Below the pieces are notes generated by a model, which was not told the origin of the DNA, did no database searches, and saw nothing but the letters and a program-made list of their open reading frames with translations. A DNA stretch of 54,082 nucleotides from Chryseobacterium gleum (GTDB lineage: Bacteria; Bacteroidota; Bacteroidia; Flavobacteriales_F; PHOS-HE28), in NCBI GenBank assembly GCA_945872795.1, contig CAMCAZ010000020.1, positions 1 to 54,082 of the forward strand. Reading direction: 5' to 3'. This document shows, piece after piece, positions 1-54,082 of the stretch. Each line of letters starts with the position of its first letter. Within the stretch, counting starts at the first letter, position 1. The translations under genes and the position numbers were made by a program.

Positions 1-160
1 TGTCGCAACCCGTAAGTTCCTTAACCATCTCCGCCCCTCTTTCACCTTCCTGCCGCGTTGGAACATTTCGTCGTAGCGCCCGCTACGCCGTACATGTTCC
101 GCCTTGCATGAAGGCGAAATAGTGGCAGACCTTCAGTTAACCAACTTACGGGTTGCGACA
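1..160. repeat. Long self-complementary element P1 (possibly cut by window edge)
   Basis: The 18 bases at 1-18 (TGTCGCAACCCGTAAGTT) are repeated exactly in inverted orientation at 143-160. The arms keep pairing imperfectly inwards (for example CTCTTTCACCTTC-type sequence on the left against CTATTTCGCCTTC-type on the reverse of the right arm) up to an apex CGTAGCG-CC-CGCTACG at 72-87. The whole 160 bp is therefore one imperfect palindrome. It shares its apex, size and architecture, but not its outer arms, with two elements at 18152-18310 and 18312-18479. No coding potential is seen. It may continue left of the window. Confidence 0.8.
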
Positions 161-235
161 CTAGGCCGGTCATGTCACGGAGTACCCGATCGCCTCGTAG
201 GTGCTTTACTGCATTGAAGCGACGTGGAGTGCAAC

Positions 236-265
236 AAAAAAGCCCCCATCCGCAAGGACGAGGGC
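236..265 (-). terminator. Rho-independent terminator of the sugar dehydrogenase gene
   Basis: Read on the minus strand, a 10-bp stem (GCCCTCGTCC / GGATGGGGGC, with two G-T pairs) with loop TTGC is followed by six T. It lies just downstream of the minus-strand gene that ends at 286. Confidence 0.85.
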
Positions 266-285
266 ATCTTTGAAACTCGGTGCGC

Positions 286-1911
286 TCAGTGTTGGACCAC
301 CACCGATCGGTTCAACAACGGGTCACCAGCGGAATTGTAAAGCGCCATGTGATAAACGCCGTCCGGCAACGACCTGACGTCCACCTCCAAGACCCCCTCA
401 CGCTGAGCAACGGAATGGTCCAATACGATGCGTCCTGTGGCGTCCATCATGCGTACTCCGGTCACGTTAAGCAGTTCGCCGCGCACAGAAATGGACGTGT
501 TCGCCGGTACGGGCATCACTTGGATGTTCGACCCTTCCAATGCACTCAGCGAGGTGCTGATGTAGTCCACAGTAGCCGATGCCAGCAGGCAACCGGTCCC
601 CAGGTTCGCCACCACGTAATATGATCCGTTCTGGACAGGCACGTAGGTCTGTTCAACGGCGCCAGGAATGAGCTGTCCGTTCAGATACCACTGATAGCTG
701 TTCGCATCGCTCGCAACCAGGGCACCGTTTGCCTCGATGATGGTCGGCTGGGCCTGATCACAGACATCCACGATGCGGTACAGGATGCCGTTGCTGGCAT
801 TACCCGCATACATTTCCAAGCTGGAGTCCTCGCCGATGCAGGTAAAGCCGAACACGCTGGTGCTGCGGACCTGAAGGGCCGTCCATCCACCGGACCCGTT
901 CGGACGCAGCGTGTAGAACTGTCCACCGCAGTAGTCCGTGTAGATATATGCCCCTTCCAGACGGTAGAACTGCTCTCCCCTGTAGACCCTTCCACCGATG
1001 ACCGAGCACCAGCTCTGGGTGTTCTGGTTGATGGAGATCGCAGGGGCCACATACTGAGAGGCCGTGAGGCAGCCTGTCTGGCTCACACCTGGAGTAGCGA
1101 CCGCCCCCTCCCGACATCGCCATCCGAAATTGGGGCCCGAATTGTTCCCTGCAGGCCAGAAATCCACTTCCTCATAGGCGTTCTCCCCAACGTCACCGAT
1201 CCACATATCCCCGGTGAGCGCATCGAAGCCGAAGCGCCAGGGATTGCGCAATCCCATCGCCCAGATCTCGGGCAGCGCCGTGGAAACGCCAATGAACGGG
1301 TTGTCGGTGGGCACGGTGTAACCGGTTTCTCCACTGACGTCAATGCGCAGCATATCACCCAAGGGATCGGTGAGGTCCTGGGCATTGCCTTGCGGATCAT
1401 TGCCGCTTCCTCCATCGCCAAGACCGATGTACAACATGCCATCGGGACCGAAGTCCAGATCACCACCGTTGTGGTTGGTGAAGGGCTGAGGCCAGGTATA
1501 GAGGATCTCCTCACTGTCCGGGTCCGCGATGTTCGCATCGGCGGTCACCGTGAAGCGCGAAACGCGGGACGTGCCATTTCCCGTACCCGCCGTGTAGCAG
1601 ACGTAGAATCGACCGTTCTCCGCATAGGCTGGATCGAAGGCCAGACCCAGCAGACCTTGTTCGTTGCCGGTATCGTTCACCCGCGCCTGGATATTGAGGA
1701 AAGGGGTGGGCAGAACGCTACCATTGGGCTGCACGATCCGGATCACTCCAGGCTGCAACACCACGAACAGGCGCTCATCACCGGCGTGCACAATGTCCAC
1801 CATGCCACTCAGGCCGGTGGCAAACGATTCCAATTGAACGGCCACCGGACTCTGGGCCCAGGAAAGCCCTGTCGCCAAGGCGAAGGGAAGAAGAAATGAT
1901 CGTCGAAACAT
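286..1911 (-). CDS. PQQ-dependent sugar dehydrogenase-like protein with T9SS type A sorting domain
   Basis: The 541-residue product begins with a signal peptide (about 1-19, ending W-A-Q). Residues about 25-385 show the soluble glucose/sorbosone dehydrogenase six-bladed propeller signature: EQGLLGLAFDP, TNHNGGDLDFGPDGMLYIG, GLRNPWRFGFD, IGDVGENAYEEVDF. This family oxidises sugars with PQQ; whether this member binds PQQ is not shown. An Ig-like QWYLNG segment (about 395-450) follows, then a C-terminal type A sorting domain (about 455-541; MPVPANTSISV, DATGRIVL, LPDGVYHMAL), so the protein is probably exported by T9SS to the surface or medium. It has its own promoter (1931-1960) and terminator. 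No PQQ biosynthesis genes are in the window. Confidence 0.88.
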   Translation of the reverse strand: MFRRSFLLPFALATGLSWAQSPVAVQLESFATGLSGMVDIVHAGDERLFVVLQPGVIRIVQPNGSVLPTPFLNIQARVNDTGNEQGLLGLAFDPAYAENGRFYVCYTAGTGNGTSRVSRFTVTADANIADPDSEEILYTWPQPFTNHNGGDLDFGPDGMLYIGLGDGGSGNDPQGNAQDLTDPLGDMLRIDVSGETGYTVPTDNPFIGVSTALPEIWAMGLRNPWRFGFDALTGDMWIGDVGENAYEEVDFWPAGNNSGPNFGWRCREGAVATPGVSQTGCLTASQYVAPAISINQNTQSWCSVIGGRVYRGEQFYRLEGAYIYTDYCGGQFYTLRPNGSGGWTALQVRSTSVFGFTCIGEDSSLEMYAGNASNGILYRIVDVCDQAQPTIIEANGALVASDANSYQWYLNGQLIPGAVEQTYVPVQNGSYYVVANLGTGCLLASATVDYISTSLSALEGSNIQVMPVPANTSISVRGELLNVTGVRMMDATGRIVLDHSVAQREGVLEVDVRSLPDGVYHMALYNSAGDPLLNRSVVVQH

Positions 1912-1930
1912 AATGCGTGCAGGTTTGTGC

Positions 1931-1960
1931 CAAATCTAGGAACCACCATGGCCGGGGCAA
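1931..1960 (-). promoter_or_regulatory. Bacteroidota-type promoter for the sugar dehydrogenase gene
   Basis: On the minus strand TTG (1960-1958) and TAGATTTG (1938-1931) are separated by 19 bp, matching the Bacteroidota primary sigma pattern (-33 TTG / -7 TAnnTTTG). The start codon at 1911 follows after a leader of about 12-15 nt. Confidence 0.7.
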
Positions 1961-2041
1961 GGTTCGTTCGACCAACGGCTACATTTGCGGCCCTTACCCA
2001 CCATGCCGGCCGATCGTTGCCGCCCCGGGTCGAGACCGATC

Positions 2042-3637
2042 ATGTCCATTCACCTTGAGATCGAACGCCGGCGCACCTTCGCCATCATCAGCCACCCCGA
2101 TGCGGGCAAGACCACGCTGACGGAGAAATTCCTGCTGTACGGAGGAGCCATCCAAACGGCAGGCGCTGTAAAGAGCAACAAGATCCGCCGAGGCGCCACC
2201 AGCGATTTCATGGAGATCGAACGCCAGCGTGGCATCTCGGTCACCACCTCGGTCATGACCTTCGAGTACGGTGGCAAACTGATCAACCTGCTGGATACCC
2301 CGGGTCACCGGGATTTCGCCGAGGATACCTACCGGACGCTCACCGCGGTGGACAGCGTGGTGCTGGTGATCGACTGCGTGAAGGGTGTGGAGGCGCAGAC
2401 CGAACGGCTCATGGAAGTGTGCCGGATGCGGGACACCCCGGTGATCGTGTTCATCAACAAGCTCGATCTGGAAGGCCGTGATCCCTTCGACCTGTTGGAC
2501 GAACTGGAGGAAAAGCTTTCGATCAAGGTGCGGCCCATGAGCTGGCCCATCGGCATCGGGGCCACCTTCCAAGGGGTGTACGACATGTTCAGCAAGGGAC
2601 TTCGCCTGTTCGACCCCGGCAAGACCAAGGTGGAACTTTCCAGCCTGCGCATCGAGGACATTCACGATGCCCGGATCCAGGAGGAATTGGGGGACGATGC
2701 CGCCGCGAAGCTCAGGGAGGACATCGATCTGATCGAAGGGGTGTACGACCCGCTGAGCACCCAGGATTATCGTGCCGGGCGCATCGCTCCGGTCTTCTTC
2801 GGGAGCGCGTTCAACAACTTCGGGGTGAAGGAGGTGCTCGATGCCTTCACGGCCATCGCTCCTCCGCCAGGTCCCCGACCCACCGATCAAGGGGACGTTC
2901 TGCCCACGGACCCCAAATTCAGCGGCTTCGTTTTCAAGATCCACGCCAACCTGGACCCGAACCACCGGGACCGTATCGCCTTCCTGCGGGTCTGCTCGGG
3001 ACGCTTCGCCCGCAATACCTACTACCACCACGTCAGGCTGAACAAGGAACTGCGCTTCTCCACGCCGACCTCCTTCCTGGCTGCCGCCAAGAGCATTGTG
3101 GAGGAGGCATGGCCCGGGGATGTGATCGGCCTGTTCGATACCGGAAGCTTCAAGATCGGCGACACCTTGACCGAAGGTGCCCACTTCAACTTCCGCGGGA
3201 TCCCCGCTTTCTCTCCTGAATTGTTCCGCGAGCTGGTGAACATGGATCCCATGAAGACCAAACAGCTGGACAAAGGGATCCGACAGCTCACGGACGAAGG
3301 CGTGGCCCAGCTCTACACCCAGCAGCCCGGTAACAAGAAGATCGTGGGCTGCGTGGGCGAACTTCAGTTCGAGGTGATCTCCTACCGCTTGGAGCATGAG
3401 TATGGAGCGAAATGCGCTTTCCAAGGGATCCCCGCATACAAGGCTTGCTGGATGACCAGCACCGACCAGGCCGAACTGGACCGTTTCATCCGCACCAAGG
3501 CACAGCAGATCGTTCACGACAAGGATGACAATCCCGTGTTCATGGCCCCCAGCGCGTACATGTTGGACCTGGAACGCCGCAACAACCCGTCCATCGAGTT
3601 CCACACCACCAGCGAGTTCAAGACCGCGGTGTACTGA
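2042..3637 (+). CDS. prfC: Peptide chain release factor 3 (RF3)
   Basis: This translational GTPase recycles RF1/RF2 from the ribosome after termination. From the ATG at 2042 the product is 531 residues, close to the usual ~529; an upstream in-frame ATG at 1985 would add 19 residues of unrelated sequence and is rejected. The P-loop SHPDAGKTT lies at residues 17-25, the G2 region [10 protein letters not shown] and G3 DTPGHRDF follow, and NKLD is the G4 motif. The C-terminal part has the RF3-specific PAYKACWMT and [13 protein letters not shown] sequences. It appears monocistronic. Confidence 0.96.
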
Positions 3638-3711
3638 GCGGGCAACACGGCAGCTATGGTCTGCGTCATGCTTCGGAACGGATCTTGCCAGGGGCACACC
3701 GTTCATGCATC

Positions 3712-3719
3712 TATTTTTG
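3712..3719 (+). promoter_or_regulatory. Probable -7 promoter element
   Basis: TATTTTTG fits TAnnTTTG and lies only 5 bases upstream of the ATG at 3725. It supports that start with a very short leader. A TTG at 3685-3687 is 24 bp upstream, wider than the usual 19-21 bp, so the -33 assignment is weak. Confidence 0.45.
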
Positions 3720-3724
3720 CACCC

Positions 3725-5236
3725 ATGTTCGACCGCTTTACGCTGACCCTGTTGACCCTGGCCCTTGCACCATGGGCCGCACACGCCCAGAGCACCGCCA
3801 CGGAGGCGCCCAAGCGCACCATCGAGGTGACCATCAATGGATGCGCCAAAGACACGATCTACCTGGCGAATTATTACGGAAACAAGTTGTTCTACGCCGA
3901 TACGACCGTGGCCGACGCCAAGGGCCGGGCGGTGTTCAAGAGCGCGAAGGGCTACAAGGCGGGCGTGTATGCCGTGGTGGTCCCCGGCCCCAAGCTGTTC
4001 GAGGTCATCGTGAACGAACCATCGATCGTTCTGGCGACCGATAAGGCAGACCTTTTGGGCAAACTGGAGGTGAAGTCCTCCAAGGAGAACGAGGTGTTCC
4101 TGGGCTATATCCGATTCCTGAATGAGCGCAAAGTGGAAGGCGACGCGCTCCGAAGCCAGTTGGAGACGAACAAGGACCCCATTGCCAAGGCCGGCGTCCG
4201 CTCGCAGATGGAGGACCTCGATGCCCGTGTGAAACAGTTCCAACGTGACCTGGTCGCCAACAACCCCGGTCTGCTCGCCGGTGCCTTGGTGCGCATGAGC
4301 ATGCCCGTGGAGCTTCCTGAACCCCGCAAGGCCGACGGCTCGCTGGATAGTGCTGCGGCCTATTACCAGTACCGCGATCATTTCTGGGATCATTTCGACC
4401 TGACCGATGATCGCCTGGTGCGTGTGCCCGTGTTCGGAAACAAGTTCGAGGAGTGGATCGGCAAGCTGGTGCCCCAAGTGCCGGACACCATCAACCGCCT
4501 GGTGGACCAATTGGTGGAGCGCACGGGAACAAGTCACGAAATGTTCCGGTACGTCGTGCATTCCGTGACCCACAAGTACGAGACCAGCGACATCATGGGC
4601 ATGGACGGCGTGTTCGTGCACATGGCACTGACCTACTACTGTCCCAAGGGCGGGCAACCCGGCCGTGCGGATTGGATGGACGCGGACAAGCTGGAGAAGC
4701 TCTGTGAGCGTGCGCGAAAGATGTCACCGCTGGTGTTGGGCCGTAAAGCACCCTTCCTCAGCCTGACCGATTCGACCGAGGAGCGCTGGATCAATTTCCA
4801 TGATCTCCCCCAGGAGTATGTGGTGATCATTTTCTGGGACCCCCATTGTGGCCACTGCAAAGAGGAGCTTCCGGAGATCTACAAGGTGTACAAGGAACAG
4901 CTGCAGGCCTTGGGCGTGGAGGTCTTTGCCGTGGCCAAGGCCGTGGATGAGACCCTGATGCGCGATTGGAAGAAGTTCATCCGGGAGAAGAACCTGGATT
5001 GGGTGAACGTCGCACTGACGAAGACCGTGTTCGAAGAGGCCAAGAAGGATCCGCGGAAGTACATCCCCAAATACACCACCCTGGAAAGCTTGAACTACTC
5101 GGATACGTGGGATGTGTTCAGTACCCCCAAACTGTTCGTAGTGGACGGCGAGCGGCGTTTTGTGGCCAAGCAGATCAGTGCGGACCAGATCGCCGACCTG
5201 GTGATCAAGCTCCGCGAGCGGAAGGCCAAGCCGTGA
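3725..5236 (+). CDS. TlpA/thioredoxin-fold protein with N-terminal DUF4369/DUF5106-like region
   Basis: The 503-residue product has a signal peptide (MFDRFTLTLLTLALAPWAAHA). A DUF4369-like beta-rich start (TIEVTINGCAKDTIYLANYYG) and a helical DUF5106-like middle lead to a C-terminal thioredoxin domain (about 335-503) with the redox motif C-G-H-C at 375-378 and a cis-proline loop (STPKLFVVD). Such Bacteroidota proteins are envelope thiol-disulfide oxidoreductases; the substrate is unknown. The frame is open upstream to 3656, but the ATG at 3725 starts a clean signal peptide and sits just after a -7-like box. The gene is alone between prfC and a convergent gene. Confidence 0.87.
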   Translation: MFDRFTLTLLTLALAPWAAHAQSTATEAPKRTIEVTINGCAKDTIYLANYYGNKLFYADTTVADAKGRAVFKSAKGYKAGVYAVVVPGPKLFEVIVNEPSIVLATDKADLLGKLEVKSSKENEVFLGYIRFLNERKVEGDALRSQLETNKDPIAKAGVRSQMEDLDARVKQFQRDLVANNPGLLAGALVRMSMPVELPEPRKADGSLDSAAAYYQYRDHFWDHFDLTDDRLVRVPVFGNKFEEWIGKLVPQVPDTINRLVDQLVERTGTSHEMFRYVVHSVTHKYETSDIMGMDGVFVHMALTYYCPKGGQPGRADWMDADKLEKLCERARKMSPLVLGRKAPFLSLTDSTEERWINFHDLPQEYVVIIFWDPHCGHCKEELPEIYKVYKEQLQALGVEVFAVAKAVDETLMRDWKKFIREKNLDWVNVALTKTVFEEAKKDPRKYIPKYTTLESLNYSDTWDVFSTPKLFVVDGERRFVAKQISADQIADLVIKLRERKAKP

Positions 5237-5435
5237 GGCTTTGCTCAGCCAGCGAAGAGCGATGATGAGACCTGGCACCGGTCATGCTTTCGTGGTGCAG
5301 ACCTGTCCTGCTTCCCCGGAAAAGGTCGGTCCATCACGCTGGTGACCCCGCCTCTCGACTTACATTGACCGGACAGCAACCAGGGTGGAATTGAGCGAGG
5401 CCAGGTCCGTGGATCGCTGAGACCGACGGTCGTCC
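5237..5435. other. Intergenic region between convergent genes, no recognised feature
   Basis: About 200 bp between two converging genes. I see no long open frame and no strong hairpin with a T tract. Confidence 0.5.
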
Positions 5436-8400
5436 CTACCCTTCGGTCTCCTTCTTCCAAATGGGCTCCGTGATGCTCTGCCCGTTCTTGAAGTAGAAGG
5501 TCCCCCACTTGGCGATGACCTTGCTGTACTCATCGGCACGGTTTCCGTTCACCACAACCCGACGGATGATCACCTTGTTGCCTTCGGTGTAGCTCTCCTC
5601 GGTCACTCCCTCCGGATACTCCTGGGCCAGCTTGGATCGGGTGTGTTCGGCAAATGCACGAGGCTGCACGAGCGGTGTCGCATCCAGCGCCGCCTTGGTC
5701 CGGTCGCGTTGCTGAGCAGCAGCCTGAATGCGTGCCGACCCACGGGCCTGTTCTGCGCGCTTCTCGGCTTCCACGGAGCGTTGCTTCTCCACAAGGAGCT
5801 CCTGGCGCCGGCTCTGCATCGCGGCATGCTGATCGGCCTGGGCAAGCACATCATCCCGTGCGGCCACCTGCCTGTTGAGGCCGGCTGTCGAGCGCTGCTG
5901 TTCGGCATCACGCACCGCAGCGGTGAACGAGTTGACGTCCTCTGCTTCTTGGGCGTTCCGCTCGGTCATGCTTCGGCTCCTTTCGTCAAGCCGTTCCTGC
6001 ACACGTTCGGCATCCTGATAGTTACGGTCGCGTTCCTCTGCAGCACGGGCCATGCGTTGGGCCTCGGTCTCTGCAAGTTCCGCTTTATAGGCCTCCATGT
6101 CCTCCGCATTCCTCAATCGGTCGCTTTCGCTACCCTGGTATAGACCTGCGGCATCCAACTGCAAACGTTCCTTCTCAGAAACACCTTGCATACGCCGATC
6201 GGCAGCGGAACCTGCGTTGGCTTCTTCCTGGGCTTCCAGGTCCGAGCGGAACTTCTTGATCCGCTCGTACTTCTCCGCTTCCTCACGCTCTCGCAAGGCG
6301 CGCAGGAACGCCTCTGCTTCCTCCTCTTTACGGATGTCGATCGTACTGCCCGACCGGGGTTGCTCCTGCTGCTGGGCTTCACGCGCCCGTTGTGCCGCCA
6401 ACTCGGCTTCCGCACGAAGGCGCTCTTCCTCGGCCATCAGCTTGTCGATCTGGTCGATCTTGGCCAGTGGATAGGTCTCCGACGGCTTCAGGTCGCTGGC
6501 TTCGGCATAGCGTCCACGGGCCCGCAGCCAATCCTTGGCGGCCATCGCCTCATCGGCCTCGATGATCGCGGAACGATAGCGCTCCTCCAAGGCCTTTGAA
6601 CCTTCGCGCTCCAGACGTTCCCGCTCATCCGCCAAGCGACGTGCCTCGGCCTCCTCGGCTTCCCGGCGCAGTCGTTCCGCTTCTTCACGCTCGCGGTTCG
6701 AAGCCGCTGCCAGCCGCGCGGCCTCAGCGTCCCGCTCTGCCTTCAGGCGTTGCTCCTCCTCCGCCCGTCGGCGCTCTTCGGCAAGCCGCTCTGCCTCGGA
6801 CATGGCCTGTGCCCGACGGGCCAGTTCCGCATCGATGGCTGCCAGACGGTCCTTGGGGTAGGACTCCTGTGGTTTCACCCCCAATGCCGCGGTGTACTGT
6901 TCGCGGGCCTTGTCGAACTGGTCCTGCCCAAAGGCGATATCGGCGGCCGCCACATGCTCCCGGTAACGGGCATCGATCTCAGCCTTCGACTGCTGCCGCT
7001 GGCGCTCCTCTTCTTCCAGACGGGCCTTTTCGGCCGCGGCCAGCTCTGCTGCCAAACGATCCGCCTCGGCCTTTCGGGCACGCTCGGCTGCTTCACGGGC
7101 GGCGGCATCCTGATCGGCAGCTGCTTTATCGGCCAGTTCCTTCAAGATGCGCTCGATCTCCTCCAAGCGGTCCTTGGGATGGCTCTCCTCCGGTTTCACG
7201 GCCAGCGCTCCCTCGTAATCGCTGCGCGCCTTTTCGTATTGCTTCGCGGTGAACGCCTTGTCAGCGGTAAGGATCAGATCTCCGTAGCGCTTGTCGCGGT
7301 CCTGCTGCTCGCGGAGCAGGCGCTCCTCCTCCGCCTTCGCCTTGGCGGCGGAATCCAACTGGTCCTCGATGGCCGCGATCCGGGACTTGGGGTGCGCTTC
7401 CTCCGGCTTCAGCAGCAAGGCATCCTTGTAATCGTTCAGTGCGGCGGAGAGCTTTCCGCCGTCGAAGGCCTTGTCGGCATTGACGATCAGGGAGGCGTAC
7501 CGCTCATCCCGTTCTTTCAGCAGACGCGCTTCCTCCGCCTTGCGGGCCTGCTCAGCGATCAGGGCATCCACCTCCGCGATACGGTCCTTGGGATAACGTT
7601 CCTGGGACTTCACACCTGATGCTTCCCCGTACTTCGCTTTGGCGGCCTGCAGGTCCTGGCTATTGAAGGCGGCATCAGCGGCTGCGATGATCTCCTGGTA
7701 CCTCGCATCCAGTTCCTGCTGACGCTTCAGTTCGGCCGAGGCCGCGATCCTACGGTCCACTTCCGCGATCCGCTCCTTCGGATAGGTCTCCGTGGGTTTC
7801 ACCCCTCCGGCTTCGGAATAGCGGGTCTTTGCGGCTGTCCAGTCCTCCCTGGCGAACGCGGCATCCGCCTCGGCGATCAAGCCCTGGTAGCGCTCATCGA
7901 GTTCGCGCTGCTTACGCTCCGCTTCCGCAGCCTTGGCCTCTTCGTCCTTTTTCTTGACGATCGCCGCCAGTTGGTCCTTGGGGTATTTCTCCGCTGGCTT
8001 CAGTCCAGCTGCTTCGGTGTATCTGGCCGTGGCATCGTCCCACCGCGACGCTTGGAACGCCTGGTCGGCCGCCGCTATGCTGGCCTGGTAGCGTTCGTTC
8101 AGCTCCTTCGCCAAGCGTTCCTCCTCGGCCTTTTGGGCCTGCTCATCCTTTTTCTTCTGGATCGCCAGCAGTTGGTCCTTGGGGTATTTCTCCTCCGGCT
8201 TCAATGCGCTTGCCTCATTGTACTTGACTACCGCGTCATCGTACCGGGCACCTTGAAAAGCCGCATCTCCCGCCGCTACTGCCGCCTGATACTTCTGCTG
8301 CAATTCCTTGGCAAGGCGCTCCTCCTCAGCCTTTCGAGCCTGTTCATCCCGCTTGAGGGCGATCGCGGCAAGCTGGTCCTTGGGGTATTTCTCCTCCGGC

Positions 8401-9647
8401 TTCAATCCACCGGCCTCGGTGTATTTCGTGGATGCGATATCCCAATTGGAGGCCTTGAACGCAGCGTCACCCGCCGTGATCGCAGCCTGGTATTTCTCGT
8501 TCAATTCCTTGGCCAAGCGCACCTCCTCAGCCTTCTTCGCGGCATCGGCCTTCTTCGTGGCAACGACGGCCAACTGGTCCTTGGGGTATTTCTCCTCCGG
8601 CTTCAGGCCTCCGGCCTCAGTGTATTTCGCCGTGGCCTGGTCCCAGTTCTCGGCTTTGAACGCAGCATCTGCGGCCACGATGGTGGCCTGGTATTTCTCC
8701 TGCAGCTCCTTGGCCTTACGCTCCTCCTCGGCCTTCTTGGCGAGGTCGGCCAGCATCACATCGATCTCCTTGATGCGCTGTTTGGGGTGCGCCTCCTGCT
8801 CTTTCAGGGCGATGGCCGCCTGGTACTTGGTCCGCGCAGGTTCCAGTTCCTTCTTGGCGAACAGGGCATCCGCTTCCTTGATCAATGCCGCGAACTGCTC
8901 ATCCACCTTTTTGTCGGCGTCCTGCTGTTCCAAACGCATCCGCGCATCGCTCAATTTGGCGGTGGCAACGGGATCATTGGGTTTGATCACCAAGGCCGTG
9001 GTGAAACTCTCCACTGCCTTTTTGTGGTCCGCTGCGGTCATCGCCGCAGTGCCGGCCTCCATCGCCTTGACGTACTCGCCTTCGGCATTGGCCTCCCGCT
9101 TCTTCCGGTCGGCGTACTCCTTCAGCAACTTGGCCTGGGCGTCGCGCATGCGCGTGGTGTAGTCGATGTCCCATTCGAAATTGCCGGTGGCCTTGTCATA
9201 CTTCGCCTTGCCGAAGGGTTCCAGCAGGATGGAATAGTCCACATCGCTGAGCTCGGCCATCATGGTGAAGTCGATGTTCATCCCGTGGCCGCCCGAGCGT
9301 TCCTCCTCCGGTACGTTGCGCGTATCGATGGTGATGTTCTTACCCACAAAAGCGGGCTTGGCGCACATGATCTTGTAGTCGGCACCATAGTCAAGGTTCA
9401 CCTCGTATTTGCCGCTGGCGTTGGTGCTCACCTCCACCAGCTTCGCACCGTTCTTGAAGACCGTGATGATCACACCATCCAGTTTCTTGGCCGTGGTCAT
9501 GTCCTTCACGGTCCCGTACACCATCACATTGTCCACCTGAGCGAGCAGGGGGAATGTGCACAACAGGACCACTGCAGCAAGACCGGAGCGTAAGACGCTC
9601 AGCACGTTGAGACCCAAGTGGATGGGATGATCGGACGAACGGTTCAT
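5436..9647 (-). CDS. Giant TPR-like repeat and coiled-coil protein
   Basis: The ATG at 9647 gives 1403 residues with a signal peptide (about 1-36, ending L-L-A-Q). A carboxypeptidase-regulatory-like beta domain follows (about 38-130; VYGTVKDMTTAKKLDGV). From about 185 there is one ordinary TPR, then eleven copies (about 255-1070) of a 65-90 residue unit: a helix with A-D-x-A-F, a second with A-x-x-x-Y-x-x-A, then the signature K-P-x-E-x-Y-P-K-D-x-L, joined by E/K/A/R-rich coiled coil. The last ~330 residues are charged coiled coil ending in a compact tail (EGNKVIIRRVVVNG, WGTFYFKNGQSITEP). The frame is open upstream to 10202 but runs into the divergent gene. Function is unknown; it probably acts as a long envelope scaffold. 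An isolated paralogue of the N-domain lies at 29669-30223. Confidence 0.85.
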   Translation of the reverse strand: MNRSSDHPIHLGLNVLSVLRSGLAAVVLLCTFPLLAQVDNVMVYGTVKDMTTAKKLDGVIITVFKNGAKLVEVSTNASGKYEVNLDYGADYKIMCAKPAFVGKNITIDTRNVPEEERSGGHGMNIDFTMMAELSDVDYSILLEPFGKAKYDKATGNFEWDIDYTTRMRDAQAKLLKEYADRKKREANAEGEYVKAMEAGTAAMTAADHKKAVESFTTALVIKPNDPVATAKLSDARMRLEQQDADKKVDEQFAALIKEADALFAKKELEPARTKYQAAIALKEQEAHPKQRIKEIDVMLADLAKKAEEERKAKELQEKYQATIVAADAAFKAENWDQATAKYTEAGGLKPEEKYPKDQLAVVATKKADAAKKAEEVRLAKELNEKYQAAITAGDAAFKASNWDIASTKYTEAGGLKPEEKYPKDQLAAIALKRDEQARKAEEERLAKELQQKYQAAVAAGDAAFQGARYDDAVVKYNEASALKPEEKYPKDQLLAIQKKKDEQAQKAEEERLAKELNERYQASIAAADQAFQASRWDDATARYTEAAGLKPAEKYPKDQLAAIVKKKDEEAKAAEAERKQRELDERYQGLIAEADAAFAREDWTAAKTRYSEAGGVKPTETYPKERIAEVDRRIAASAELKRQQELDARYQEIIAAADAAFNSQDLQAAKAKYGEASGVKSQERYPKDRIAEVDALIAEQARKAEEARLLKERDERYASLIVNADKAFDGGKLSAALNDYKDALLLKPEEAHPKSRIAAIEDQLDSAAKAKAEEERLLREQQDRDKRYGDLILTADKAFTAKQYEKARSDYEGALAVKPEESHPKDRLEEIERILKELADKAAADQDAAAREAAERARKAEADRLAAELAAAEKARLEEEERQRQQSKAEIDARYREHVAAADIAFGQDQFDKAREQYTAALGVKPQESYPKDRLAAIDAELARRAQAMSEAERLAEERRRAEEEQRLKAERDAEAARLAAASNREREEAERLRREAEEAEARRLADERERLEREGSKALEERYRSAIIEADEAMAAKDWLRARGRYAEASDLKPSETYPLAKIDQIDKLMAEEERLRAEAELAAQRAREAQQQEQPRSGSTIDIRKEEEAEAFLRALREREEAEKYERIKKFRSDLEAQEEANAGSAADRRMQGVSEKERLQLDAAGLYQGSESDRLRNAEDMEAYKAELAETEAQRMARAAEERDRNYQDAERVQERLDERSRSMTERNAQEAEDVNSFTAAVRDAEQQRSTAGLNRQVAARDDVLAQADQHAAMQSRRQELLVEKQRSVEAEKRAEQARGSARIQAAAQQRDRTKAALDATPLVQPRAFAEHTRSKLAQEYPEGVTEESYTEGNKVIIRRVVVNGNRADEYSKVIAKWGTFYFKNGQSITEPIWKKETEG
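6440..8890 (-). repeat. Eleven tandem coding repeats with a K-P-E-E-K-Y-P-K-D signature
   Basis: Units inside the giant protein gene. Four neighbouring units (signatures near 7974, 8173, 8371 and 8575) are nearly identical in DNA and spaced 198-204 bp (66-68 codons), so they expanded recently. Outer units have diverged to Y-P-K-E-R, H-P-K-S-R, H-P-K-Q-R and Y-P-L-A-K. Confidence 0.85.
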
Positions 9648-9710
9648 GGAATGCCGCAAAATACGACAACTTTGGCGCATGGCACCCACGGCATCGACCC
9701 GGGATTGAAC

Positions 9711-10841
9711 GTGAGCACATTGAGCATTTGGCAACGGACCGGTTTTCACGCTTCTCCTCATCTGGTGGTGATCGGGGGGGGTATCGTGGGGCTGTTCACT
9801 GCCCTCTTCCATAAACGCAGCCATCCGCATCATCATGTGCTGGTGCTCGAACGGGGGCCTTTCCCCAGCGGGGCCAGTGTAAAGAACGCCGGTTTTGCCT
9901 GCTTCGGAAGCCCCAGCGAACTGCTGAGCGACCTGGACACGGAAGGTGCCGATGCCATGCTGGCCCGCGTGGAGAACCGCTGGAAGGGCTTGGTGGAACT
10001 GCGTGCTGAACTGGGCGATGGAACGATCGGCTTCGAACCAACTGGCGGGCATGAGGTGTACCGGACGCATGACCCGCTGTACACCCGGGTGGCGGAACGG
10101 TTCGATGCGCTGAACGCGATGCTCCGCCCCCTTTTCGGGCGGACCGTCTTCCAATGGGACCCTGCAGCCCTGAGCCGCAGCGGAATGGCCGGCCTGGGGC
10201 ACCTGGCCCGCACGGATCTGGAGGGCCCCTTGGACAGTGGGGCGCTCATGCGCTGCCTGCTTGCCAAGGCGGTCGGCGAAGGGGTCCTGTTCCGGTCCGG
10301 TGCCGAAGTGACCGGCTTCGAAGAAGGTACACAGGCCGTGCTGATCCGCTTGGGGAACGGTGATGAACTGCGCACGTCACAGGTGGTGGTGGCGACCAAT
10401 GCCTACACCCACGATCTGCTCCCGCACCTGCCGGTGGTACCCGCCCGCGGTCAGGTACTGCTCACCCACCCGATACCGGGCCTCGCCTTGAAGGGAACCT
10501 ACCATTACGACGAAGGATTCTACTACTTCCGCGATCATGGTGGTGGTGTACTGTTGGGTGGCGGCCGCAACCTTGACATTCCCGGAGAGACCACGGACCA
10601 GGAGGGGATCACGCCGCATATCCAGGATGCCTTGGTGAAGCTGTTGACGGAGGTCATCCTACCGGGTCAGCCCTTCACGATCGCCCATCGCTGGAGCGGC
10701 ATCATGGGCATGGGCCCCAGCAAGAGCCCGATCATCGAGCGGTGCTCGGAACGCGTGGTGGCAGCGGTACGGCTCGGCGGCATGGGGGTGGCCATCGGCA
10801 TCCGTGTGGCGCGGGAAGCGGCGGAGCTGGTCAGGGAGTAA
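9711..10841 (+). CDS. FAD-dependent oxidoreductase (DAO family)
   Basis: The dinucleotide-binding motif VVIGGGIVGL stands near the N-terminus, followed by LERGPFPSGASVKNAGFACFG, typical of D-amino-acid-oxidase/glycine-oxidase-like flavoenzymes. The C-terminal FAD site is RWSGIMGMGPSKSPIIE. The GTG at 9711 gives 376 residues and starts (V-S-T-L-S-I-W) where family members usually start; an ATG at 9651 is possible but only 3 bp from the divergent start codon at 9647. The substrate is not evident. The gene converges on the propeller gene ending at 10871. Confidence 0.85.
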   Translation: MSTLSIWQRTGFHASPHLVVIGGGIVGLFTALFHKRSHPHHHVLVLERGPFPSGASVKNAGFACFGSPSELLSDLDTEGADAMLARVENRWKGLVELRAELGDGTIGFEPTGGHEVYRTHDPLYTRVAERFDALNAMLRPLFGRTVFQWDPAALSRSGMAGLGHLARTDLEGPLDSGALMRCLLAKAVGEGVLFRSGAEVTGFEEGTQAVLIRLGNGDELRTSQVVVATNAYTHDLLPHLPVVPARGQVLLTHPIPGLALKGTYHYDEGFYYFRDHGGGVLLGGGRNLDIPGETTDQEGITPHIQDALVKLLTEVILPGQPFTIAHRWSGIMGMGPSKSPIIERCSERVVAAVRLGGMGVAIGIRVAREAAELVRE

Positions 10842-10870
10842 CCACCACCGGATCACGTTCCCACGACCGC

Positions 10871-13663
10871 TCAGGGGCCGACCAGCTGAAGCACGGTACG
10901 CAGGGGAATTCCACCACGCTGCGCTTCGAGCACCAGCACATAAAGACCGGGGGCCAGATCAACATGGACCGGTCTCCCCAACACCACGCGGAACAGTTGC
11001 ACAGGTCGCCCATCTGCAGCGAAAAGAGCAGCGTTCATGGCCTCTCCGGCATGCCCGGAATACTCCACATGAAAGGACCCGCTGGACGGATTGGGTATGA
11101 CCTTCAACGCGGTAGGGGCACCGGGCGTGGCGATACCGGTGCAATCGAGGGCTTGCACGAGGACGGAATCGGTGGCGGAACACCCGTCCGCGTTGAACAC
11201 CGTGAGCTGCAACCAGGTCGCCATTGTGTCGGTGAGCAGTACGGTGGTGCCATTGCCCTCCTCACCGTTCCACCAGCGGTAGGCTGCGAAGACCGGATCG
11301 ACGCTGACCTGCTGTTCCTCCCCCAGACATACAACGGGTGCGGGATCGGCGGTAATGTCGATCTCCGGCTCAAAGGGCTCCACCCTCCGCACGGTGAGGG
11401 TATCCGAGGAACCTGGGCAACCGGTCTCATCGACCACGGTGCAGTAGATGTCGAACATCCCCGGACCGGAAGGTGTGAGATCCACGCTCTGGCCCGTCCC
11501 GCCGACATTCCATTCCATCTGCGGGAACTCGGCCTCCAGTTCGAACGACAAGGTCCCCGGGCCACAAAGGAGCAGACCATCAGGGGCGATGACAGAAGGC
11601 GACGGAGGTACACAGAAGCGGGCAAGGAACCCATCATACAAGCCACCCAGGGGCTGGGGGTCCTGAGCATCGGGAACAGCAATGCCCGATGCGCTCCGCG
11701 TGTTTCCGACCGCCAGGATGTGTCCGGTCCCGGGATCGACCACGATGTCATTGAGGTACTCGGACAGGGGCCCTCCGTAATAGGTCCCCCACTCGAACTG
11801 CCCCGAAGCACTGAAGGACATCACCAAAGCATCGAATTCACCTGCCGGGACCGGCTGGAACGCATTGGGGAGCGTCACTGCGGTGGTGCTTTGGCCCCAA
11901 CCGGCCGCCACCAATCCACCATCGGCCCGTTGCTCCAGGGAGGTCAAGTGCTCCAACTGCTCCCCTCCGATGTAGGTGCCCCACAGCTGCACGCCTTCCG
12001 CCGAAAAGCGGGCAAGGAAGCCATCGTCGATGCTTCCTGGAGCGGCCTGTCCAGCACCAGGGGTGGCCATACCGTTGGGGCTTTCGGTCGTTCCGGCGAT
12101 CACCACGGAACCATCGGCAGAGACCACCAGACCGAAGGCGATGTCGCTGCCCCCACCACCGAAATATGTGCTCCAATCCAACGTACCGTTGCTATTGTAC
12201 TTCGCCAGAAAGGCATCGGAACCACCACCCTGTACTTCCTGGTGGGCACCCGGTGTGGCGATGCCGAACACGCTTGCGGTGCCTCCGGCCACCAGAACGT
12301 TGTCATTGGCATCCACCCCGATCGCCCATCCGCTGTCGAACGTGCCACCGAGATAGGTGCCCCAGACCAAGGCTCCATCAGGGGTGAATTTGGCCACAAA
12401 AACGTTCTCGGTTCCTGGTAGAACGCTCATGTCCGTGGAGATACCGAATGAACTCTTGGTATGGCCGGTCAGCACCAGGTCTCCCTGTCCATCCATCTCC
12501 ATGGCCGTGAACAGGTCATGATCATCACCCCCATAGTAGGTTGACCACTCCAGGATGCCGGCCGCATCGAACTTCAACAACAGTGCGTCATCCACACTGG
12601 CCAGCTCGGTCTGGTGCGCACCGGGAGTGGCCATCCCCGAACTGAATGAACCACCGGCCATATAGATCGATCCGCTCTGTGGGTCACGTAAAAGTCCATA
12701 GCAGCGATCGGCCACCGTACCCCCGAAGTAGGTACCGAAGAGCTTTTGCCCAGCTCCATCATAGGCCACCAGGAACAGGTTCTGGATGCCGGCGAGGTCC
12801 TGTTGAAAGGCTCCGACCGTGGCGATGTTCGCATCACTGTCCGTGTGCCCGGCCACCAAGGCTCCCCCATCTGCGCCGACCTCCACCTCCGCGATATCGT
12901 CATATCCACTACCGCCGAGGTAGGTGGACCATAGTCGATAGGGCAATGGGTCGATCACCAGGGAGTGTCCGGCGGGCCAGCTTCCCTTCAGCGTAAAACC
13001 CACTTCGCCAGTGGAGTGGAGAAGGGTCGGCATCACCTGTACAGGCACACGGGACCCTGCAAGGTGGAAGTAGCTCTCCGGGATGCGCTCCTCGACCGCA
13101 CCAAAACGGGTCTGAAGGACTATGGATCCTGCTTGATCCAGCTCCAAAGGCCCCTTGCTACCGGAATAGCGGAACCGGACGCGTTCCAAGGCAGCTTGAT
13201 CACGACAAAGGATATCATACTTGAACTCGCCATTCACCGACCGGAAGTGAATATCAACTCCTTCGTAGACGTTGCGGTAGAGCACTTCCTCAGCGGTCTC
13301 AGCGATCACCATCCGTTCCGCAGAGGCGTAGTGGACCTCCCGAAAGGTGCCGGAATTAGCTTGTATGCTTACCTTACCAGCGCTTCCGGGGAAGTCGATA
13401 TCGATCCGATGAACCTCCACACGATGTCCACCCGCGTGTCCCTGACCACCATCCGGTATGACGGAGCTGAACTGGTAGGAGAACCCCCGATCGCGGAGGA
13501 TGACCGAGCGGTCCCTGCCTTGATGCATGAACCTGACATCGGCCCTTGCCCCCCCCTTGCCGTCATGGAACTGGCCAGCATTCTTCACAAAGCCGTCACC
13601 TCGTGCACACAGCGCGGTCAGGGTGCCAAGGCAGCAAAGAATGGAACGCCAAGCAACGTTCAT
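10871..13663 (-). CDS. SBBP-repeat beta-propeller protein with T9SS type A sorting domain
   Basis: The 930-residue secreted protein starts with a short signal peptide, then a conserved N-terminal module (FVKNAGQFHDGKGG, about 25-240) often seen before SBBP propellers. Residues about 250-690 contain seven or more SBBP blades with the repeated pattern W-S/G-T-Y-x-G-G and D-A-F-L-A-K-Y-N-S-N-G. Two Ig/PKD-like segments (about 695-845) and a type A sorting domain (about 850-930; VIPNPSSGSFHVEYSG, LAPGLYVLVLE) complete it. The domain order suggests a surface or secreted adhesin-like cargo of T9SS; the ligand is unknown. A TATCTTTG box on the minus strand (13691-13684) precedes it. Confidence 0.87.
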   Translation of the reverse strand: MNVAWRSILCCLGTLTALCARGDGFVKNAGQFHDGKGGARADVRFMHQGRDRSVILRDRGFSYQFSSVIPDGGQGHAGGHRVEVHRIDIDFPGSAGKVSIQANSGTFREVHYASAERMVIAETAEEVLYRNVYEGVDIHFRSVNGEFKYDILCRDQAALERVRFRYSGSKGPLELDQAGSIVLQTRFGAVEERIPESYFHLAGSRVPVQVMPTLLHSTGEVGFTLKGSWPAGHSLVIDPLPYRLWSTYLGGSGYDDIAEVEVGADGGALVAGHTDSDANIATVGAFQQDLAGIQNLFLVAYDGAGQKLFGTYFGGTVADRCYGLLRDPQSGSIYMAGGSFSSGMATPGAHQTELASVDDALLLKFDAAGILEWSTYYGGDDHDLFTAMEMDGQGDLVLTGHTKSSFGISTDMSVLPGTENVFVAKFTPDGALVWGTYLGGTFDSGWAIGVDANDNVLVAGGTASVFGIATPGAHQEVQGGGSDAFLAKYNSNGTLDWSTYFGGGGSDIAFGLVVSADGSVVIAGTTESPNGMATPGAGQAAPGSIDDGFLARFSAEGVQLWGTYIGGEQLEHLTSLEQRADGGLVAAGWGQSTTAVTLPNAFQPVPAGEFDALVMSFSASGQFEWGTYYGGPLSEYLNDIVVDPGTGHILAVGNTRSASGIAVPDAQDPQPLGGLYDGFLARFCVPPSPSVIAPDGLLLCGPGTLSFELEAEFPQMEWNVGGTGQSVDLTPSGPGMFDIYCTVVDETGCPGSSDTLTVRRVEPFEPEIDITADPAPVVCLGEEQQVSVDPVFAAYRWWNGEEGNGTTVLLTDTMATWLQLTVFNADGCSATDSVLVQALDCTGIATPGAPTALKVIPNPSSGSFHVEYSGHAGEAMNAALFAADGRPVQLFRVVLGRPVHVDLAPGLYVLVLEAQRGGIPLRTVLQLVGP

Positions 13664-13683
13664 AAGGGGGCTTTCGTCTCCTA

Positions 13684-13691
13684 CAAAGATA
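13684..13691 (-). promoter_or_regulatory. Probable -7 promoter element for the SBBP gene
   Basis: TATCTTTG on the minus strand fits TAnnTTTG, 20 bp upstream of the start codon at 13663. No convincing -33 box is present at the usual distance. Confidence 0.45.
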
Positions 13692-13707
13692 TCCTGCTGA
13701 CATCTTG

Positions 13708-16200
13708 ATGCTCCCGCTCATGTTCACCCCCACACGTTCTCTCCTGAGGGCCACCATGCGCATCTGCGCCATTGCGTTCCCGCTCCTACTGGTACCACGC
13801 AGCGCGGAAGCCTGTTCCCCATGGGCTCCGCTGGAGTATACCTGGCAGGTCGTGGGCAATGAACTGCAGATCTCGCTGACGACCTACACGGCCTGGGCAT
13901 GCTGCTATACCGGGCGGATCGAGCTCATTTGCATCGAGCAGGGTTTCACCGGCAACTACAACTACAGCACCAACGAGGTATGTAAGGGCAGCGGAGGAGG
14001 TTCCGCAACCACTGTCAACGAGCCGTACCCGTTCAACATGGTGACGATCGACCTTACCGCCTATTGTCCGGGATCGGAACTCCAGTGGCGGGCCCGAGAG
14101 CAAGGTCCGGATGGTTTCGGCCCCTACACGCCGACCTTCTCATTGACCGTTCCGGGGGTCTTCACTCCGTTGGTCGCACAGGTGAGCGTTTCGCCTACCA
14201 TCGTCTGCCCCGGTGCCTGTGCCACCCTGACCGCGAGTGCATCCGGTGGTTGCGGGATCATCACGTATTCCTGGGGGCAAGGGGGGGCCGGCGCCACCAG
14301 TGCGGTGTGCCCCACAGTTCCCACCACCTACACGGTGACCGCCACGGCCAATAACCAGTGTGGATCGGTACAGACCGAGACCGCGACCGTGACGCTTGAT
14401 GTGACCCCGGATCCTGTGTCGGGCACTGCCACGATCGATCCGCCTCTGGTCTGTGAAGGAGAGGAGACCAACCTGTCCCTGAACGGCTATTCGGGCACCA
14501 TCCAATGGCAGTCCGCCACCTCCGCTGCCGGCCCGTGGACCGATCTTCCCGGTGCGACGAACGACACTTACACCTTCGGGCCGGTCATGACGGAGACCTT
14601 CTTCCAGGCGGTGGTGACCAATGATTGCCCATCGGTCTTCTCAAACGTCGTGGACGTGGGCTTCCTGCCCCTGCCGCCTGTGGATTTCAGCGCCACCACG
14701 GAATGTGCGAACGCCGCTACATCCTTCACGGATGAGACCCTGCTGCCGGCGACCATCATCGCATGGGATTGGGAGTTCAGTGACGGGTCCACGAGTTCCG
14801 AGCAGAACCCGCAACACCAATATGGTGGCCCGGGCACCTATCCGGTCACTCTCACCGTATCATTTGACAATGGCTGCTTCTCAGAGTGGACGGAGGACAT
14901 CACCGTGCTTCCCATGCCCTCCCCTGACTTCACGTCGACCCTGGCCTGTGCCAATGTCGGCACCCCGATCACGGACCAATCCACCGTTGTTGCGCCCTCC
15001 TCCATCAGCCAATGGTCCTGGGATGTGAATGCGGACGGTGTGGAGGACTACAATACCGAGACCCTGATCCACAGCTTCGGTGTTGGCGGAACTTACAATG
15101 TGCAGCTCACGGTGACCACGGATGATGGCTGTACGGAAAGCGTCACCCTACCCGTCCCTGTCACCCTGGCCCCTGAAGCGAACTTTACCAACAGCACCGT
15201 GTGCCGGGAGTTCGCCACGGCATTTACGGACCAATCAGCCGGAAACTTGGTGAGCCATGCTTGGGACTTCGGTGATGGCAACAGTTCAACGGCTTCTTCA
15301 CCGGACCATTTTTATGCTGCGGCTGGATCGTATGATGTGACGCTCACGGTGATCAATGACCTTGACTGCCCGTCGACCGTGACCATGCCGATCACTGTCC
15401 ACCCCAAGCCCGTGGCCTCCTTCATCTCCTCAGACCCTGAGAGCTGCTCCCCGCTCTGCATCGACCTTGCCAGCACCTCCACTACGGAGGGTGCGGGGAT
15501 CGCTTCGGTGCTCTGGAGCTTCGGCGATGGAACGTCCAGCACGGCCGATTACTTGTCCCCCTGCTTCTACAACGATGACCGCGTGGATGACATCGCCTAT
15601 GACCTGCATTTCATCGCGATCAATCTGGAAGGATGCAGTGACACGATCCTGCTGGAGGATCACCTGAAGATCTACCACAATCCCTTGTCCCTGTTCGCGG
15701 CCAACCCACAGACCACCGACATGTTCGATCGGGAGGTGAACCTCACCAACCAGAGCATCGGTGCGGACGAGTACCTGTGGGAACTGGGTGACGGGTATTC
15801 CAGCTCCGACCTTCAGTTCAATCACACTTACGCCGACACAGGCACCTTCGTCATCAGCCTCACCGTATCCACCGTGAACGGCTGCGAGGATGTCAGCTCC
15901 ACCGTGTTCGTGATACCGCCCACCATCAACTTCGGTGTGCCCAATGCCTTCACCCCCGATGGAGATGGGCTCAATGACACCTTCTTCTTCACCGGCTTCG
16001 GTATCATGGACCAGGACTTTGAGTTCCAGGTCTTCAACCGCTGGGGTGAACTGGTCTACAACACGACTGCTTTCCAACCCTGGGATGGCACCTACAATGG
16101 AACTCCCGCCCGGGATGGGGTCTACGCCTACCGCATCCGCTACCGCGACACGCTGGGTGCGACGACCACGAAACAAGGCCACGTGACCCTGTTGCGCTGA
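13708..16200 (+). CDS. PKD-repeat protein with T9SS type B (gliding-associated, CHU_C) C-terminus
   Basis: The 830-residue protein has a signal peptide; starts at 13708, 13720 or 13756 (MRICAIAFPLLLVPRSAEA) are all possible. A cysteine-rich N-terminal domain (about 30-150) precedes Ig-like repeats and at least four PKD domains marked WDWEFSDG, WDFGDGNS, WSFGDGTS and WELGDGYS (about 300-730). The last ~85 residues are the CHU_C/type B module: VPNAFTPDGDGLNDTF, FNRWGELVY and ARDGVYAYRIRY. Type B cargo is exported by T9SS and usually retained at the surface without A-LPS anchoring. Its start is divergent from the SBBP gene, only 44 bp away. Confidence 0.9.
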   Translation: MLPLMFTPTRSLLRATMRICAIAFPLLLVPRSAEACSPWAPLEYTWQVVGNELQISLTTYTAWACCYTGRIELICIEQGFTGNYNYSTNEVCKGSGGGSATTVNEPYPFNMVTIDLTAYCPGSELQWRAREQGPDGFGPYTPTFSLTVPGVFTPLVAQVSVSPTIVCPGACATLTASASGGCGIITYSWGQGGAGATSAVCPTVPTTYTVTATANNQCGSVQTETATVTLDVTPDPVSGTATIDPPLVCEGEETNLSLNGYSGTIQWQSATSAAGPWTDLPGATNDTYTFGPVMTETFFQAVVTNDCPSVFSNVVDVGFLPLPPVDFSATTECANAATSFTDETLLPATIIAWDWEFSDGSTSSEQNPQHQYGGPGTYPVTLTVSFDNGCFSEWTEDITVLPMPSPDFTSTLACANVGTPITDQSTVVAPSSISQWSWDVNADGVEDYNTETLIHSFGVGGTYNVQLTVTTDDGCTESVTLPVPVTLAPEANFTNSTVCREFATAFTDQSAGNLVSHAWDFGDGNSSTASSPDHFYAAAGSYDVTLTVINDLDCPSTVTMPITVHPKPVASFISSDPESCSPLCIDLASTSTTEGAGIASVLWSFGDGTSSTADYLSPCFYNDDRVDDIAYDLHFIAINLEGCSDTILLEDHLKIYHNPLSLFAANPQTTDMFDREVNLTNQSIGADEYLWELGDGYSSSDLQFNHTYADTGTFVISLTVSTVNGCEDVSSTVFVIPPTINFGVPNAFTPDGDGLNDTFFFTGFGIMDQDFEFQVFNRWGELVYNTTAFQPWDGTYNGTPARDGVYAYRIRYRDTLGATTTKQGHVTLLR

Positions 16201-16314
16201 TCTTATTTGCTGTCCGCAACCCTGCCGAAAGTGAGGACCAAGGTTGCCCATGGCATGCCTGACGTCCCTCTGCCACCACCCTGGATAGCCCACCACTTCT
16301 TGACCCCACCCCCC

Positions 16315-16348
16315 AAAGCAAAGCCCCCCAGTTTTCACTGGAGGGCTT
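16315..16348 (-). terminator. Terminator-like hairpin downstream of tRNA-Thr
   Basis: A 12-bp stem with one mismatch (16321-16332 with 16337-16348) and loop TTTC. Read on the minus strand it is followed by the weak T-rich run GCTTTG. It lies 14 bp past the 3' end of the tRNA. Confidence 0.6.
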
Positions 16349-16361
16349 GCTGCTCTAGGAG

Positions 16362-16433
16362 AGCCTCCTTTCGGATTTGAACCGAAGACCTGCTCATTAC
16401 GAATGAGCTGCTCTACCGCTGAGCTAAGGAGGC
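16362..16433 (-). tRNA. tRNA-Thr (anticodon CGT)
   Basis: The 72-nt minus-strand sequence folds as a cloverleaf: acceptor GCCTCCT / AGGAGGC with discriminator T, D-arm GCTC-AGCGGTA-GAGC, anticodon arm GCTCA-TTCGTAA-TGAGC (anticodon CGT, reading ACG), variable AGGTC and T-arm TTCGG-TTCAAAT-CCGAA. The CCA end is not encoded. Confidence 0.95.
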
Positions 16434-16511
16434 TTTTGCCCCGCCGGTCCGTGTTAGCGGTCCGGCAGGGCGGCAAATGTAACCAGATGCTGCGAACCCG
16501 CTACCTTACGG

Positions 16512-17798
16512 TCAGGCCTTGGTGAAACGCAGCGTTCCCTGGCCCGGCACTTCCACGGTGTAGATGCCGGCCCGGAGTGCAGATACCTCCACGGAAAGGC
16601 GGTCCGGCCCGGTGGAACTCCGGACCGTGAGCACCACGCGACCGGTGGCATCCAGGATGCGCACATCGGCACCATGCTTCACACCGGTGAGGTTCAGCAC
16701 ATCCACGGCAGGATTCGGAAAGGCGGCCATGCTCAAGCCGGCCACCTCGTTGAGACCGGTGGTGGAGCGCACATCCAAGACCAGGTTGCCGGGCGCCACG
16801 CCCACGGACACGGTGCTCTGGACCTGTCCGTCAAGGTCCAGCACGTGCAGTTCACCGGTGCTGAAGAAATCCGTGGTGGTGGCGTAGAGCACGTTGTTGA
16901 TGGGATCTTCGATCAACCCATATACACCGGGGCTTCCGCTGAGGGTGTCAGAGACCGTGCCGGTGGCCAGATCGAAGCGGGCCAGTTCGTTCTGGGCGTA
17001 CTCCATGAAATAGACCTTGTCCACGGCACTGACCATGGCGGATGCGGCGCAGCCGGAGTTCAGCGAAATGTTGGTCGTATAGGTGAGCGTACCGGCATCG
17101 ACCCCCACCCGGCTGATGCTGCTGCTGCCGAAATCCTTGTTATTGAAGGCGATGATGTCCCCTTCGTACAGCATCAATCGTTCGGGGTTGGTGCCGTCCG
17201 GACCAAGGTCCACCTCATCGCCATAGGTACCGGTCTGGAGGTCTACCGCACCGACCCGGCCCACCACACTGCCCCACTCGAAGGCATTGCTCACGGCCAG
17301 GTAGGCCTTATCCTCCACCACCAGGACATCCTCGGCGGAAAAGCTCAGACCATCCGCTGGCGCCACGGCGTACAGGAATTCGAGCGTGTTCTTGTCGCGT
17401 ACCTCGAAGTAGTGGTCCAAACCACCCAGTTCGCCGCGGGTCAGGACCAATTGATCGTTCCAGATGGCCAATTTGCGCACACCCTGTACCATGGTCTCAC
17501 CGGTCTGGAGGTAGCTGTCGGCATCGAAGCGCAGGATCCGGTCGTCGGCGGCCACGTAGATCGAGGTCCCGTCCACCAAAACATCCGAGCCGAAGCGGGG
17601 GCCGTTCAGGGTGGCCACGGTCTGGTAGGAACCGCTGGCCGGGTCATAACTGCCCAAGGTCACGGGCACCACCTGGCCACCGCCCCCGAAGTAGTCGAAA
17701 TATCCTTCATTGAGCACCACCACCTGGTGCACGTAGGATTGGGCACTCCCGTGGAGTGCAAGCGCGAGAAGCCCCGCAGAGAGAATGGAACGGTACAT
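16512..17798 (-). CDS. BtuG-like (DUF5074/YncE-type) beta-propeller with T9SS type A sorting domain, under a cobalamin riboswitch
   Basis: The 428-residue product (ATG 17798; an upstream ATG at 17828 would spoil the signal peptide) has a signal peptide ending G-S-A-Q. Residues about 20-340 are repeated propeller blades resembling YncE/DUF5074 proteins (VVLNEGYFDYFGGGGQV, GSDVLVDGTSIYVAADDRILRFD). A type A sorting domain ends it (about 345-428; AAFPNPAVDVLNLTG, ALRAGIYTVEV). In Bacteroides, BtuG is a DUF5074-like surface lipoprotein that binds vitamin B12 with high affinity. The cobalamin riboswitch 130 nt upstream makes a B12-capture role likely here, with T9SS export instead of a lipid anchor. 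No BtuB TonB receptor is adjacent. The family call is by eye. Confidence 0.8.
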   Translation of the reverse strand: MYRSILSAGLLALALHGSAQSYVHQVVVLNEGYFDYFGGGGQVVPVTLGSYDPASGSYQTVATLNGPRFGSDVLVDGTSIYVAADDRILRFDADSYLQTGETMVQGVRKLAIWNDQLVLTRGELGGLDHYFEVRDKNTLEFLYAVAPADGLSFSAEDVLVVEDKAYLAVSNAFEWGSVVGRVGAVDLQTGTYGDEVDLGPDGTNPERLMLYEGDIIAFNNKDFGSSSISRVGVDAGTLTYTTNISLNSGCAASAMVSAVDKVYFMEYAQNELARFDLATGTVSDTLSGSPGVYGLIEDPINNVLYATTTDFFSTGELHVLDLDGQVQSTVSVGVAPGNLVLDVRSTTGLNEVAGLSMAAFPNPAVDVLNLTGVKHGADVRILDATGRVVLTVRSSTGPDRLSVEVSALRAGIYTVEVPGQGTLRFTKA

Positions 17799-17921
17799 GA
17801 ATGGAAGGATTAATGGTGCCACGTTCACCGCGCGGCGTTCACAAGGGTGAAACCAGGGACGTGATCAGGAGCCTGTACCGCAAGCGCCCTGGCCCTGTCC
17901 CGTGGCCATGCTGAATTGCGT

Positions 17922-18124
17922 TGAGGCAGGTCTTCTGGCTCACGACCATACCTGCTGCGCCTTCCCATTCGCCGGATGGCGAACAGTGGCATTGTGCAAC
18001 AGGCGTCGGTCATTTACAGCTGCGGGAACAGCTCCCGGTTCACACGGGATTCCCTTTTAACCGCCAGGCCCTTCCTCTTCAGGAACATGCGTCCCTTCCG
18101 ACGAAGGTCCTTTTGGACCACTAC
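17922..18124 (-). ncRNA. Cobalamin (adenosylcobalamin-type) riboswitch
   Basis: Read on the minus strand this leader contains the conserved core pieces in order: AAAAGGGAATCCCGTGTGAA, CCGGGAGCTGTTCCCGCAGC and TGTAAATGACC, a variable arm with CACTGTTCGCC / GGCGAATGGGAAGG, then the 3' signature GAGCCAGAAGACCTGCC. It ends about 125 nt before the ATG at 17798, which leaves room for an expression platform. Cobalamin riboswitches normally reduce expression of B12 uptake or synthesis genes when the cofactor is abundant. A promoter at 18131-18163 places the RNA start near 18124. Confidence 0.93.
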
Positions 18125-18130
18125 GCGTGG

Positions 18131-18163
18131 CAAAAGTACGCTTCGCCTTAGAGCCAGTTCAAA
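18131..18163 (-). promoter_or_regulatory. Promoter of the riboswitch transcript
   Basis: On the minus strand TTTG (18163-18160) and TACTTTTG (18138-18131) are separated by 21 bp. The -33 box lies inside the left terminal arm of the self-complementary element at 18152-18310. Confidence 0.6.
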
Positions 18164-18310
18164 ATCTCTTCACACGCGTCCCTCGGCCTCCTTTGAGCCC
18201 ATGCTTCGCCGAGAAAATTCCCCGTAGGCACCGCTACGCAGAATTTTTTCGGCCTCGCCTGATCTCAACGTAGTCTCGAGGTCCATCGCGCAAGAGATCT
18301 TGAACAGGCT
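18152..18310. repeat. Long self-complementary element P2
   Basis: The left end AGCCAGTTCAAAATCTCTT (18152-18170) matches the reverse complement of 18292-18310 at 17 of 19 positions. Inner segments also pair (GCCGAGAAAATTC against the reverse of GAATTTTTTCGGC) up to the apex CGTAG-GCACCG-CTACG at 18223-18238, close to the geometric centre. The 159 bp thus form one imperfect palindrome. The apex and its flanks match element P3; the outer arms do not. Confidence 0.8.
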
Positions 18311-18311
18311 T

Positions 18312-18479
18312 TTATACCAATTCGACATTCAATACCAGCCGATCTGCTTGCCCTCTTTCCGGATGACTTCTCCGCCGAACAGGTTCCGTAGGCCCCGCTA
18401 CGCAGCCTGTTCCGCGTATCGTCCTCCGAAAAGATCGCCGCGCATCTCTTGGCCGGCCTTGAATGTCGAAATGGTATTA
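18312..18479. repeat. Long self-complementary element P3, adjacent to P2
   Basis: The left end 18312-18332 (core ATTCGACATTCAA) matches the reverse complement of 18459-18479 at 19 of 21 positions. Pairing continues (CCGAACAGG against the reverse of CCTGTTCCG) to the apex CGTAG-GCCCCG-CTACG at 18387-18402. Length 168 bp. It begins one base after P2 ends, and its right end overlaps the stop codon of the minus-strand gene ending at 18477. Confidence 0.8.
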
Positions 18480-19154
18480 GAACCGGAAGGCCACGGATGC
18501 CTGGAGGGTGACCCCTTGTGTCCTCAACTCCGCTTCTATGTTCGCCAGGTCGATACTTGAACCGTTCAGCTCATACTCCTTGAGCGGCATCCTGTTCGTC
18601 AGATACTGAAGGTGCAGGTGGAGACCCAGCAGGTCGCTGAATTGAAAGGCCACCCCGGTGCTCAATCCGAAGTGCGATCCCCGGTAGCGGGATGACGTCT
18701 CCAGCCCCGGTTCGGAACGATCGATGGTGAGGTTGGTCGCGCCCAAGCGAAGCGAGGCCATCCAGGCAAAGCGGTCCTGGTTGATGAGGTAGAACCTGGG
18801 TTGGATCCCCAGCATGATGATCGCATTGGACTCTGTGGCAGAGGAATCGAGGTAGGCTCCCGGCTCTGCATAGATGCCCAGGCTGAACACACGCGCCAGG
18901 CCGTAGCTCACCTCCACGGGGACGGTCCAGGTGGCAGCGCCATCGTTGGTGGTGGTGGTGATCGGGATGCCAAGGAAGGTCACGGTCTGCTCATATTCCG
19001 TTGCATGCCCACCCGCGGCGAGCCCGATGGCGAGGTGGACCACCCCTTTGTCGTTCACCTGGGACCATGCAGAGAGGGAGAATGAAAGGAACAGGACAGC
19101 AAGGAGGCTCCTCCTCGTAGTTGCCTGGACAGGTCGGCGCATGGCGTTTCTCAT
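18477..19154 (-). CDS. Outer-membrane beta-barrel protein, unknown function
   Basis: The 225-residue product (ATG 19154; 19142 is an alternative) has a signal peptide ending S-A-W-S-Q and then alternating hydrophobic/polar strands with aromatic ends, finishing in the strand GVTLQASVAFRF with a C-terminal Phe, as expected for a small outer-membrane barrel. A short T-T-T-T-N-D-G loop is visible near residue 70. No specific family is recognised. Its TAA stop codon (complement of 18477-18479) is formed by the terminal arm of repeat element P3, so insertion of that element may have set the present C-terminus. Confidence 0.8.
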   Translation of the reverse strand: MRNAMRRPVQATTRRSLLAVLFLSFSLSAWSQVNDKGVVHLAIGLAAGGHATEYEQTVTFLGIPITTTTNDGAATWTVPVEVSYGLARVFSLGIYAEPGAYLDSSATESNAIIMLGIQPRFYLINQDRFAWMASLRLGATNLTIDRSEPGLETSSRYRGSHFGLSTGVAFQFSDLLGLHLHLQYLTNRMPLKEYELNGSSIDLANIEAELRTQGVTLQASVAFRF

Positions 19155-19221
19155 GGATCGAAGATGGCACCCGTCAGGGTGCTCAGGATCCAAGGAATGA
19201 AGGGTTTTCCACCAAGGGGTC

Positions 19222-19253
19222 TTTACAGAAGGATAACGGAAGGGGTACCTTTA
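19222..19253 (+). promoter_or_regulatory. Promoter-like pair upstream of the small gene at 19300
   Basis: TTTA (19222-19225) and TACCTTTA (19246-19253) are 20 bp apart, close to the Bacteroidota consensus apart from the last base of each box. Confidence 0.5.
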
Positions 19254-19299
19254 GCCCATCGCAAGAACTCTTAGGCCGGTGGGCGTGTTCCATTGGACG

Positions 19300-19539
19300 A
19301 TGAAGGACCAGCACGACCGACCCACCATGGAGCAGACCCCGATGCCAGTGAACGAGAAGGAGCAGGCCGTTTCCGAAGAGGCTGCGAGGACCGAGGTATC
19401 CAGCACCTACGGCCCCTACTGTCCCACCAAGTTGGACTTCGACCCCTTGAAGGACCTGAACCTGCCGGACAGCTACAACGAGGTATTGAAGCGCTTCAAG
19501 GGCCTGCAAGGCGAACGCACGACCGAGAGCCTGAACTGA
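19300..19539 (+). CDS. Small hypothetical protein (79 aa)
   Basis: The product is a soluble, acidic and charged 79-residue protein without signal peptide, transmembrane segment or recognised domain. Its C-terminal half (CPTKLDFDPLKDLNLPDSYN, then EVLKRFKGLQGE) looks like an ordered helical segment. The case for a real gene is its context: a promoter-like pair upstream and a strong intrinsic terminator 22 bp after its stop. An in-frame GTG at 19279 and an internal ATG at 19327 are alternative starts. Confidence 0.65.
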   Translation: MKDQHDRPTMEQTPMPVNEKEQAVSEEAARTEVSSTYGPYCPTKLDFDPLKDLNLPDSYNEVLKRFKGLQGERTTESLN

Positions 19540-19561
19540 GCAACACACAAAGACCACTCGA

Positions 19562-19588
19562 AAGCCCCGGCATGTCCGGGGCTTTTTC
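19562..19588 (+). terminator. Rho-independent terminator
   Basis: A perfect 9-bp stem AAGCCCCGG / CCGGGGCTT with loop CATGT, followed by TTT and C, just downstream of the 79-residue gene. Confidence 0.9.
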
Positions 19589-19742
19589 GTTGGAGCTGCA
19601 GCTGACAGCTGCCCTTGTGTTCAGGCCTCCGTCGAGTTGTTTTAAACCCATCCTCCGCGCGTCCCGATCCTGGTCGACGTCAACTGGAGCGGGACCTCCA
19701 CGGTGGCATGTCACCCATGCTCCACCAAATCTCTGGCCCATC

Positions 19743-20088
19743 ATGAACACCTTCGATGCCAAACACACCAGGAAGTCGTGCTGCTCGGATCCAACGGAAG
19801 CGGCAAGACCACCCTGGCCGGAACCATGCTCTTCGAGGCTGGTCTGATCACGCGCCGCGGCCCTATCGAGGACCACAACACCGTAAGGGACCACCACGAA
19901 CTGGAGCACGAGCGCGGCAGCAGTGTCCACAGCACGGTGCTCCACACCGAATGGCGGAATTTCAAGATCAACATCATCGACACACCGGGCCTGGACGACC
20001 TGGTGGGCGAGACCATCCCGGCGCTGCGCGTGGCGGACGCCTGCGTGCTGCTGATGAACAGCCACAAGGAGGAGGAATACGCCACTTG
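19743..20088 (+). pseudogene. Frameshifted and truncated EF-G-like translational GTPase (N-terminal fragment)
   Basis: Reading starts as M-N-T-F-D-A-K-H-T-R from the ATG at 19743. It must shift frame near 19773, as if one base was lost, to continue as VVLLGSNGSGKTTLAGTMLF. The P-loop GSNGSGKTT, the switch region EHERGSSVHS and the G3 motif DTPGLDDLVGE identify an EF-G-like (FusA-type) GTPase. The frame ends at 20088, after about 115 residues of a family normally near 700 long, and no later domain is found before the convergent M1 gene. It is a decayed remnant. Base-level sequencing error could explain the shift but not the missing ~580 residues. Confidence 0.85.
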
Positions 20089-20221
20089 ACCCCAAGGAAG
20101 ACATAAGCTTTCCCTACGTCCGCCCCCAACGCAGGGTCGTCGGAATTCATCTTCCGGCAAGGAAGGTGCTTGGTTTCTGTATACGGTTCAGGAGACCATG
20201 GAGCGGATCAACCCAAGCCTC

Positions 20222-22084
20222 TCAAGGCTTCAGGAAGCCCTCCACACCATCCGGAAAGCTCACGATATTGTTGGTCACGTCGATCTCCGCTGTCCTGTTC
20301 AGGGGGTCGAGCACGATCGCCTTGACCGAAGCGATCGGACCGGGCACAGTGAACACGTAGCTCTGGTCAGTCCATTGCCAGGGTGCGAGGACCGTGAACG
20401 CGTGCATCTCCGACCCGGCTTCCTTCGCGCCGCGCTGCAGGGAGAGCGGGATATGGTAGGAGGCACTGCTGCCATCGCGCCGTTCCACGCGGACATCCAC
20501 CGGCATCAGCTGCTCGCCGATGCGCTCCACCTCCACCCGCAGGTCGCCGTTCACCGCCAGCACACTCCGGATACCGTAATCGAGGGTCCGGGTCGTATTG
20601 ATCCACTCGTCGAAGTACCAGTCCAACTCAAGGCCGCTCTCCTTTTCCATCACCCGTTCGAAGTCAATGGGCTCGGGATGCTTGAACCGGCAGGTGTTGT
20701 AATAGCGGATGAGCCCCTCGGCCAGTACCTTCTCTCCCACCACTGCACCCAGCTGGTACACGAACATCTCCCCGAAGCTGTAAGCTGTGGAACCGTAGGC
20801 CCGGTTGGTGAGGAACTGGTCGGCATGGATCACCGGCGATTCGTGCCTGCCGCTCTCCACCAATGCCCGGTACCCTTGGATGGAGCCTGCATGCGGGTCC
20901 TCATCCCGTGGGAACAGTTCCTGCATCACCTTGCTGCTCGCATACTCGGTGAAGCCCTCATCCATCCAGGGGAAGCGTCCTTCGTTGCTGGCCAGCACCC
21001 CGTAGTACCAACTGTGCACGCTCTCATGCACGCTCACGCCCACCAGACTGCCCAAGCGACGCTTGCCCGTGATGAGGGTGAGCATCGGGTACTCCATGCC
21101 GCCATCACCACCTTGCACAAAGCTGTACTGCGGCCAGGGGTACTTTCCGAATTGAGCGTTCATGAAGCGGAAGGATCGTTCCATGTAGGCGGGTAGTTCC
21201 TGCCATACCGACTCCAGCTCGGGCTCGTCCTTGTAGAAGTAGTGCAACTCGGGGCCATCGGCCATGGGTCGGACCACGTGCTTGAAGTCACGGTCCGCTG
21301 CCCAGGCGAAGTCGTGCACATCACGGGCCGAGAAGCGCCAGGCGAGCTGGTTCCCCGCCGGGCGCTTCATCGCCTTCCTGGCCGGATAGCCGTGTCCCAC
21401 CTGTTCAGGGTTCTGCAGCACACCGGTTGCCGCCACCATGAAGGCACTGTCCAGCGTGAGCGTCACATCAAAATCCCCCCACACGCCATGGAACTCACGC
21501 CCCACGTAGGGATAGGCATGCCAGCCCCGGTGATCGTACTCCGACAGTTTCGGGTACCACTGTGTCATGCTGTAGGCCACGCCTTCGGAATTGTCACGCC
21601 CCGTGCGACGGATCTGCACGGGCACCTGGCCTGTGAAGGCATAGTTGAACGTGGTGCTCTTCCGTGGCAGCAGGGGTTTGGCCAGTTCCACCTTCAGCAC
21701 GGTGCCCATGGGGACCAACACGGCCGGACGGCCATCCTGGGTGAAGGTCATTACCTGCAGATCTCCCACCTGATCGGGGGCCAACTCACCTATCCGCGTG
21801 CCCACACGGCCGTCGGGGTCCTCGATGGTGCGCGAGCGTACGTCCATCTCACTGCCGGGCTTGAATGCGTTCAGGTAAAGGTGGAAGAACACCTCGTGGA
21901 GCGTGTCGGGACTATTGTTGGTGTAGGTTAGCGCGGATGTTCCCTGGAAGCGGTGAGCGCTCACGTCAAGGCTTACATCCATGTCATACTTCACCCGCTG
22001 TTGCCAGCGATCGCACTGTGCAGTGGCGGTCAAGGCCACCAACGACCCCACCACAAAAAGTATCGGTCCACGTGTCGCGCTCAT
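20222..22084 (-). CDS. M1-family metallopeptidase, probably secreted or periplasmic
   Basis: The 620-residue product (ATG 22084) has a signal peptide (about 1-23, ending T-A-T-A-Q). An N-terminal beta-sandwich (about 24-250) precedes the gluzincin catalytic domain: a GGMEYP substrate loop near 327-332, the zinc motif H-E-S-V-H at 353-357, and after 18 residues the third ligand in DEGFTEY (E376). This HExxH-18-E spacing is canonical for M1 aminopeptidases, although H-E-S-V-H replaces the common H-E-x-x-H-Q/W context. It probably trims peptides in the envelope. No operon partner is evident. Confidence 0.9.
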   Translation of the reverse strand: MSATRGPILFVVGSLVALTATAQCDRWQQRVKYDMDVSLDVSAHRFQGTSALTYTNNSPDTLHEVFFHLYLNAFKPGSEMDVRSRTIEDPDGRVGTRIGELAPDQVGDLQVMTFTQDGRPAVLVPMGTVLKVELAKPLLPRKSTTFNYAFTGQVPVQIRRTGRDNSEGVAYSMTQWYPKLSEYDHRGWHAYPYVGREFHGVWGDFDVTLTLDSAFMVAATGVLQNPEQVGHGYPARKAMKRPAGNQLAWRFSARDVHDFAWAADRDFKHVVRPMADGPELHYFYKDEPELESVWQELPAYMERSFRFMNAQFGKYPWPQYSFVQGGDGGMEYPMLTLITGKRRLGSLVGVSVHESVHSWYYGVLASNEGRFPWMDEGFTEYASSKVMQELFPRDEDPHAGSIQGYRALVESGRHESPVIHADQFLTNRAYGSTAYSFGEMFVYQLGAVVGEKVLAEGLIRYYNTCRFKHPEPIDFERVMEKESGLELDWYFDEWINTTRTLDYGIRSVLAVNGDLRVEVERIGEQLMPVDVRVERRDGSSASYHIPLSLQRGAKEAGSEMHAFTVLAPWQWTDQSYVFTVPGPIASVKAIVLDPLNRTAEIDVTNNIVSFPDGVEGFLKP

Positions 22085-22087
22085 GCC

Positions 22088-22124
22088 ACAAAGAAACAGG
22101 CGGGCCGCCACCGGTCCGCCTGTT
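22088..22124 (-). terminator. Rho-independent terminator of the response regulator gene
   Basis: On the minus strand a 9-bp stem AACAGGCGG / CCGCCTGTT with a 12-base loop is followed by TTCTTTG. It lies 33 bp downstream of the stop at 22157 and just before the M1 gene start. Confidence 0.75.
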
Positions 22125-22156
22125 CAGGTGCTGGAATGTGAAGATGGTCCGGCTTC

Positions 22157-22645
22157 CTAAGAAAGCAGGCGTTGCCGGAGCACGAACTCCAACTGCCGGT
22201 TGGCGTCCTCCAGACGCCGGGTGTAACTGGCCTTCTCCTCCTCCACCTTGAACTCAGCGTAGGCCTGTTCAACGGCCTGCACCAACTGTTCATTGACCCA
22301 TGGTTTCGCTATGTACTTGGACACGCCGCCCCTGTTCACGGCGTCGATCATGGCCTCCATGTCGGTATAGCCTGTGACCAGCATCCGTCGCACGGCGGGG
22401 TAACGGTCACGCACCTGAGCCAGGAGATCGCTTCCAGGGGCGTGGGGCATGTGCTGGTCCGAGATGACCACGTGGACCCGGTGCTGGGCGAGCAGGGAGA
22501 GGGCTTCCTGGATATCCTTCGCCACGAGCACCTCCATCGAATGCCTGAACGATGCCTTGAAGGCCTGGCGATCACCGGCATCATCGTCCACGAAAAGGAC
22601 GCAGGGAAGCTCGGCAGACTGGGGTAATGGGTGTACAGCGCTCAT
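22157..22645 (-). CDS. Stand-alone response regulator (REC domain)
   Basis: The 162-residue product is a CheY-like receiver: acidic pocket VDDD at 19-22, phospho-acceptor D63 in VISDQHMP, the conserved T in VTGYTD and K in YIAKPW. A 30-residue helical tail follows and there is no DNA-binding domain. Sequence and tail closely resemble the receiver of the REC-PAS-kinase at 28077 (shared FVDD, SFR-M-VL, VHV-ISDQ-MP, TGY-D-EA, AVN-GG, KPW), so the two are paralogues flanking the same cassette. It is transcribed divergently from the E1-nitroreductase gene. Confidence 0.92.
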   Translation of the reverse strand: MSAVHPLPQSAELPCVLFVDDDAGDRQAFKASFRHSMEVLVAKDIQEALSLLAQHRVHVVISDQHMPHAPGSDLLAQVRDRYPAVRRMLVTGYTDMEAMIDAVNRGGVSKYIAKPWVNEQLVQAVEQAYAEFKVEEEKASYTRRLEDANRQLEFVLRQRLLS

Positions 22646-22713
22646 GATGGATGGGCTTCGATGGCCTTCGTACGGTCACTCGTCGAAAAAGTTCCCGGCC
22701 AGATCGTTGATAA

Positions 22714-22744
22714 TTTGTTAATAAGTTGTGCGTGATTAGATTCG
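22714..22744 (+). promoter_or_regulatory. Promoter of the E1-nitroreductase operon
   Basis: TTTG (22714-22717) and TAGATTCG (22737-22744) are separated by 19 bp, matching the Bacteroidota pattern except for one base in the -7 box. The ATG at 22785 follows after about 35 nt of leader. Confidence 0.65.
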
Positions 22745-22752
22745 CCCCGGTT

Positions 22753-22770
22753 AGCTGTCACTGGACAGCT
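22753..22770. promoter_or_regulatory. Perfect dyad in the operon leader
   Basis: AGCTGTC-ACTG-GACAGCT is a 7-bp perfect inverted repeat with a 4-base spacer, between the -7 box (22744) and the start codon at 22785. It could be an operator or a small RNA hairpin. Confidence 0.5.
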
Positions 22771-22784
22771 CACTTCAAGCGACG

Positions 22785-25130
22785 ATGCCCCAACTACCTG
22801 ATGCGCTAACGCGTGCCTGTCCGCAAGACCTGACCTTGCATAGGCCGGAGTTCTTCCGGTTAGCCTCGGGGCCCGACACGGAACGCATGGCCGCGCTCTT
22901 GGAGCGGGAGCCACGGACCGTGGTCTATGATCAACTGCACAGCCAGCTTACCGAACTCGTCCGGTCGCTGAACCCCTCTGTACGCTTCACCAAAGAAGAG
23001 CTCGATGCGGCCGCCCAAGCTCATCTGAAGGGCATCCCTGCCGCCGAATATGGCGTGTGGGTCTACTATCCCTGGTCGTTCCGGCTGGTCCATCTTCTGG
23101 ACGAGGCCGAATTCGCCCTGGTCCGTACCGATCGCAACCGGAACAAGATCACCCGTGAAGAGCAGGCCATCCTCGCCACGAAAAAGGTGGGCGTCATCGG
23201 CCTCTCGGTAGGGCAGAGCGTCAGCCTCACCATGGCCTTGGAGCGCAGCTTCGGCGAGATCCGCCTGGCGGATTTCGACACCCTGGAGCTGAGCAACCTG
23301 AACCGCATCCGCAGCGGGGTGCACGAAATGGGCGTTCCGAAGGTCATCAACACCGCTCGCGAGATCGCCGAGATCGACCCCTTCCTGCAGGTGACGTGCT
23401 TTGAAGATGGCATCACCACCGGGAACATCGACGCATTCCTCACAGTGGGTGGGAAACTCGACGTCCTCATTGAGGAATGCGACAGCGTGGCGATCAAGAT
23501 CATGGCGCGCCAGAAGGCCCGGGCACTGCGCATCCCAGTGGTCATGGATACCAGTGACCGTGGTATGGTGGATGTGGAGCGATTCGACCTGGAACCGGAC
23601 CGACCCATCCTGCACGGTCTGGTGGAGCATTTGGACCTGGAATTGGCCGCCAAGGCGAGGACGAACGAAGAGAAGTTGCCCTTCATACTCCCCATCGCCG
23701 GGGTTGAGACATTGAGCGCACGCATGAAAGCGAGCATGCTTGAGGTTCAGAACAGCATCACGACCTGGCCCCAACTGGCATCATCGGTGGCTTTGGGGGG
23801 GGCTATTGGTGGCCATTCCGTGCGGAGGATCCTGCTCGACCAGGAACTGCCAAGTGGTAGATGGTATATCGACCCCGATGAGTTGTTCGGAGTGACCGCC
23901 GACGCTTCAGGAACACGGGACGAACGTGTCTTGCGGGATGTTGAACAAGCCGAAACCATAAGCATAAGCGAAGAGCAGATGCTGCGTGCAGCCCAGCGGA
24001 TCCCCATGCGAAAGGGTGGGATCCCAATTCCCGCGTCTGCGGCCAAGTCCATTGCAGAAGCAGGTTGTCACGCACCTTCAGGCGGGAACAGTCAGCCTTG
24101 GAAATTCCTCCATCACGAAGGGCGTTTGTTCATCTTCATGGATGCCGCACGGGCCCACAGCTCCTTGGATCCCGGCCTTCGGTACGCCTTTCTTGGCATG
24201 GGCGCCTGTTCGGAGAATATGTTGCTCGAAGCCCGAAAGCTCGGTTTCTCACTTACGCATACGTTCCTTCCGCTTCCTGATCTACCACAATTAGTAGCCG
24301 TTCTTGAAGCGGAAGGGCAACTTTCAACCACAGAAAGGGACCCGTACGACATGCTGTTAGCCGGCCAGATCGCCCTGCGCTGCACGAACCGCAAGAATTC
24401 GGAGGAGCTTGTCATGTCCCAAGATGGGGCCGATGACCTGACCGGAAGGGTGATGGGCAAGTTCCCGCTGACCCCCTTTACGATCGTTCGGGACCGGGAG
24501 AGGATCGATCGCATCGCTGAGCTCTGCGGAAAGGCTGAGCGGATCCGCTTTCTCAACGCGACATGCCATCGCGACATGTTCGTCCGTGAAATGCGTTGGA
24601 ACAAGGAGGAGGCCGAAAACACCATGGATGGCATCGATGTGGCAACGTTGGAGTTGAGCCTTTCGGACCGCACGGGCCTCCGCATCGCAGCCGACCCGAA
24701 AGCGCGTTCACTATTGCGCCTTTGGGGAGTAGGCAACGCGATGGAAAACATGGCCGCCAAACAGATCCGGGCTTCCAGCGCCCTGGCCATCATCTCCATT
24801 CCGGACCTTGGCCTGGCGAGCACCTACACGGCTGGTCGAGCCATGCAGCGGTTCTGGTTGCATGCTTCCTCCAAAGACATCCTGGCCCACCCCGTGGGTG
24901 CTCCCATCTTCATGGGTATTCACCGCCATTGGGATAAGGATGGGATCTTATCGGCAGAAGAGCACCATGAAGCCGGTGTCATACTCGAAGAACTTACCCG
25001 GATCATCGGCGTGGTGGGTGGGGTACCCTTTTTCATGCTACGCCTTGGTAAAGCCGGCACCCCAACCGCACGCAGTTTGCGCAGGCCCCTCGCGGAGGTT
25101 TTCCACACCTTAAACTCCATCATGGCATGA
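22785..25130 (+). CDS. E1-like (ThiF-fold) and nitroreductase fusion, Rv1355c/MoeY family
   Basis: The 781-residue protein has three parts. An N-terminal region (about 1-130) is of unknown role. An E1-like adenylating domain (about 130-400) has a nucleotide loop VGVIGLSVGQSV and the acidic/arginine motif DFDTLELSNLNRI. A C-terminal FMN nitroreductase domain (about 410-770) has the flavin motif HAPSGGNSQPW. The classical CxxC zinc pairs of ThiF/MoeB are absent. The mycobacterial relative Rv1355c is annotated MoeY, but I know of no demonstrated reaction, and no MoaD/ThiS-like partner is here. The gene overlaps the next by 4 bp (ATGA) and is thus translationally coupled to the acyltransferase. 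Confidence 0.85.
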   Translation: MPQLPDALTRACPQDLTLHRPEFFRLASGPDTERMAALLEREPRTVVYDQLHSQLTELVRSLNPSVRFTKEELDAAAQAHLKGIPAAEYGVWVYYPWSFRLVHLLDEAEFALVRTDRNRNKITREEQAILATKKVGVIGLSVGQSVSLTMALERSFGEIRLADFDTLELSNLNRIRSGVHEMGVPKVINTAREIAEIDPFLQVTCFEDGITTGNIDAFLTVGGKLDVLIEECDSVAIKIMARQKARALRIPVVMDTSDRGMVDVERFDLEPDRPILHGLVEHLDLELAAKARTNEEKLPFILPIAGVETLSARMKASMLEVQNSITTWPQLASSVALGGAIGGHSVRRILLDQELPSGRWYIDPDELFGVTADASGTRDERVLRDVEQAETISISEEQMLRAAQRIPMRKGGIPIPASAAKSIAEAGCHAPSGGNSQPWKFLHHEGRLFIFMDAARAHSSLDPGLRYAFLGMGACSENMLLEARKLGFSLTHTFLPLPDLPQLVAVLEAEGQLSTTERDPYDMLLAGQIALRCTNRKNSEELVMSQDGADDLTGRVMGKFPLTPFTIVRDRERIDRIAELCGKAERIRFLNATCHRDMFVREMRWNKEEAENTMDGIDVATLELSLSDRTGLRIAADPKARSLLRLWGVGNAMENMAAKQIRASSALAIISIPDLGLASTYTAGRAMQRFWLHASSKDILAHPVGAPIFMGIHRHWDKDGILSAEEHHEAGVILEELTRIIGVVGGVPFFMLRLGKAGTPTARSLRRPLAEVFHTLNSIMA

Positions 25131-25885
25131 ACCATTCCGACCTGGTAACGATCCATGCCTTCAGAGCCACGGATAGTCCCGAATTGTGCCAAGACTACAT
25201 CAGAGAGCACCGCAAGGTCCTGGAGGACTTCGGCGTACTTCAGGTGGTCGGTGCGGAACATGACTGGGTGAATGACCCGGATTGTATCGTCATTATGGCC
25301 ACGCACCGGGAGCTTGGACATGTTGGTGGTATCCGCATTGACCGGGCGAGCAGGACGAAACCGTTGCCCATGGAGCGCGCCATCGCTGTCATGGACCCGA
25401 CCATTCATGATTCGGTTTCCATCTATTTGGAGAACGGATATGGCGAGATCTGCGGCCTCTGGAATGCGAACCGGTTCGCAGGCAAGGGGATCCCCTTGTT
25501 GTTGAGCATGGCTGCTGTCGCCGTTTCGCAACAGGTCGGGGTCAACGCGCTGTCGTGTTTCGTTGCCCATTACACGCTGAGACACGCCCTGAAGGTTGGC
25601 TTCCAGATCATTGAGAATGTGGGGGATGGAGGTGCTTTCAATTATCCGGTGCCGCGGATCAAGTCCTTTGCGATGGTCATCCCGGATACGATCCTTTTGG
25701 AAAGTGCGCCCAATGCATTCCGGGAGCGGATCCTCAGTCTACGCTGCAGACCGATGCAGGAACGAATCGAATCACCTTCGGGCGTGGCCTATCCAGTGCG
25801 CTACATCCTGCACGTCGACGCCACCCGAAAGGATCTTTCGGTCTATGGAAGCATTGCTGTGGAGTATCTGCGCCAATGTGCATGA
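25127..25885 (+). CDS. GNAT-fold acyltransferase, FeeM/autoinducer-synthase-like
   Basis: The 252-residue soluble protein shows GNAT features: strand GHVGGIRID, then GEICGLWNANRFAGKGIPLL, in which R-F-A-G-K-G fits the R/Q-x-x-G-x-G/A acyl-CoA pyrophosphate loop, followed by a helix and a second strand LSCFVAHYTLRHALKVGF. Length and order resemble N-acyl amino-acid synthases (FeeM) and LuxI-like acyl-homoserine-lactone synthases more than small acetyltransferases, but this is judged by eye. Its ATG overlaps the stop of the E1-nitroreductase gene. Base composition is A/T-richer than in flanking genes. Confidence 0.65.
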   Translation: MNHSDLVTIHAFRATDSPELCQDYIREHRKVLEDFGVLQVVGAEHDWVNDPDCIVIMATHRELGHVGGIRIDRASRTKPLPMERAIAVMDPTIHDSVSIYLENGYGEICGLWNANRFAGKGIPLLLSMAAVAVSQQVGVNALSCFVAHYTLRHALKVGFQIIENVGDGGAFNYPVPRIKSFAMVIPDTILLESAPNAFRERILSLRCRPMQERIESPSGVAYPVRYILHVDATRKDLSVYGSIAVEYLRQCA

Positions 25886-25927
25886 CCCTGCGGTAACCTT
25901 GCTGCCATGGCCGCGTAAGAACGGCCG

Positions 25928-28072
<2,145 letters not shown>

Positions 28073-28076
28073 ACAG

Positions 28077-29612
28077 ATGAACGACCAACGCATCAAGGTC
28101 CTTTTTGTGGACGACGAGGAGGGCAACCTGAAGTCCTTCAAGAGCACCTTCCGCAGGGAGATGGACGTGTTGTTGGCCAATTCCGGCGCAGAGGCGCTGG
28201 AACTGCTGGATCGCGAACAGGTGCATGTGATCATCTCCGACCAACGCATGCCGGGCATGACCGGTTCCGAGTTCCTGAGCATCGCCCGGGAGCGACACCC
28301 GCGCACCATGCGCATGCTCCTCACCGGTTATGCCGACCTGGAAGCGGTGGTGGCTGCCGTGAACCAGGGAGGCATCTACGCCTATGCCACCAAGCCATGG
28401 GACGAGAACGACCTTCGCCTGCGCATTCAGCAAGCCTTTGAGATCCATCATCTTCGCGAGGACAAGGACAAGCTTCTGCACCAATACCGACAGGTGTTCG
28501 ATGCCTCCGGCGATCCCATCGTGCTGGTGGATCACAAGGGAGCCATCCTGGAGGCGAATGCCGCCTGCCAGAAGCTCATGGGGCTGGACCGGGCAGCGCT
28601 CCTCAGCACCCGGTTCACCGATCACATCAATGACCCCCGCCAATTGGTCAAGTCCCTTCGCGCCCGTCGCTCCGGCAACGAGTTCGTGAACGTGGACATG
28701 ACCTTGAACACCCCGGCGGGCCACGTGATCGACTGCCTGATAACGGCCACCTACCTCGGTCGCCAGGAACTGGGACGGGACGTGTTCCAGGCCATCATCA
28801 AGGATGTGTCGGACCGCAAGCAGGAAGAGAACCGGCTGCGCAAGTTGAACACCGATCTGGACCGACGTGTCGCCGTGCGGACCGCGCAGCTGTTGGAGGC
28901 CCTGGAGGACCTTGGCGCGTTCTCCTACTCGGTGGCCCACGACCTGCGGTCACCATTGAAGAACATCGTGGCCTTGAGCGACCACCTTCACCACCATGCA
29001 CAAGCCCGACAGGATGACGAGGCCGGTGCCTTCACCGAGCGCATCCAGAAAGGTGCGCAACGGATGATCGACCTGGTGGACGACATGCTCAGGTTCTCGC
29101 AGACGAACACTCGCGAACTGGACCGTCGGGCAGTGGACATCCATGAACTGGTGGCCTCGGTGATCGAAGAGCAGGTACCCGAAGATCGTCGGTCGCAACT
29201 GGTGAACGCCCTTCCCAAGGGCGCCACAGTCCTGGCCGATGCCCCGATGCTCAAGGTCATCCTGCATAACCTGCTTTCCAATTCCCTGAAGTTCACCCGT
29301 AACCAGCCTTCACCGAGCATACGGATCGCGCTGGGCGAGAAGGAAGGTCATGACATTCTTTCCGTGCAGGACAATGGTGTGGGCTTCGATGCCCAGCACA
29401 AGGACCAGGTCTTCGGCGTGTTCAAGCGCATGCACAAGGTGGAGCAGTTCGAGGGTACCGGTGTCGGGCTGGCCATCGTGAGCCGCATTGTGCGCAAGCA
29501 TGGTGGCGAGGTGTGGGCAGACAGTGCCATCGGCGCCGGCACCACCATCCACATCGCACTGCCCAAGGCCGAAAGCCGTTCACAGGATCCTCCTTTCGTC
29601 AAGGTGGCCTGA
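28077..29612 (+). CDS. REC-PAS-histidine kinase hybrid
   Basis: The 511-residue cytoplasmic protein (ATG 28077, 4 bp after the previous stop) has an N-terminal receiver with D55 in ISDQRMP, a PAS domain (about 135-250; FDASGDPIVLVDHKGAILEA), a short coiled coil, H-box SYSVAHDLRSPL with H288, and a HATPase with N-box LHNLLSNSLKF, G1 DNGVGFD and G2 GTGVGLAIV. There are no transmembrane segments. The order REC then kinase suggests it is phosphorylated by the upstream kinase and relays onward. No transcription factor is encoded in the cassette. Confidence 0.92.
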   Translation: MNDQRIKVLFVDDEEGNLKSFKSTFRREMDVLLANSGAEALELLDREQVHVIISDQRMPGMTGSEFLSIARERHPRTMRMLLTGYADLEAVVAAVNQGGIYAYATKPWDENDLRLRIQQAFEIHHLREDKDKLLHQYRQVFDASGDPIVLVDHKGAILEANAACQKLMGLDRAALLSTRFTDHINDPRQLVKSLRARRSGNEFVNVDMTLNTPAGHVIDCLITATYLGRQELGRDVFQAIIKDVSDRKQEENRLRKLNTDLDRRVAVRTAQLLEALEDLGAFSYSVAHDLRSPLKNIVALSDHLHHHAQARQDDEAGAFTERIQKGAQRMIDLVDDMLRFSQTNTRELDRRAVDIHELVASVIEEQVPEDRRSQLVNALPKGATVLADAPMLKVILHNLLSNSLKFTRNQPSPSIRIALGEKEGHDILSVQDNGVGFDAQHKDQVFGVFKRMHKVEQFEGTGVGLAIVSRIVRKHGGEVWADSAIGAGTTIHIALPKAESRSQDPPFVKVA

Positions 29613-29668
29613 TCCTGAAACCTTGAACGATCCCGCTCCGTAGACTGAATAACCAATTCGCCAATCCC

Positions 29669-30223
29669 ATGTCGCACCTACGCATACTCACCCTCTCCCG
29701 CACCAGCGTTCACCTGCCTTGGGCAATGCTGCTCGCCTCCATGGTATCTGCCACGTTCGTCTTCGGACAGGGCAAATTGGTGGATCAGCGCGGTCAGGCC
29801 GAAGGCTGGTATGTGCCTGTTCATGGGCATGTGATGACCGAAGGGAAAAAAGTGGACGGCGTGGAGGTGATGCTGTACAAGGACAATGTGGCCTTGTACA
29901 AAGTGCCGGTGAGCAAGAAAGGAACCTTCGAGCTGCAGCTGGACATCGACCAGATGTTCACGGTGATGATCAGCAAGCCAGGCTTCCAGAACAAGATGAT
30001 CTACGTGGACACAAGCCTGCCAAAGGACCTTGTGGAGTATCCGGATTACGAGTGCTTCGTGACCCTCGCTCCGCCCAACGCGCAGAACATCGAGACGTTT
30101 TACACCGATTTCCCCAGTGCCATCATCCGGTGGAACGCGGACATGGGGGGCTTCTATCACAGCGAACAATACCTGTCCCACATCCAGACCCGTCTGGCCG
30201 GCATTGCCAGCGCCACGTTCTGA
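29669..30223 (+). CDS. Secreted beta-sandwich protein, paralogue of the giant repeat protein N-domain
   Basis: The 184-residue product has a signal peptide (about 1-34, ending V-F-G-Q) and a carboxypeptidase-regulatory-like domain: VPVHGHVMTEGKKVDGVEV, LYKDNVALYKVPVSKKGTFE, KPGFQNKMIYVDT. It aligns by eye with residues 38-175 of the giant protein at 5436-9647 through similar G-x-V, K-D-G-V, K-x-G-x-F/Y-E and K-P-x-F-x-x-K-x-I-x-x-D-T positions, including the stretch before the repeats. Function is unknown. The intrinsic terminator at 30286-30309 follows. Confidence 0.8.
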   Translation: MSHLRILTLSRTSVHLPWAMLLASMVSATFVFGQGKLVDQRGQAEGWYVPVHGHVMTEGKKVDGVEVMLYKDNVALYKVPVSKKGTFELQLDIDQMFTVMISKPGFQNKMIYVDTSLPKDLVEYPDYECFVTLAPPNAQNIETFYTDFPSAIIRWNADMGGFYHSEQYLSHIQTRLAGIASATF

Positions 30224-30285
30224 GCGGACATCACAACACCCTATCCCGCCTTACAAAGCCAACAAATCAAGGCCTATAGAGCAAC

Positions 30286-30309
30286 AAGGCGGGCCCGTAA
30301 GCCCGCCTT
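30286..30309. terminator. Hairpin terminator between convergent genes
   Basis: A perfect 9-bp stem AAGGCGGGC / GCCCGCCTT with loop CCGTAA, between the plus gene ending at 30223 and paaE (minus) ending at 30333. T tracts are short on both sides. Confidence 0.7.
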
Positions 30310-30332
30310 GGTCGTTCCAGTGTGGGAGTCGC

Positions 30333-31430
30333 TCAGTGCTGGTCGTAATCCACCACCACATGCGCCGAGCGCGGATGGGTCTGGCAGGTGAGCACGTAGC
30401 CATCGGCCACTTCCTCATCGGTCAACGCGTAGTTCATTGCCATCTCCACCTGCCCTTCAAGCACGCGGGCCTTGCAGGTGCAGCACACCGCACCCTTGCA
30501 GGCGAAGGGGACGTCCAATCCGGCATCCAGCGCCACATCCAACAGGGCATCGCCCTTGGCCGGCACCTGCAGCAGGTGTTCACGTCCGTCCAAGATCACT
30601 TTCACCTGCGCTGTGCCGGTGAACGCTCCAGGACCAGCGGCTTCGGGGGGGCGTTTCGCATCGCTGGTCACCGGGGTGGTGAACAGCTCGATGTGGATAT
30701 GCTTCTTGTCGACGCCGGAACCTTCCAGTGCTTCGCTCACGTTCACCATCATCTGCTCAGGTCCACAGATGAAGAACTCCTTGTCGAGCCCATCGCTCAC
30801 GAAGCGTTTCAGTAGCGTGATGGCCTTGTCCTTGGTGATCCGACCGTTGAACAGGGCGTCCTCGTCCATCCCTTTGGTGAGGATGTGGAAGACCGACAGC
30901 CGATCTCCATGTGCCGACTTCAGTTCCTCCAGGCGTTTCCGGAAGATAATGCGGTCCTGGTCCGTATTCCCGTAAAAGAGGGTGAAGCGGCTCCGGGGCT
31001 CCGTGCGGAGCACGGTCTTGAGGATACTGAGGATCGGCGTGATGCCGCTGCCTGCCGCGAAGGCCACGAAATGGCGCGCTTGGGCCGGGTCAAGGGCGGT
31101 GGTGAAGTTGCCCATCGGGGTCATCACCTCCACACGCATGCCGGCGCGCAGTTTCTCCACCAGCTGCGTGCTGGCCCGCCCGTTGGGCACCCGCTTCACC
31201 GCGATGCGGAAGTGGTCCACATCCAACGGACTGCTGCAGATGCTGTACGAACGGCGCAATTCCTCCCCGTTCACGGTCAACTTCAGTGTGACGTACTGGC
31301 CGTGGGCGAAGCGGAACTCCTCCCGAAGGGACGGCGGGATGGCGAAACCGACCACGATGCTGTCGGCGGTCTCCTGATGGATGTCGGTGACCTCTAGACT
31401 ATGGAAACGCGCCATGCGGGGAGTGCTCAT
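30333..31430 (-). CDS. paaE: Phenylacetyl-CoA epoxidase, reductase subunit PaaE
   Basis: PaaE passes electrons from NAD(P)H through FAD and a 2Fe-2S centre to the PaaABC di-iron epoxidase. The 365-residue product has an FAD-binding domain (about 10-105; RRSYSICSSP), an NAD-binding domain (about 110-235; FAAGSGITPILSI, FICGPEQMM) and a C-terminal plant-type ferredoxin domain (about 270-365; C-K-G-A-V-C-C-T-C and a later C in LTCQTHPRS). It is divergent from paaA, with a TACTTTTG box (31448-31441) just upstream of its start. Confidence 0.95.
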   Translation of the reverse strand: MSTPRMARFHSLEVTDIHQETADSIVVGFAIPPSLREEFRFAHGQYVTLKLTVNGEELRRSYSICSSPLDVDHFRIAVKRVPNGRASTQLVEKLRAGMRVEVMTPMGNFTTALDPAQARHFVAFAAGSGITPILSILKTVLRTEPRSRFTLFYGNTDQDRIIFRKRLEELKSAHGDRLSVFHILTKGMDEDALFNGRITKDKAITLLKRFVSDGLDKEFFICGPEQMMVNVSEALEGSGVDKKHIHIELFTTPVTSDAKRPPEAAGPGAFTGTAQVKVILDGREHLLQVPAKGDALLDVALDAGLDVPFACKGAVCCTCKARVLEGQVEMAMNYALTDEEVADGYVLTCQTHPRSAHVVVDYDQH

Positions 31431-31440
31431 GTTTGGGCGG

Positions 31441-31448
31441 CAAAAGTA
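31441..31448 (-). promoter_or_regulatory. Probable -7 element of paaE
   Basis: TACTTTTG on the minus strand fits TAnnTTTG, 10 bp upstream of the paaE start codon. No good -33 box is seen at 19-21 bp. Confidence 0.5.
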
Positions 31449-31577
31449 GAAGTTGCGTCGCGGGTATGGACGTTGGAAGGAACCAAGTGCGGTCCGGCAT
31501 TGTTCATCGGCTGATGTTGGTCATTCGCAACGGACCTCATCCCTCTATCTTAGCCACCCCTATACGTGAAGCCTGCC

Positions 31578-32519
31578 ATGACAGACGTGAAGAACCTGGA
31601 AGAGATCTTTCAAGCCAAGATCGATGCCGAGCAGAAGATCGAGCCGAAGGACTGGATGCCCGATGCCTATCGCAAGAACCTGATCCGCCAGATCAGCCAG
31701 CATGCGCACAGCGAGGTGGTGGGCATGCTGCCCGAAGGCAACTGGATCACCCGGGCGCCGAGCCTGAAGCGAAAGGCGATCCTGCTCGCCAAGGTGCAGG
31801 ATGAGGCCGGCCACGGCCTCTACCTCTACAGTGCCGTGGAGACCATGGGCACCAGCCGCGAACAGACCATCGACGACCTGCTGAGCGGCAAGGCCAAGTA
31901 CAGCAGCATCTTCAACTACCCCACCCTCACCTGGGCTGACATTGGCGCAGTCGGTTGGTTGGTGGACGGTGCCGCCATCATGAACCAAGTGATGCTTTGC
32001 CGCACCAGCTACGGTCCTTACGCTCGCGCCATGGTGCGCATCTGCAAGGAGGAGAGCTTCCACCAACGCCAGGGCTACGAGATCATGGCCGTGCTGGCGA
32101 AAGGCAGTCCCGGGCAGAAGGAAATGGCGCAGGACGCCCTCAACCGCTGGTGGTGGCCCAGTCTCATGATGTTCGGCCCCACGGACGCCAACAGCCCGCA
32201 CAGCGCCCAGAGCATGAAGTGGAAGATCAAGCGCCAGAGCAACGACGAACTGCGGCAGACCTTCATCGACCGGACCGTGCAACAGGCGGAAGTGATCGGC
32301 CTCAGCATCCCCGACCCGGACCTGAAGTGGAACGAAGAGACGAAGCACTACGACTGGGGCGCCATCGACTGGACCGAGTTCAACAATGTGGTGGCCGGTA
32401 ATGGCCCCTGCAACAAGGAACGCCTTGCAGCCCGCAACAAGGCCCACAATGAGGGCGCCTGGGTGCGTGAAGCAGCACTGGCCTATGCCGCCAAGAAAGC
32501 AAAACGCAAAGCCGCCTGA
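31578..32519 (+). CDS. paaA: Phenylacetyl-CoA epoxidase, catalytic subunit PaaA
   Basis: PaaA is the oxygenase subunit that forms the 1,2-epoxide of phenylacetyl-CoA. The 313-residue product has the di-iron carboxylate motifs [11 protein letters not shown] (E-x-x-H) and [13 protein letters not shown] (E-E-x-x-H) spaced as in class I di-iron proteins. The ATG at 31578 is chosen over an in-frame GTG at 31566. A -7-like TATCTTAG lies at 31546-31553. paaB follows after 79 bp containing a palindromic repeat. Confidence 0.96.
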
Positions 32520-32559
32520 TCCGCCCCTACTGCGGATATCCGCCCAAAGACACTGTACC

Positions 32560-32578
32560 GTCGACCCATTGGGTCGAC
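32560..32578. repeat. Palindromic repeat GTCGACCC-ATT-GGGTCGAC, copy 1
   Basis: A perfect 8-bp inverted repeat with a 3-base spacer, preceded by ACTGTACC, in the paaA-paaB gap. Three more copies occur in the paa region. Confidence 0.85.
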
Positions 32579-32598
32579 CTCCCACCCACCGGAAACCA

Positions 32599-32892
32599 AT
32601 GAGCAACACCCCCAACAACTGGCCACTCTGGGAGATCTTCATCCAGAGCAAGCGCGGCTTGGAGCACAAGCACGTGGGCAGCCTGCACGCCGCCGACCCC
32701 AAAATGGCCATCGAGAACGCCCGTGATGTGTACACCCGCCGTCAGGAGGGGAACAGCATCTGGGTGGTGCTCGCGGAGCATGTGCATGCCTCGCGTCCGG
32801 AAGATGCCGAGAGCTTCTACGATCCGGCGGATGACAAGGTGTACCGCCACCCCACATTCTACACGATGCCTGAGGGCGCGAAATACATCTGA
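32599..32892 (+). CDS. paaB: Phenylacetyl-CoA epoxidase subunit PaaB
   Basis: A small structural subunit bridging PaaAC heterodimers. The 97-residue product matches the family (~95 aa) with WPLWEIFIQSKRGLEHKHVG at the N-terminus, a conserved ALEHARDVYTRR-like stretch (here IENARDVYTRRQEG) and IWVV. Its ATG follows the palindrome copy 1 by 20 bp. Confidence 0.95.
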   Translation: MSNTPNNWPLWEIFIQSKRGLEHKHVGSLHAADPKMAIENARDVYTRRQEGNSIWVVLAEHVHASRPEDAESFYDPADDKVYRHPTFYTMPEGAKYI

Positions 32893-32950
32893 TCTATACC
32901 ACGATCTCCGGCCTTACGATCGTACGGGCCGGAAATTTCCGGCCCCACCA

Positions 32951-33703
32951 ATGAGCCAAGCACTCTTCACCTACACCCTCCGCCTCGCCGACGACCTCCT
33001 CATCCTCAGCCAACGCCTGGGTGAATGGTGCGGCCACGGCCCCGTGCTGGAGGAGGATATCGCCCTCACCAACCGCGCGCTGGACCACCTCGGTGAGGCT
33101 CGCAACCTGCTCACCTACGCCGGACAGGTGGAAGGCAAGGGCCGCTCCGAGGACGACCTGGCCTACCTGCGCATGGAACGCCAGTACACCAACACGAAGC
33201 TGGTGGAACAGCCCAACGGCGACTACGCCCACACCATGGTGCGCAGCTTCCTCTTCGATGCCTACCACCTGCCGTTGATGCAGGCGCTGACCAAGAGCCA
33301 CGATGCCCAACTGTCGGCCATCGCAGGCAAGAGCGTGAAGGAGGCCACCTACCACCTGCGCGCCAGCAGCGAATGGATCATCCGCTTCGGTGATGGCACC
33401 GAGGAGAGTCACCAACGCGCCCAAGCTGCCTTGGACAACCTATGGACCTACACCGGTGAGCTCTTCGAGACCGATGCCGTGCTGGAAGAGATGACCAAGA
33501 CGGGTGTCGCACCTGACATCGCAGCGATCAAGGCCCTCTGGAGCAAGACCGTGGACCAGGTGCTTGCCGAAGCCACCTTGAAGCGCCCCGCCGACGAATT
33601 CATGATGACCGGCGGCCGCAAAGGCCTGCACAGCGAGCACATGGGTTTTATCCTAGCAGAAATGCAGCATGTGACGCGGGCGTACCCGGGCGTTGAATGG
33701 TAG
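32951..33703 (+). CDS. paaC: Phenylacetyl-CoA epoxidase subunit PaaC
   Basis: PaaC is the non-catalytic di-iron-fold partner of PaaA. The 250-residue product has the family signature LGEWCGHGPVLEEDIALTNR, ALDHLGEARNLL and a weak second ligand region HLRASSEWIIRFGDGTEESH. The first in-frame ATG after the paaB stop (32951) gives the usual family length. Orientation and spacing fit an operon with paaAB. Confidence 0.95.
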   Translation: MSQALFTYTLRLADDLLILSQRLGEWCGHGPVLEEDIALTNRALDHLGEARNLLTYAGQVEGKGRSEDDLAYLRMERQYTNTKLVEQPNGDYAHTMVRSFLFDAYHLPLMQALTKSHDAQLSAIAGKSVKEATYHLRASSEWIIRFGDGTEESHQRAQAALDNLWTYTGELFETDAVLEEMTKTGVAPDIAAIKALWSKTVDQVLAEATLKRPADEFMMTGGRKGLHSEHMGFILAEMQHVTRAYPGVEW

Positions 33704-33748
33704 CGGATGCCCTCGGGTTCCACGGATCTTGATCCATGCACCTGTACC

Positions 33749-33767
33749 GTCGACCCCTTGGGTCGAC
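33749..33767. repeat. Palindromic repeat GTCGACCC-CTT-GGGTCGAC, copy 2
   Basis: Same 8-bp inverted repeat, preceded by CCTGTACC, in the paaC-paaD gap, ending 8 bp before the paaD start codon. Confidence 0.85.
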
Positions 33768-33775
33768 ATACTTAA

Positions 33776-34276
33776 ATGAACGCCCAAGAACCCATAACCA
33801 AACACCGCATCCTCGAGCTCCTCGATTACGTGAAGGACCCGGAGATCCCGGCCATCAACGTGCTGGAGCTGGGCGTCGTGCGTAGCGTGGAGGTGGAGGA
33901 TAGCGGCAAGGCCATCATCACCATCACCCCCACCTACACCGGCTGTCCGGCGATGGACGTGATGGCGGCCGACATCAAGAAGGAACTGCTGGAGGCCGGC
34001 GTGCCCGAAGTGGAAGTGAAAATGACCCTCTCCCCCGCCTGGACCACCGACTGGATCACCGACGAGGGCAAACGCAAGCTGAAGGAATACGGCATCGCCC
34101 CGCCGGAGAAGAGCGCCGACATCCGCGCGCTGAAAGGCGAACATCCCGTGGTGGCCTGCCCGCAGTGCGGTTCAAAGAACACAGTGATGCTCTCGCTCTT
34201 CGGCAGCACGGCGTGCAAGGCGCTGTGGAAGTGCCAGGATTGTTTGGAGCCGTTCGATCAGTTCAAATGCCTTTGA
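33776..34276 (+). CDS. paaD: Phenylacetyl-CoA epoxidase accessory subunit PaaD
   Basis: PaaD is a MIP18/DUF59-type protein needed for epoxidase activity, probably in Fe-S or di-iron maturation. The 166-residue product has the N-terminal DUF59 part (LLDYVKDPEIPAINVLELG, TPTYTGCPAMDVM) and a C-terminal zinc-ribbon-like part with C-P-x-C and C-Q-D-C pairs (VACPQCGS, ALWKCQDCLEPF). It follows paaC in the same direction. Confidence 0.94.
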   Translation: MNAQEPITKHRILELLDYVKDPEIPAINVLELGVVRSVEVEDSGKAIITITPTYTGCPAMDVMAADIKKELLEAGVPEVEVKMTLSPAWTTDWITDEGKRKLKEYGIAPPEKSADIRALKGEHPVVACPQCGSKNTVMLSLFGSTACKALWKCQDCLEPFDQFKCL

Positions 34277-34277
34277 G

Positions 34278-34370
34278 GGATCAGATGATCAGACGATGGA
34301 AATATCTACTGCCGATGCGATCTTCTGATCGTCTCATTTTCTGATCTTCTGATCTTCTGATCTTTACCCC
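34278..34370. repeat. GATC-rich degenerate tandem array upstream of paaG
   Basis: The gap contains repeated TGATC(A/T/G)TC units, for example CTGATCTTCTGATCTTCTG, and the spaced form CTGATCGTCTCATTTTCTG. A close copy of the same block lies upstream of paaH at 35288-35323. No gene or clear promoter is seen. Confidence 0.6.
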
Positions 34371-34404
34371 ATCGCCTTCGCTAATAGGCTTCGGCGAGCA
34401 ACGC

Positions 34405-35184
34405 ATGTCCTACACCAAGATCCTCTACACCGTCGCCGAGGGCGTCGCCACCATTTCTCTGAACCGTCCGGACAAGCTCAACAGCTTCGACCGCGAGATG
34501 GCGCTGGAGACCATCGATGCGCTGGACAAAGCCAAGGACGATGTGAACGTCCGGGCCGTGCTGCTGACCGGTGAGGGACGTGCCTTCTGTGCAGGTCAGG
34601 ACCTGGCCGAGGCCATTGCTCCGGGCACCCTGATCGAGGAGATCATCACGGTACAATACAATCCGATCGTGCGGCGCATCCGCAACCTCCCCAAGCCGGT
34701 GGTATGCGCGGTGAACGGTGTGGCGGCCGGTGCCGGGGCCAATATCGCCTACGCTTGCGACCTCACGTTGGCGGCCGAGAGCGCCAACTTCATCCAGAGC
34801 TTCATCAATATCGGTTTGATCCCCGACAGCGGCGGCACGTTCACTTTGCAGCGTTTGGTGGGGATGCAGCGCGCCTTCGGGCAGATGATCCTGGCCCCCA
34901 AGGTGAGTGCCAAGGAAGCCGAGGCCCAGGGCATGATCTGGAAGGCCGTGCCTGACGCCGAGCTGATGAACGAGGCCACAATTCTCGCAAAGAAGCTGGC
35001 CACCATGCCCACCAAGGCCATCGCCCTCACCAAAGAAGCCCTGAACCGCGGCCTGAACAACAGCCTCGACGGACAATTGGACGTGGAGAACGAGTTGCAG
35101 AGTATCGCCGGCCGCAGCCACGATTACAACGAGGGGGTGAAGGCGTTCCTGGAGAAGCGGAAGCCCATCTACCGTGGCGAATGA
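34405..35184 (+). CDS. paaG: Phenylacetate pathway isomerase PaaG (enoyl-CoA hydratase family)
   Basis: PaaG converts the ring 1,2-epoxide of phenylacetyl-CoA to the oxepin. The 259-residue crotonase-fold product has NRPDKLNSFDREM, the oxyanion loop LTGEGRAFCAGQDLAE, VAAGAGANIAYACDL and the IPDSGGTF segment with the catalytic Asp typical of PaaG-like isomerases. It is separated from paaD by a GATC-rich array, so it may have its own promoter. Confidence 0.92.
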   Translation: MSYTKILYTVAEGVATISLNRPDKLNSFDREMALETIDALDKAKDDVNVRAVLLTGEGRAFCAGQDLAEAIAPGTLIEEIITVQYNPIVRRIRNLPKPVVCAVNGVAAGAGANIAYACDLTLAAESANFIQSFINIGLIPDSGGTFTLQRLVGMQRAFGQMILAPKVSAKEAEAQGMIWKAVPDAELMNEATILAKKLATMPTKAIALTKEALNRGLNNSLDGQLDVENELQSIAGRSHDYNEGVKAFLEKRKPIYRGE

Positions 35185-35206
35185 CTCCCGTGGTAGGCAC
35201 TGTACC

Positions 35207-35225
35207 GTCGACCCACTGGGTCGAC
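35207..35225. repeat. Palindromic repeat GTCGACCC-ACT-GGGTCGAC, copy 3
   Basis: Same inverted repeat preceded by ACTGTACC, 22 bp after the paaG stop. It is followed by a short run of CACGGAT/TACGGAT-like repeats (35239-35270). Confidence 0.85.
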
Positions 35226-35287
35226 TTACCGTGTTTTGAACCACGGATGCATACGGATGGACACGGATAACTCCGGACAACGCACCC

Positions 35288-35323
35288 GATCATCTGATCA
35301 TCTCATTTTCTGATCATCTGATC
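35288..35323. repeat. GATC-rich degenerate tandem array upstream of paaH
   Basis: GATCATCTGATCATCTCATT followed by TTCTGATCATCTGATC; it matches the array at 34278-34370 with A replacing T or G at a few positions. Confidence 0.6.
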
Positions 35324-35374
35324 TGCACCCGATCTTCGCGCCCACGCCCTAGCACCAGCATCGGCGGACAACAC

Positions 35375-36538
35375 ATGGATCATTCGATGAACGTCGCCGT
35401 GATCGGCGCAGGGACGATGGGCAGTGGCATAGCGCAGGTGGCCGCCCAGGCCGGGCACAACGTGGTGCTGTTCGACACGCACAAAGAGGCCGTGGACAAG
35501 GCCTTGGCCGGACTGCGCAAGACCCTGGACAAGCTGGTGGAGAAAGGCAAATTCACGGCCGAGCAGGCCGATGGCATCCACGGCCGCATCACCCCGGCCA
35601 GTGATCTGAAGGACCTCGCGGGAAGTGGGCTGGTGATCGAGGCCATCATCGAGGACCTCGGCATCAAGCAGAAGCTGTTCGCGGAGTTGGAAGGCATTCT
35701 GGCGACCGATGCCATTCTCGCCACCAATACCTCTTCCCTTTCCGTAACGGCGATCGCCGGAAGCTTAAAGTACCCGGAACGTATGGTGGGCCTGCACTTC
35801 TTCAACCCCGCACCGCTGCTGCCGCTGGTGGAAGTGGTGCCTGGGCTGGCCACGGCGCCCGACCTGGCCCAGCGCTGTGCTGCACTGATGACCACCTGGG
35901 GCAAGGTACCCGTGGTCTGCAAGGATACTCCCGGCTTCATCGTGAACCGCGTGGCGCGGCCCTTCTACGGCGAGGCCATCCGCATTTACGAGGAAGGGAT
36001 CGCCGACATGCCCACCATCGATGCGGCCATGAAAAGCGTCGGCTTCAAGATGGGGCCCTTCGAGCTGATGGACCTGATCGGTAACGACATCAACTTCACG
36101 GTGACGAAGACCGTGTGGGAGGCCTTTTTCTACGACCCGCGCTACAAGCCGAGCTTCACGCAGCAGCGGCAGGTGGAAAGTGGTCGCCTGGGCCGAAAGA
36201 CCGGTCGCGGGTACTATTCCTACGCAGAGGGCACCACCCTTCCCGCCCCGCAGGTGGACATGGTGCTGGGCAACTCCATTGTGGAGCGTGTCCTGGCCAT
36301 GCTGATCAACGAGGCTGCAGATGCGCTGTTCTGGGGCGTGGCCAGCGCAAAGGACATCGATCTGGCCATGACCAAGGGTGTGAACTACCCCAAGGGATTG
36401 CTGGCCTGGGCCGATGAACAGGGCGCTGCCCATTGGCTGGGGATCCTGGAGACCATGCAGCAGGAGACCGGCGAGGACCGGTACCGCCCCTCTCCCCTGC
36501 TTCGACGCATGGCCCGTCAGGGTGGTCTGTTCCATTGA
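35375..36538 (+). CDS. paaH: 3-hydroxyadipyl-CoA dehydrogenase PaaH
   Basis: PaaH oxidises 3-hydroxyadipyl-CoA with NAD+ late in phenylacetate breakdown. The 387-residue product has the N-terminal NAD site VIGAGTMGSGIAQVAAQAGH, the substrate/catalytic region HFFNPAPLLPLVEVV, KDTPGFIVNRVARPF, and two C-terminal dimerisation domains (FKMGPFELMDLIG, and VNYPKGLLAWAD). An ATG at 35387 would remove four residues. The next gene has its own promoter. Confidence 0.92.
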   Translation: MDHSMNVAVIGAGTMGSGIAQVAAQAGHNVVLFDTHKEAVDKALAGLRKTLDKLVEKGKFTAEQADGIHGRITPASDLKDLAGSGLVIEAIIEDLGIKQKLFAELEGILATDAILATNTSSLSVTAIAGSLKYPERMVGLHFFNPAPLLPLVEVVPGLATAPDLAQRCAALMTTWGKVPVVCKDTPGFIVNRVARPFYGEAIRIYEEGIADMPTIDAAMKSVGFKMGPFELMDLIGNDINFTVTKTVWEAFFYDPRYKPSFTQQRQVESGRLGRKTGRGYYSYAEGTTLPAPQVDMVLGNSIVERVLAMLINEAADALFWGVASAKDIDLAMTKGVNYPKGLLAWADEQGAAHWLGILETMQQETGEDRYRPSPLLRRMARQGGLFH

Positions 36539-36573
36539 GCCGAACATCCCCTCAACAGGTTTTCACCAGAGAA

Positions 36574-36604
36574 TTTGTTTCCATGGAATATTTCTCTAGA
36601 TTTG
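36574..36604 (+). promoter_or_regulatory. Bacteroidota-type promoter of the YceI lipoprotein gene
   Basis: TTTG (36574-36577) and TAGATTTG (36597-36604) are exactly 19 bp apart, an almost perfect match to the consensus. It lies 36 bp after the paaH stop and 30 bp before the ATG at 36634, so this gene is uncoupled from paa transcription. Confidence 0.8.
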
Positions 36605-36633
36605 CTCCACGAAACAACCCCTCATCAACACCC

Positions 36634-37287
36634 ATGAAAGCCGTTACCCTGTCCGTTACCGCCCTTGCCACTCTGTTCCTTGTTGCCTGCGGTCCCAATG
36701 AGGCCGAAATGGCCGCTGCGAAGGAGAAAGCCACCGCTGATAGCCTGGCCGCCCTCGCCGCCACCGAAATGACCTACCGAGTTGATGCTGCCGCCAGCAC
36801 CATCAACTGGAAAGGCACCATGCTCGGTGTGAAGAGCCACCATGGTACCGTGAACCTCACCGAAGGCAAACTGGCCGTGAAAGGTGGTCAGATCCTGGCC
36901 GGTGGATTCAACGTGGACCTGAGCAGCATGGCTCCCCTGGACAGCGCATATGCTCCCGAGGGTTCCAAGCAAGGCACCAAGACCATGCTCATCGGTCACC
37001 TGCAGTCGGCCGACTTCTTTGACGTGGCCAACTTCCCGAATGCTTCGTTCGAGATCACCAGCGTGGAAGGGAACACCGCCACCGGTAACCTGACCGTGCG
37101 CGGCAAGACCAACGAGGAGAAAGTGACCGACATCGTAGTGACCGAGGAGAACGGCACCGTGAAAGTCACCGGCAAACTTGCCTTCGACCGTCAGAAATAC
37201 GGTGTGGCTTGGAGCAGCGGTTCCAAGGATGCCATTCTGAACGACAACATCGAACTGGAGATCGCGCTGACCGCCAGCGCTCAGTAA
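36634..37287 (+). CDS. YceI-family lipoprotein
   Basis: The 217-residue product begins with a lipoprotein signal ending L-F-L-V-A-C (lipidated C19). The rest is a YceI lipocalin-like barrel: YRVDAAASTINWKGTMLGVK, SHHGTVNLTEGKL, LIGHLQSADFFDVANFPNAS, TGNLTVRGKTNEEK, FDRQKYGVAW. YceI folds bind polyisoprenoid-like lipids; the ligand here is unknown. Earlier in-frame starts are excluded by the promoter at 36574-36604 and the lipobox position. Confidence 0.93.
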   Translation: MKAVTLSVTALATLFLVACGPNEAEMAAAKEKATADSLAALAATEMTYRVDAAASTINWKGTMLGVKSHHGTVNLTEGKLAVKGGQILAGGFNVDLSSMAPLDSAYAPEGSKQGTKTMLIGHLQSADFFDVANFPNASFEITSVEGNTATGNLTVRGKTNEEKVTDIVVTEENGTVKVTGKLAFDRQKYGVAWSSGSKDAILNDNIELEIALTASAQ

Positions 37288-37311
37288 GCGAATACTTTGG
37301 TGAAAGTGCAG

Positions 37312-37343
37312 GGCGTCCACTTCGGTGGGCGCCTTTCTGTTTT
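37312..37343 (+). terminator. Rho-independent terminator of the YceI gene
   Basis: A 9-bp stem GGCGTCCAC / GTGGGCGCC with loop TTCG, followed by TTTCTGTTTT. Its T tract reaches the stop codon of the convergent DUF2461 gene. Confidence 0.8.
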
Positions 37344-38014
37344 CAACCCCGGCGCAGCGCTGCCGCCAGGAAGTTGTTCAAGGGCCCCATGGCGGTGTAG
37401 TGGTCCATGAGCAGGTCCGCCAGCTTGGGGCTCGTGACGGCGGAAGGAGGCAGCTCGGCCATCCAGTAGAACTGCTTGTTGGCGATGAGCGGCTCCTTGG
37501 CGAAGGCTTCCTTGAACTCCGCCGGGACGATCTTGTTCCGCTCCCCTTGGATGCTGCCAAAGCGTTCCACGAAGGCCTTGTCCTCCCGAAGGGTCTTGAA
37601 CTTCTTCAGGTTGCCGGCGATGTGTTCGCGGATCATGAGCAACTGCTCCTTTTCAGGTTGATACTGGCCACCATAGAACGCCACGTTCTCGGGCCCGATC
37701 TCGAAGTAGATGCCACCACTGCTATGGTCCTTTCGACCGCCGGCGGCCACTACGGCCGACATCTTCATCTTGTACGGGGTCTTGTCCTTGCTGAAGCGGA
37801 TATCGCGGTTCACACGGAAGATCGCCTCTCGGGGGGTGATGGTCACCGAAGGGTCCACCTTGGCCACCCGTTGGATGACCTCCGCCACGAAAGCCTCGAA
37901 CGGCTCCTTCACACTGGTCTCGTAGCGCTTGCGGTTCGCATCGAACCACTCCTTGTTGTTGTTCGGTGCCAGATCGATGAAGAACTGGTTGAAGTCTGAG
38001 GTGAACCAGGCCAT
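37343..38014 (-). CDS. DUF2461 domain-containing protein
   Basis: The 223-residue product matches the DUF2461 family along its length: FFIDLAPNNNKEWFDANRKRY near the N-terminus, then REAIFRVNRDIRFSKDKTPYK, GIYFEIGPENVAFYGGQY, and a basic C-terminal half. It is cytoplasmic with no known activity. Longer in-frame extension to 38233 overlaps the divergent ogt gene and is rejected. Confidence 0.9.
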   Translation of the reverse strand: MAWFTSDFNQFFIDLAPNNNKEWFDANRKRYETSVKEPFEAFVAEVIQRVAKVDPSVTITPREAIFRVNRDIRFSKDKTPYKMKMSAVVAAGGRKDHSSGGIYFEIGPENVAFYGGQYQPEKEQLLMIREHIAGNLKKFKTLREDKAFVERFGSIQGERNKIVPAEFKEAFAKEPLIANKQFYWMAELPPSAVTSPKLADLLMDHYTAMGPLNNFLAAALRRG

Positions 38015-38050
38015 GACTGCACTAATTTGCGGCAAGTTATCCCATGCACG

Positions 38051-38563
38051 ATGACGACGAAGAGGAACGCCAGTGAACCCGAGCTGTTCGCCCCGCTGCA
38101 TGTCGCGGTGGTGGAAAGCCCCATCGGCAAGCTTTGGGTGGAGAGCGATGGGCAATTGATCACCCGCCTTTCCTTTGAGGCCCTGCATGTGCGACAGGCC
38201 AAGGTGCCCCCGGTACTGCAGGAGGCCCAGCATCAGTTCGATGCCTACTTCCGCAAGGAGCGCAAGACCTTCAAGCTACCGCTCCAACGCAAGGGCACCC
38301 GGTTCCAACAGCTGGTATGGGCTGAGTTGGACGGCATCCGTTTCGGCAGGAGCCGGACCTATGCGGAGATCGCCAGGCAGATCGGCGGCAAGGCCATTGC
38401 CCGCACGGTGGGGAACGCCTGTGGCCGGAACCCCTTCCCCATCATCGTGCCCTGTCACCGCGTCATCGCAGCGGATGGCCTGCTCACTGGTCATGTCGGT
38501 GGGCTGTGGCGCAAGAAGTGGCTGCTGGAGCATGAAGGAGTGTTGATGAAGGAGATGTTCTGA
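38051..38563 (+). CDS. ogt: Methylated-DNA--protein-cysteine methyltransferase
   Basis: This suicide enzyme removes alkyl groups from O6-alkylguanine. The 170-residue product has the short Ogt layout: an N-terminal domain (SPIGKLWVESDGQLITRLSF) and a DNA-binding/catalytic domain with ARTVGNACGRNPFPIIVPCH, in which the P-C-H-R cysteine accepts the alkyl group. It starts 36 bp from the divergent DUF2461 start and is not obviously tied to the surrounding paa genes. Confidence 0.94.
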   Translation: MTTKRNASEPELFAPLHVAVVESPIGKLWVESDGQLITRLSFEALHVRQAKVPPVLQEAQHQFDAYFRKERKTFKLPLQRKGTRFQQLVWAELDGIRFGRSRTYAEIARQIGGKAIARTVGNACGRNPFPIIVPCHRVIAADGLLTGHVGGLWRKKWLLEHEGVLMKEMF

Positions 38564-38577
38564 GGGCTTCTACAACC

Positions 38578-38607
38578 CGCTACGGTTGCGGAAACGCAAC
38601 TGTAGCG
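38578..38607. terminator. Strong GAAA-loop hairpin downstream of ogt
   Basis: A 13-bp stem CGCTACGGTTGCG / CGCAACTGTAGCG with one mismatch and a GAAA tetraloop. No T tract follows. Its right arm runs directly into palindrome copy 4. Confidence 0.6.
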
Positions 38608-38625
38608 TCGACCCGTTGGGTCGAC
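38607..38625. repeat. Palindromic repeat GTCGACCC-GTT-GGGTCGAC, copy 4
   Basis: Same inverted repeat, preceded by ACTGTAGC, between ogt and paaI, 39 bp before the paaI start codon. Confidence 0.85.
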
Positions 38626-38663
38626 CCGGCCAGTTCCGTAGACACGATACCTTCGCCCCGCCA

Positions 38664-39104
38664 ATGCCCGCATCCTCCCTCGCCCAACGCGTCGTAGCCC
38701 GCATGTACGACAACGACCCGTTCAGCATCTGGCTGGGGGTCGAGCGTGTGGTGGTGGAAGCTGGGAAATGCGTGTTGCGCATGACCGTTCGCAGTGAAAT
38801 GCTGAACGGCTTCGCGATCGCACACGGAGGCATCACCTTTTCGCTGGCCGATAGCTGCCTCGCCTTCGCCTCCAACAGCCACGGGGTCCAGAGCGTTTCC
38901 GTGGAGACGTCCATCAGCCACACCCGGCCTGTGAAGGACGGCGATGTGCTCACCGCCACCAGCGAGGAGAAGAACCTGAGCCGGAGCATTGGTGTCTATT
39001 ACATCACTGTGACCAACCAGCGCGCCGAGGAGGTCGCGCTCTTCAAGGGGACCGTTTACCGGACAGGCAAAGCGTGGTTCCCCGAAGATCAACCGAACAC
39101 CTGA
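38664..39104 (+). CDS. paaI: Hydroxyphenylacetyl-CoA thioesterase PaaI
   Basis: PaaI hydrolyses dead-end CoA thioesters in the phenylacetate pathway. The 146-residue hot-dog product has GFAIAHGGITFSLADSCLAF, with the catalytic Asp in LADS, and ISHTRPVKDGDVLTATSEE. The ATG at 38664 gives the normal family length. paaI ends one base before the thiolase start, so the two are co-transcribed. A -7-like TACCTTCG lies at 38648-38655. Confidence 0.93.
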   Translation: MPASSLAQRVVARMYDNDPFSIWLGVERVVVEAGKCVLRMTVRSEMLNGFAIAHGGITFSLADSCLAFASNSHGVQSVSVETSISHTRPVKDGDVLTATSEEKNLSRSIGVYYITVTNQRAEEVALFKGTVYRTGKAWFPEDQPNT

Positions 39105-39105
39105 G

Positions 39106-40320
39106 ATGAACGCAGCCTACATCGTCGACGCCATCCGCACCCCCATCGGGAGTTTCACCGGTTCTTTGGCCCCCGTGCGGGCCGATGACCTGGCGGCCCA
39201 TGTCATCAAAGCCCTGATGGACCGCCATCCCGGACTGGAGCAGGCCGCGATCGATGATGTGATCATGGGCTGCGCGAACCAGGCCGGCGAGGATAATCGG
39301 AACGTGGCCCGCATGGCCCTGCTGTTGGCGGGGCTTCCCGTCACCGTCCCCGGCGAGACCGTCAACCGACTGTGTGCCAGCGGAATGAGCGCCGTGGTGG
39401 GGGCTGCGCGTGCCATCGCGGCCAACAACGGTGACCTGTTCATCGCCGGCGGGGTGGAGCACATGACGCGCGGTCCGTGGGTGATGAACAAGACCAGCAC
39501 CCCCTATGGTCGTGATGCGCAGCTGTTCGACAGCAGCTTCGGCTGGCGCTTCATCAATCCTGCGATGAAGGAGCGCTACGGTGTGGATGCGATGGGCGAG
39601 ACCGCCGAGAACCTTTTGGACCTGCCCATGGAACAGGCGATCACGCGTGAGGACCAGGACCGTTTCGCCCTCTGGAGCCAGCAGAAGGCCGCTGCGGCCC
39701 GGTCCAACGGTCGTCTGGCACAGGAGATCGCGCCGGTGGCCATTCCACAGCGCAAGGGCGACGCGGTACTGTTCGCCGAGGACGAGTTCATCAAGGCACA
39801 GACCAGCATCGAGGCGCTTTCCGGGCTGAAACCCGCCTTCCGGAAGAACGGCACCGTCACCGCCGGGAATGCCAGCGGCCTGAACGACGGTGCGGCCGCG
39901 GTGCTGGTGGCCAGCGAAGGGGCGCTGAAGACACACGGCCTGAGACCCTTGGCGCGCATCGTGAGCAGCGCGGTCGTTGGCGTGGAGCCCCGGGTCATGG
40001 GCATCGGGCCGGTGAACGCGACCAGGCTTGCCCTGAAGCGCGCCGGGCTCACCCTGGTCGATATCGACATCCTCGAGCTCAACGAGGCCTTCGCAGCGCA
40101 GGTGCTGAGCTGCACCCGGAGCCTGGGTATCGCGGACAACGACCCGCGCATCAACCCGAACGGAGGGGCCATCGCACTGGGTCATCCCTTGGGCATGAGC
40201 GGTGCCCGCCTGCTGCAGACCGCAGCGCTGGAGCTACAAGCCACCGGTAAACGCTATGCCCTCTGCACCATGTGCATCGGTGTGGGCCAGGGCTATGCCA
40301 CCATCATCGAGCGGGCCTGA
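39106..40320 (+). CDS. paaJ: 3-oxoadipyl-CoA thiolase (PaaJ/PcaF type)
   Basis: This thiolase cleaves 3-oxoadipyl-CoA to succinyl-CoA and acetyl-CoA, the last step of the pathway. The 404-residue product has the three thiolase signatures: nucleophile Cys in NRLCASGMSAV, NPNGGAIALGHPLGMSGAR with the catalytic His, and the second Cys in CTMCIGVGQGYA. RTPIGSFTGSLAPVRADDLA is typical of PcaF/PaaJ. It sits directly behind paaI. Confidence 0.93.
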   Translation: MNAAYIVDAIRTPIGSFTGSLAPVRADDLAAHVIKALMDRHPGLEQAAIDDVIMGCANQAGEDNRNVARMALLLAGLPVTVPGETVNRLCASGMSAVVGAARAIAANNGDLFIAGGVEHMTRGPWVMNKTSTPYGRDAQLFDSSFGWRFINPAMKERYGVDAMGETAENLLDLPMEQAITREDQDRFALWSQQKAAAARSNGRLAQEIAPVAIPQRKGDAVLFAEDEFIKAQTSIEALSGLKPAFRKNGTVTAGNASGLNDGAAAVLVASEGALKTHGLRPLARIVSSAVVGVEPRVMGIGPVNATRLALKRAGLTLVDIDILELNEAFAAQVLSCTRSLGIADNDPRINPNGGAIALGHPLGMSGARLLQTAALELQATGKRYALCTMCIGVGQGYATIIERA

Positions 40321-40392
40321 TGGAATGGTGATAACATGGTATTCACTTGCGCTTCACAGCATATTAGATTCGCCCTCTCATTGCAGTCCACC

Positions 40393-40998
40393 ATGCAGGC
40401 CCAGGAACAGATCAACCTTTACATCGCCGAGCAACCTGAATGGCAGCGCAAGCTGCTGGTCCGCTTGCGCAAGCTCATCCATGCGTCCGATGAGCATATC
40501 GAGGAGATCTGGAGGAGCAACACCCCCCATTTCGAACAGTGCGGCGTGGTGGTCAGCATGCACGCCCTAAAGACCTGCGTAAGCGTATGGTTCCCCAAGG
40601 GCGCACAGTTGAAGGACCCTCAAGGCCTTTTCCAGCTCACCGAGAAGGACGAGGAACGCGAGACGCGGAAGTACAAGGTCCATGAAGGGGATGAGATCAA
40701 CGAAAAGGCCCTACAGGACCTGCTGAAGCAGGCCTTGAAGCTGAACGCCACGGCCAAAAGCACGGATGCCAAGCCCTCACGTAGGTCGCTGGAGATCCCC
40801 GCTGAGCTGGAGCAGGTGCTGTACAACGATGACGAGGCCATGGCCCAGTGGAAGAAGTTCAGCGCTGACCAGAAGCAGGAATACGTGGAGTGGGTGAGCG
40901 ATGCCAAGCAGGAGGAATCCCGCAAGCGTCGCATCGCCAAGGCCTTGGAGATGATCCGCGAAGGCCATTGCAGGAAGGACGCTTACAACGTAGGCTGA
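40393..40998 (+). CDS. DUF1801 / YdeI-like protein
   Basis: The 201-residue cytoplasmic product has an N-terminal DUF1801-like domain (about 1-115; QPEWQRKLLVRLRKLIHASD, EEIWRSNTPHFEQCGVVVSM) and a C-terminal OmdA/YdeI-like helical segment (AMAQWKKFSADQKQEYVEWV) rich in Lys/Glu. Function is not established. The ATG at 40393 follows a TAGATTCG box (40365-40372); an earlier in-frame start at 40336 lies before that box. Confidence 0.85.
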   Translation: MQAQEQINLYIAEQPEWQRKLLVRLRKLIHASDEHIEEIWRSNTPHFEQCGVVVSMHALKTCVSVWFPKGAQLKDPQGLFQLTEKDEERETRKYKVHEGDEINEKALQDLLKQALKLNATAKSTDAKPSRRSLEIPAELEQVLYNDDEAMAQWKKFSADQKQEYVEWVSDAKQEESRKRRIAKALEMIREGHCRKDAYNVG

Positions 40999-41047
40999 TC
41001 CAGGGGCCTCGCGGCCCAGCTCAGACAGCCCATCGTATCGCACACGA

Positions 41048-41074
41048 AAAAGCCCCGGTGATGCCGGGGCTTTT
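41048..41074. terminator. Bidirectional Rho-independent terminator
   Basis: A perfect 11-bp stem AAAAGCCCCGG / CCGGGGCTTTT with loop TGATG. The A and T runs serve both the plus gene ending at 40998 and rpmE2 (minus) ending at 41098. Confidence 0.9.
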
Positions 41075-41097
41075 CACTGATACGGATAAAGTAGCGA

Positions 41098-41364
41098 TCA
41101 CTCGCCCTTCTTCTCCTGGTGCTTGGCGAAACGCTTCTTGAACTTGTCCACACGACCTGCCGTGTCCACGAGCATCATCTTGCCGGTGTAGAAGGGGTGT
41201 GAGGTGTAGCTGATGTCCAGCTTCACCAGGGGGTACTCGTTACCGTCCTCCCACTGCACCGAATCCTTGGTGTTCGCACAGCTTTTGCCGAGGAACATGA
41301 ACTCATTGGACATGTCCTTGAACACGACCGGGCGATAGTTGGTTGGGTGGATATCCTTTTTCAT
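41098..41364 (-). CDS. rpmE2: 50S ribosomal protein L31, type B
   Basis: The 88-residue product begins [19 protein letters not shown] and contains [13 protein letters not shown] and RVDKFKKRF, typical of L31. It lacks the paired C-x-x-C zinc ligands of type A L31, so it is the zinc-independent type B form. A near-perfect promoter precedes it and a bidirectional terminator follows. Confidence 0.96.
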
Positions 41365-41386
41365 GACAGAACTTCCGTTGGGGCGG

Positions 41387-41417
41387 CAAAGGTAGAGGGA
41401 AACTTCGACTGTGCAAA
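41387..41417 (-). promoter_or_regulatory. Bacteroidota-type promoter of rpmE2
   Basis: On the minus strand TTTG (41417-41414) and TACCTTTG (41394-41387) are separated by exactly 19 bp. The start codon lies 22 bp downstream of the -7 box. Confidence 0.85.
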
Positions 41418-41496
41418 TAGCCCAGAGGGTGACCGATCATCCACCGCCGGGTGTTCATCCCCGGTCCGATGGTCCCGGTTTTTCGTTCACCGTGCA

Positions 41497-43047
41497 ATGA
41501 TCGGACATTCCCGGCGTATCAGGATATCGCCCTGCGGCCCATCTTTGTGCGCCTTGAGACCTGCCCTGCTGCTCCTTCCCCTGCTCGCCCTGGTGCTGGT
41601 CCTTCCCTCCTGCCGGAAGGATGAGCTCTTCACCGACGATGCCGGGATCACCCTCGACTTCAGCCGTGACTCGATCCTGTTCGACACCATCTTCACCACG
41701 GTGGGCTCCATCACCAAACGCTTCACCGCGCGGAACACCAGCGACCGGGCGGTGCGGGTGGACATCTCCCTGGAAGGCGGCACTTCATCCCCCTACCGCA
41801 TCAATGTGGACGGCGCCTCGGGCACTTCCTTCAGCGACGTGGAGATCCTGGGGGGCGACAGTGTATACGTCTTCGTGGAGGCCAACTTGGGGCCTGGTGG
41901 CTCGAACACCCCCTTTGTGATCACGGACCGGGTACTGTTCAACACCAACGGCACCGAGCAGAGCGTGCTGCTGGAGGCCTGGGGGCAGAACGCGCACTTC
42001 ATCCGGCCGGACAACTTCCTGAACGGCCTTCCGCCATTCAGCTACATCGCCGGCGGCTTCGATGAGAACGGCAACCAGATCTGCGGGGAGACCGTGACCT
42101 GGGTCAACGATAAACCCTACGTGATCTATGGCTACGGGGTGGTGGATTCGTGCAACACGCTCATCATCGGGGAAGGGGTACGGATCTATATGCACGGCGG
42201 TGCCGGCCTGTGGGTATACCGCGGTGGAAGGGTGGAGATGAACGGTACGGTGCAGTCCCCCATCGTGTTCCAAGGAGACCGCCTGGAGCCCCTGTATGCG
42301 GGCCTTCCCGGGCAATGGGACCGGATCTGGATCAACGAGGGTCCCGAGGGGGGGGATAACCGGATGACGAACGTGGTGGTGCGCAATGCGCTCATCGGCA
42401 TACAAAGCGAGACGTGGCCATTGGTGCCCGACCTGCCCACCAGCGCCAACAAACTGGTCCTCAACAACGTCAACATCCACAACTGCAGCGCGGCCGGGAT
42501 CCTGAGCCGCAACTACCGCATCGAGAGCAACAACCTGCTGGTGGGCGATTGCGGGCAGTACAGCGTGGCACTGACGGGTGGCGGTGAGTACTTCTTCAAC
42601 CACAGCACCATCGCGAACTACTGGAACTTCAGCGTGCGGCAGACGCCGGCCTTCTTCCTGACCAATGCCTTCGAGGATGTCTTGGGCAACATCCAGGTGC
42701 GACCGATCGTGAACAGCCGCTTCACCAACGGCATCATCCACGGCAACATCACCAGGGAGTTCGACCTTGCGTTCAACGAACTGGCGATTCCGGATGTGGA
42801 CTTCGATCACCTGTTGCTCAAGACGGACATCTCCACTGCCAATACTGAGTTCTTCGACCAGGCTACGATCTACCGCAACGTCGAGCCGGGCTTCCGCGAT
42901 GTGAACATTCGCGACCTGCACCTGAGCTCTTCCTCCTTCTGCCGGAACAAGGCCGTGCCTGTGCCCGGGAACACGGAGGCCATCAATGACCTCGACGGCG
43001 TGCTTCGGCTGGTTTACGACCTGGGCTGCTACGCCTACACGGAGTAG
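41497..43047 (+). CDS. Right-handed beta-helix lipoprotein
   Basis: The product has a lipoprotein signal with lipobox L-P-S-C (ALVLVLPSCRKDEL), an N-terminal Ig-like domain (about 60-160; FTARNTSDRAVRVDISLEGG) and a repeated beta-helix domain (about 190-500; HGGAGLWVYRGGRVEMNGTV, NKLVLNNVNIHNCSAAGILS). Such proteins often bind or cut surface polysaccharide, but no catalytic motif is evident. Start choice is open: ATG 41497 gives 516 residues, whereas a TTG at 41554 (M-R-P-A-L-L-L-L) would give a more typical signal length and follows a CATCTTTG box. Confidence 0.83.
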   Translation: MIGHSRRIRISPCGPSLCALRPALLLLPLLALVLVLPSCRKDELFTDDAGITLDFSRDSILFDTIFTTVGSITKRFTARNTSDRAVRVDISLEGGTSSPYRINVDGASGTSFSDVEILGGDSVYVFVEANLGPGGSNTPFVITDRVLFNTNGTEQSVLLEAWGQNAHFIRPDNFLNGLPPFSYIAGGFDENGNQICGETVTWVNDKPYVIYGYGVVDSCNTLIIGEGVRIYMHGGAGLWVYRGGRVEMNGTVQSPIVFQGDRLEPLYAGLPGQWDRIWINEGPEGGDNRMTNVVVRNALIGIQSETWPLVPDLPTSANKLVLNNVNIHNCSAAGILSRNYRIESNNLLVGDCGQYSVALTGGGEYFFNHSTIANYWNFSVRQTPAFFLTNAFEDVLGNIQVRPIVNSRFTNGIIHGNITREFDLAFNELAIPDVDFDHLLLKTDISTANTEFFDQATIYRNVEPGFRDVNIRDLHLSSSSFCRNKAVPVPGNTEAINDLDGVLRLVYDLGCYAYTE

Positions 43048-43048
43048 G

Positions 43049-44143
43049 TCACAGTTCCAGCAGGAAGCGCATCGTATCCACCCCGTCCGCGTAGTCGTGC
43101 AGGGCGGGTTCCTGGGCCCGGCCGAAGGGGACCGAACCGTGGCCCACCACACACTGGATCCGGTCCTGCTGTGCGCCGACCTGCTGGTCCAGCGCAGTGC
43201 GATCCGCATAGCGCTCGTAGAACAAGGATGCCACGGGGCTGGCCAGGGCGGCATCCTCCTTCACCAGCAGGAAGCCGTTCTCCAGGAAGGATACACCGTC
43301 CAGCAGCCAGAGCGCCCGGGTGTAGTCGTAGTTGTTGCCGTACTTGTTGTGGTTCACGATGTCGTTCCACGGGTACAGTGCCTCGAACAGGCGGTCGAGC
43401 TGGAAGTCCTGGGGTACGTAAACCTTGGCCACGTTGCGGCAACCGAGGCCGAAGTAGCGGAAGACATCCTCGCCCAGCGCTTGGAGTTCGGCGAGGGTCT
43501 CCGTGCCGTCCAGCACCGCGATGCTGACCCTGTTCTTGCGGACGATCCGGGGCAGGTGGCCGAAGTAGTGCTCGAAGTAGCGGGCCGTGTTGTTGCTGCC
43601 CGTGGCGATCACGGCCTCCACGGCACCCAGTTTCTCCGGGCTGAAGTGCATGCGCTCCGCGGTGCCGGGAAAGAAGCGGTCCAAGGTCTGCACCAGCGCT
43701 GGTATCAACAGCGGATCTTGGGAAGAGGTCTTGATCCGTGCACGGTGGCCTGAAACCCAGACGCAGAGCACGTCGTGCAGCCCCACCAGCGGCACGTTCC
43801 CCGCCAACACCAGCCCCACGGTGAACACCGGTGTGCGGGGGGCCTGAACACGCGGGTAGGCATCCACCCAACGCTGCACGCCTTCCGTGCTCAAGGCCCG
43901 GCCCCAGGCACCCAGGGCATGGCGCACGTTCGCCTCGGTGGCCCAGCCGTTGTGGATCACCGCCTTGCAAACGCGATCGTCCAGGTCCGCAAACTCCTGC
44001 TCGTTCAGACCGATCGAATGACCGGGCCACTGCCCGCCCTGTGACAAGGCGGACATCACCGCGCCCAACTGCACCAAGGCCGCCATCTGTTGGTGGACCA
44101 ACGCTTCGGGTCGTTGAACCCCTCCTCCTTCGGTCATTTCCAT
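43049..44143 (-). CDS. Acyl-CoA reductase, LuxC-like
   Basis: The 364-residue product (ATG 44143) belongs to the LuxC/acyl-CoA reductase group in the aldehyde-dehydrogenase superfamily: [70 protein letters not shown] and a C-terminal [14 protein letters not shown]. The enzyme reduces acyl-CoA to aldehyde; the physiological substrate is unknown. It is divergent from a ferredoxin gene, and the pair's -7 boxes overlap the shared upstream region. The frame stays open to 44284, beyond the likely promoter. Confidence 0.9.
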
Positions 44144-44148
44144 GCTCC

Positions 44149-44201
44149 TATCTTTGCCGCGCTTCCGGCCGATCAACTGGGCCGATGAGCGCTCAAAAGT
44201 A
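44149..44201. promoter_or_regulatory. Facing -7 elements of the ferredoxin and LuxC-like genes
   Basis: TATCTTTG on the plus strand (44149-44156) can serve the ferredoxin gene at 44214. TACTTTTG on the minus strand (44201-44194) can serve the reductase gene at 44143. The two transcripts would overlap by about 40 nt at their 5' ends. Confidence 0.5.
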
Positions 44202-44213
44202 GCCCCTCCCGCC

Positions 44214-44561
44214 ATGGCGATCATGATCACCGACGAATGCATCAACTGCGGTGCATGCGAACCTGAATGTCCGAACAATGCCATCTATGAAGGCGGGGTG
44301 GAATGGCGCCTTGCCGATGGAACCTCCCTGCACGGACCGCTGACCACTCCCATGGGGAACAGCTACGATGCCGACGCGACCAACACACCGAAGGCCATGG
44401 ATGTGTACTACATCGTGACCGACAAGTGCACGGAATGCACGGGGTTCCACGACGAGCCCCAGTGCGCCGCTGTGTGCCCCGTGGATTGCTGCGTGGACGA
44501 TCCGGAGCACCGCGAGACCAAGGAGCAGCTCCTCGCCAAGAAGGAGTTCATGCACCTTTAG
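44214..44561 (+). CDS. 2[4Fe-4S] ferredoxin (Alvin-type)
   Basis: The 115-residue electron carrier has a first cluster motif [12 protein letters not shown] and a second with a longer spacing, [20 protein letters not shown], typical of the Allochromatium/Azotobacter-like ferredoxins with a loop between cluster ligands. The short insertion between clusters (about residues 25-70) includes a helix rich in acidic residues. Divergent from the acyl-CoA reductase gene; a shared redox role is plausible but not shown. Confidence 0.92.
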
Positions 44562-44657
44562 AAGGGTCAGGGAAAGCGGGCCGCTTTTTGCTCCGCCGTA
44601 GTGTGTGGCACGCCGGTCCGGCACAATGCGGACGACCCGCGTACCGTTCCTGTTCCA

Positions 44658-45500
44658 ATGCCCACCATGAGACCGCTCCTGCTCAGTTCATTGCTCTGGC
44701 TTTCCTTCTCCGTCACGGCGCAGGAACCGGAACGGGTCAGGATCGGGCAGCACCTGAAGGCATTGCCCGGCGCCAACGACGCCCAGCAGGACAGTTTGAG
44801 CCTGCTGGTGGAAGGCGACCTACGCACCCTGCTGGGAAGGGAGGATGCCCTCACCGCCTCCTTCGATGATCTGCCCATGACGCGGGTGGATGCCCCCGAT
44901 GGGGCGTTCCGCCTGTTCACCTGGAACCTTCCCCGGAAGGATGGAAGCCACCTGTTCAAGGGGTCGTTGCTCGTGCGGACCGATCGGGGAAATGTGCTGC
45001 ATGAACTGCAGGACCAGACCGTGCGGATCACTTCCCCTGAAGTGCCGGAGCTGGGCGCGGACCGATGGTATGGCGCACTGTACTATGAAGTGGTGCCCGT
45101 GAAGAAAGGTGGACGCACGCTCTACACCCTGCTCGGTTGGAAAGGTTACAGCAGGGCGGAGACCCGGAAGGTGATCGAGGTGTTGAGCTTCAAGGGCGGA
45201 AAGCCGCGCTTCGGTGCACCGGTCTTCGGCAAGGGCAAGGTGAAGGCCATGCGCAAGGTGTACGGCTATTCTCACCAGGCCACCATGGCGCTCCGCTACG
45301 ATCCTGCACTGGAGGCGATCGTGATGGACCACCTCTCCCCTTCCCGCGCCGACATGAGGGACCAATGGGCCTTCTATGGACCGGACATGACCCAGGACGC
45401 CTACTTCTGGCACAAGGGTGAATGGTGGTTCGGGGCCGATATCGACCTGCGCGATCCGGGGCGCACGACCAAGCCCTTCAAAGCACCGCCGCGGCCTTAG
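44658..45500 (+). CDS. Secreted protein of unknown function
   Basis: The 280-residue product (ATG 44658, or 44667) has a signal peptide ending S-V-T-A-Q. The rest is a beta-rich soluble domain with FRLFTWNLPRKDGSHLFKGS, WYGALYYEVVPVKKGGRTLY and FYGPDMTQDAYFWHKGEWWF, a pattern I have seen in Bacteroidota hypothetical proteins but cannot assign. No lipobox or sorting domain is present, so it is probably periplasmic. Confidence 0.8.
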   Translation: MPTMRPLLLSSLLWLSFSVTAQEPERVRIGQHLKALPGANDAQQDSLSLLVEGDLRTLLGREDALTASFDDLPMTRVDAPDGAFRLFTWNLPRKDGSHLFKGSLLVRTDRGNVLHELQDQTVRITSPEVPELGADRWYGALYYEVVPVKKGGRTLYTLLGWKGYSRAETRKVIEVLSFKGGKPRFGAPVFGKGKVKAMRKVYGYSHQATMALRYDPALEAIVMDHLSPSRADMRDQWAFYGPDMTQDAYFWHKGEWWFGADIDLRDPGRTTKPFKAPPRP

Positions 45501-45579
45501 TGCCAGGCCCGTGCTTTCGATCCAACGCCTTGTTGTTCACGATCACTTCCTGCGCGGCCCTTCCGGACCGGCGTCCGCG

Positions 45580-45587
45580 TACCTTTG
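45580..45587 (+). promoter_or_regulatory. Probable -7 element of the serC operon
   Basis: TACCTTTG fits TAnnTTTG exactly and lies 24 bp upstream of the serC ATG at 45612. No clear -33 box is found at 19-21 bp. Confidence 0.5.
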
Positions 45588-45611
45588 GCGCGCCGCAAAA
45601 ATCGCATCCGC

Positions 45612-46700
45612 ATGACCGTTGCCAGCTCCCAAAAGGTCCACAATTTCAGCGCAGGTCCCTGCATCCTGCCGCAGGAGGTCTTCCAGAAAGCCTCGCAGGC
45701 CGTGCTTGACTTCGAGGGCAGTGGTCTGAGCATACTGGAGATGAGCCACCGCAGCAAGCCTTTCGAGGCTGTGATGGCCAAGGCCCAGAGCCTGGTGAAG
45801 GAACTGCTCGGCGCACCGGATCATTACCAGGTGGTGTTCCTCGGTGGCGGTGCCAGCCTGGGCTTCCACATGGTGCCCTTGAACTACCTCAAACCCGGAG
45901 GAGCATCCGCCTATGTGAACACCGGCGAATGGGCCACGCGGGCCATCAAGGAAAGCCAGCTGATCGGCGAAACGCGTGTGCTGGCCAGCAGCGAGGACAA
46001 GAACTTCAGCTACATCCCCAAGGGCTTCGAGGTACCCGGCGATGTGGATTACTTCCACTTCACGAGCAACAACACCATCTTCGGAACGCAGTTCAAGTCC
46101 ATGCCCAAGGCCGGCGTGCCGGTGGTATGCGACATGAGCAGCGACATCTTCAGCCGTCCGGTGAACGTGTCCGACTTCGCCCTGATCTATGCCGGTGCGC
46201 AGAAGAACATGGGACCTGCCGGAGCCACCGTGTACCTGATGGACCCCGAAAAGCTTGGACACACGGGACGGAAAATGAGCCCGATGCTGGACCTGAAGAA
46301 CCACGCCGCCAAGGAGAGCATGTACAATACCCCGCCGGTCTTCGCGGTGTATGTGAGCATGTTGAACCTGGAGTGGCTGAAGAACAACGGTGGTGTGGCT
46401 GGTGCCGAGATGCGGAACGCGGCCAAAGCGTCACTGCTCTACAGCGCCATCGACCGCCTGCCCCAGTTCAAAGGCACCACCGCCGTGGAGGACCGCAGTG
46501 TAATGAACCCCACCTTCGTGCTGCAGGATGCGGCCCTCGAACCGGCCTTCGATGCCCTTTGGAAGGAAGCCGGTATCAGTGGCATCCGTGGCCATCGCAG
46601 CGTGGGCGGCTATCGCGCCAGCATGTATAATGCACTTCCCATCGAAAGCGTCCAGGTGCTGGTGGACGTGATGGAACACTTTGCCCAAACACACGGTTGA
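45612..46700 (+). CDS. serC: Phosphoserine aminotransferase
   Basis: SerC makes O-phosphoserine from 3-phosphohydroxypyruvate and glutamate, using PLP. The 362-residue product has HNFSAGPCILPQEVFQKAS at the N-terminus, EMSHRSKPFEAVM, FLGGGASLGFHMVPLN and the PLP lysine in IYAGAQKNMGPAGATVYL. The ATG at 45612 is preferred over an in-frame TTG at 45585 that overlaps the -7 box. serA starts 3 bp after its stop. Confidence 0.96.
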   Translation: MTVASSQKVHNFSAGPCILPQEVFQKASQAVLDFEGSGLSILEMSHRSKPFEAVMAKAQSLVKELLGAPDHYQVVFLGGGASLGFHMVPLNYLKPGGASAYVNTGEWATRAIKESQLIGETRVLASSEDKNFSYIPKGFEVPGDVDYFHFTSNNTIFGTQFKSMPKAGVPVVCDMSSDIFSRPVNVSDFALIYAGAQKNMGPAGATVYLMDPEKLGHTGRKMSPMLDLKNHAAKESMYNTPPVFAVYVSMLNLEWLKNNGGVAGAEMRNAAKASLLYSAIDRLPQFKGTTAVEDRSVMNPTFVLQDAALEPAFDALWKEAGISGIRGHRSVGGYRASMYNALPIESVQVLVDVMEHFAQTHG

Positions 46701-46703
46701 TCC

Positions 46704-47675
46704 ATGCGGGTACACGCCAATGACGGTATCGCTGCCAGTGCCAAGGCGGCCTTGACCGAGGAAGGGTTCACGGTGAGCACCGAGAGCATCCCCCAAGACC
46801 AGTTGGGCCGGTTCATCAATGACCAGAAGGTGGACGTGCTGCTGGTGCGGAGCGCCACCAAGGTGCGCAAGGACCTCATCGACACCTGCCCCGGACTGAA
46901 GTTGATCGGACGCGGAGGAGTGGGACTGGACAACATCGATGTGAGCTACGCAAATTCGAAAGGGATCCCGGTGATCAACACACCGGCCTCCTCCTCGATC
47001 TCCGTGGCCGAGTTGGTGATGGCACATCTGTTCAGCCTGATGCGCAACCTGCACAAGGCCAACCGACGCATGCCCAACGAAGGGCGCATGGCGTTCAAGG
47101 ACCTGAAGAAGGAATATGAAAAGGGCTTCGAGGTACGTGGCAAGACGCTCGGCGTGATCGGCTTCGGTCGCATCGGTCAATGGACCGCACGGTACGCCCT
47201 GGGCTGCGGCATGCGGGTCATCTATGTGGACAATCATGCGACGGCTGAGGCCATCGATCTGGAGATCGGAGGTTCCACGGTGCGCGTTCCGGTGAAGATG
47301 GTGGAGCTGAAGGAACTGATGGAACAGGCCGATGCGATCAGCCTGCATGTGCCTGCCCAGAAGGACGGACGACCTGTCCTCGGCGCGGAGGAGCTCTCCT
47401 GGGCGAAGCCCGGTGCTGTGCTCATCAATACGGCCCGCGGCGGCAGCATCGACGAGGATGCGCTTCTGTTGGCGCTGAAGGATGGCCGTATCCGCGGTGC
47501 TGCGCTGGACGTGTTCACGAACGAGCCCGAACCTCGCGCGGACATCCTGTCGCAGGCGAACCTGAGCCTGACCCCGCACATCGGTGCAGCGACCGCTGAA
47601 GCACAAGGTCGCGTGGGTGATGAACTGGTGGACCAGATCGTGGCCTGGCGTTCGTCGGTGCACGTGAGCGAATGA
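46704..47675 (+). CDS. serA: D-3-phosphoglycerate dehydrogenase (short form)
   Basis: SerA oxidises 3-phosphoglycerate, the first step of serine synthesis. The 323-residue product has the substrate/hinge region LIGRGGVGLDNIDV, the NAD site GKTLGVIGFGRIGQWTARYA and the catalytic segment INTARGGSIDEDAL with PHIGAATAEAQ. It lacks a C-terminal ACT domain, so serine feedback inhibition of the classical kind is not expected. It overlaps the DUF1015 gene by 4 bp. Confidence 0.94.
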   Translation: MRVHANDGIAASAKAALTEEGFTVSTESIPQDQLGRFINDQKVDVLLVRSATKVRKDLIDTCPGLKLIGRGGVGLDNIDVSYANSKGIPVINTPASSSISVAELVMAHLFSLMRNLHKANRRMPNEGRMAFKDLKKEYEKGFEVRGKTLGVIGFGRIGQWTARYALGCGMRVIYVDNHATAEAIDLEIGGSTVRVPVKMVELKELMEQADAISLHVPAQKDGRPVLGAEELSWAKPGAVLINTARGGSIDEDALLLALKDGRIRGAALDVFTNEPEPRADILSQANLSLTPHIGAATAEAQGRVGDELVDQIVAWRSSVHVSE

Positions 47676-48886
47676 TTCAGCTGCGGCCCTTCCGTGCCTG
47701 GCGTCCCACGCCGGACAAGGCCCACCTCGTCGGGTCGCGGTCCTACATCTCGTATTCCAAGGAGGAACTGGCCGGCAGGCTCGCCGGAAATCCATACTCC
47801 TTCCTGCACGTCATCCATCCCGAGGAGGTATCCCACCATCAGGGTACCAGGGCCGAACGATTCCACCGGATCCGCAGCGCCTTCAAGAGCTTCTGCGATG
47901 ATGGCTACATGGAACGTGATCCCTTGCCCTGCATCTACGTGTACGAGCAACAGATGCGCGGCGGGATATCCCGGGGCATCATAGCCGGTGTGAGCATTGC
48001 CGCCTATACCGATGGTCGCATCAAAGTACATGAGCAAACGCTCACCGCTCGCGAGAACCTATTCGCCGAATACCTGGACCATACGGGCATCAATGCCGAG
48101 CCGGTGCTGCTGTCGACACCGGATGGTGTGGACTGGGAACCCTTGTTGGAACCCATTGCGGCCACCAGACCCGACCAGGATTTCAGCACCACCGACAGGG
48201 TCCGTCATCGCTTGTGGGCCGTGCACGACCCGGCGGTGCGCGCGCAGTTGCAGCAGGCCTTTGCGCTGATCCCCGCCCTCTACATCGCAGATGGTCATCA
48301 TCGTCTCGCCTCCAGCGCGCGACTGGCACGCAAGCACGGATCCACGGACGTGGACCCCGATGCCTGGTGCCTGGCCTTCATCGTACCCAAGCCACATCTG
48401 CACATCTACAACTTCGACCGGGTGGTGACCACGCTCGGGGATCTCAGCGAGAAGGACCTGTTGGACGGCTTGGAGAGTGTGGGCGAACTATGCAGTGTAT
48501 CCGAAGCAAGCAGCGCACCTGGTGTGATCGGTATCCGGACCAGTACCGGCTGGTTCACATTGGAACTTCCGCCATCCACAAGTGACGATGCGAGCGCCCG
48601 CTTGGACGCCGCACGATTGAGCGAACTGGTGCTCGGTCCGCTGCTGGGCATCGCCGACCTCCGCACCGATGCCCGGGTCCGGTTCGTCCCTGGGGCCGAC
48701 GGAACCGGCCCGCTGGAACGTATGGTGCTCAAAGGGGAGGCCGCTGTAGCCTTCCACCTCCACCCGGTCAGTTTCCAGGAATTGCAGGCGGTGGCGGATA
48801 CGGGTGGGACCATGCCACCGAAGAGCACGTACATCGAGCCCAAACTGCGCAGCGGCTTGGTGGTGTACTCGCTGGAGGACGTTTGA
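47672..48886 (+). CDS. DUF1015 family protein
   Basis: The 404-residue product is a full-length DUF1015 protein: LRPFRAWRPTPDKAHLVGSR, FLHVIHPEE, YVYEQQM, RGIIAGVSIAAYTDGRIKVHE and the strongly conserved Y-I-A-D-G-H-H-R. The D-G-H-H-R motif resembles the nucleotide-binding loop of ParB/sulfiredoxin-fold enzymes, which include free-serine kinases. Tight coupling (ATGA overlap) to serA makes a role in serine metabolism plausible; this is inference. Confidence 0.88.
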   Translation: MIQLRPFRAWRPTPDKAHLVGSRSYISYSKEELAGRLAGNPYSFLHVIHPEEVSHHQGTRAERFHRIRSAFKSFCDDGYMERDPLPCIYVYEQQMRGGISRGIIAGVSIAAYTDGRIKVHEQTLTARENLFAEYLDHTGINAEPVLLSTPDGVDWEPLLEPIAATRPDQDFSTTDRVRHRLWAVHDPAVRAQLQQAFALIPALYIADGHHRLASSARLARKHGSTDVDPDAWCLAFIVPKPHLHIYNFDRVVTTLGDLSEKDLLDGLESVGELCSVSEASSAPGVIGIRTSTGWFTLELPPSTSDDASARLDAARLSELVLGPLLGIADLRTDARVRFVPGADGTGPLERMVLKGEAAVAFHLHPVSFQELQAVADTGGTMPPKSTYIEPKLRSGLVVYSLEDV

Positions 48887-48912
48887 TCAAAAGCCGAAGG
48901 TCGACCCGCACC

Positions 48913-49581
<669 letters not shown>

Positions 49582-49645
49582 GAGGCAACCCCGCGGCGAG
49601 ATCACGTCTCTAATAGTAACTTGCAGTTACTTTAACACCGGTCAC

Positions 49646-50662
49646 ATGATCCGCGGAACGTTACTCTCGTTGACCATCTTCGCTGCGGCGCAAGGCGCAC
49701 ATGCCCAACGGAACCTGGAGATCGGTGTGGTGGGGAGCGTGAACCACTATCACGGCGACCTCGGGAACTATGATGCGGCCATGCAGTGGAACGGGCTGCG
49801 TCCAGGGCTGCAGATCACCTTCCGCGACTTTCTGAACAACCCGAAGCGTTATGTGACCCGATCACTGACCGCCGAAGCCAGGCTCAGCTGGTTCCGCGTA
49901 GGCTATGACGAACGGGCCCAGATCAAGGGCGTGGACGTGAAGGACCTGAAGAATTACGGCCGCGGCCTGAGCTTCCGGAACGATCTGGTCGGGGCCTCCG
50001 GACACTTGGTGCTGAACGCCTACCGCGAACCCTTTCAGCCCCTTTACGAACAGCGTTTCTTCATGACCTTCCAGATCGGCCTGGGCGTGTATTATGGTCG
50101 CCCGAAAGCCGATCTTTTCCGGGGTGACATCGCCATCGAGAACCGGTATCACAGCTGGTCGGATGGCACCCTGCGGGATCTTCCTCAAGGTGCACCCGGT
50201 GCCAACATCGTGGAACGGGATGGCAATTACGAGACCGACCTGTACTCCTGGGTGACCGAGGGCAGCACCAACGGTGCTGAAGCTGGGCGCACGAACCGCA
50301 GTTCCCCCTGGCACATCGCTGTTCCCATGGGCATGGGCGTGCGTTACATGGTGACCAAACAGGTGAGCGTTGGCATGGAGTTCAGCTACATCATGTTCAC
50401 GAACGATGTCATCGATGATGTGAGCGATCGGTACGCCACCTATGACGAGATCGATGAGGCCTATGTTGGCGACCCTGTGCAACAGCAGCTGGCCCGGTAC
50501 ATCAGCGATCCCACCGGGCGCGGAACCGATGGCACACCCCGCGTCCTTTACACCAGCCCTCGCGGAAACCCCGGACTCTTGGATTCAATGAGTTACCTCA
50601 GCCTCGAAGTGAGCTACAAGTTCAAGCGTCGTCCCGGGCGCAGAACGTATGTGAGCCTGTAA
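49646..50662 (+). CDS. DUF6089/PorG-like outer-membrane protein
   Basis: The 338-residue product has a signal peptide ending A-H-A-Q and the family start LEIGVVGSVNHYHGDLG, followed by barrel strands and YRF/YKF-type ends (LSLEVSYKFKRRPGRR). It resembles DUF6089 proteins, the group that includes PorG of the type IX secretion machinery, but it is longer and has acidic loops, so the exact function is open. The T9SS cargo genes in this window make a link reasonable. An AGTAAC-TTGCA-GTTACT dyad lies at 49615-49631 upstream of the start. Confidence 0.82.
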   Translation: MIRGTLLSLTIFAAAQGAHAQRNLEIGVVGSVNHYHGDLGNYDAAMQWNGLRPGLQITFRDFLNNPKRYVTRSLTAEARLSWFRVGYDERAQIKGVDVKDLKNYGRGLSFRNDLVGASGHLVLNAYREPFQPLYEQRFFMTFQIGLGVYYGRPKADLFRGDIAIENRYHSWSDGTLRDLPQGAPGANIVERDGNYETDLYSWVTEGSTNGAEAGRTNRSSPWHIAVPMGMGVRYMVTKQVSVGMEFSYIMFTNDVIDDVSDRYATYDEIDEAYVGDPVQQQLARYISDPTGRGTDGTPRVLYTSPRGNPGLLDSMSYLSLEVSYKFKRRPGRRTYVSL

Positions 50663-50756
50663 CCCTTCGTCAGGAACGCTCAGCCCTGCTTCGGTCGAAC
50701 TTGTTCCTGCTCCATTCGCATCAACCTTGGCGGTGTCCGTCTTGGCGGGGCTGTCC

Positions 50757-50764
50757 TACTTTTG
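50757..50764 (+). promoter_or_regulatory. Probable -7 element of the HEAT-repeat gene
   Basis: TACTTTTG fits TAnnTTTG and is only 4 bp upstream of the ATG at 50769, so the transcript would be almost leaderless. It argues against the earlier in-frame start at 50727. Confidence 0.5.
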
Positions 50765-50768
50765 TGGC

Positions 50769-51305
50769 ATGAGCGAAGCTGCACCCAAGAAGACCAAGTT
50801 GGACCTGACCTTCGCATCATTGCTCAGTGATGATGATGCCCAGGTCATTACCGCGCTCACCCGCATCGAGGACCAGGGCGATGCCCGCGCCATCCGACCC
50901 TTGCTCACGGCACTGGCAAAAAGCAAGGATGCCAAGGTTCAGCAGCGCATCACCGCGCTGTTGAACCAGATCAAGGTGAAGGACGCTGTACCGGAACTGA
51001 TCGAGGCATTGCGGGAGCCCACCCTCCTGGATGTCCGGCGCACCGTGCTGGCGACCTTCTGGAACGCGGGCCTCGATGTTCGTGACCATTTGGCCCCCTT
51101 CATCGACCTGGCCATCGAAGGCGATGCTGAGGAATGTTTCGAATGCCTGACGGTGATCGAGAACCAGGAGATCTGGCCCGAAAAGGCGGCCCGGACCGCA
51201 CTAAGCCGGGTGAAGAAGGCCGCGAAGGCCGAAAAGGACCCATATAAGGGGGCCATGCTCACCGACCTGTTGACCGTGCTGGAAGGCCGGCTGGGTGTGG
51301 AATGA
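50769..51305 (+). CDS. HEAT-repeat protein
   Basis: The 178-residue cytoplasmic protein is all-helical with HEAT-like repeats: DAQVITALTRIEDQGDARAI, RPLLTALAKSKDAKVQQRIT, DAVPELIEALREPTLLDVRR. Such small scaffolds mediate protein-protein contacts; the partner is unknown. It lies 106 bp after the PorG-like gene and 73 bp before the ACP gene. Confidence 0.85.
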   Translation: MSEAAPKKTKLDLTFASLLSDDDAQVITALTRIEDQGDARAIRPLLTALAKSKDAKVQQRITALLNQIKVKDAVPELIEALREPTLLDVRRTVLATFWNAGLDVRDHLAPFIDLAIEGDAEECFECLTVIENQEIWPEKAARTALSRVKKAAKAEKDPYKGAMLTDLLTVLEGRLGVE

Positions 51306-51378
51306 AAATGCCCCCATACGCGAAGCTATCGTAAGCGATCCCTTTGATGAACCGACCAACAAGTCCGTATTTCACACC

Positions 51379-51681
51379 ATGACCACACCGACACCGCAGG
51401 AGATCGAAGGCACCATCCTTTCCGTTCTCGGCAAGATGAACGAGTTCCTTCCGGCAACGGAGCGTGTTCAGTATGCGCCGGATACCGTGCTCATGGGCGA
51501 TGGAGGAACGCTGGATTCGCTGGGTATCGCCAACTTCATCGTGGCCATGGAGGAAGCCTTCGAGGATCAGCACCATCGGTCTGTCTCGTTGTCCGACCAG
51601 GATCTCACCGATCTGTTCGGATCGGGCAGCGTCACCGTACGATCGTTCGCCGATCACCTCTCGGCCCGGATGGGTTCCTGA
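51379..51681 (+). CDS. Acyl carrier protein-like
   Basis: The 100-residue product has the phosphopantetheine attachment motif G-T-L-D-S-L-G with Ser47, followed by the helix IANFIVAMEEAFED, as in ACPs of polyketide and FkbH-type loci. The ATG at 51379 is chosen; the frame is open upstream to 51295. It is followed after 3 bp by the FkbH-like gene, so a glyceryl- or acyl-ACP made by that enzyme is the natural partner. Confidence 0.88.
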   Translation: MTTPTPQEIEGTILSVLGKMNEFLPATERVQYAPDTVLMGDGGTLDSLGIANFIVAMEEAFEDQHHRSVSLSDQDLTDLFGSGSVTVRSFADHLSARMGS

Positions 51682-51684
51682 TCC

Positions 51685-53352
51685 ATGCACCACGGCCCGA
51701 CAGGACTTGTCCTCGTTTCAGACCTCAATCTGACGAATTTCGCGAACATCCTGAAGAGCCAGGCCGGGCCGCTCCTGAACGTTCGAGTGGCCGCGCTGGA
51801 TAACGTGGTGCCCGTCCTGCATGGCCTCACAGCCACCGATGGATCAGCCGTTGTGTGGACCCAACCAGGCAAGGTGGCGGCAGGATTTCAGCGGGCACGG
51901 CAGTTCGCTCCGGTCGCCATCGATGAGATCCTTTCCGATGTCGATCACTTTGCCCAAGCCATCCGTGCAGCGGCCAGTGTGCTGAAGGCCGTGTATGTAC
52001 CCCTTTGGCAGATCAACCCGGCCGAATCATACGGTCTACAGGAGATGCGGCACAACACGGGCGTGCATGGCCTGTTGTTGCAGATGAACGCGCGGCTGTC
52101 CGAACGGCTGGCCGACCTATCCAACGTGCACCTGATGAACAGCACACGCTGGATGCAGGGCGTGGGCACCGGGGCCTGGTCCCAGCGGATGTGGTACCTG
52201 ACCAAGACGCCCTTTTCCAACGAGGTCTTCCTGGCGGCGGCAAAGGACCTCATCGCCCACATGGAACGCAGCCAGGGACTGGCGATCAAGCTCATCGTAC
52301 TGGACCTTGACGATACCCTGTGGGGTGGCGTGGTGGGTGATGATGGCTGGCAGAACCTGCATCTAGGCGGGCACGACCCCATCGGTGAGAGCTTTGTGGA
52401 CTTCCAGCGCACGCTGAAGGCCTTGAAGGACCGTGGGATCCTGCTCGCGATCGCCAGCAAGAACGAGGAGAGCGTGGCGTTAGAGGCGATGGAGAAGCAT
52501 CCGGAGATGATCCTCCGGAGGACCGACATGGTGGCCATCAGGATCGATTGGAACGACAAGGCCTCGAACATCCAGAGCATCATCCAGGAATTGAACCTCG
52601 GTGCGCGATCGGTGATGTTCATCGACGACAATCCGGTGGAACGTTCACGCGTGAAGGAATTCCTGCCCGAGGTCTTCGTTCCGGACTGGCCGGAGAACAA
52701 ACTGCTCTACACGGAAAAGCTGAGGAGCCTGCCGGTGTTCAACCTCGATGCGATCAGCGCGGAGGATCTGGCACGTACACAGATGTACCAGGAAGAGGTC
52801 GTCCGCGAACGGTCCAAGGCGGCCTTCGGCGAGGTGGAGGCGTGGCTCCGATCGCTCGAGACCACGGTGACCGCCGCCCGTGTGGATGAGGGCGACTTCG
52901 CGCGCGTGCACCAGCTCTTCGGCAAGACCAACCAGTTCAACCTGAGCACATGGCGGCCGAGCGAAAAGGAGCTGCGCGAACGGATGCAGCAACCCTCCTA
53001 CCAGCTCTGGTCATTCCGGGTGAACGATCGCTTCGGCGATGCCGGGCTCACCGGCGTGGTAGGCTTGGACCTTTCCGACCCGCAAAGCGCGGTGATCAGC
53101 GACCTGATCCTGAGCTGCCGGGTGATGGGCCGCCAGGTGGAGGAGACCCTGCTCCATGTGGCCTTCGTAATGGCCGAGCTGGCCGACAAGGTCCGCATCG
53201 AAGCCCACTTCAAGCCCACCGCAAAGAACAAACCCTGTCTGGACTTCATGCTCCGTTCGGGCTTCGATAGCAGCGGTGAAGGACCGACCTTTACGTGGTC
53301 CATGGACCGGCCTTACCCCTGCCCCACCTCGTTGAAGTTGTTGATGAAATGA
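51685..53352 (+). CDS. FkbH-like HAD-IIIC family protein
   Basis: The 555-residue protein has an N-terminal SGNH-like/variable part (about 1-195), a HAD-superfamily domain (about 203-345; IVLDLDDTLWGGVVGDDG, LAIASKNEE, VMFIDDNPVERSRVKEFLP) and a C-terminal GNAT-like domain (about 395-545; FGKTNQFNLSTWRPSEKEL). FkbH proteins load a 3-carbon glycerate unit from 1,3-bisphosphoglycerate onto an ACP, and the ACP gene lies 3 bp upstream. The stop overlaps the next start (ATGA). Confidence 0.9.
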   Translation: MHHGPTGLVLVSDLNLTNFANILKSQAGPLLNVRVAALDNVVPVLHGLTATDGSAVVWTQPGKVAAGFQRARQFAPVAIDEILSDVDHFAQAIRAAASVLKAVYVPLWQINPAESYGLQEMRHNTGVHGLLLQMNARLSERLADLSNVHLMNSTRWMQGVGTGAWSQRMWYLTKTPFSNEVFLAAAKDLIAHMERSQGLAIKLIVLDLDDTLWGGVVGDDGWQNLHLGGHDPIGESFVDFQRTLKALKDRGILLAIASKNEESVALEAMEKHPEMILRRTDMVAIRIDWNDKASNIQSIIQELNLGARSVMFIDDNPVERSRVKEFLPEVFVPDWPENKLLYTEKLRSLPVFNLDAISAEDLARTQMYQEEVVRERSKAAFGEVEAWLRSLETTVTAARVDEGDFARVHQLFGKTNQFNLSTWRPSEKELRERMQQPSYQLWSFRVNDRFGDAGLTGVVGLDLSDPQSAVISDLILSCRVMGRQVEETLLHVAFVMAELADKVRIEAHFKPTAKNKPCLDFMLRSGFDSSGEGPTFTWSMDRPYPCPTSLKLLMK

Positions 53353-54082
53353 CCCACGCACCAGCGATGAAGGCAGAGCAACCGACCGGTCTCACGATCA
53401 CCGTGAGCGATGCACTGGTGCAGGCCTTCGCCGCGTTCACCGGTGATCACAGTTCGCTGCACGTCGATGCGGAGTTCGGCCGACGGTCCAGGTATAACTC
53501 CACAGTGGTGCATGGCCTGCTGCCCATCCTCCTCCTGCCGGCCGCATTGAGGCACTTGTTCGGCGAACGGTCGCTCCGCATCACGCACATCGATGGCCAG
53601 TTCCTGAAGCCCATCTTCCCGAACGGTACGATCACCATCGCCTGCCATATCGAAGGGGAGAACGCGAGCAATGCGAAGGTCCTGTTCACCATCGTGAACG
53701 CCCCGGACCGGTCGGTGGTCACACGGGGGAGCGTGGTGGTCGCCCTCGACATGCCCAATTCAGAGCTGCAGGCCGGTGAACTTTCCGGCACGCTGCTGGT
53801 CGATCACTTGCAGGAACAGGACCATCGCTTCGAGGCCGTCAAGCAAGGGGATGTGGCCAGCTTCGACCTGCGCTGGGGAGGCGATCAGCTGCGGGCCTAT
53901 GAAGATCTGCTGCGCCTGGCGGCCCAGGATGCCAAGGAGCCGCTCCCGACCGATGTGCTCCGCGGGAGGGATCCGGGTGCGTTCGCCATGCTCGCCACCT
54001 TGTCCACCCTCGTGGGCATGGTGATGCCGGGGCGTTCGGCGACCTTCCAGGAATTCTCACTGACCATGGATGGGCCCTTGCA
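53349..54082 (+). CDS. MaoC-like hot-dog dehydratase (3' end outside window)
   Basis: At least 244 codons are open to the window edge. The N-terminal half is a MaoC/hot-dog domain with FTGDHSSLHVDAEFGRRSRY and VVHGLLP, matching the G-D-x-x-x-x-H hydratase motif. A second region (about 150-244) may be another hot-dog repeat or a fused domain, but it runs off the end. ATGA overlap with the FkbH-like gene indicates translational coupling. Confidence 0.82.
   Translation, partial: MTHAPAMKAEQPTGLTITVSDALVQAFAAFTGDHSSLHVDAEFGRRSRYNSTVVHGLLPILLLPAALRHLFGERSLRITHIDGQFLKPIFPNGTITIACHIEGENASNAKVLFTIVNAPDRSVVTRGSVVVALDMPNSELQAGELSGTLLVDHLQEQDHRFEAVKQGDVASFDLRWGGDQLRAYEDLLRLAAQDAKEPLPTDVLRGRDPGAFAMLATLSTLVGMVMPGRSATFQEFSLTMDGPL

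Follow-up and report, generated by a model that had tools for sequence, protein, structure and literature searches.

The closest known kind of repeat to the elements described here is the long structured MITE, such as ERIC, NEMIS and YPAL. ERIC (IRU), NEMIS (Correia) and RUP elements are non-coding MITEs of 100-200 bp with paired ends, which lie between genes, duplicate a TA target and are transcribed into RNAs predicted to form long stem-loops (PMC2229807, PMC2267715). YPAL (RU-2) of Yersinia is likewise intergenic, a palindrome of ~168 bp with a strong consensus stem-loop (PMC2229807, PMC2267715); it is described as having no TA at the termini and duplications of 3 to 26 bp (PMC2229807). REP ends often supply a TAG stop to open reading frames (PMC3733652). 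The elements of the present study differ from ERIC, NEMIS and RUP, compared by description, in their hosts and sequences, in a length of 160 bp with TNA or CTAG targets, in combining a single conserved core with several terminal repeats that are unrelated to one another, and in a loop plan and strand preference that are constant across a bacterial class; unlike YPAL, their duplication is a 3-bp TNA. They resemble REP and BIME sequences in being palindromic and extragenic and in supplying the stop at some copies of one subfamily (A, below), but REPs measure 20-40 bp and carry GTAG as a foot beyond the stem, whereas here GTAG lies inside the apex stem of a 160-bp element that has direct target duplications and no linked Y1 gene, and that does not qualify as a REP/RAYT element. 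Long palindromic MITEs are thus not new in themselves, and it is usually unclear whether the hairpin matters to such an element or is a by-product. What is new is that conservation extends beyond the ends to the element body, which is maintained as a hairpin of one strand whose tip and loop plan are fixed, under a constraint that seems to belong to the propagation stage.

The window analysed, a stretch of 54,082 nucleotides, is one contig of a 3.3 Mb Chryseobacterium gleum genome assembled in 102 contigs (contig 20, here C20). A reading of this stretch made from the sequence alone had proposed three imperfect palindromes, and all three are real: each forms a long single hairpin, with DNA-fold z values of -8.7, -4.9 and -5.2 for A, B and C, and in each case 0/200 shuffles folded as well as the observed sequence. 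Their limits were set by the ends that they share with other copies, and in all three the minus strand folds better. Element A occupies 1..161, its first base missing beyond the contig start, and is followed by TAG at 162..164, the right half of a CTA...TAG flank pattern typical of its subfamily; a core-model match covers 29-130 (minus, 67 bits), and its minus-strand apex, CGTAGCGCCCGCTACG on the plus strand at 72..87, is near-invariant in relatives. Element B (18151..18311; core-model match at 18182-18281, minus, 68 bits; minus-strand apex CGTAGGCACCGCTACG on plus at 18223..18238) is preceded by the TTA of its left target-site duplication at 18148..18150. A single TTA at 18312..18314 then serves as both the right duplication of B and the left duplication of C, which itself extends over 18315..18476 (core-model match at 18346-18445, minus, 102 bits; minus-strand apex CGTAGGCCCCGCTACG on plus at 18387..18402). 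Either C was inserted beside B or the reverse. The right duplication of C, TTA at 18477..18479, reads TAA on the minus strand, where it provides ORF 18477-19193 with its stop codon. On the other side of B, a cobalamin riboswitch (17908-18088, minus) lies between the element and a minus-strand ORF at 16512-17828. At gathering scores, Rfam matches in the window were confined to this cobalamin riboswitch and tRNA, leaving the elements unmatched, and four element loci searched against Rfam at E up to 0.5 gave no match on the elements. Protein coding was also considered and rejected by inspection: one frame is open in some C copies, but lengths are 161 versus 162 and there are cases of stops in the apex.

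The three palindromes are subfamilies A, B and C of one mobile repeat family. BLAST of the window's genome recovered 24 near-full copies of A (at least 152 of 160 bases aligned, 94-100% identity) together with two incomplete copies: one is truncated where its contig stops, and in the other, on contig C81 (locus L169, about 492-544), only the two ends remain, joined, with the middle lost. BLAST with B plus C gave seven full copies of B, that of the window among them, and defective ones that are repeat-interrupted (C15), internally deleted (C36) or reduced to end fragments (C43, C92); C is present in four copies, one with a small insertion, and one end fragment (C33). The core model made 38 matches in all in this genome at E up to 0.01. 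The exact apex pattern occurs at 22 places, every one inside a recognisable copy; allowing two mismatches gave 53 and 58 matches, which are mostly noise because a reversed control pattern matched more often (182 and 188). As had been noticed from the sequence, the apex CGTAG...CTACG is present in A, B and C, and a longer core, CCGTAGGC-CCGCTACGCAG, is common to B and C. The outer arms were described in the same reading as unrelated among the three and private to each; the former is correct, while the latter is mistaken, because each arm pair is the terminal repeat of a subfamily and recurs in its other genome copies. The contrast then drawn with ordinary MITEs dissolves for the same elements: within one subfamily an element looks like an ordinary MITE, being about 160 bp long, multi-copy, bounded by terminal inverted repeats and too short for a transposase gene.

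Outside this genome, the exact 20-base B/C apex was found in the contigs of 84,980 species in eight stretches, six of them from two members of the genus and two due to chance. The exact apex pattern occurs in 18/35 genus genomes and in 2/23 others, those two not being elements, and the core model matches 33/45 genus genomes; the order is represented by no other genus in this collection. When 198 genomes of the class were searched with the core model, seven had matches at E up to 1e-4: four of the genus, two from one other family (f41) and one from another (f23). One f41 genome (G156) has at least 20 matches (20 scored) and the other (G084) one, while the f23 genome (G176) has four (best E 3.4e-5). 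The three genomes from these two other families of Bacteroidia are AT-rich, and so are the loci fetched from them, palindromes about 160 bp long, their arms unlike those in the window, their helix-loop plan the same and their tip near-invariant. Complete f41 copies end in TACCAA...TTGGTA and are flanked by identical TNA 3-mers in 12/14 cases (by reading); in f23, CTAG stands beside TGGTTC...GAACCA in 3/4 loci and CCAG and CTGG in one, with one locus partly masked. BLAST with one f41 or f23 element per collection found no match in plasmids, phages or viral contigs. A pattern scan of the viral contigs returned 18 stretches, none with a core-model match better than E 0.029, and three of them fold with at least 35 pairs spanning the centre. 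A description of these elements was not found in the literature searched, subscription papers lying outside its scope. There are many subfamilies in three bacterial families, in which plan, tip and strand preference are kept while the arms are replaced, and the covariance model can be used to annotate such repeats in Bacteroidia.

We refer to the preferred strand, reading GCGTAGC...GCCTACG, as R and to the other as F. In nearly all of the listed copies R is the better-folding strand, the exceptions including two degraded copies (L145 and L167) and one of doubtful orientation (L168). When mismatched positions were swapped at random between strands, a control that removes composition effects, R was favoured in 19/19 chosen representatives; in 16/19 at most 5/150 flips reached the observed value, and in the other three the control was not exceeded (9, 19 and 29 of 150). 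RNAalifold gave R/F values of -73.8/-35.1, -84.8/-69.4 and -92.2/-67.8. Cells with G.U on R outnumber those with A.C by 28:12, 9:6 and 19:11, a modest excess given for consensus pairs predicted on both strands.

It had been suggested that the arm pairs may co-evolve, and they do. Alignments in R orientation (38 sequences of C, 9 of B and 22 of A) contain compensatory changes in 29/53, 20/59 and 11/63 pairs, respectively, counts that are inflated by the relatedness of the sequences. In C, 94.1% of cells are paired, as against 81.1% in column shuffles (0/500 reach the observed value) and 29.0-41.4% with partners slid by 1-3 columns, and the covariation score is 0.384 versus 0.155. An alignment of 19 sequences from all groups shows two-sided change in 22/34 pairs, together with an apex in which four of five pairs are invariant in 19/19 sequences and the fifth in 16/19. 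Here the structure beats the shuffle control on all five measures, with 1/500 shuffles reaching one measure. Sliding the partners by -1 matches or beats the structure on 2/5 measures (24 two-sided pairs, 63 further pair types) but falls short in cells paired (58.8% vs 81.1%) and in covariation score (0.304 vs 0.477). The internal loops recur as well: A, C and f41 elements share a loop of about 4/5, a helix of 3 bp, a 1x1 mismatch and a helix of 10 bp. The suggestion that the folded form is under selection is supported, as is the conserved centre. A lack of further copies, an absence of covariation or a match to a described family had been named in advance as signs against the sequence-only reading; what was found is that copies are many, covariation is strong and Rfam is without a match.

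Covariation can in principle arise without selection. Quasi-palindromes are known to be corrected by template switching at replication, and if the palindromes corrected themselves in this manner their arms would drift together and give paired arms of any sequence. Such a process predicts no strand preference, yet R is favoured in 19/19 representatives, and it would erase imperfections, whereas A, C and the f41 elements have kept the same internal loops. Strand and loop conservation speak against template switching as the sole cause, and we consider an origin of the covariation in template switching, with no selection, very improbable.

That the elements are mobile, as was also proposed from the sequence, is borne out by target duplications and by empty counterpart sites. 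Several genomes supplied 88 distinct copies whose ends could be delimited; in this sample, where misjudged ends count as misses, identical 3-mers flank 23/47 C and 5/9 B elements (28/56 together) and 2/32 A elements. The B and C duplications are in direct orientation, mostly TTA or TAA with some TGA or TCA. The flanks of A read CTA...TAG in 14/32 copies, which fits a CTAG target and is ambiguous as to duplication and its length. When the flanks of five insertions were joined and compared with 35 genus genomes, two were matched through the junction by an element-free relative (G015, query 1-206; G029, query 1232-1500). At the first of these empty sites the same last residue (alanine), or valine, followed by a stop is found in 22/29 relatives' loci (hand count), and hence the element occupies the natural stop codon exactly.

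The direct duplications bear on a further possibility, namely that a folded R-strand hairpin of single-stranded DNA is moved by an enzyme that recognises hairpins, in the manner of IS200/IS605, REP-RAYT and integron cassettes. The constant strand preference speaks for it, as do an apex and loop plan that hardly vary while the arms are free, and flanks at the insertion sometimes lengthen the inverted repeat. IS200/IS605, REP-RAYT and integron cassettes are not known to make direct target duplications, however, and such duplications are present here. Nor does the expected enzyme appear at hand: the sole Y1 transposase match of the genome, a 216-codon open frame (L026, contig C11:29538-29762), is near no copy. 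The link to a Y1 or REP-type transposase raised in the sequence-only reading was accordingly dropped, this lone gene standing on a contig with no match in either BLAST search for the elements. The terminal repeats of B, moreover, match an IS5-family element, and we regard movement of a single-stranded hairpin by such an enzyme as unlikely.

Ends resembling those of B are found in another genome of the genus (G009). It carries a broken 0.9-kb element with both ends near the B terminal repeat (over 20 bases, 2 mismatches at one end and 3 at the other) and coding for part of an IS5_3 transposase (2.4e-38); the same genome has only one weak core-model match. A relative of this protein with 49% identity is encoded in the window's genome (C38:20321), where its start, GAACCTGTTTG, immediately follows a TAA stop (by reading). 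By sequence, therefore, the B terminal repeats resemble those of an IS5-family (DDE) element, and the 3-bp TNA-type duplication is a further likeness to that family. The elements differ from it in having no transposase gene inside them and no matching insertion sequence found for A and C. A folded core is not, to our knowledge, a feature of IS5. The eukaryotic PIF/Harbinger transposons with their Tourist MITEs provide a further parallel beside the IS5 family. The transposase domain PF01609 gave 42 matches listed, in 17/35 genus genomes, and the 30 of these loci scanned for ends yielded no autonomous element bounded by A or C ends. A search for C ends in a four-contig genome (G004) gave no autonomous partner that we recognised, the pattern and the fetched regions showing only other repeats and nested insertions.

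Copies frequently abut genes. A script placed 14/31 delimited copies of the window's genome exactly at a stop codon (10/21 A, 2/7 B and 2/3 C), and two additional B copies overlap one (by reading). Non-coding candidate targets within 294 kb of the same genome also fall at stops, in 6/19 cases for CTAG and 26/200 for TWA. The excess over these background sites is weak, and strong stop-codon targeting was rejected as a main claim; a preference for TA targets where the genome is poor in TA, together with the loss of harmful insertions, could account for it. Convergent gene pairs are common around copies. No bias of orientation relative to the neighbouring gene was evident by inspection, made without statistics.

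The young copies of A offer a view of what happens once an element has landed. In 21 of these, 27 distinct variant types occur at 57 paired sites and 20/27 break the pair: the types comprise 14 other mismatches, 6 A.C, 4 G.U and 3 Watson-Crick (that is, compensatory) changes. The dominance of pair-breaking variants implies that the structure was probably selected during spread. Fold and strand preference are seen when lineages are compared, and scarcely among the landed copies. Some constraint may persist after landing, given that variation per site among A copies is lower at paired than at unpaired sites (0.021 vs 0.032) and that 3/27 variant types are compensatory.

These observations also bear on whether, at each site, the hairpin might be kept because it serves the host as RNA of the 3' untranslated region, by protecting mRNA 3' ends, in RNase III processing or in termination. 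Copies are indeed found next to gene ends, often precisely at the stop and commonly between convergent genes, paired sites do vary slightly less than unpaired ones, and such roles are described for ERIC, NEMIS and YPAL repeats (PMC2229807). Against this, most within-subfamily variant types break pairs, the excess at stops is weak when set beside non-coding targets, and the elements occur in both orientations relative to the gene next to them, which leaves the constant strand preference unexplained. A host function as the reason for the hairpin seems to us doubtful.

We consider it rather probable, though by no means assured, that the elements are non-autonomous, MITE-like transposons moved by IS5-like transposases whose propagation also needs a hairpin formed by one strand. 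An IS5-type DDE transposase, supplied in trans, would cut at the terminal repeats, and insertion would take place at TA-containing targets, a 3-bp TNA for B and C and a CTAG-type site for A. The terminal repeats would diverge along with the transposase used. At some point during propagation the R strand would have to fold as a single strand, either as RNA or as single-stranded DNA, and it is because of this, we propose, that inner stems and tip stay paired and that mismatches favour R. Landed copies, which seem to lose the constraint, would then drift. We know of no nameable step in DDE transposition that needs a folded single strand. It becomes testable whether a DDE-moved element needs one, and which protein sees it.

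It is tempting to take the argument further and to view the elements as a class-wide Bacteroidia superfamily in which shape is the unit of selection. The single-stranded R-strand hairpin, its tip and loop plan fixed, would then itself be recognised in transposition, nearly the whole sequence, terminal repeats included, would be free to change, and different transposases (with TNA-type and CTAG-type ends) could carry the same hairpin. We put this forward tentatively, as a possible but not a likely extension of the IS5-like model.

The elements are themselves targets of other insertions. In the window's genome, one C copy (L092, contig C49) has a short GC-rich palindrome, CCTGCCGGCCGGCAGG, inserted in its right arm, and one B copy (L170, C15:40900-42100, about 545-720) is interrupted by a different repeat of MITE-like type, bounded by GAAGCCATCTC...GAGATGGCTTC; a full insertion sequence of 898-900 bp with ends of this type is multi-copy in another genome (G024). 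In the genome examined for a partner of C (G004), two C elements (L290, L291) carry a ~300-bp insertion that is rich in GACCCCGGAGGGGTC repeats and strongly self-complementary, while ten further loci (L284-L289, L292-L294 and L296) belong to other repeat families with TACC-type ends (TACCCTTTCGCCATTCAC, TACCAATGTGACATTCAA). In the same genome, a 1.2-kb insertion sequence with GGGTACCTCTAAAAA ends adjoins the TTA of a C element (L204, contig C2, about 2560).
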